A stretch of 34,497 nt of DNA, taken from the NCBI GenBank assembly GCA_031296165.1, contig JARLGF010000110.1, forward strand, positions 1 to 34,497, written 5' to 3'. Origin of the DNA: Occallatibacter sp. (GTDB lineage Bacteria; Acidobacteriota; Terriglobia; Terriglobales; Acidobacteriaceae). Positions 1 through 34,497 of this stretch are shown here, one piece after another; the first letter of the stretch is position 1, and each line of letters opens with the position of its first letter. The notes beneath the pieces were generated by a model. That model made no database searches and had not been told where the DNA came from. It was given only the letters and a program-made list of their open reading frames with translations. The translations under genes and the position numbers were made by a program.

Positions 1-1451
1 AGATCGACATCGATCATCAGCAGGGAGAGCGGCGTGCGCTCGCGCATGCCACGGCGCCACTCGGCGGTGAGGCAACTGTCGAATCGACGGCGATTGGCCA
101 ATCCTGTCAGACTATCGGTGATGGCTAGGGCCTCGACGGCATGGTAGGCATTCTGGAGGAGTTCCTCGGCTTGCTTGCGCTCGGAGATGTCGCGCACCAC
201 GTTCAAAATTCCGTAAGGGGTGCCCGTTTTCGGTTCGCGGGTAACCAGTAATCTGGATTCCACCCAAACGTACTCTCCGCTGTGCTTGCGGACGCGCATT
301 TCCATCGTTGCGCTATCGCCGGCAGAGCCCAATCCTTTTACCTTTGCCTCTGCTTCCTGCCGGTCCTCAGGATGAATAAGGTCGAAGTATCCTTGCCTTA
401 TTAGATCTTTCGGCATCCATCCACCCAGATTCTCGGCTGCCGAGGTTATGTACCTGCGATTGCCCTTGAGATCGGCGAGAATGATCGCGTCGCGGGAGTT
501 TTCGGTGATCAGCGCGTGCAGGGAGACAATTTTCCTGAGCCGCCGCTCCATGGCCTCCTGGCTCTCCAGCACGACTGACGCGCTGTAGAGCATGAAGATT
601 GCAGACATAATGTAGATCTGGAGGATGATCGACGGCTCAACCGTGCCGAGGAACGTGGACACGGCAAACGGGCCCTGACCGCGAAAGGTGTACCAGCCGC
701 TCACGGTGGCGACGAAGAGTGTAGACATTGCGGCCCAGCCCATCCCCATGTGAAGCAGAATCAGAAGCAGGACAGGATAGAGAATATATGTTACAGGAGC
801 ACTGTTTTGAGAAAATATGGCCGGAGTTGCAACAACCAGCAGGAGCACATAAAGACAATTTGACTTCGCGGCCAGAATATTCTCAAAGCGTGTGCGGAAG
901 ATCGCCATGCAGGCCGGGGTGGTAATGGCTACTCCCATTCCGTCGGCAACGATTCCTTGCAGCATCCAGGCTCCCGGTGCGGTGTGCATCCAGAGGACGG
1001 CGACCAGCGCGTAGATCGCGCCGATCGTCAGCGGGCCGGCCAGTACGCCATAGGCAATGAAGCGAAGGAGATATGCTGGATTGGTAAAATGCGGAAACAC
1101 TCCTGCCCGCATGCGCAACAGGTATGCGCTGATAAGGGCTTCAAGCAGATTCAGAACCGTCAACACCATGTAGTTTTGCCATTGACGGCTGACCAGCACG
1201 CAGCCGGCTGTCTGGGCCGCGAAAGCGACGATGAGATAGGCGGCCCAACGCCTGCGAGGTTCCAGAAGAAGAAACGCGAGTAGAACACCGTTGGCGATCC
1301 ATATCAGATGGTTGGCCAGGGTTTCGGTGCGGACAACGAATGTAGCCAGGGTGACAAAGAAGAAGCATTCGGCTAGACGCACGGCAAACCCTTGCCTGCG
1401 CAAGCGCCGTACACCGGCGGAGTTTCTCGTCGATGCGGCGTTTTGGTACAT
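1..1451 (-). CDS. Membrane sensor (MASE1-like) - PAS - GGDEF diguanylate cyclase, truncated at window edge
   Basis: Reverse-strand frame open from ATG at 1451 ([32 protein letters not shown]...) to the window edge. Hydrophobic N-terminus, PAS/PAC-like middle, and start of GGDEF ([17 protein letters not shown]...LLMIDVD). Absent from the ORF track because its stop lies outside the window. Confidence 0.85.
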
Positions 1452-1558
1452 CTGTCTCTCCTGTTCCTTTTATCGGTAGGAATCCTTGAGAGAAGAGAGA
1501 AAAAACGCCGGTTTGTCGAGGTGGTTCTGCAACTTTATAGGGAGTCTTCGTACTGCAA

Positions 1559-1927
1559 TCAGGGCTTCGGACTCAACTGGGGATGGAACTCCGCTTTGCC
1601 TCCGGGAAGCAGCACAATTTCCAGCCGTCCCTCTTGCCGCTCGGCCACGGTGGGCCCGTCTATCTCTACCTGATGGCCGTCGCTGGCCGTGAACTGTACC
1701 TTCAGTGGACCGCTGCCGCGCAACTGAATCCGGTAGTGAAACTCGGCGTTTGCGGACAGGCTGCCCGCACCGAAGCTGGCGCTCGGATAGTCCACTTCCA
1801 GCAGTTGAATTGTCCCGCCAGTGTGGTTCTCCACCGTGGTTTCCACGTGATAGGAATGGCACCCGGCAAGCGCCAGCAGCGCCGGCAATACCAGAATGCC
1901 TCCGCATAGGACGCTTCGACCTGTCAT
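1559..1927 (-). CDS. Small putative lipoprotein
   Basis: 122 aa with signal peptide and lipobox-like LLALAGC. 4-bp overlap with the upstream lpxD stop. Confidence 0.65.
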   Translation of the reverse strand: MTGRSVLCGGILVLPALLALAGCHSYHVETTVENHTGGTIQLLEVDYPSASFGAGSLSANAEFHYRIQLRGSGPLKVQFTASDGHQVEIDGPTVAERQEGRLEIVLLPGGKAEFHPQLSPKP

Positions 1928-3000
1928 TCCCGGCTCTCTTTTCCGTCCGTCGCGCCTTCCGCGGCTTCTCGCGCAGCAACTTTCTTCTCCATGCGGTCCA
2001 GCCGCTTGAGCAGTTCCGGCAGCCGCTGAAAGATCGTGACGGCACGCAGCCAGACGCGGTTGTCGAAGCCCGGCGAGCCGGAGATCACCTTGCCCGCCGG
2101 CACATCGTGCGACACAGCCGATTGCGCCGTCAGAATCACGCCGTCGCCGATCGAGCAGTGACCGGCAATGCCCACCTGGCCGGCCAGAATCACGTTATTG
2201 CCCACCATCGAAGAGCCGGCAAGACCGGTTTGTGAGCACAGCAACGTATTTTCGCCTACATGCGAACCATGGCCAACCTGGACCAGGTTGTCGACCTTCG
2301 TTCCGTCGCCGATCTGGGTTGCGCCCACCGTGGCGCGGTCGATGGTTGCGTTGGCCTGCACATCCACGCGGTTGCCCAGCCGTACCGGTCCCGATTGCGG
2401 GATCTTCTCCCAGTGCCCGGCTTCGTTTTTCGCGAACCCGAAGCCATCCGCTCCAATGATGACGCCATTCTCCAGCGTCACATGGTCGCCCAGGATGCAG
2501 TTTTCCCTGACCACCGCATGGGCATGAGCAAAGAAGTGCTCGCCCGCCTGCACTCCGGGGTAGAGAACCACATGCGGAAGCAGCGTCGCGTGCGCGCCCA
2601 GCCGCACCCCGGGTCCCACCACAACATACGCGCCGATGTGCGCTCCTGCGCCGATCTCGGCTGTGGCGTCAATAACCGCCGTGGGGTGAATGCCGGGTGC
2701 GTACGCCGGAGGCTGGTAGAAAAGGCCCAGCGAGCGGGAAAACGCCAGGTAGGGATTCTTGATCCGCAGCGTTGCAGTAGCAATTTCCTGAAATTCAGGC
2801 TCGACCAGCACGGCGGCAGCCCGCGTTGTGCGCGCCAATCCGGCATAGCGGGGATTGGCCACAAAGGTCACCTCCGTGGGTCCGGCTTCCTCAATTCCTT
2901 TAACGCCTGTAACTTCCAGATCCGCGTTGCCGCGCAACTCCGCGCCCAACCGGCTTGCCAACTCGCCTAACTTCATGGATGAAATTGTACTGGAATGCAT
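1924..3000 (-). CDS. lpxD: UDP-3-O-acylglucosamine N-acyltransferase
   Basis: Left-handed beta-helix hexapeptide repeats; ...ATIDRATVGATQIGDGTKVDNLVQVGHGSHVGENTLLCSQTGLAGSSMVGNNVILAGQVGIAGH... typical of LpxD. Confidence 0.95.
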   Translation of the reverse strand: MHSSTISSMKLGELASRLGAELRGNADLEVTGVKGIEEAGPTEVTFVANPRYAGLARTTRAAAVLVEPEFQEIATATLRIKNPYLAFSRSLGLFYQPPAYAPGIHPTAVIDATAEIGAGAHIGAYVVVGPGVRLGAHATLLPHVVLYPGVQAGEHFFAHAHAVVRENCILGDHVTLENGVIIGADGFGFAKNEAGHWEKIPQSGPVRLGNRVDVQANATIDRATVGATQIGDGTKVDNLVQVGHGSHVGENTLLCSQTGLAGSSMVGNNVILAGQVGIAGHCSIGDGVILTAQSAVSHDVPAGKVISGSPGFDNRVWLRAVTIFQRLPELLKRLDRMEKKVAAREAAEGATDGKESRE

Positions 3001-3054
3001 GAGAGCCTTCTAACGCTGCCGGGACGGCCTTTGCCGTGAGGGCGAAAACAAACT

Positions 3055-4563
3055 TCAGGGTTGAGGCTGCGGCTCGACAGCGATGCCCGGCGTGGCTGCC
3101 TGTGGTGGCGGCGCCTGCAGCGTATGCGCCCCGGACTCGGCTGCGCGCAGCACCTCGCCGGGCACAATGCCCAGCACCAGCGTGGCCGCAACCGCCAACA
3201 GCAAAGCCGCGCCCACCGCAACCCCAACTTGCGGCGCGGGTGCTTCGTTCTTCCTGTCGGCATTCCGCTGCACCGAGGTGAGAACCAGCCGCAGATAGTA
3301 GCCAGCCGCCAGGCCCGAGTTCAGCAGGCCAATGATAGCCAGCCAGATTGCCCCGCCACTCACGGCTGCCGAGAAGGAATAAAACTTGCCGAAGAATCCG
3401 CCCGTGAATGGAATTCCGACCAGCGAAACCAGGAAGAAAATCAGCAGGCTGCCCAGCAGGGGTGAGCGGTAAATGAGCCCACGGTAATCCTCGACCAGCG
3501 GCAGTTGCTCGTCGTAGCCGCTGACCAGCGTGATGACGGCGAAGATGCCCACGTTCATGGCCGCGTAAGCGGCTGTATAGAAACTGGCGGCGGCAATCCC
3601 GCTGTTGCCCAGCCCGGCAAAAGCAGCCAGTAGGTAGCCGGCATGAGCAATTGAAGAGTAGGCCAACATCCGCTTCACGTTTTGCTGGCGCAGCGCGGCC
3701 AGGTTGCCCACGGTCATGGAGAGCACGGCCACAATCCACAGCAGCGGCGACCAGAGCGAGTGCAGCGAGGGGAACATCTCGTACACCACACGCAGCAGCA
3801 GCGCGAAGGCCGCGGCTTTGGGCGCGGTAGAGAGCAGCGCCACCACCGGCGAGGGCGCGCCTTCGTACACATCGGGCGTCCAGACGTGGAAGGGAGCGGC
3901 AGAGACCTTGAAGAGAATGCCCACCAGCATCAGCGCCAGGCCGGCCAGCACGAACAGATGATTCGGCGCCGACGGCACCAGGTAGGAGATCTCGTAAATC
4001 TGCGTGGTTCCGGTAGCGCCAAAGATCAGCGCAATGCCGTAAAGCAGGAATCCTGTGGCAAAGGAGCCCAGGAGGAAGTACTTGATCGCCGCCTCGGGAC
4101 CACGGCCTGTGTCCTTGCGGTAGCCAGCCAGAATGTAAGTGGAGATGGAGGAGATTTCCAGGGCGATGAAGACCAGCAGCAGTTCGACCGCGCCGGTAAG
4201 CAGGCACATGCCCACCGCGCCGAAGACGATCAGGGCGTAGAACTCGCCCTGGTGATGGCTGTCCTCGGGCAATGTATCCAGCGAGAGCAGCAGCGCCACC
4301 AGCACGATGCCGCAGATGAGCACGTGGAAAAAGACGGTAAAGGGGCTGGTCTCAACGGTTGAGTAGAAGCCGGTTCCAACCGGCAGAGAGAGCTGCCAAA
4401 GGCTGGCCCACAGAGCCAGCGTGGTTCCAATCGCGGCCACCCAGCCGAGGGAACGGCGCGGCCATGCGGCCGGCAGCGTCGCGTCAATCAGCATGACGGC
4501 GACACCGGTGAGGGTGAGAACCAGCTCGGGAAGGATGCGGAAAATATCGGGAACAGGATTCAC
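3055..4563 (-). CDS. nuoN: NADH-quinone oxidoreductase subunit N
   Basis: Multi-TM protein; ...[33 protein letters not shown]... and [18 protein letters not shown] typical of NuoN. Confidence 0.95.
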
Positions 4564-6104
4564 CGCTGGCCCTCCCCTGGGGACGGAATCGAGAACGACG
4601 GTAACAGCAGAACGGATGGTGGCAACACAGCCGATACCTTAGCCTGCGGAGGGTGTACGCCCGTCTGGATCGAGGGGAGCCAGAGCGACGGCGTCACGCC
4701 CAACGCCAGCATCAGCACGGCCAGGGGCGCCAGGATGGCCAACTCGCCAAAGCGTATGTCCTTTGCGGGCTTTGACGCGGCCAGTGCGCTCTCCGGCCCG
4801 TAGAACAGGTGTTGCACCAGGCTCAGCATGTAGACCGCGCCCAGAATTACACCCAGCGAGGCGGCAATCGCCCAGCCGCGGCTGACGCCTATGAATGTGC
4901 TGGAGAAGATGAGGAACTCGCCCACAAAGCCGCTGAGGAAGGGCAGGCCGATCATGGCCAGCGAGGCGAGGACGAAGAGCGTAGCCGCGCGCGGCAGCTT
5001 GCCGGCCAGGCCGCCGTAATCGCCAATCTGGCTGCTGGCGTAGCGATCGTAGAGGAAACCAAGCAGCAGGAACAGTGCTCCATCCACAACGCCGTGGCTG
5101 AGAATCTGGAAGACCGCGCCGCTCATGCCCGTAAGCGTGAAGCCGTAGATGCCTAACACGATCAGGCTCAAATGACTCAGGGCTGCAAAAGCCAGTAGCC
5201 GCCAGAAGTCGCGCTGCACCAGCGCCAGGCACGCGCCGTAGAGAACTCCGATGACGGCCAACGCAATCAGAAGCGGAGCCAACGCCAGGGCTTGTTGTGG
5301 GAACAGGCCGATATGGAAGCGCAGCATGGAATACAGGCCCAGCTTGCCGGCCACCACCATGGCCAGGGCCACGGGCGCTTCACTGAAAGTGTCGGCAAGC
5401 CAGCCGTGCAGCGGGAAGATCGGAACCTTCACGGCAAAGGCAAAGAGAAACGCAAGCGCGATCCAGCAAAGCGGACCGGCGGGGAAGTTCCCGTGGGCAA
5501 TCAGAATCTGTAGCGTGACAAAGTCGAAGCTGCCGGTACGCGCATAGAGCCAAAGGATCGCCACCAGCAGCGGCGCGGAAGGAATGAACGTGAACAGAAA
5601 AAATTTAAGAGCGGCCTTGGGTCCATCCTTGCGGCCGTACATGGCGATCAGCACGGCCATGGGCACCAGCGACAGTTCCCAGAAGCCGTAGTACAACATC
5701 AAATCCAGTGAGAGGAAGACGCCGAACATGGCCGTCTGCTGGACTAAGAAAAGCGCGTAGAAGACCTTGCGCCGTTCCGTAATGGCGTTCCAGCTTGCCA
5801 CTACGCCAACCGGCGCCAGCAGCCCGGTCAGGACCACCAGCCAGAGGCTCAGTCCGTCCACGCCGAGGTGGTAAAAAATCGCCGGATTTTCAATCCACGG
5901 CATGTTGATCTCAAACTGGAAGCCACCCTGATTCAGAACAAAGTGCGCCGGCAGATGAAGCGTAAGGCCGAAGGTGACAAGCGCCGTGATGAGGGCAATC
6001 CAGTTGGGCAGCTTGCGGCGGTCGGGGACCAGGGCCACCAGCACCGCTCCGGCCAGCGGGAGCAGCAGGATCAGCGTGAGAATCGATTGGTTTATCGCGT
6101 TCAT
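4560..6104 (-). CDS. nuoM: NADH-quinone oxidoreductase subunit M
   Basis: ...[23 protein letters not shown]..., [28 protein letters not shown]; 4-bp overlap with nuoN. Confidence 0.96.
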
Positions 6105-6107
6105 TCT

Positions 6108-8048
6108 CTAGTGCCCCGCCATGGTGAGGTGAATTCCGAAACCGGCCAGAACTGTGGCCCAGGGAACAACGACAAAAAGCAGCAGTGCCGCGGCGCCCGC
6201 GGCCAGCCACGCCGCATACGAGCGCAGATTGCCCGACTGCCAGCGTTGCAGAATCGCTCCCGCATACGTTGCCGTGCCGCCCAGCAGCCATGCCGTTCCG
6301 CCCAGCAGAGCCTTGTCCACAACCCAGTCCAGCAGGTAATGGGAAACGGCAAACAGCGGCTTGACGACCGATGCGCCGTAGAACTCGTCGACGTAGTATT
6401 TGTGGGCGAGCAGGCTGTAGCTGCCGGGAAGAGCCTCGGCCAGCTCCGCCGCACGCGCGGGTTTTTGCCGGTAAACCAGGTCTGCTATAAACCAGCCAAG
6501 CAGGGCTACAACTACGGCGGCAATGCTCAGGATCAGTTCAAGCTGCGCGCTGCCGGCCGTGGACCTTGTGCCGACAGACGGAGCCAGAAAAGCGCCAAAA
6601 CGCTCGCTGCCAATCCAGCCGCCGCAGATCGAGAGCAGCGCCAGAATCACCAGCGGCACGGCCATTGACCAGGGATTGGCGTGGGGATGGTCCACTTCGC
6701 CGCGCGGCTTGCCCAGGAAGGCCATGTACCACAGGCGAAACATATAGAACGAGGTCAGCAGTGCGGTAAGCAAGCCGACAAACCACAACACCAGGCCGCT
6801 GCCGCCCTGCACAAAAGCTGCGTAGAGAATCGCGTCCTTTGAGAAGAATCCGGCAAGGGGAAAGAAGCCCGCAATCGCCAGTACGCCTACCGTGGTCATA
6901 GCAAAAGTAACCGGCATCTTCTTCCACAGGCCGCCCATCTTGCGCAGGTCCTGCTCTCCGCCTAGCGAGTGAATCACCGCGCCGGCGGCAAGAAAGAGCA
7001 GTGCCTTGAAGAAGGCGTGAGTCATCAGGTGGAAGATAGCCGCTGAATAAGCCGCAACGCCGCAGCCCAGAAACATGTAACCCAGTTGCGAGATGGTGGA
7101 GTAGGCCAGCACCCGCTTGATGTCGTTCTGCACCAGGCCGATGGTGGCTGCGAACAGCGCCGTTGCTGCGCCGATCACCGCAACCACGCCGAGCGCGAAC
7201 GGCGAGTGGTCGAACAGCACATGCGTCCGGGCAATCATGTACACGCCGGCCGTGACCATGGTGGCGGCATGTATGAGTGCGGAGACCGGCGTGGGGCCTT
7301 CCATCGCGTCGGGCAGCCAGATATAGAGCGGGAGCTGCGCGCTCTTGCCGGTTGCGCCGAGTAACAGGCAGAGTGCGATGACGGTAAGAATGCCGCCCTG
7401 CCAGCCGGGGTCTTGGCCGAGCTTGGCGCCAATCTCGCTGAAGGTCAGCGTGCCGAAGTTGGCCAGCAGCAGAAACATGCCGATCAGAAAGCCCAGGTCG
7501 CCGATGCGATTGACGATGAAGGCCTTTTTGCCTGCGTTTGCCGCCGAGTCTTTATGGAAATAGAACCCGATCAGCAGGTACGACGCCAGACCCACGCCTT
7601 CCCAGCCTACGAACATCAGCAGGGCATTGCCGGCCAGCACCAGCAGGGTCATGAAAAACAGGAATAGGTTCAGGAAGCTGAAGTACCGCGCGTATCCCTC
7701 TTCGTCGCTCATGTAACCCACGGAGTAGACGTGAATCAGGAGGCCGACGCCGGTGACCACCAGCAGCATCACCAGGGAAAGCTGGTCCAGAACCAGGCTG
7801 AAGTCGATGTGCAGCGTGCCGGCGTTGATCCAGGGCGACGGGCAGGTTTCAACGTAGGGCAGGGAACCGATACCGGTTTGAAAGAAGCCCTGCGCGGCGC
7901 TGAGCACTACGCCGAATGCGGCCAGAGGCGCCAGCAGCGCAATCGTGGTTACCAGCCACTTGGGCAACCGGGAGCCGAGGATTCCGTTCAGCAGAAACCC
8001 TGCAAAGGGCAACAGCGGAATCAGCCAGAGATGGAGTGATCCGTTCAT
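6108..8048 (-). CDS. nuoL: NADH-quinone oxidoreductase subunit L
   Basis: Start taken at [18 protein letters not shown] (8048) because the upstream extension to 8192 overlaps nuoK out of frame; ...[32 protein letters not shown]. Confidence 0.96.
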
Positions 8049-8368
8049 AGTTTCATCAGGTCGATACGGTCGACGGCCAGGGTAGCGCGAGCGCGGAAGA
8101 CAGCAATAATGATGGCCAGTCCCACGGCAGCTTCCGCCGCGGCCACCGTCATCACAAAGAAAACAAAAATCTGACCTTTCACCGCATGCCATTGGTGGGC
8201 GAAGGTCACAAAGGAAAGATTGACGCCGTTGAGCATCAGCTCAATCGACATGAAGACGGTGATCAGGTTGCGCTTGATGAGAAATCCGACAACGCCGAGC
8301 GAAAACAGCGCCGCACTCAGCAGCAGATACCAGGAGAGAGGGACTTCCTGCGAAAAAATGGAGTTCAC
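8045..8368 (-). CDS. nuoK: NADH-quinone oxidoreductase subunit K
   Basis: 107 aa; ...[36 protein letters not shown]...; 4-bp overlap with nuoL. Confidence 0.96.
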
Positions 8369-8910
8369 TTGCCCGTCCTTTCCCGGTTTCCCTGAGGCTC
8401 TCCGCTGCCGTGGCGGGCCAGGGCAACAGCGCCCAGAATCGCGATGAGAATCAGTATGGAAGTGACCTCAAAGGGCAGCAGCAGTTGGGTGAACAGCACC
8501 GAACTCAGCTCTTCGATATTGGTTTTGCCGCTGGCGTCGGTGAGGCCTTCGCCCAGCGTCGCCACGCCCAGCCCTTGCGCCTTCAGAATCACGGTGGCGA
8601 TAACAGCCAGAATTGCTACGACCGCGGGAAATCCCACCGCGCGCGCCGAACGGCTGCCCATAGTGCGCTCTTCGCGCCCGGCGTTGAGCAGCATCACTAC
8701 AAAGGTGAACAGCACCATGATGGCGCCGGCGTAGACAATGACCTGTGCAATGGCCAGAAACTCCGCACCCAGCAGAAGATAAAGCACGGCCAGCGAGGTC
8801 ATCACCACGATCAGCGACAGGGCGCTGGTGATGGGATGGCTCTGGAGCAGGAGATTGATGGCTCCAGCCAGGCAGAATCCGGCAAACAGAAAAAACAGAA
8901 TCAGGTGCAT
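8365..8910 (-). CDS. nuoJ: NADH-quinone oxidoreductase subunit J
   Basis: ...[52 protein letters not shown]; start likely MHLILFFLF (8910), ORF open to 8943. Confidence 0.95.
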
Positions 8911-9017
8911 CGTTCCCTGACGTTCAGGCTTGAACCGGCGCAAATAAACCGGCTGGTTAAGGAGAAGGACTCACGAGCAAACTGCTCAGGCTCCGTGGAA
9001 TCCATCCCGATTGTAAA

Positions 9018-10064
9018 TCAGTGGTACGCAAGCCAAAGGCTTGTACCCAGAATGTTCAGCATGGCCAGCGGCATTAAGTAGCGCCATCCAAAGTTCATCA
9101 GCTGGTCATAGCGGAAGCGCGGCAGCGTGCCCCGCACCCAGACATACAAAAACAGGAAGCAAAAGACCTTGGCCACAAACCAGAAGATGGGGAAAAACGC
9201 GTGAACCAGGATGTTCTGTGGCGGAGGCATCAGGTCGCCCATCGGGCTGGTCCAGCCGCCCAGAAACATCAGCGTGGCCACGCAACCCACGGTGATCATG
9301 TTGCCATACTCGGCCATGAAGAACATGGCGAACTTCATTGAGCTGTATTCGGTGTGGTAGCCGCCGGTCAGTTCGCTCTCTGCCTCGGGCAGATCGAAGG
9401 GGGAGCGGTTGGTCTCGGCAAACGCGGCCATCAGGTAAATGAAGAAGGCTACAAACTGCAATCCGCCGAAGATGTTCCAGGTGACAATCCCTTTCTCGGC
9501 CTGTTTCTCCACGATCACGCGCAGGTTGAGCGAGCCGGTCTGCAGTACAACGCCCACCAGAGAAAGTCCCAGCGCCAGCTCGTAGCTAATCAACTGCGCC
9601 GAAGAACGAAGCGAACCCAGCAACGAGTATTTGTTGTTCGACGACCATCCGGCTAGCGCAATGCCGTAGACCCCGATCGAAGTGACGCCCAGAATCACCA
9701 GAAGCCCGATGTTGATGTCGGAGATCTGAAAGAAATGAATGCCGCCGGGCCCCACGTTGGGCTCGCCGAAGGGCACCACGGCGATGGATATCAGCGCGCA
9801 ACCCAGCGCCAGAATCGGCGCCAGCAGGTACAGCGGCCGATACACGCCGGTAGGAATAATGTCTTCCTTGAGGAAGGACTTTGCTCCATCCACCAGCGGC
9901 TGCAGCAGTCCGAACGGTCCCACGCGGCTGGGTCCCCAGCGGTTCTGGATGCGGCCCACGAGTTTGCGCTCCAGCAGCACGGTATAGGCGATGCCGAGCA
10001 GCATCACCACCGTCACCACGGCCACCTTGAGCAAGCTCCAAAGAAAAAATACGAGAATCGTCAC
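9018..10064 (-). CDS. nuoH: NADH-quinone oxidoreductase subunit H
   Basis: ...ERKLVGRIQNRWGPSRVGPFGLLQPLVDGAKSFLKEDIIP..., AETNRSPFDLPEAESELTGGYHTEYSSMKFAMFF. Confidence 0.97.
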   Translation of the reverse strand: MTILVFFLWSLLKVAVVTVVMLLGIAYTVLLERKLVGRIQNRWGPSRVGPFGLLQPLVDGAKSFLKEDIIPTGVYRPLYLLAPILALGCALISIAVVPFGEPNVGPGGIHFFQISDINIGLLVILGVTSIGVYGIALAGWSSNNKYSLLGSLRSSAQLISYELALGLSLVGVVLQTGSLNLRVIVEKQAEKGIVTWNIFGGLQFVAFFIYLMAAFAETNRSPFDLPEAESELTGGYHTEYSSMKFAMFFMAEYGNMITVGCVATLMFLGGWTSPMGDLMPPPQNILVHAFFPIFWFVAKVFCFLFLYVWVRGTLPRFRYDQLMNFGWRYLMPLAMLNILGTSLWLAYH

Positions 10065-10101
10065 GTGCCTTCAGCCTCTTCTTCCAACCAATAACAACAA
10101 A

Positions 10102-12432
10102 TCAATCCGCCGCCGATTCCGCCGATTCGTGTTTCTGGTGCTGTTCCAGTTCCTTGAGCGCCGGGCTGAACCGGCCCAGCGTTGCCGATGTAAACAGTCC
10201 ATCGTGCGCGGGAACCACTACATCCTGTGCGCTCAATGCCGCGCCAGTCAAAGCCGTGACCGAAACAAAACCCGGCTCCGTAGGCACCGCGTTGCCGCCC
10301 AGCAGGTTCACCCGGTCCAGAGCATAGCCGGGAACCAGCCGGGCAATTTCGTCCAGCACGGCCAACGGATCGAAGGGGCTCAGCTTCGGCTCCAGATTAT
10401 TTGCTGCCAGCCACACCGCATGGCGGTCTGCCTCGCCGGCCTGCGCGCCGCGCGACTGGCCCAGGTCGGCAGTGACGCCGCCCTTGCCAAACGGCACCAG
10501 CGCTTTCACGTCCACACCCATGCCGCCGGCCAGGCGCACCAGAATCTCAAAGTCCGGCTTCACGCCCGCGCGATCTGCCGCCTTCTTCGCCAGTTGCACA
10601 TCGCCATACGTATTGGTTACCGTGCCGGTTTTCTCGTAGAGACTCGCCGCTGGCAACACCACATCGGCCAGGGCCGCGGTCTCGGTGAGGAAGATGTCCT
10701 GCACAATAACGAATGTGTTCTTCAGCGCCGCCGCGTCCACGCCCAGCGCGGCCACGGGATTCGCGCCCATCACCAGCAGCGCGCCCAGTTCGCCCTTGCC
10801 TGCCGCGGCGAACATCTCCGGCATCGACCTTCCTGCCGTTGCGGGCAGGCCCGGACATTCGGCTGCAAAAGCGCCAGGCTCGCTTACCGGCACGTAGCCC
10901 GGCAGCAGGTCCGGCAACACTCCCATATCGGCAGCGCCGCGCGCATTGGCGTGGTCGCCCAGCAAGGCGAAGCGCACATTGCCGCGCTTCAGTCCCCAGG
11001 CCACAAGCGATTCCACTGCCTGGCCGCGATATTCCTGGCCAAAGATCACCACCAGCGATTCCTCGGCCAGCACCGCCTTGCTGAAATCGGAGTTGCTCGT
11101 TTCCAGATAAGCGGCCAGCGAAGCATAGCCATCCTTCGGCAAAAGCACCGCGGCCTTGGCCTGCCGTTCCAGCTTGATGGCCTGCGTATTCGCAATATAA
11201 AGCCGGGCGCGATTCAGCCGCACATTGGTGCGCAGCGTCCATGCCAGCAGCGGATGTTCCTCGGTTGGATTGCCGCCCACCAGCAGGATTGCCTGCGCCG
11301 ATGCAATCTCGTTCAGGCCGGCCGTCTTGTCCTTGTGTCCGGCCAGGGCGCGTGCAAAGGCCGCGTAGTCGGTGCTGCGCGCGTGGTCGATGTTGTTGGT
11401 CTGGAGCACGGTCCGCGCAAACTTCTGCAGCAGGTAATTCTCTTCGTTGGTGGTCTGGTTGGAGCCGACAACGCCGATCGCCGCGCCGCCTTTGCTGTCG
11501 CGCACTTCTTTCAGTTTGTTCGCGGCAGTGCGCAGCGCATGTTCCCACGTAGCCGGTTCCAGCTTGCCCTCGGCGTTGCGCACCAGAGGCGTGTTTAGCC
11601 GCTCCGGACTCTCCACAAAGTCGAAGCCGAAGCGGCCCTTGGCGCAGAGAAAGTCGCCGTTGATGCCGCTCTTGTCGCGGTTGTCCGCGCGCACAATCTC
11701 CGATCCGTCGTTCGCTTGCCGCACGCCCAGCGTCACCTTGCAGCCGTCGGCGCAATGCGTGCACACCGTCGACACGTGGTTCATCTCCCACGGCCTGGTC
11801 TTGTAGGGATAGCTGCCGCTGGTCAGCGCGCCCACCGGGCACACATCGATGCACATGCCGCACTGTTCGCAGTCCAGTTGGTCGCCGCCATTAGGCGCAA
11901 TCACAGAGCTGACGCCGCGGTTCTGCACCCCCAGCGCCCACACGTCCATGCCCTCGCCGCACATGCGGATGCAGCGGTAACACAGGATGCAGCGCGGCCG
12001 GTCATAGTAGACGGCCGGCGACCACTGCTGTTCGTCGCGGTGCTGTTTGGCCTCGGCGTACAGGCTTTCGCCTGCGCCGTACTTGAAGGTCATGTCCTGT
12101 AGTTCGCACTCGCCGCCGGCGTCGCACACCGGGCAGTCCAGCGGATGGTTGCCCAGCAGCAGTTCTATCGTCGCCTTGCGCGCCTGCGCAATCTCCGCGG
12201 ACTCGGTGATGAAGACCTGGCCCTCGGCAACCGTGGTGGTGCAGGCCGTCTGCAGCTTGCCCACTTTTTCCTGGCGCACCACGCACATGCGGCAGGCTGC
12301 CTGCAGGCTGAGCCCGGGGTAGTAACAGAATGCTGGAATCTCGATGCCCGCCTTGCGGCAGGCGTCAATCAAGAGCGTTCCCGCGGGAGCCGTGAGCAGT
12401 TTTCCATCGACTGTGATCGTTACGTCTGCCAT
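10102..12432 (-). CDS. nuoG: NADH-quinone oxidoreductase subunit G
   Basis: 2Fe-2S N-terminus (CYYPGLSLQAACRMCVV), CPVCDAGGECELQD, CILCYRCIRMC, CEQCGMCIDVCPVGAL and molybdopterin oxidoreductase-like C-terminus. Start MADVTITVD at 12432. Confidence 0.95.
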   Translation of the reverse strand: MADVTITVDGKLLTAPAGTLLIDACRKAGIEIPAFCYYPGLSLQAACRMCVVRQEKVGKLQTACTTTVAEGQVFITESAEIAQARKATIELLLGNHPLDCPVCDAGGECELQDMTFKYGAGESLYAEAKQHRDEQQWSPAVYYDRPRCILCYRCIRMCGEGMDVWALGVQNRGVSSVIAPNGGDQLDCEQCGMCIDVCPVGALTSGSYPYKTRPWEMNHVSTVCTHCADGCKVTLGVRQANDGSEIVRADNRDKSGINGDFLCAKGRFGFDFVESPERLNTPLVRNAEGKLEPATWEHALRTAANKLKEVRDSKGGAAIGVVGSNQTTNEENYLLQKFARTVLQTNNIDHARSTDYAAFARALAGHKDKTAGLNEIASAQAILLVGGNPTEEHPLLAWTLRTNVRLNRARLYIANTQAIKLERQAKAAVLLPKDGYASLAAYLETSNSDFSKAVLAEESLVVIFGQEYRGQAVESLVAWGLKRGNVRFALLGDHANARGAADMGVLPDLLPGYVPVSEPGAFAAECPGLPATAGRSMPEMFAAAGKGELGALLVMGANPVAALGVDAAALKNTFVIVQDIFLTETAALADVVLPAASLYEKTGTVTNTYGDVQLAKKAADRAGVKPDFEILVRLAGGMGVDVKALVPFGKGGVTADLGQSRGAQAGEADRHAVWLAANNLEPKLSPFDPLAVLDEIARLVPGYALDRVNLLGGNAVPTEPGFVSVTALTGAALSAQDVVVPAHDGLFTSATLGRFSPALKELEQHQKHESAESAAD

Positions 12433-12440
12433 TCGTTTCC

Positions 12441-12749
12441 TTATGCGGCCTGTGTCGATTCTGTGAATGGAAGAGACTGAGGAAGCGACACTGGAAGCCA
12501 CTCCACGAAATACTGTTTTGTCTCGTGGTCAGGGTCGAACTCTTCGAAATTGACGTTCTTTGCCGCTGCATCCGGAATGGGTTCTCCGGCTTTCGCGGTT
12601 TCTACCATGTAGAGTTCCAACGCTTCGCGCATATTTGCGCGCGTATCTTCCAGCGCATCGCCAAGCGAGCCGCATCCGGGAATGTCTGGAGAAAATGCGC
12701 TCCAGTTATTTGCACTTTTTTCGTAAACCACCAGATATTCTCGCGTCAT
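12441..12749 (-). CDS. hicB: HicB-like antitoxin
   Basis: MTREYLVVYEKSANNWSAFSPDIPGCGSLGDALEDTRANMREALELYME-type HicB fold; 4-bp overlap with the HicA ORF. Confidence 0.85.
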   Translation of the reverse strand: MTREYLVVYEKSANNWSAFSPDIPGCGSLGDALEDTRANMREALELYMVETAKAGEPIPDAAAKNVNFEEFDPDHETKQYFVEWLPVSLPQSLPFTESTQAA

Positions 12750-12931
12750 TTCAGCCCTGCCTTCTTGAGGATGCTGTGAAGCAGCCCCTTCCCGATTTCC
12801 TTTCCGGCGTGCATCGGCACAATCAACAATCCAGGTTTTACAGGATGACGGAAATGCCGGTGACTTCCCGTCTGTCCCGTGCTGTACCAGCCGTCGTCTT
12901 CAAGCACGTGTACAAGCTCTTGCGGTTTCAC
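12746..12931 (-). CDS. hicA: HicA-like mRNA interferase toxin
   Basis: 61 aa, LVHVLEDDGWYSTGQTGSHRHFRHPVKPGLLIVPMHAGKEIGKGLLHSILKKAGL; the GSH catalytic histidine and dsRBD-like HicA pattern are present. Confidence 0.88.
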   Translation of the reverse strand: MKPQELVHVLEDDGWYSTGQTGSHRHFRHPVKPGLLIVPMHAGKEIGKGLLHSILKKAGLK

Positions 12932-13015
12932 TGTTCCATCTCAAATCACTTGCCGTTCCCATTCCCCGGCATAACGATATTCCGAATCTCATACAAGGTG
13001 CGCAAGGTACTGCCG

Positions 13016-14326
13016 TTATACCACTGCTAAATCCACATGTTTGGCAAACGGGCAGGGCTTGCCGTTCAAATGGTCCTCAAACTCCTTGCGGAACTTCTTC
13101 ACAAAGCCCAGCGTGGGCATGGCGGCTGCGTCGCCCAGCGGGCAAAAAGTGCGCCCCATCATGTTCTCAGCTAGGTATTGAATGTTGTCGATGTCCTTGG
13201 CCTCGCCAAATCCTGCGTGGAAGCGGGTCAGCGACTTCTTCAGCCAGTCCGTTCCTTCGCGGCAGGGAATGCACCAGCCGCAGCTCTCGTGCTGATAAAA
13301 GCTGATGGTCCGCAGCGCAAACTCCACAATGCAGGTCTGGTCGTCCAGCACCACCACGCCGCCCGAGCCCAGCATCGACCCGGCCTTGCCCACCTGGTCG
13401 AAGTCCATGCCGAGATTTTCAATCTCTTCAGGCAGAAATACCGGTGTCGAGGAGCCACCGGGGACCACGGCCTTCAGCGCTCGTCCGCCGCGGACGCCGC
13501 CGCCCACTTCGTAAATCATCTTCTTCAGGTTGTAGCCCATGGGCAGCTCATACACGCCGGGCCGCTCCACGTGGCCGCTCAGACCGAACAACCGCGTGCC
13601 GCCGTTGCGTGGCGAACCAACCGCCGCGTAAGCTTCTGCGCCCATCTCGATCACGTGCGGAACCGTGGCGATGGTCTCGGCGTTATTGATGACCGTGGGA
13701 CCGCCGTAGAGGCCGACAACAGCAGGGAACGGCGGCTTGATGCGTGGCACGCCCCGCTTGCCTTCCAGTGACTCCATCAGCGCCGACTCTTCGCCCACTT
13801 CATAGGCGCCCGCGCCGGTCTGGACAATCACCTGAAACTCGGCATCCGAACCGAAGATGTTCTTGCCCAGAAAGCCTTTTGCGTAGGCATCGGCAACGGC
13901 CTTCTCCATAATTTCGATCAGATACCGGTACTCGCCGCGCAGGTAGATGAAGCCCAGTTTGGAGCCAATCGCCAGGCCGGCGATGATCGTCCCTTCAATC
14001 ACTGCATGAGGGTCATGCAAAAAGATCAGGTGATCCTTGCAGGTTCCCGGTTCGCTCTCGTCGCCATTCACCAGCACGTATTTGGGTTTGGCTGAGGTCT
14101 TGGGTACAAACGACCACTTGAGTCCCGTGGGAAAACCCGCGCCGCCACGCCCGCGCAGGTTGCTGGCCTTCATCTCGTTGATGACCCATTCCGGGCCTTG
14201 CGCCAGGCACTTCTTTGCGGACTCATAGCCGCCAAGTTCGAGATAGCGATCGATCTTTGCCGCGCCTTTTCCAAAGCGGCTGGTGACGATCTTGACCTCA
14301 TCGGGATGGGAGACCAGCCTAGGCAT
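13016..14326 (-). CDS. nuoF: NADH-quinone oxidoreductase subunit F
   Basis: ...LRGRGGAGFPTGLKWSFV..., NGDESEPGTCKD, ESCGWCIPCREGTDWL; start MPRLVSHPDEVK at 14326, overlapping nuoE. Confidence 0.96.
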   Translation of the reverse strand: MPRLVSHPDEVKIVTSRFGKGAAKIDRYLELGGYESAKKCLAQGPEWVINEMKASNLRGRGGAGFPTGLKWSFVPKTSAKPKYVLVNGDESEPGTCKDHLIFLHDPHAVIEGTIIAGLAIGSKLGFIYLRGEYRYLIEIMEKAVADAYAKGFLGKNIFGSDAEFQVIVQTGAGAYEVGEESALMESLEGKRGVPRIKPPFPAVVGLYGGPTVINNAETIATVPHVIEMGAEAYAAVGSPRNGGTRLFGLSGHVERPGVYELPMGYNLKKMIYEVGGGVRGGRALKAVVPGGSSTPVFLPEEIENLGMDFDQVGKAGSMLGSGGVVVLDDQTCIVEFALRTISFYQHESCGWCIPCREGTDWLKKSLTRFHAGFGEAKDIDNIQYLAENMMGRTFCPLGDAAAMPTLGFVKKFRKEFEDHLNGKPCPFAKHVDLAVV

Positions 14327-14855
14327 GTGTGGCCGTCCCTTCCGACTTCGTTTTGCTGCGATAACTGGCCAGAATGCCATTGACCAGCTCGGGCTTGAGC
14401 TCGTCGTGGAAGTCGTAGTTCACCTGGATGGCCGGCGCCCAGCAGCAGGCCCCGATGCACTCCACTTCTTCAAGCGAAAACAGGCCGTCGGGTGTGGTGC
14501 CTTTGGGCCCGATGCCCAGCTCCTCCTGGAAACGCTCGTAGATGTCGTACGCTCCGCGCAGCATACAACTTATGTTGGTACAGACCTGCACGTTGTACTT
14601 GCCCACCGGCTTGAAGCGCAGCATCGAGTAGTACGTCGCCACATTGCGTACATCCAGCTCGGTGATGCCGATGCGCTCGGCCACTTCCGCAATCACCGCA
14701 TCGGAGAGATAGCCGATCTCGTCCTGCGCATAGAGCAGCATGGGAACCAGCGCCGAGCGGCGCAAAGGATACTTCAGCACCAGCGCGTCGAAGCGCGCCG
14801 CCAGCCTGGGCGAAAACAAGGTCATGGTCTCCGTACTCGTCTCCTTGGGACTCAT
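14319..14855 (-). CDS. nuoE: NADH-quinone oxidoreductase subunit E
   Basis: ...VQVCTNISCMLRGAYDIYE...EVECIGACCWAPAIQVN (2Fe-2S thioredoxin-like). Start MSPKETSTETM at 14855 overlaps the upstream ORF stop. Confidence 0.93.
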   Translation of the reverse strand: MSPKETSTETMTLFSPRLAARFDALVLKYPLRRSALVPMLLYAQDEIGYLSDAVIAEVAERIGITELDVRNVATYYSMLRFKPVGKYNVQVCTNISCMLRGAYDIYERFQEELGIGPKGTTPDGLFSLEEVECIGACCWAPAIQVNYDFHDELKPELVNGILASYRSKTKSEGTATHA

Positions 14856-15187
14856 CGCGGCAACTCCGTCATCTTCATCAGGTCCCGCGCCCACGCTTCG
14901 GCTGCCATATCCATCTCTTCCTCGCCCGAGTCACTCCGCAATCGTCCGGTCTCCGTCAACTCCAGCACTCCGCTCCGTCCATCCCCGCACTGCCAGTTCA
15001 CCTTCGCGCCCGTGCGTCGCAAATCCAGCCAGCTCTCGCCACAGCGGGCCAGAATCCTGTCTTCGCCCAACTCCACCGCCGCCTGCCGGTTGCCGCTCAG
15101 CCCGTGCAGCGCTGTATAGCTGCGCAGCAGGGAAGCCAGCGAGATCCAAAGTTCATCAAATACACAATCCAGCGATGGACGCTTCAA
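14852..15187 (-). CDS. Uncharacterised 111-aa protein encoded inside the nuo operon
   Basis: TTG-start ORF between nuoD and nuoE, 4-bp overlap with the nuoE start; no family recognised by eye. Confidence 0.65.
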   Translation of the reverse strand: MKRPSLDCVFDELWISLASLLRSYTALHGLSGNRQAAVELGEDRILARCGESWLDLRRTGAKVNWQCGDGRSGVLELTETGRLRSDSGEEEMDMAAEAWARDLMKMTELPR

Positions 15188-15190
15188 TCT

Positions 15191-15246
15191 TCCCTCAGTC
15201 CCTAAGTCCCTCAGTCTCTAAGTCCCTCAGTCTCTAAGTCCCTAAG
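15191..15246. repeat. Octamer tandem repeat (7 x 8 bp)
   Basis: + strand: tccctcag tccctaag tccctcag tctctaag tccctcag tctctaag tccctaag. Confidence 0.95.
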
Positions 15247-15254
15247 TCTGGTCC

Positions 15255-16469
15255 CTACCTATCAATTTCCCCCAACACAATATCGATGGACCCGATCACC
15301 GCAACCACATCGGCCAGCATGCGCCCCTTGCACATGGTTTCCAGCGCCTGCAGCGTCGCAAACGAGGGATAGCGCATATGCACCCGGTAGGGCTTGGCGG
15401 TGCCGTCCGATACCACGTAGTAGCCCGTCGGACCGTGGCCCGATTCCACGCCCTGATACACTTCGCCAGCCGGCACCGCAAACCCCTCGGTGACGATCTT
15501 GAAGTGATGAATCAGCGCCTCCATCTGGGTCTTCATCTTTTCCCGGTCGGGCAGCACAATCTTCGGCGCGTCGGCTTTTACCGGTCCCTCCGGCATACCG
15601 TCCAGCGCCTGCTGGATAATCTTGATGCTCTCGCGCATCTCGTCCAGGCGAACCAGATAACGCGCCCAGCAATCGCCCTCTGTCAGCACCGGCACTTTGA
15701 ACTGAAACTTCTCATAGCTGGAGTAAGGAATATCGCGGCGCAGGTCGAAGTCCACGCCCGAAGCGCGCAGCGGCGGTCCGCTTACGCCCAGCGCAATCGC
15801 GTCCGCCGCCGAGATAGTACCCACCCCCTGCAGCCGGTTCTTGAAGATCGGATTGCCGGTCAGCAGGTTTGCATACTCGTCGATCTTTTCCGGAAGGATG
15901 CCGATGAAGCTCTGCACCCGGTCAAAGAAGTCCAGTGGCGGTTCCATTGAGACGCCGCCGATGCGGAAGTAGCTGGTCATCATCCGCTGCCCGGCCACAG
16001 CCTCAAACAGCCGCAGAATGTCTTCCCGCTCGCGGAAGGTATAGAGAAAAACCGTGAGCGCGCCAATGTCCATGGCGTGCGTGCCCAGCCAGATCAGATG
16101 CGAATTCAGGCGGCTCAACTCGGCCAGAACCACCCGTATCCACTGCGCTTTCCCGGGAATCTCCAGCGCCAGCAGCTTTTCCACGGCCAGGCAATAGCAC
16201 AGGTTGTTCGACAGCGGATCGAGGTAGTTGATCCGGTCGGTCAGCGGCACCACCTGCTGGTAAAACTTGGCCTCGCAGGTCTTTTCAATGCCCGTGTGCA
16301 GATAGCCGATCTCCGGGTAGAGCCGCACCACGATCTCCCCGTCGATCTCCACCACCAGGCGCAGCACGCCGTGGGTCGCCGGGTGCTGCGGACCCATATT
16401 GATGACCATGTGCTGGTCTTTGGCGCCTTCTGCCGGTTCGAGGACAGGCATTCCCGCGGGATTGCTCAT
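15255..16469 (-). CDS. nuoD: NADH-quinone oxidoreductase subunit D
   Basis: ...MVINMGPQHPATHGVLRLVVEIDGEIV..., GYLHTGIEK; C-terminus DVVAVIGSIDIVLGEIDR. Confidence 0.97.
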   Translation of the reverse strand: MSNPAGMPVLEPAEGAKDQHMVINMGPQHPATHGVLRLVVEIDGEIVVRLYPEIGYLHTGIEKTCEAKFYQQVVPLTDRINYLDPLSNNLCYCLAVEKLLALEIPGKAQWIRVVLAELSRLNSHLIWLGTHAMDIGALTVFLYTFREREDILRLFEAVAGQRMMTSYFRIGGVSMEPPLDFFDRVQSFIGILPEKIDEYANLLTGNPIFKNRLQGVGTISAADAIALGVSGPPLRASGVDFDLRRDIPYSSYEKFQFKVPVLTEGDCWARYLVRLDEMRESIKIIQQALDGMPEGPVKADAPKIVLPDREKMKTQMEALIHHFKIVTEGFAVPAGEVYQGVESGHGPTGYYVVSDGTAKPYRVHMRYPSFATLQALETMCKGRMLADVVAVIGSIDIVLGEIDR

Positions 16470-16964
16470 TTATCTGTACCCCTCCACCGGATAGTCTTTG
16501 CGCAATGGATGCCCCACCCAATCGTCGGGCATCAGGATGCGCCGCAGGTTGGGATGGCCTTCAAAGCGAATGCCGAACAGGTCGAAGACCTCGCGCTCGT
16601 AATAGTTGGCTGCGGGCCAGACCGTCGTGATCGAATCCACCGACGGCTCCGCCTCGTCCAGCAGCACCCGCAGCCGGATGTGTTCCTTGAATCCGTGCGA
16701 AAGAATGTGGTAGCTCAACTGGAAGCGCGGCGCAGCAGGGAACCAGTCCACCGCCGTCATGTCCTCGAAAAAGTTGTAGCCGCCTGCCTGCACCGCCGCT
16801 GCCGCCGAGCGAATCTCCTCGGCCGCAATGGTCAGCGTCAGCTCGCCGCGATCCCATTTGGCGTCGGTCAGCGCCTGCGGATTCCAGGCCAGGATGGCTT
16901 TCACGGCCGGGTGCTCGGGTAGCCCCTCAAGCACGGCCGCTTTGCCTGTAAGTGTATTGTTCAT
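16470..16964 (-). CDS. nuoC: NADH-quinone oxidoreductase subunit C
   Basis: 30-kDa subunit signature ...TTVWPAANYYEREVFDLFGIRFEGHPNLRRILMPDDWVGHPLRKDYPVEGY. Confidence 0.96.
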   Translation of the reverse strand: MNNTLTGKAAVLEGLPEHPAVKAILAWNPQALTDAKWDRGELTLTIAAEEIRSAAAAVQAGGYNFFEDMTAVDWFPAAPRFQLSYHILSHGFKEHIRLRVLLDEAEPSVDSITTVWPAANYYEREVFDLFGIRFEGHPNLRRILMPDDWVGHPLRKDYPVEGYR

Positions 16965-16965
16965 C

Positions 16966-17367
16966 CTAGAGATCCGCCTTATCCCGGCTCCAGTTCAGGA
17001 TGCCTTTGCGTACAATATAGTAGAGTCCGACGCCCACAAAGCCCAGATACACCAGCATCTCCCAGAATCCAAACAGCCGCGACCCGGTGACCCGGGGCAG
17101 TTGCCGGTAGACCACCGCCCACGGCATCATGAAGACCGCTTCCACGTCGAACAGAATGAACAACACGGCAACCAGGTAAAAACGCACACTGAACCGCTGC
17201 CTGGCATCGCCCACGGCCACAATGCCGCACTCGTAGGCAGCCAGCTTGGTCGCTGTGTTGCGATGCCGCCCCACAAACCACGACGCGACCACCATCCCCA
17301 CGCCCAGCAGCAACGCGGCCAGAATCTGCATCAACAGCGGTAGATATTGCCAGTAATAGGGGATCAT
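16966..17367 (-). CDS. nuoA: NADH-quinone oxidoreductase subunit A
   Basis: ...KLAAYECGIVAVGDARQRFSVRFYLVAVLFILFDVEAVFMMPWAVVYRQL. Confidence 0.95.
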   Translation of the reverse strand: MIPYYWQYLPLLMQILAALLLGVGMVVASWFVGRHRNTATKLAAYECGIVAVGDARQRFSVRFYLVAVLFILFDVEAVFMMPWAVVYRQLPRVTGSRLFGFWEMLVYLGFVGVGLYYIVRKGILNWSRDKADL

Positions 17368-17790
17368 CGCTGCCCAATCCGGAATAAGTCCAGTAAAATT
17401 ACGCCCTGCCCGCCGGCTGCCAACGGCTCCGATCGAACAGGATGCTGGTTTGAGATTAGGTTTTCAGCCTCATCCCGTCAAGGCTCATCTGGAGACCGCA
17501 ACCCATCCGCTCAGCCGCCGCCCGACGCCCGATGGCAACCGGCTCCCCCATGCCGCTCACCCCGCCTTTGCAGATTATTTCAATGCCTTGTGCAAGGCTT
17601 GATTCAGTTCTCCCTTGCTGGCCGGCAATTATTGGTATATCCGGGGCAACAATGCAGCAACTGTGCGCTACATCACATAAAATTCCCTTTCTGGAACGCA
17701 ATACTTTCACTGTTCTGAAACCGGAAACAGTACGTTCGTCATCTGAAAAGATGCCCATTGGAGCCGAAGAACAAGGTGAGGATAAACATC

Positions 17791-18102
17791 ATGGCTGCTT
17801 CTACGACATCTTGCTTCCCCGTCTCGGCTACGGCGCGGGCTGTTTCCCCGGCCTCTGATCCGCGCAAGCGCCGCCGCCGCATTACCCCCCAGGCAGGGCG
17901 CGCCCTTGAAATCCTGGGCCACTCCATCGAATACCTCACCGACGAGTTTGTCTATCGGGGCGGATCGTTTTCCGCTAGCAACTCTCAGCTTGAGGCGGTG
18001 CAGTTGCTCATGGCGCTTAATCGCCAAATCTATTTCGAGTGCCCTGAAGTGCCTACCTTCGCTGAGCGTTGCCAGGCTCTGCTGGGCTTGCATACAGCCT
18101 AG
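17791..18102 (+). CDS. Small hypothetical protein
   Basis: MAASTTSCFPVS...RRRRITPQAGRALEILGHSIEYLTDEFVYRGG...; RBS-like aaggtgagg upstream; the competing antisense ORF looks like a shadow. Confidence 0.6.
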   Translation: MAASTTSCFPVSATARAVSPASDPRKRRRRITPQAGRALEILGHSIEYLTDEFVYRGGSFSASNSQLEAVQLLMALNRQIYFECPEVPTFAERCQALLGLHTA

Positions 18103-18157
18103 CCCTCCACGGCGGGCATATAAGGGTAGTCTCCGGTCGGCAAGGGACTCCAGCGAG

Positions 18158-18180
18158 GCTGCTGTCGATATGACAGCAGC
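18158..18180. terminator. Hairpin between convergent genes, possible bidirectional terminator
   Basis: GCTGCTGTC-GATAT-GACAGCAGC: perfect 9-bp stem, 5-nt loop; no clear U-tract. Confidence 0.45.
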
Positions 18181-18220
18181 GAACTCCTGTCTGACTTATG
18201 GACGAATAGCCCGCTGAGGC

Positions 18221-18985
18221 CTACTGCCCCAGCGTCAGCACCGCTAGCAGCAACAGCCAGGCCATGCTCATCGTGTGCCAGTACCAGGCTGTCGCATCCA
18301 CCGCTATCCGGCGATACTCCACGCGTTTCAACCAGCCCAGCGCGCTCAGGCACAGAATCAGCGCCAGCACGCCAATCAGCAGGTGGGCCGCATGAAGCCC
18401 CGTGATGACATAGAAAAAGTAGCTTGCCGGCGTTGACCAGCGATCGAAGGCAAACCCCTGCGCGGTCAGTTGCTCCCAGGCCATAGCCTGCCCGGCTAGA
18501 AACAGGCTGCCCAGCAGCAGCGTGGCCCCCACCCAGGGCAGCGTGCGCCGCAGAGCCGGCCGGCCCAGCCCCAGCCATTCTTCCAGCGCGTCAATCTCGT
18601 TAAAAATGTGCCGCCGGGCGCATTCCATGCTCAAGCCGCTCAGCAGCAGCACTGCCGTATTCAGGTAGAGAATCGGCGGCAGCAGCACGGGATGCCAGTC
18701 GCCAATCAACTCATGATTCCGCGGGTCCATGCGCATGCCCGCCTGGCGCGCAAAGAAGAAAAGCACCAGCACGGCAAAAAACATCATGTCGGCGGCAAGA
18801 GCAGAAAATACAAAGAACCGGATGCGGTTAAGGAACTCGTACGGCTCCCGCCGCTCATTGTTCCCGTCATCGCCTCCCCCGCCGTCGCCGCCACCGGTTG
18901 GCCGGCGGGCCACAGGGGGTTTGCCGCCGATGCCCGGCTCTTTCCGTTCCGTTTCCGCTGGGGAATGCGTAAAGGTGGACGGCAT
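18221..18985 (-). CDS. Heme-copper (cytochrome c) oxidase subunit III family protein
   Basis: TM protein with ...FVFSALAADMMFFAVLVLFFFARQ..., ...PASYFFYVITGLHAAHLLIGVLAL..., ATAWYWHTMSMAWLLLLAVL. Start MPSTFTHSPAE (18985), ORF open to 19033. Confidence 0.88.
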   Translation of the reverse strand: MPSTFTHSPAETERKEPGIGGKPPVARRPTGGGDGGGGDDGNNERREPYEFLNRIRFFVFSALAADMMFFAVLVLFFFARQAGMRMDPRNHELIGDWHPVLLPPILYLNTAVLLLSGLSMECARRHIFNEIDALEEWLGLGRPALRRTLPWVGATLLLGSLFLAGQAMAWEQLTAQGFAFDRWSTPASYFFYVITGLHAAHLLIGVLALILCLSALGWLKRVEYRRIAVDATAWYWHTMSMAWLLLLAVLTLGQ

Positions 18986-19077
18986 GGGTGCCTCTGTGAA
19001 GATGAGATTACTCTCACTTCGATTCGGACGCATCCAGATTCGGAAGGGTAATGCCGGAACCTCGAAAATTCATCTGT

Positions 19078-19839
19078 CTATTTTGAGCGCGCGGCTTGCA
19101 CGGCCTCAACGAAGAGCCGGTGAACTCGCCGGTCTGCGGAGAGTTCGGGATGGAAGGTGGCTGCCATCACCACGCCCTGCCGCACCAGCACCGGAGAGCC
19201 ATCGCGCTCGGCCAGTACCTCAACTCCAGGGCCAATGGAGACGATGCGCGGAGCGCGAATGAAAACCATCTCCAGCGGTCCACCTTCCAGCGCGGTCTCG
19301 GCGGTCAGTATGGTGGAGTCGATCTGCCGCCCATAGGCGTTACGCTCAACCACCGCATCCAGAACTCCCAGGCTGCGTTGCGCCGGATTCAAAACCTCGC
19401 GCGCCAGCAGGATCGCCCCGGCGCAGGTGCCAAAGACCGGCTTCCGGCCGCAGTACTCCTGCAAAGCCTCAAAAAAATGGTGCTTATCCAGGAACCGGAG
19501 AATCGTGGTCGATTCGCCGCCGGGCAAAATCAGCCCATCCAGCCCTGCAAGCTCTTCCGGCTTGCGCACTTCCAGCGGTTCAGCCCCGGCTTCGGTCAGT
19601 GCCGCGGAATGGCTGGCGTAGTTGCCCTGAATCGCCAGGACACCGATCAGCGGATGCTCCGCCCGGTGAAGACGTCCAGCTTTGTCCTGACGTGCAGCCT
19701 CTTCCTCGTCTCGGAGCCGCTCCACAAAACGCCGATTTCGCTCACCGCAAAGGGCAAGAAAATCGTCGCCGAGCTCCGGACCGTCCGGGTCAAGCAGAGG
19801 GTCCTTGAGTGGCTGCGGTATTTTCTCTGTTTTCGTCAA
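19078..19839 (-). CDS. pdxT: Pyridoxal 5'-phosphate synthase glutaminase subunit, with N-terminal extension
   Basis: IGVLAIQGNYASHSAAL, LPGGESTTILRFL, FGTCAGAILLA, ATFHPEL; about 62 aa precede the usual N-terminus. Confidence 0.93.
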   Translation of the reverse strand: MTKTEKIPQPLKDPLLDPDGPELGDDFLALCGERNRRFVERLRDEEEAARQDKAGRLHRAEHPLIGVLAIQGNYASHSAALTEAGAEPLEVRKPEELAGLDGLILPGGESTTILRFLDKHHFFEALQEYCGRKPVFGTCAGAILLAREVLNPAQRSLGVLDAVVERNAYGRQIDSTILTAETALEGGPLEMVFIRAPRIVSIGPGVEVLAERDGSPVLVRQGVVMAATFHPELSADRRVHRLFVEAVQAARSK

Positions 19840-19976
19840 TTGGATGCTCCACCTTTGGCCGGCGTTTTCGACAGTGCTTTCATCGGCAAACTACGCTTCT
19901 TATGACAATTTTATCCGTAAGGCGCGTGAACGCGTTCGGCGTTGCCTTCGTGTTGCATTCACCCGAGTGTATTCCC

Positions 19977-20005
19977 TTGACGATATATGTAAATAAACAC
20001 ATAAT
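19977..20005 (+). promoter_or_regulatory. Putative sigma70-type promoter upstream of the XRE gene
   Basis: TTGACG - 17 bp - CATAAT; spacer and -10 contain inverted repeat TATGT(19986)...ACATA(20003). Confidence 0.55.
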
Positions 20006-20094
20006 GACGCGTGGCGTGAGAAGTGGAGAGTTCGCGCCGAAAGCGGAAACCGTCTATACACAGCATCTGCATCGAATCGGAGAGGAGTGAAGTC

Positions 20095-20409
20095 ATGGCC
20101 AGAAACTTTGATGAGTTGCGAGCAAAGATGTCCCCCGAACGCCAGGCGCGAGTCGCTGCGCGGGTCAAAGAGGAACTGGCGCGGATGCCGCTGCAACAGA
20201 TCCGCAACGCCCGCCAGATGACGCAAACCCGTCTGGCCGAACTGCTGGAGATGGACCAGGGCAATATCTCCAGGCTGGAACAGCGCACCGATATGTACCT
20301 CAGCACCCTGCGCAGCTACGTTGAAGCCATGGGCGGGGCGCTGGAGATTCGTGCCGTCTTCCCCGATGGAGTTGTGAAGATCGACCTGCTCAACAAACTG
20401 TCGGCCTGA
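20095..20409 (+). CDS. XRE-family HTH protein, HigA-like antitoxin type
   Basis: MARNFDELRAKMSPERQARV...IRNARQMTQTRLAELLEMDQGNISRLEQRTDMYLSTLRSYVEAMGGALEIRAVFPDG; GAGGAG RBS. Confidence 0.88.
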   Translation: MARNFDELRAKMSPERQARVAARVKEELARMPLQQIRNARQMTQTRLAELLEMDQGNISRLEQRTDMYLSTLRSYVEAMGGALEIRAVFPDGVVKIDLLNKLSA

Positions 20410-20507
20410 GCACCACCTGCGGAGTGGCTGACACCTTCGGCGCTTTTTCAGCAGGAAGCGCGAGGCTTCAGCCTCACGAATAAAACCCATCGATTGAGTA
20501 GGGCTTT

Positions 20508-20722
20508 ACAGGCTGCGGAAAAACTCCCTGCTTTGAAAGGGCACGACTTCACAGGCTGCGGAAAAACTCACTCAAGCGCGAGTTGCGCAAAGTTGTGTGA
20601 AAGGGCACGACTTTAGTCGTGCCGCAAGTTACTGATAATAAACGCGGGCTTTAGCCCCTGAGGTTTTGCTTTTCGGGCTTTTGGCTTGGGAAATAGCCTT
20701 TTTCCGCAGCCTGTTCAGGTGC
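20508..20722. repeat. Cluster of direct, inverted and palindromic extragenic repeats
   Basis: ACAGGCTGCGGAAAAACTC at 20508-20526 and 20551-20569; reverse complement TTTTTCCGCAGCCTGT at 20699-20714; GAAAGGGCACGACTT twice; palindrome GGCACGAC-TTTA-GTCGTGCC at 20604-20623. Confidence 0.85.
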
Positions 20723-20928
20723 TTGGCCGGCACCGCCCTCCGGGTGTGTTTCCATCAACCAGCGTTTAGGGAGCCATAGCCCGGTTCGGGGATGGGGCAA
20801 AAATAGCCAAAGGGCTTCGGCCCACATCGAACGCGGGGAAGGGATGGAGGCGCGTCCGGGTTCGGGGTCCACGAGCACAAAGTAAGAGAGAGGGGGAAAG
20901 CAAGGAAGAATGTTCCTCGCCTCCTCAG

Positions 20929-21360
20929 CTAAAGGTCGGTTGCCCAATTCACGGTGGCGGCCAGGTCTGTAACTTCGCCTACTTTAGCAAAGATTTTGTC
21001 TGCGGTGACAAGCACCGCACCGGTAGCAATCGCTTGGGCAGCTATCAGCATGTCCATGACTGAAACCGTGACCCCTTTGGCCTCAAGTGCGGCTCTGGCC
21101 TGTGCATAGGCTGCTGCCTCATCCGTGCCCCACGGGAGAATTTGAAGGTTAGAGAACAACCCTTCAATTGCGGTGCGCCGCGAGCGGGAGAGCGCGTGCT
21201 TTGCCATTCCGAAGCGTACCTCCGCCTCAGTAATTGCCGAAATGCAAATAGCAGAGTCCTTGTCCAGGGAGAACCGTTGAAACTCAGATCGCGCCGCCTG
21301 CGAAACACCCTTGGCTATATAGCTGAAAGTGTTGGTGTCGAGTAAATAGGTAAAGGTCAT
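20929..21360 (-). CDS. vapC: PIN-domain VapC-like toxin
   Basis: MTFTYLLDTNTFSYIAKG...SAITEAEVRFGMA...VMDMLIAAQAIATGAVLVTADKIF; PIN acidic residues present. Confidence 0.88.
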   Translation of the reverse strand: MTFTYLLDTNTFSYIAKGVSQAARSEFQRFSLDKDSAICISAITEAEVRFGMAKHALSRSRRTAIEGLFSNLQILPWGTDEAAAYAQARAALEAKGVTVSVMDMLIAAQAIATGAVLVTADKIFAKVGEVTDLAATVNWATDL

Positions 21361-21653
21361 TGCCGGTTCTTACCTTCGATGGAACCATCTTCAAAAAGCT
21401 GGTTGAGGCCTGGACGATCCTCAGCCGGTCGGCGGTCCCGGTCGGCCTCGCTCATGAAGTCGTCAGGAAGCGTGGCGGCGTCGAGCGCAGCAAAAACCTC
21501 GGCAAGGTTCGGAACTTCCGAAAGGATGACATCACCACTGTTGGGGTCGCGGCGGATAGAAACCTCACTGGAACGAAAACGAAAGCCCACAGGAATAGTC
21601 ACATGCTGACTTCTGCCGCTCATAAAGACTCGTGCTTTTGAAGCGTTGGCCAT
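21357..21653 (-). CDS. vapB: VapB/AbrB-type antitoxin
   Basis: MANASKARVFMSGRSQHVTIPVGFRFRSSEVSIRRDPNSGDVILSEVP...; 4-bp overlap with vapC; GGAGG RBS upstream of ATG at 21653. Confidence 0.82.
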   Translation of the reverse strand: MANASKARVFMSGRSQHVTIPVGFRFRSSEVSIRRDPNSGDVILSEVPNLAEVFAALDAATLPDDFMSEADRDRRPAEDRPGLNQLFEDGSIEGKNRQ

Positions 21654-21664
21654 AGCACCTCCAG

Positions 21665-21689
21665 TGCTATATATCATAGCTGTATAGCA
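21665..21689. promoter_or_regulatory. Inverted repeat, candidate VapBC operator
   Basis: TGCTATA-N11-TATAGCA, 12 bp upstream of the vapB start. Confidence 0.5.
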
Positions 21690-21982
21690 ATTCAAGGTCA
21701 AGCCGATTCCGGCTCTGCATATGGTTTGAGTGGTTCTTTTGAACCTTGTTGAACGCACAGAGAAATCTCGCGCAGCAGCGAAATATACTCCATGCTCAAG
21801 GGCGGTGCTGAGGTGCGTGGAACCAGATCGTTAGCGAAAGATGGCTGTCCTGAAAAATAGTCCCAGCCGTGACCGACATCTCGTAGCGGCACTGACCATC
21901 ACAACGCAGAACACTACCCCTTGTAGTCAGTGGCGTCTGGTAAATAGCTGGATTCCGAAAATGCTCCAATTGCCCAACCGGC

Positions 21983-22261
21983 TCAAGACCTGCGGCTCTT
22001 CCGCCTGGCGTCGGCTCTTTGCCAGTACTGAAACTCGTCGGCGTAGAGTTCTCCGTTGAGATCGGCAACGCGCTGCTGCATGCGCGCCTGCCCATCTGCG
22101 ATGGCCTGGTTGTAAATCGTCGGTCCAACCTCTTCAAGGAAGAAGTTGAGCAGCAAACCGGCAGGCAGGTCGCCAATGGGCTCGGACAAATTCTCTTCAA
22201 AATAGCGCTTGATCGAAGCAATCCCGGCAGCCCGCGATTGCTTCGATATTTCAATGTTCAT
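21983..22261 (-). CDS. DUF2164-like small protein
   Basis: MNIEISKQSRAAGIASIKRYFEENLSEPIGDLPAGLLLNFFLEEVGPTIYNQAIADGQARMQQRVADLNGELYADEFQYW matches the DUF2164 pattern as recalled. Confidence 0.8.
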   Translation of the reverse strand: MNIEISKQSRAAGIASIKRYFEENLSEPIGDLPAGLLLNFFLEEVGPTIYNQAIADGQARMQQRVADLNGELYADEFQYWQRADARRKSRRS

Positions 22262-22377
22262 GATGGTGTTTGACTCCTGCGAATCGCTTACACCGCGCAT
22301 GGAAAAACAATCGCAGGTTCCAAGGCGATTAAAGCCCATGCGAGCGAATAGCGAGCGTTTGGCCCCACCGCAGGTGG

Positions 22378-23340
22378 CTACCAGCCGCGGGTTTGTAGAA
22401 GGTCCTTCTCTTCCAGTCCGGCAGCGGCCAACCCCTTCATCGTCCCGGTCACCTGCTCGGAGACTTCGGCCAGAATCTTCGGATCGTTGAAGTGCGTGGT
22501 CGCCATCACGATGGCCTTGGCGCGGCTCACAGCTTCTTCGCGCTCCTTGGGATCGTTTTCCACGTCCAGCGGCGTCGCGCGCTCCTTCATAAAAATGCCC
22601 GACCCCACAAAAATGGCTTCGGCGCCCAGTTGCATCATCAGCGCGGCGTCGGCGGGGGTGGCAATGCCGCCTGCGGAGAAGTTGGGAACCGGCAGCTTGC
22701 CGGTCTGGGCCACCAACCGGATCAGCTCGTAGGGAGCCTGGTGATCCTTGGCGGCGGCGTAGAGTTCCTGCTCGCTGAGCACGGTCAGCGCCCGCATCTC
22801 CCGTGTAATCTGGCGCATGTGCCGCACGGCGAAGACCACGTCTCCGGTGCCTGCCTCGCCCTTGGTGCGAATCATGGCCGCGCCTTCGGCAATCCGCCGC
22901 AGGGCCTCGCCCAGGTTGCGCGCTCCGCACACAAAGGGCGTGGTAAAGGCATGTTTATCAATATGATGGGTTTCATCGGCGGGGGTCAGTACCTCGCTCT
23001 CGTCGATAAAGTCCACGCCCAGCTCCTGCAGAATCTGCGCCTCGGCAAAATGCCCGATGCGGGCCTTGGCCATCACCGGGATGGAGACCGCCTCAATGAT
23101 CTGTTTGATCAGGCTGGGCTTGGCCATGCGCGCCACGCCGCCCTCGGCCCGGATCATGGCCGGCACGCGTTCCAGGGCCATTACGGAAGTGGCGCCGGCC
23201 TCTTCGGCAATGCGCGCCTGTTCCACGTTCATCACGTCCATGATGACGCCGCCCTTGAGCATCTCCGCCAGGCCCACCTTCAGGCGCAGGCTGGTTCCGG
23301 TAAAACTCTTGTTTTCATTCTGTTCTTGCATTCTCTTCAA
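22378..23340 (-). CDS. pdxS: Pyridoxal 5'-phosphate synthase lyase subunit
   Basis: ...[53 protein letters not shown]..., strongly conserved PdxS sequence. Confidence 0.97.
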
Positions 23341-23946
23341 CCTCGATTCGAGGCGGCCTCCGGTTAGCTGTGGGCTGGGAAAACCGCGATGTCCATTACT
23401 TTTCAGTGTAGCAGCGATGGAGCTGACAGGTTCGCGTCATGCGGCACGCCCAGTGTTTCGTTATAAAAGTGTTGTTTGAGGTGAAAAGGCATTATATAAA
23501 TATCCACCGCCAGAACCGGCGGCTTTACGGTTGCTGGCCCCTCAAAAGGGCCTGTACCGGATCTCCTCCCACATTGAGGTACGCTTCCGCTGAAATCCAG
23601 CCTGTTTTTGCGGGCAAAATACGCCAAAAGGCGCCAATCCATCCGAAATGACGCGCTGGCGAGCAGGTTTCACTACCTCTGCAGCGCCGCATTCCGCCGA
23701 TTTTCACGGATGGCTCAGCCCTGACCGCCCAGAATGATCGGGCACCGGGGAGTCCACGAACCAAAGACGCGCCGCGTGTCAGCCCACCGCAGAAGTTTGC
23801 AGATAATTACCCCACCCGGGCGCACAATTGTTCCATGGTGTCTTTCAAAGCACAGAGATCGAATCCGGACGGAGCTGCTTGCTTCAGCCTCAGAACGCAA
23901 AAAACGGAGGGAGCAGGGGCCTTCAGGCCCCTGAAAACCAGCTTCC

Positions 23947-24031
23947 ATAAAGCGTGGCTTTAGCCTCGGAGGGATGTTTTTCGGGCTTTTAACCTGGGAA
24001 CCTGCCTTTTTCCGCACCCGGTTCAGCCCCG
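23947..24031. repeat. Second, diverged copy of the 20638-20722 repeat, same orientation
   Basis: ataaagcgtggctttagcc...tttttcgggcttttaacctgggaacctgcctttttccgca versus ataaacgcgggctttagcc...gcttttcgggcttttggcttgggaaatagcctttttccgca. Confidence 0.8.
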
Positions 24032-24065
24032 GGCCATACCCCCGTTCTAGCCCCAGGTGGAACGC

Positions 24066-24164
24066 TAACAAAGGAGTTTTCAACCCGATGCAAAGCGTAA
24101 AAATCTCAAAATGTGGTACGAGAACCTCAAAACCGCCCCAAAACCGCCCATAACTCCTTTGTTA
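24066..24164. repeat. 99-bp segment bounded by perfect 13-bp inverted repeats
   Basis: TAACAAAGGAGTT (24066-24078) and AACTCCTTTGTTA (24152-24164). Confidence 0.9.
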
Positions 24165-24240
24165 TCTAATTTTTGACATATAACCCCTTTAGAATCGAAT
24201 CTTTACGGCGACACCCCCTTCGTATCTTATTGAAACTGGA
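24151..24240. repeat. Degenerate 30-bp tandem repeat, 3 units
   Basis: Units start at 24151, 24181 and 24211, sharing roughly TAACyCCTTTrkwATCkAATyTTT. Confidence 0.7.
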
Positions 24241-24282
24241 GAACATGACTAAATACATAGGGGGGGGAGGGGGTAGGGGTAA

Positions 24283-25506
24283 TCAAAGAATCAACAGATC
24301 GCTTCCCGTGCAGCCTGGATCACCCGTTATCGCCGTTGCAGAATTGGCAGTGAGCAACCCTGGCCGCTCATGCGGTTGTCCGGCCCAGCGCCTCGGCTTG
24401 GGATTATGCCTGAGCAGGTCCGCATAGAGTGTTTCCCAGCGGTCCAGAGCGGCTTCCAGACTGAACCGCTCGACCACTTGCCGCCGTGCATTTTCTCCCA
24501 TCCGCCTGCGCTCTTCCAGTGGAGTTTGCATCGTTGCGCTCATTGCCTTGCCCAGTTCGGCTGCGTCCCCGGCGGAAGTCAGCTTGCCGGAGAGAGCCAT
24601 CATGGTCTCGCGCGTGCCTGCAACATCGGTGGCAACCGCAGGCAGCGCACAGGCCGCAGCCTCCAGCAAACCCATCGGGAGCCCTTCCCAGCGGGAAGAG
24701 AGTACAAATCCATCCGCGGCCTGCATCCAGCGGCGCACATCTGGCGCAAAGCCCAGGAAGGTAACTCGCCGCTCCAGGCCAAGGCTCACACAGAGCTGGG
24801 TCAGTTCGCCTTGCAGCGGCCCGCCACCGGCGATAACCAGCCGCGCGGGCTCCGGCACTGTACCCATGGCCCGGAGCAGCGTGGGATAGTCCTTAACCGC
24901 CTCCAGACGACCGGCAGCGAACCAAAGAAACTCATTGCCGATGCCCAGTTCCCGGCGTACGGCCAGGCGAACCGATGCGTCAGGCCTCCAGGCATCCACG
25001 TCCACCCCGTTCGGCAGGACGAGAAGCCTGTCTTTGGAGACCATGCGGGCAGCAAGATGAGTGTCTGCAACAGCATGGCTGACGGCAGTCACGCGGTCGG
25101 GAAGCCATCCGCTCAAGCGGTACCCAAGCCCTCTGCCCAGGCTGCCCGTAGACGCGCTGTGCAGCCGATCCACAACCACCCGCACCGGCGCACCCAGCCG
25201 CGACCAACGCACAAACCATGCCCCATGGGGCAGGTGAGCGTGAACCACATCCGGCCTCTCCCGCCTGAGCCAGCGGTTGAAATGCATCCATCCGCGCGGA
25301 TCGGCCAGCCCCTTGCGCATCCGGAGACTCAGGAATTCGATTCCTGTCGCGATCAGTTCGCCAGCCGCATCTCCGCCGTTGCCGCTGAGCCCCACTACGC
25401 TCACCCGCCAGCCGCGCCGGTGCAACCCCCTGGCCAGCAGGAGCAACTGCCGTTCTGCTCCGCCGATCCGGTCAAGGCCGGGTATGACCAGGGCAATGCG
25501 GCTCAC
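24283..25506 (-). CDS. GT4-type glycosyltransferase
   Basis: GT-B fold motifs: IPGLDRIGGAERQLLLLARGL, VSHAVADTH, LPNGVDVDAW, FVLSSRWEGLPMGLLEAAACALPAVATDVAGTRE. GTG start overlaps the upstream ORF stop (GTGA). Confidence 0.92.
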   Translation of the reverse strand: MSRIALVIPGLDRIGGAERQLLLLARGLHRRGWRVSVVGLSGNGGDAAGELIATGIEFLSLRMRKGLADPRGWMHFNRWLRRERPDVVHAHLPHGAWFVRWSRLGAPVRVVVDRLHSASTGSLGRGLGYRLSGWLPDRVTAVSHAVADTHLAARMVSKDRLLVLPNGVDVDAWRPDASVRLAVRRELGIGNEFLWFAAGRLEAVKDYPTLLRAMGTVPEPARLVIAGGGPLQGELTQLCVSLGLERRVTFLGFAPDVRRWMQAADGFVLSSRWEGLPMGLLEAAACALPAVATDVAGTRETMMALSGKLTSAGDAAELGKAMSATMQTPLEERRRMGENARRQVVERFSLEAALDRWETLYADLLRHNPKPRRWAGQPHERPGLLTANSATAITGDPGCTGSDLLIL

Positions 25507-25808
25507 GCGCGCCTCCCGGCAAGGGTGGCATCGATGAGTTCCTCATAGGCTTCAATGGCATGTTTCCCCCCCCCCCCGGTAAATTGCAGGTTGTGGAGTT
25601 CATAATGGCCGCGGCTCATCCGCTTCCGGCGCAAGGCTCGACGCAACGCCGAACCGAGTTTGGCGAGGATGGTTATAAAGGCCAGTACCGGAAGCGAAAC
25701 GGCGAGTATAAGTTCTGCAAGAACACTATCGACAGTGCGTTTGTACACGACCCTCTCCAGACAAAAAAACTTGCGCTTTTCCATGCAAAGACGGAACAGG
25801 AAACGCAC
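25503..25808 (-). CDS. Small putative membrane-anchored protein containing a poly-G tract
   Basis: 101 aa (GTG start 25808, or ATG 25784) with a hydrophobic segment LAELILAVSLPVLAFITILAKLGSAL; overlaps the start of the downstream glycosyltransferase gene. Confidence 0.55.
   Translation of the reverse strand: MRFLFRLCMEKRKFFCLERVVYKRTVDSVLAELILAVSLPVLAFITILAKLGSALRRALRRKRMSRGHYELHNLQFTGGGGKHAIEAYEELIDATLAGRRA
25566..25577. repeat. 12-bp homopolymeric C tract (G12 in the sense strand)
   Basis: tgttt-CCCCCCCCCCCC-ggtaaa, inside the 25503-25808 ORF. Confidence 0.95.
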
Positions 25809-25831
25809 AGAGGAAATGTGCAGGGCAATGC

Positions 25832-25898
25832 CGGGAGTTAATGCTTGCCGAACGTAATGCCGGTATATGGATCTACTAGTCCGGTACGTTCACTCCCG
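25832..25898. promoter_or_regulatory. Nested inverted repeat in the leader of the 25503-25808 gene
   Basis: Outer CGGGAGT/ACTCCCG; inner GAACGTA(atg)CCGG / CCGGTACGTTC. Confidence 0.5.
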
Positions 25899-26134
25899 TT
25901 CTTAGCCTGGGGCGCACACCTCGTGACAACACAGAGAAACCCTGCTGTCAGGTTTTTTTGCTGGAGAAAAATGGATCAGTACTTGCAGGAAACATCTTTC
26001 TACTTAAGTATGTCAAGCGGTTAAATCACACGAGGATAAGCAGACATTCAATTACTGCTTAATTTCTTGTTCAGGGTTGGCTCCGGGCGGCCGGATATTA
26101 TGAATTTCAGCCATTGTGGTTTTGGCATAGCGGT

Positions 26135-27208
26135 TCAGCCATTGCGGGCCGGGGCATCCTTTTCGCATCTTGCTGAAAATGAGTGAGTAAACCTCTGTCC
26201 AGGACGCAAAGTCTGCAGTGCCGCGAGTAACGATGTGGCAAGCGCAGGGGCGGTGCCCTCCGGGGCGAGCCATACGCCGGGCTGATTGCGAAGCAGGTCC
26301 ACAACCCCTTGCGAAGCCGGTAAGGCAACAAGGGGCAGTCCTCCGGCAGCCGCCTCCAGAAGAGCGTTAGGCATGCCCTCGTGCCGCGACGGGAGCACAA
26401 AGAGCGTGGCCCCTGGAAAGAATGCATAGGGCCGGCGAACGTACCCGGCAAAGCGGACTGCTGCGGCCAGACCCAGCTCACGGCACTGGGCTTGCAGAGA
26501 TGTTTCTTCCAGACCGGCGCCAGCGATGACCAGGTCGGCGTGAGGGAAGTTTTGACGCACTGTGGCAAATGCCCGCAGCAGCAAATCAAAGCCTTTTTCT
26601 GGCGACAGTCTTCCCACCGCCAGCAGATGCGGGCCTGGGCCTGCCCACTGTTTAGGATCGTTTGCCGCTGCCCTGATTTCATCCAGATCCACAGGATTTG
26701 GCAAAACCGCAATCAAATCGTCTTCGATACCCAACTGCCGGGCCAGATCTTCGGCCATGGCGTTGGATTGGCAGATCACGCGATCCGCATGGCGGTAGAG
26801 CATCCGGTAAAGGAGGCACGTATAGACGGGCAGCCCGGCAAAGGCTAAATCGGACGAGACCATGCTGTTTTGCCGCACGAGTATGCGGGTGACTGGCGGG
26901 AAGAAGGGATGGAGCAGGAGCACCAGAAAATTCAAGTGCGCCATTCCAGACAGGATCAGGTCCGGTTTGAGCCGCCTCACCAACTTGAGCAACCGGAATG
27001 CTCCCGAGCGCACCCGTGGAGCGGCCAGAGCGTGAATGGTCACCCAGGGTGGGAGATCGAACGTGCCGGCATCTGCCTGTGTGACCAGTCCCAGGTGCAA
27101 TTCGTACTTTTCGCGGGACAGACCTCGCGCCAGCAGGGCGGTTACCTGTTCTGCGCCGCCCCCCCCCAGATGAGGGATCAGCAAAAGGATCCTGAGACGT
27201 TGCGCCAT
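26135..27208 (-). CDS. GT4-type glycosyltransferase
   Basis: MAQRLRILLLIPHLGGGGAEQVTALLARGL..., VICQSNAMAEDLARQLGI, LPNPVDLDEIRAA, FVLPSRHEGMPNALLEAAAGGLPLVAL. Confidence 0.92.
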   Translation of the reverse strand: MAQRLRILLLIPHLGGGGAEQVTALLARGLSREKYELHLGLVTQADAGTFDLPPWVTIHALAAPRVRSGAFRLLKLVRRLKPDLILSGMAHLNFLVLLLHPFFPPVTRILVRQNSMVSSDLAFAGLPVYTCLLYRMLYRHADRVICQSNAMAEDLARQLGIEDDLIAVLPNPVDLDEIRAAANDPKQWAGPGPHLLAVGRLSPEKGFDLLLRAFATVRQNFPHADLVIAGAGLEETSLQAQCRELGLAAAVRFAGYVRRPYAFFPGATLFVLPSRHEGMPNALLEAAAGGLPLVALPASQGVVDLLRNQPGVWLAPEGTAPALATSLLAALQTLRPGQRFTHSFSARCEKDAPARNG

Positions 27209-27330
27209 GGAATTCCAGAAGAGCAACGTGAGTATAAGCCAGATTTCTCCAACTGAGTGTTTTGGCTGTCACTCATACGATCAATACCGAAAGTGCTATT
27301 CCCATGCAATCTTCTGCATGATAGTTTTCA

Positions 27331-28572
27331 ATGAGTATCAGGCTTCCCATGCCGGCTTCAGAAACGCGCCATCCCGTTGCAAGTTCGCCGACTCCTCCAG
27401 CGACCGTAACGTCGATGGTTGTCGGTGTCACACATGCGCAGACGTGTCTGGTTCTTGGCGCACGACTGCGTGTACTGCGTGAGGCAGGCTTTCAGGTAAC
27501 GGTGGTGTCAAGTCCAGGAGAGTTGCTGGACAGCACCGCGGCCAAGGAAGGCGTCGAGTCGATTGCGATCCCCATCCGCCGGGGAATCGCACCGATTGCA
27601 GATCTATGGTCGTTGGTGCGGCTCTGGTGGCTGCTGTGCAAGATCAAGCCGGACATGATCGAGTTCAGTACTCCCAAGGCCGGGCTGCTGGGTACCCTGG
27701 CTGGCAGGCTGTGCGGTGTGCCGGTACGAGTTTATATGCTGCGCGGACTCAAGCTTGAAACCTCTACCGGATTGAAGCGCCGGATTTTACTGATGGCAGA
27801 GCGATTGGCATGTGCCTGTGCGCATGTTGTGCTGTGCAACAGCAAGAGCCTGCGCGCCAAAGCCCTTGCGCTGGGAATTGCGCCAGCAGGCAAGCTTCAT
27901 CTGCTTGGAGAGGGTAGCAGCAACGGGGTAGATATGGAGTTATTCTCTCCGGGGCCAAGCGACATACGCGGTCGTCTCGGCCTTGGCCACGAAGCATATG
28001 TGGTGGGTTTTGTGGGGCGCTTGACACGCGACAAGGGGCTTCCTGAACTGATTCAGGCCTTCGATTCCATTCTGAAAGCAGAACCTGAAACTCACTTGCT
28101 GTTGGTGGGGTGGTTCGATGCCGCCGAGGACGCGCTGGATGGCAAGATGCGCGCTCGGATAGAAGGCCATCCGCAGATTCATTGCACCGGGTTTGTGGAG
28201 GACACGGCTCCCTACTACCGCGCCATGGACCTGATGGTGTTGCCCACCTGGCGGGAGGGATTTCCCAACGTGGTGCTGGAGGCCGCGGCTACTGGGATTC
28301 CTGTCATAACCACGGAGTCCACGGGTTCGCGAGACTCGGTGGTGCCGGAGGTGACCGGTCTACTGATCCCGCCCGGCTATCCTGAAGCAATTTGCGAAGC
28401 AGTGCTGAGACTGCTCCGCAACCCGGAGCGCCGTCTCCAGATGGGACTGGCCGCACGCGCCTGGGTTCTTCAGAACTTCATCGATGAACGCGTACTGGGG
28501 CTTACAGCGGCCTATTACAAGAGTCTGCTGAAGACGGCAACGGAAGGAGAACCAGGCTCGACATCCCGGTAG
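27331..28572 (+). CDS. GT4-type glycosyltransferase
   Basis: ...VLREAGFQVTVVSSPGE..., LGEGSSNGVDMELFSP, VGFVGRLTRDKGLPELIQAF, LMVLPTWREGFPNVVLEAAATGIPVITTESTGSRDSV. Confidence 0.93.
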   Translation: MSIRLPMPASETRHPVASSPTPPATVTSMVVGVTHAQTCLVLGARLRVLREAGFQVTVVSSPGELLDSTAAKEGVESIAIPIRRGIAPIADLWSLVRLWWLLCKIKPDMIEFSTPKAGLLGTLAGRLCGVPVRVYMLRGLKLETSTGLKRRILLMAERLACACAHVVLCNSKSLRAKALALGIAPAGKLHLLGEGSSNGVDMELFSPGPSDIRGRLGLGHEAYVVGFVGRLTRDKGLPELIQAFDSILKAEPETHLLLVGWFDAAEDALDGKMRARIEGHPQIHCTGFVEDTAPYYRAMDLMVLPTWREGFPNVVLEAAATGIPVITTESTGSRDSVVPEVTGLLIPPGYPEAICEAVLRLLRNPERRLQMGLAARAWVLQNFIDERVLGLTAAYYKSLLKTATEGEPGSTSR

Positions 28573-28580
28573 TGGGGTTT

Positions 28581-29093
28581 CTACGCCTTGTCCGGATCAC
28601 GGGGAAAGAGGTCCGGTTGCTCGATTGCCTTGTGTGAAGTATCGGACCGCTTGCGGCCTGCGGCGCCAATCAAGCTAACCACCTCCAGCGACCGGATGGA
28701 CTGCCGGGGCACATAAATCCTCTGTGTATTCGACCGCGCATCCGGTGGGGTGAGCAGAAGCCCGGCGCCTTCCACCAGCGACAGGTCATTCACTGCCAGA
28801 CCTTCGAGTTCTTCCCCATCGGTGAGTGTCATCCGCATCCACAGTCCTGCAGTGCGGGGCCGGATGGAAAAACGCTTATGCAGGAGCCGCTCGGGATTTG
28901 CCGTTTCGCCGGCAGGGAAGTCGCGCACATAGCAAACCCACTTCACCTGATCCCAGGCGATGCGCATTACTTTTCCGGTGAGGTCCAGAATCTCCAGTTC
29001 CGTCGCATCGTGGCCGAAACTGGTGCCTGCGTAGCCGGCGTACCAGTCGCGGGAGAACTTGCGTACGATCACCGGTTTGCGAACGGAAGCCAT
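28581..29093 (-). CDS. Hypothetical protein
   Basis: Start at MASVRKPVIVRKFSRDWYAGY (29093), ORF open to 29198; convergent with the 27331-28572 gene, 8-bp gap. Confidence 0.7.
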   Translation of the reverse strand: MASVRKPVIVRKFSRDWYAGYAGTSFGHDATELEILDLTGKVMRIAWDQVKWVCYVRDFPAGETANPERLLHKRFSIRPRTAGLWMRMTLTDGEELEGLAVNDLSLVEGAGLLLTPPDARSNTQRIYVPRQSIRSLEVVSLIGAAGRKRSDTSHKAIEQPDLFPRDPDKA

Positions 29094-29324
29094 CGCTCTG
29101 GATTGTCGCACGAACCGGGGCCTCCACGGATGGGGCTTGGTCCGTGGTGGGGTGCCGGGGGAGAGCCGCGAACGGAAATAGCGGCATATGTGGTGCATCT
29201 AACCCTAGCCAACCGGGCCGAGTTGTGTTAATGTACTGGTTTGCCAGCTCTGCCGGTTTGTGCTGTAAGGGTAACAACATCAGGTACTTGGCAGAGACAT
29301 GAGACGGCGGAAGCAGGGAACGGA

Positions 29325-31412
29325 ATGCCCGACTACATCTATCTCTTGGATAACCGGCTGTCGACCGACCAGCAGCACGCTTTACGCCAGATGCGCGAAG
29401 CTGCCCGTGAAGCTGGCCTGATCCTCTTTCTAACCGGAGATGCGATCCGCGATCTGACCAGTGGCCACGCTGTGCGAGGCCTCGAAGTATCAGTTCACGG
29501 AAATGCGCTTAAGCTCAAGAAAACAATCGAGAAATTAGGCGGAAAGATCTGGGGAGAAAGTGAGGCTTTACGCAGCCTCTACGTGTGTTTTCCCGGAACC
29601 GTTCGTGTGGATGTCATCAGTACACTTCGCGTCGAATATCCCAAGCCGGGCAAGCCTGTATATCATCCGGCCTCTATCCAGGAAGACCTGCGCCGCCGCG
29701 ATTTTACCGTCAATGCGATGGCTATTTCGCTCAACGAGGGATCGTTCGGGCTGTTAATGGACCCCTTGAATGGGGCAGCGGATATTGAGACCCGGACACT
29801 TCGTCTGGTCTCAAATTATGGCTTTCTTGAGGAGCCCTCGCTGCTGATTCGTGCCACGCGGTACCTAGCGCGGCTGGAATGGGAACTTGATCCCAAGACC
29901 AGGACCCGGTACGAGAACGCAAAGAACGAGGGAGTGATTGAATATCTGTCCGCCGAGGCGCGCAGCCAGGAACTCGAGCAGATTGGCCACGAGGATGAGG
30001 GCCTGAAAGTATTGAGGGCGTTGGAAGACGAGGGCTGGATGAAGGTCCTCTTCCCGGCATGGACTTCTGCCAAGGCCGACGAAGAGAAGTTGAAGGCCCT
30101 GCATGATCTGGCGGTCGAGCTGCTGTTGCAGGGGGTCCATGCCGATATGTCCGCGGCGCAGATTCAGTTGCTGACTGCCAAGCTGGCCCCCAAGGATCTG
30201 GCGTCGCTAAAGAAGCTGATGCTGCGTCCGGGTTTCGTCGAGGAATGGAGCAACCTGGATTTACTGGCGGCAGGGTTTGCGAAGGTGCTGTTGGCTAAAG
30301 GGAATGCTACGCCCTCGGCCAGCTATAAGCTTTTTACAAGCTATGATCCAGAAGCGATTCTGTGGCTTGGATTTACAAGCAAGGACCCGGCTGTTCAGGA
30401 GCGTTTTAACCAGTTCCTCAAGGTTTGGCCCGAAGCCCGTCAGCGCATCCCTCATGCCCTGATGCAGGAGATGCGTATTACTCCTGAACTGGCGACCTAT
30501 AACGAGATTGTGCAGGCTGTTTTCCTGGAGTTGATTGACGGTAGGTTGACTACCCCGGAAGAGATTCGTGCTTATCTTGAACCGCATTCACCGCCCGCTC
30601 CGCCGCCGAAAGAGATCATCAAGAGGCCGCGCGCCAAGAGAGGCGCCGACGCCAAACTCAAGGAGCAATCGTACGAAGACGATGAAGACTCCGGAGACGG
30701 TTCGGATGTGGACGAGGATCTGGACGATATCGGCGGCGATGAAGATGAAATTGATCTTGGTCTGAGCATACCTAAGGCCGATCTGGATTCCGATATGGCG
30801 GAAGAAAACGAATCCGCTGAAGATGAACTTGACGACGCAGAGCATGCGCAGGTTACCGCTGCCGTGAAGCCTGCAGTTAGGAAGTCTGCCAAACCTGAGG
30901 TCGCAAAGAAGTCACAGTCTCCCGTTTTGACGTCAACTCCCAAGACGGTTGAAAAGACGGTCGCCAAGCCTACTGCCGAAAAGCCTGAGAAGACTAAAAA
31001 AACTCAGCTTTTGTCCCCGCCAAAACCGGGATTAAAGCCATTATCGAAACCCGTGCCGGTAGCGAAGTCCACAGCGGGGGGCGTGAAGCCTCATGCGTCT
31101 TCTGCCAAGGCAAAGCACGTGCTCGTTGCTGTTCCAGCCAAGGCCAAAGCGACTCCCGCAGTGAAGAAGTCCGCGCCTGTCGCAGGCGTAGTTAAGGGAA
31201 GCAAATCTTCCAAGCCGATTGCCGTTAAATTTGCTGCCAGCGGGAAACCGGTAGTCAGGGTTCCAGTCAAGGCACCTGCTAAGGCTCCGACCAAGCCTCC
31301 GGTCAAGACGATTGCAAAAGCCGCACCAGCCAAATCGCAACAAGCAAAGGGCAAGCCTGTTCACGCTGCGAGTTCCAAGGTAAAGCCGTCCAAGCCTGCC
31401 AGGAAGCGCTAG
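29325..31412 (+). CDS. tRNA nucleotidyltransferase/poly(A) polymerase-like protein with acidic and Lys/Ala/Pro-rich C-terminal tail
   Basis: Head-domain features (AIRDLTSGHAVRGLEVSVHG, EDLRRRDFTVNAMAISL, LLMDPLNGAADIETRTLRLV) followed by about 250 aa of low complexity. Start MPDYIYLLDN at 29325, ORF open to 29241. Confidence 0.82.
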   Translation: MPDYIYLLDNRLSTDQQHALRQMREAAREAGLILFLTGDAIRDLTSGHAVRGLEVSVHGNALKLKKTIEKLGGKIWGESEALRSLYVCFPGTVRVDVISTLRVEYPKPGKPVYHPASIQEDLRRRDFTVNAMAISLNEGSFGLLMDPLNGAADIETRTLRLVSNYGFLEEPSLLIRATRYLARLEWELDPKTRTRYENAKNEGVIEYLSAEARSQELEQIGHEDEGLKVLRALEDEGWMKVLFPAWTSAKADEEKLKALHDLAVELLLQGVHADMSAAQIQLLTAKLAPKDLASLKKLMLRPGFVEEWSNLDLLAAGFAKVLLAKGNATPSASYKLFTSYDPEAILWLGFTSKDPAVQERFNQFLKVWPEARQRIPHALMQEMRITPELATYNEIVQAVFLELIDGRLTTPEEIRAYLEPHSPPAPPPKEIIKRPRAKRGADAKLKEQSYEDDEDSGDGSDVDEDLDDIGGDEDEIDLGLSIPKADLDSDMAEENESAEDELDDAEHAQVTAAVKPAVRKSAKPEVAKKSQSPVLTSTPKTVEKTVAKPTAEKPEKTKKTQLLSPPKPGLKPLSKPVPVAKSTAGGVKPHASSAKAKHVLVAVPAKAKATPAVKKSAPVAGVVKGSKSSKPIAVKFAASGKPVVRVPVKAPAKAPTKPPVKTIAKAAPAKSQQAKGKPVHAASSKVKPSKPARKR

Positions 31413-31441
31413 ACTCTCGAACTGATAAAGCTGTATTAGCA

Positions 31442-31480
31442 GGTAGCGAATTTGCGATTTCCTGTCGAAGATTCGCTACC
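31442..31480. promoter_or_regulatory. Perfect 10-bp inverted repeat between the CCA-like gene and the GH38 gene
   Basis: GGTAGCGAAT - 19 bp - ATTCGCTACC. Confidence 0.55.
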
Positions 31481-31537
31481 CCACGCCTTATTATGGATTG
31501 GCTACCCGAACAGCTTGCAGTACCCAAGGAGATGAAC

Positions 31538-34114
31538 ATGACGCTCGTCGCAATGAATCGGAAACTTCCAAACCGGACTTGGCTAGCCGCTGTATGGCTT
31601 GCCGCCAGTTTGCTGTTTATACCAATGTCGATGGCCCAGGGCGCAGGGCAGAGCGCGCCCCCGAATACTGGTGTATGGCCAGCGGGCTCGGATCAGTATA
31701 CCTTTCATATGATTGGGAACGCGCATATCGATCCTGTCTGGTTGTGGCCTTGGTCTGAAGGTGTAGCAGTTGTTCACAGCACGTTCCGGTCGGCATTGGA
31801 CCGCATGAACGAAGATCCGAACGTGACGATGACGACCAGTTCGTCGCAGTTCTACGAGTGGGTTGCGGCGAATGATCCAGCGATGCTGGCGGAGATCAAG
31901 AAGCGCGTGGAAGAAGGGCGCTGGGATCTGGTGAACGGGTGGTGGGTCGAGCCGGATGTGAATATACCGAACGGGGAATCGCTTGCGCGGCAAGGACTGT
32001 ATGGGCAGGAAGTGCTGCAACAGCTTTTTGGCCGGACCGCGAAGGTTGGCTACAATCCTGACTCATTTGGTCATCCGGGCAGCTTGCCTCAGATTCTGAA
32101 GCTTGAGGGGATGAACGATTATGTATTTATGCGGCCGGGCGTGCTGGAGAAGAAGATTCCCGGCAATCTGTTCTGGTGGCAGGGGATTGACGGGACACGG
32201 GCGTTGACCTTCCGGATTCTGTTCTCGTACGCCGATGGGAGCCTTTCAGTAGAGCCGCTGATGAAGCGGTCGATAACTGAATTGAGTACGCAACCGCTTC
32301 GGGACGCGATGAGCTTTTTTGGTGTTGGCGATCATGGTGGCGGACCGACTAAGGCGAACATGGCGTCCATCAAGCTGGTGCAATCGGAGCCGGGCGCGCC
32401 GAAGATCTTTTACAGTTCGCCTGACCGGTACTTTGCGGAGGTTCGCGCGAAGCTGAACGCCGCCGATATACCGGTGCTGAAAGACGATCTGCAGCATCAC
32501 TCGGTAGGTTGCTACACGGCAGAGGCATCGGTGAAGAAGGGCAATCGCGAGGCTGAGGCAGCGCTGACGACAGCGGAGAAGATCGCCGCCGTCGGATCGG
32601 TTGTGTGGGGCGCGCATTATCCGAAGAGCGATTTTACGGAATCCTGGAAGCGGGTTCTGTTCCTTCAGTTCCACGACAGCATGGCAGGGACCGCGTTGCC
32701 GGAGCAGTACAAGTCCGTGCATGAAGGGCAGGGGCGTGCGATCGACATTGCGCAGCAGTCGATGTACGTGAATGCGCAAAAACTGGCTTGGGAAGTCCCC
32801 ACCACGGATCCTAATTCAAACTATCTTTTCGTCTTCAATCCTCATGCCTGGAGCACGACTCAGAATGTTGAGTACGATTTTGGCATGAGAGAGAAGACAC
32901 CGGTTACTGTGGAAGATGGAGCGGGCAAGCCGGTTCCGTTCCAGTGGGTGCAAGCCACGACGGCGGCGCAGGGCCGGAGGAGACTTGTGGCGCAGGTGAG
33001 CTTGCCTGCATTTGGATACCAGCAGATACGCATTCGGAATCTGGAACCGAATGACGCCGCGACAACCAGTACGCTCCGGGCGGAAGGCAACGCGCTCGAA
33101 AACGAACATCTCCGCGTAACATTTTCGCCGGATGGAACCCTTGGCATCTTCGATAAGGATGCCGGCAAGGACGTATTTACAGGCGGGCAGACGGGTGCGC
33201 GCGCCGTGGTGTTCAAGGACGAAAACGACACTTGGGCGCACAACTTTGTTGCTTATACCGATGAGCTAGGCGCATTCAAGCAGGACAGTATCAAGCTGAT
33301 CGAAAGCGGCCCGTTGCGTGCGCGGATGCGGGTACACTCTGTGTACGGAAACTCATCGCTCACCACAGACTGGATACTGTATGCGGGCAGCCGCAATGTG
33401 GAAGCGCGCGTTGCACTGGATTGGCACGAGCATATGAAGATGCTGAAGTACTCGTTCCCTGTCGCTGTGCAGAACCCGAAGGCGACGTACGAGATTGCCT
33501 ACGGCGCGATGGATCGCGCGACGAAAAACGAGGAGGATCCGGGGCAGCGCTGGATAGATGTGGACGGAGACCGCAGCGGGACACAATATGGATTTGCTGT
33601 CATCAATGATGCCAAATATGGCTACAGCGTGGATGGAAGCGATTTGCGCGTTTCCGTGGCGCGCGGCGCTGTGTACGCAAATCATATGCCGCAGAAGATC
33701 GAACCGGATAAGGACTACATCTGGCAAGATCAGGGTCTGCAAACATTCAACATGATCCTTGTACCGCACGCCGGGGGCTGGCAGGATGCGGGCATCGTTC
33801 GCAAGGCTGAAGAACTTGTTTCTCCCGCGCTTACCGTTTACCAGGGAATTCACCGTGGAACGCGCCCACTGTCCGATTCGTTTCTCTCTGTTGACGTGCC
33901 TAACGTCGTAATCTCGACAATCAAGCAGGCCGAAGATGGCGACGATCTCATTGTGCGCATGTATGAGACGGCTGGCCGGGAAACCACGGCAAACATCAAT
34001 CTGAAGTTCGCAAAGGCGCACTGGACGGGGAAGCTTCATCCGTTTGAAATCAAGACGCTGCGGATCAAGGCGAAAACATCGGCTATTTCAGAGGTCAATA
34101 TTCTGGAAAAGTAA
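31538..34114 (+). CDS. Glycoside hydrolase family 38 alpha-mannosidase, secreted
   Basis: Signal peptide (...WLAAVWLAASLLFIPMSMAQG), NAHIDPVWLWPWSEG, YNPDSFGHPGSLPQILK, LQFHDSMAGTALPEQY; AAGGAG RBS. Confidence 0.92.
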   Translation: MTLVAMNRKLPNRTWLAAVWLAASLLFIPMSMAQGAGQSAPPNTGVWPAGSDQYTFHMIGNAHIDPVWLWPWSEGVAVVHSTFRSALDRMNEDPNVTMTTSSSQFYEWVAANDPAMLAEIKKRVEEGRWDLVNGWWVEPDVNIPNGESLARQGLYGQEVLQQLFGRTAKVGYNPDSFGHPGSLPQILKLEGMNDYVFMRPGVLEKKIPGNLFWWQGIDGTRALTFRILFSYADGSLSVEPLMKRSITELSTQPLRDAMSFFGVGDHGGGPTKANMASIKLVQSEPGAPKIFYSSPDRYFAEVRAKLNAADIPVLKDDLQHHSVGCYTAEASVKKGNREAEAALTTAEKIAAVGSVVWGAHYPKSDFTESWKRVLFLQFHDSMAGTALPEQYKSVHEGQGRAIDIAQQSMYVNAQKLAWEVPTTDPNSNYLFVFNPHAWSTTQNVEYDFGMREKTPVTVEDGAGKPVPFQWVQATTAAQGRRRLVAQVSLPAFGYQQIRIRNLEPNDAATTSTLRAEGNALENEHLRVTFSPDGTLGIFDKDAGKDVFTGGQTGARAVVFKDENDTWAHNFVAYTDELGAFKQDSIKLIESGPLRARMRVHSVYGNSSLTTDWILYAGSRNVEARVALDWHEHMKMLKYSFPVAVQNPKATYEIAYGAMDRATKNEEDPGQRWIDVDGDRSGTQYGFAVINDAKYGYSVDGSDLRVSVARGAVYANHMPQKIEPDKDYIWQDQGLQTFNMILVPHAGGWQDAGIVRKAEELVSPALTVYQGIHRGTRPLSDSFLSVDVPNVVISTIKQAEDGDDLIVRMYETAGRETTANINLKFAKAHWTGKLHPFEIKTLRIKAKTSAISEVNILEK

Positions 34115-34138
34115 CATCTGCAGGTTGAGTTGCAGTTA

Positions 34139-34201
34139 GCCCAGAGTGTTACCCTTAGTGCCTATCGATATTCTCGATAGATACTGGGTGTCACTCTGGG
34201 C
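34139..34201. promoter_or_regulatory. Long near-continuous intergenic hairpin
   Basis: Outer arms GCCCAGAGTG/CACTCTGGGC; middle ACCC../..GGGT and AGT/ACT; inner CTATCGA-TATTC-TCGATAG. Confidence 0.75.
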
Positions 34202-34242
34202 AAATCATTGGAAGTCCATGCCAGTATTGGAGAAAGGTAGAT

Positions 34243-34497
34243 ATGAGCGAGAAGGAAAGCGATTGGGGAAGAGAGAATCAAATCTGGATTGGCGTGGATG
34301 TTGGTGGCACAAAGACCGCTGTTGTGATTTCATTGGAACCGCCGGTCATGCATGGGCGCATTGAATTTCCTACGCTTCCGGAACAAGGCCCGGATCGGGC
34401 GATTGAACTGATCAAGCAGTCGATTCACAAGTTACTGGATGCGCCAGGGGTTGATAAATCGAAGCTAGGTGGGATCGGCGTCAGTTGCGGTGGACCG
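34243..34497 (+). CDS. ROK-family sugar kinase/regulator, truncated at window edge
   Basis: MSEKESDWGRENQIWIGVDVGGTKTAVVISLEPP...GGIGVSCGGP; open to the window edge. Confidence 0.85.
   Translation, partial: MSEKESDWGRENQIWIGVDVGGTKTAVVISLEPPVMHGRIEFPTLPEQGPDRAIELIKQSIHKLLDAPGVDKSKLGGIGVSCGGP

Follow-up and report, generated by a model that had tools for sequence, protein, structure and literature searches.

The window, by which we mean the whole analysed stretch of 34,497 nucleotides from Occallatibacter sp., probably encodes a repurposed, catalytically impaired paralogue of the class II tRNA nucleotidyltransferases that acts by binding nucleic acid. The parts of this statement differ in strength: loss of catalysis in this copy can be proposed with good confidence from its motifs, and addition of CCA would be very unlikely; nucleic-acid binding through the body domain, conserved arginines and tail is proposed with less confidence, and the bound ligand and the cellular role are a guess. 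The paralogue is a variant of a known superfamily and not a new kind of fold, and a search of the open-access literature found no description of a bacterial CCA-adding enzyme with a conserved, degenerate paralogue. An earlier sequence-only reading had suggested a pseudo-nucleotidyltransferase or an enzyme of altered chemistry, possibly binding RNA. It gains from a canonical cca gene elsewhere in the genome, further losses of motifs, a constrained fold and a polybasic tail, but has to be qualified in that Gly52 is private to this genome, related genera keep the GG and DxD motifs, and we infer both inactivity and RNA binding.

The open reading frame spans positions 29,241 to 31,412 of the forward strand and comprises 723 amino acids from a TTG start. 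Since the paralogue family is conserved from the methionine encoded by the ATG at 29,325 (MPDYIYLLDNRLS), the start was set there, giving a protein of 695 amino acids from whose first methionine all residues are numbered. M1, D3, Y4 and Q16 are nearly invariant in the family; an alignment of 50 sequences yields the N-terminal consensus MxDYIYLLExRLSxxQQ with M1, D3 and Q16 invariant, and an AGGGA sequence lies a few bases 5′ of the ATG. The extent first proposed, 29,325–30,600, thus had the start conserved in the family but ended too early, cutting off a tail of 273 amino acids. The features are collected in Table 1. Searches for RNA families and tRNAs found none in the window; an ordinary complex I (nuo) gene cluster occupies positions 3,055–16,469 on the reverse strand. 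A defence system was discarded as a reading, PADLOC having given no match.

Table 1. Features of the degenerate paralogue and its neighbour, in window positions
Feature	Position	Strand	Details
Divergent DUF6982 (PF22478) gene, conserved neighbour	28581..29093	-	ORF opens at 29198
Degenerate tRNA-nucleotidyltransferase paralogue, CDS	29325..31412	+	695 aa plus stop; ORF list and family-conserved start
Head-neck-body core, residues 1-422	29325..30590	+	Pfam PF01743, AF2 pLDDT 95, Foldseek
Motif A glycines, GG to G38-D39	29436..29441	+	codons GGA GAT
Metal-binding DxD, to G52-L53-E54	29478..29486	+	codons GGC CTC GAA; alignments
Asp96, candidate third carboxylate, kept in this copy	29610..29612	+	Asn in four congeners
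B/A motif (Arg-x-Glu), to L101-R-V103	29625..29633	+	canonical R 110/110, E/D 110/110 non-gap rows
Motif B RRDFTVNAMA, intact	29694..29723	+	
Motif D amino-acid (base) template EDxxR, to E169-E-P-S-L173	29829..29843	+	
Motif-E Arg, to Ala212	29958..29960	+	Arg 113/113 canonical, 0/37 paralogues
Predicted disordered tail: acidic stretch, then Lys/Ala/Pro-rich H1-like part ending ARKR	30591..31409	+	composition

Assignment of the core to the class II superfamily is supported at the level of both profile and predicted structure. The head is the only part recognized by Pfam (PolyA_pol, 49.5 bits against a cut-off of 23), and the Aquifex aeolicus enzymes match at about 1e-27 in a phmmer search of the PDB. 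A model of the core predicted by AF2 from an alignment of 50 orthologues led, in Foldseek, to 46 first PDB matches that are all class II CCA- or A-adding enzymes, related tRNA-processing nucleotidyltransferases or poly(A) polymerase. The alignments span nearly the whole core (best E 4.7e-19), with a TM score of about 0.5 and a large rmsd, a combination that reads as domains placed differently in the model. The PolyA_pol head is thus found together with the class II head-neck-body fold (matches to 3h38, 5hc9 and 4wc2), which is shared over the whole core length with the class II CCA- and A-adding enzymes of Thermotoga maritima (3h37/5hc9) and A. aeolicus (1vfg/4wc2), as are RRDFTVNAMA, the DPxNGxxDIE/motif C region and the phosphate-side arginines. 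In contrast to these enzymes, the paralogue has changed GG, DxD, B/A, template and motif-E arginine, carries an H1-like tail, and falls below the NCBIfam cut-offs. NF041569 (A-adding) gives 104.6 of 1440 bits, missing its cut-off, and is matched only at model positions 453–738, so that the N-terminal extra domains of this 880-position model lie outside the match; TIGR02692 gives 70.5 bits against a cut-off of 438.8.

The case for impaired catalysis rests on the active-site motifs, which were compared with 113 canonical CCA- and A-adding rows, among them cca genes from relatives of the window genome and A-adding enzymes of other Acidobacteriota. The second glycine of motif A, the second aspartate of DxD and the template arginine are each present in 113 of 113 rows, and the first aspartate is Asp in 111 and Glu in 2. 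In an alignment to the T. maritima CCA enzyme 3h37 (phmmer, E 1.7e-29), L-D-I-D-I-V lies over R-G-L-E-V-S and GG over GD. A misaligned DxD was rejected because G-L-E falls at this site in phmmer, in a MAFFT alignment with 33 canonical sequences and in a further alignment of 150. The sequence-only reading was accordingly right on three points: the Gly-Gly is altered, DxD aligns with G-L-E, and the later RRDFTVNAMA is intact. We take R212 to be motif E and the column of R101 and E103 to be the B/A motif, which is our own reading of the superfamily. Among the motifs by which a class II CCA enzyme is recognized, motif B (RRDFTxNAMA) is present, whereas GG/DxD, EDxxR and the B/A motif are not; motif C and several phosphate-side arginines are also retained. 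In canonical enzymes the B/A motif positions the tRNA 3′ end (PMC7014341). An Escherichia coli CCA enzyme with both aspartates replaced by alanine (AxA) is inactive, and replacements of the template aspartate and arginine were not recovered in selection (PMC11784652). Because metal ligands, template, 3′-end positioning and motif-E arginine are all changed in this copy, and because the AxA mutants are inactive (PMC11784652), this copy would be expected not to add CCA.

A canonical cca gene, whose presence elsewhere in the genome had been named as a check, was indeed found on contig 81 (locus L001, G000:C81), beside tsaD; the paralogue is therefore not the organism's sole CCA enzyme. The window genome is a draft of 65% completeness. 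L001 encodes 521 amino acids with AGGCVRD, DYD, the loop SDGRHPDAV, RRDFTING, EDxxR and an HD domain. While the PolyA_pol head is common to both proteins, the degenerate paralogue differs from L001 in its motifs, in lacking the HD domain, in bearing a tail and in belonging to a separate clade. Two homologues were found in 30 of 30 other genomes of the family in a phylum-wide sample. With the PF01743 PolyA_pol profile, both genes were recovered in every congener that is at least 94% complete; among less complete congener drafts, five have one match only and one has none. One Terriglobia genome (G051), estimated to be 100% complete, gave no PolyA_pol match at all, so that its tRNA CCA enzyme either has diverged strongly, belongs to another class or is absent from the assembly.

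One pointer to binding is the part of the protein that follows residue 422. Most paralogues continue there into a Lys/Ala/Pro-rich tail, usually ending in KKR or similar. Its length ranges from tens of residues in the deeper lineages to as many as about 350 in Acidobacteriaceae; in the window genus it follows an acidic stretch. Little or no tail is present in a few deep members, and contig ends truncate some frames. A long, disordered Lys/Ala/Pro-rich (KPAA) C-terminus of this kind is also known from AlgP and PhaF, whose H1-like tails bind DNA and associate with polyphosphate (PMC9239181); unlike the paralogue, these are granule and nucleoid proteins with N-terminal domains that are not nucleotidyltransferases. 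By this mechanism, the core would still dock tRNA-like or otherwise structured RNA via the body domain and conserved arginines, the basic tail would add affinity for RNA or DNA that is not sequence-specific, and the protein would bind, and so protect, sequester or position nucleic acid, instead of adding nucleotides. The analogy also counts against the binding reading, since the ligands of the AlgP and PhaF tails are DNA and polyphosphate and not tRNA.

That the paralogue must do something useful follows from its being held more tightly by selection than the real enzyme in the window genus. Median dN/dS in the same 25 genomes is 0.085 for the paralogue core and 0.129 for canonical cca, values that are rough because synonymous sites are near saturation (dS >1). 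Free of that limitation is the comparison of mean identities in the 25 genomes with both genes, 77.2% for paralogue cores and 74.9% for cca. Of 300 pairs, which are not independent of one another, 230 show higher identity for the paralogue than for cca. Purifying selection acts more strongly on its fold than on cca in the same genomes, and the two marks of a pseudoenzyme, lost catalytic residues and a fold under purifying selection, thus occur together, the loss of both DxD aspartates being a feature of this genome.

Variation inside the genus both refines this picture and provides the main rival to it. Every one of the 34 genus sequences carries G39D and D54E, and Leu occupies position 173 in 94% of the genus. 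Position 52, by contrast, carries Asp in 16 sequences and Glu in another 16, with Gly confined to this genome and Ala to one other, and is thus acidic in 32 of 34. On the genus tree it has changed about ten times, and because only two of these changes abolish the acidity, a negative charge is favoured there; one row (L134), lying one residue out of register in the comparison, was excluded from these conclusions. The claim that both carboxylates are replaced therefore holds for this genome (G52, E54) but not as a family trait, since Gly52 is private to it; lying one base from Asp, Gly52 taken alone may reflect either a change peculiar to this genome or a fault in the assembly. Sequencing error or a pseudogene was discarded for the gene as a whole, given that GD, E54 and L173 are common to congeners and the frame is intact. 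According to the main rival, which appears unlikely, the site has been remodelled and the genus may bind metal and transfer or hydrolyse nucleotides on some RNA with relaxed base choice. Consistent with this, G39D and D54E are shared by the same lineages, the window genus plus L035 and L036, which fits remodelling of the site no less than its loss. Aspartate and glutamate interchange at position 52, D96 is mostly kept, the NTP-side residues R42, R125, N130, R176 and R179 are fully conserved within the genus, and purifying selection exceeds that on cca. Asp39, Glu54 and Asp96 could form an unusual metal site; the possibility that carboxylates are restored at other positions, which the sequence-only reading had held against itself, thus receives a divided answer, in that the original DxD pair is changed, but Asp39 is new alongside D54E and Asp96 is kept here. 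Against altered chemistry stand Gly at position 52 here and Ala in another congener, Asn at position 96 in four congeners, the template arginine replaced by leucine, and loss of the B/A motif and of the motif-E arginine. Moreover, the Asp/Glu exchange at position 52 is nearly absent from canonical enzymes.

The history of the family points to gradual impairment. Sequences more than 40% identical to the paralogue occur in Acidobacteriota only, and full-length orthologues are found throughout Terriglobia, with the frame intact and without internal stops in dozens of genomes; the paralogue has passed vertically down the class alongside canonical cca. In a quick tree computed without the motif columns, the 37 paralogues come out as a single clade (support 100, branch 0.76), which groups with a set of CCA- and A-adding enzymes from other Acidobacteriota and other phyla, apart from the cca of the same genomes. 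The minimum numbers of changes on the tree are seven for D52, two for D54, six each for E96 and R101, seven for E103, three for the template R173 and one for R212, and the motif-E arginine is the sole residue lost throughout the paralogues. GD and [D/E]-x-E characterize the window genus, whereas other genera of the family mostly keep GG and DLD while many have lost the B/A motif; several retain GG, DLD, E96 and EDPxR. In a second family of the order, D52 is lost and RRDFTVNAMA has become RRGFTLDAIG or similar (L113, L117, L122, L126, L130). Because related genera keep GG and DxD, catalytic residues appear to have been lost lineage by lineage and not in a common, already dead ancestor. Residual chemistry may thus persist in relatives, and the family may retain an activity that the window genus alters rather than loses. 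The flexible loop is also shortened in some paralogues of the second family, which with its altered motif B marks a different route of degeneration. The genera have reached different points, with a complete metal site, D/ExE, G-x-E or T-x-D, and so form a natural series in which to ask at what stage and by what steps a polymerase can give up catalysis while retaining its fold and, perhaps, recognition of RNA. Annotation pipelines are prone to label such paralogues as CCA enzymes.

The complete metal site and EDPxR of related genera, together with the polybasic tail, also lend something to a second alternative, which we regard as improbable: the whole paralogue family would tail RNA in the manner of a poly(A) polymerase, with the tail giving affinity, and the window genus would be a decayed branch. 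Poly(A) polymerase I (PcnB; 3aqk–3aqn) shares superfamily and fold with the paralogue. However, its signature [LIV][LIV]G[RK][RK]Fx[LIV]h[HQL][LIV] (PMC8208693) has no match in the window protein or in any paralogue scanned, which removes poly(A) polymerase I itself as an identity. The pcnB model gives 40.7 bits against a cut-off of 305.65, and the motif-E arginine is lost in 37 of 37 paralogues tested.

Regulating an enzyme partner is the role of many pseudoenzymes. Still less probable, nonetheless, is a regulatory subunit that would form a heteromer with the canonical CCA enzyme, or another RNA enzyme, and regulate it: canonical cca co-occurs in almost all genomes, and S135, S140, L143, P147 and N149 are conserved specifically in paralogues and generally not in canonical enzymes, but co-occurrence weighs little where cca is needed anyway, and the paralogue is not linked to cca in the genome. 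A functionless, decaying duplicate would account for the repeated loss of catalytic residues, but is highly improbable given the dN/dS, the intact frame and the class-wide vertical retention.

The preferred reading, a repurposed paralogue acting by nucleic-acid binding, can be extended, tentatively, to a class-wide fold turned architectural or RNA-protecting by its H1-like tail, its active site eroding independently in several lineages, possibly working together with the tandem-barrel DUF6982 protein encoded divergently beside it. The model of DUF6982 (AF2, pLDDT 84) consists of two small five-stranded SH3/Sm-like barrels. Its matches to the tandem Tudor domains of 53BP1 (E 3e-3, weak) and to cyanobacterial Hfq (1.7 Å over 48 columns, E 0.08) are not significant, and a partnership with the paralogue or a nucleoid role for the latter is speculative. 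A divergent DUF6982 gene lies less than 1 kb from the paralogue in 30 of 34 other congeners and in 28 of 28 sampled genomes from other genera of the family. Co-occurrence was nevertheless not accepted as proof of partnership: DUF6982 occurs in many Acidobacteriota genomes without the paralogue (it is absent from 14 control genomes), and the adjacency seems to be partly inherited order, because deeper genomes carry both genes inside a longer one. There, with gene names read off translated sequences, the order is lpxD-DUF6982-(murJ)-xerD-paralogue-dnaE-accA (L113–L131, L222–L225). The window genus keeps only DUF6982 beside the paralogue, and lpxD lies about 26 kb away, at positions 1,927–3,000 of the window.
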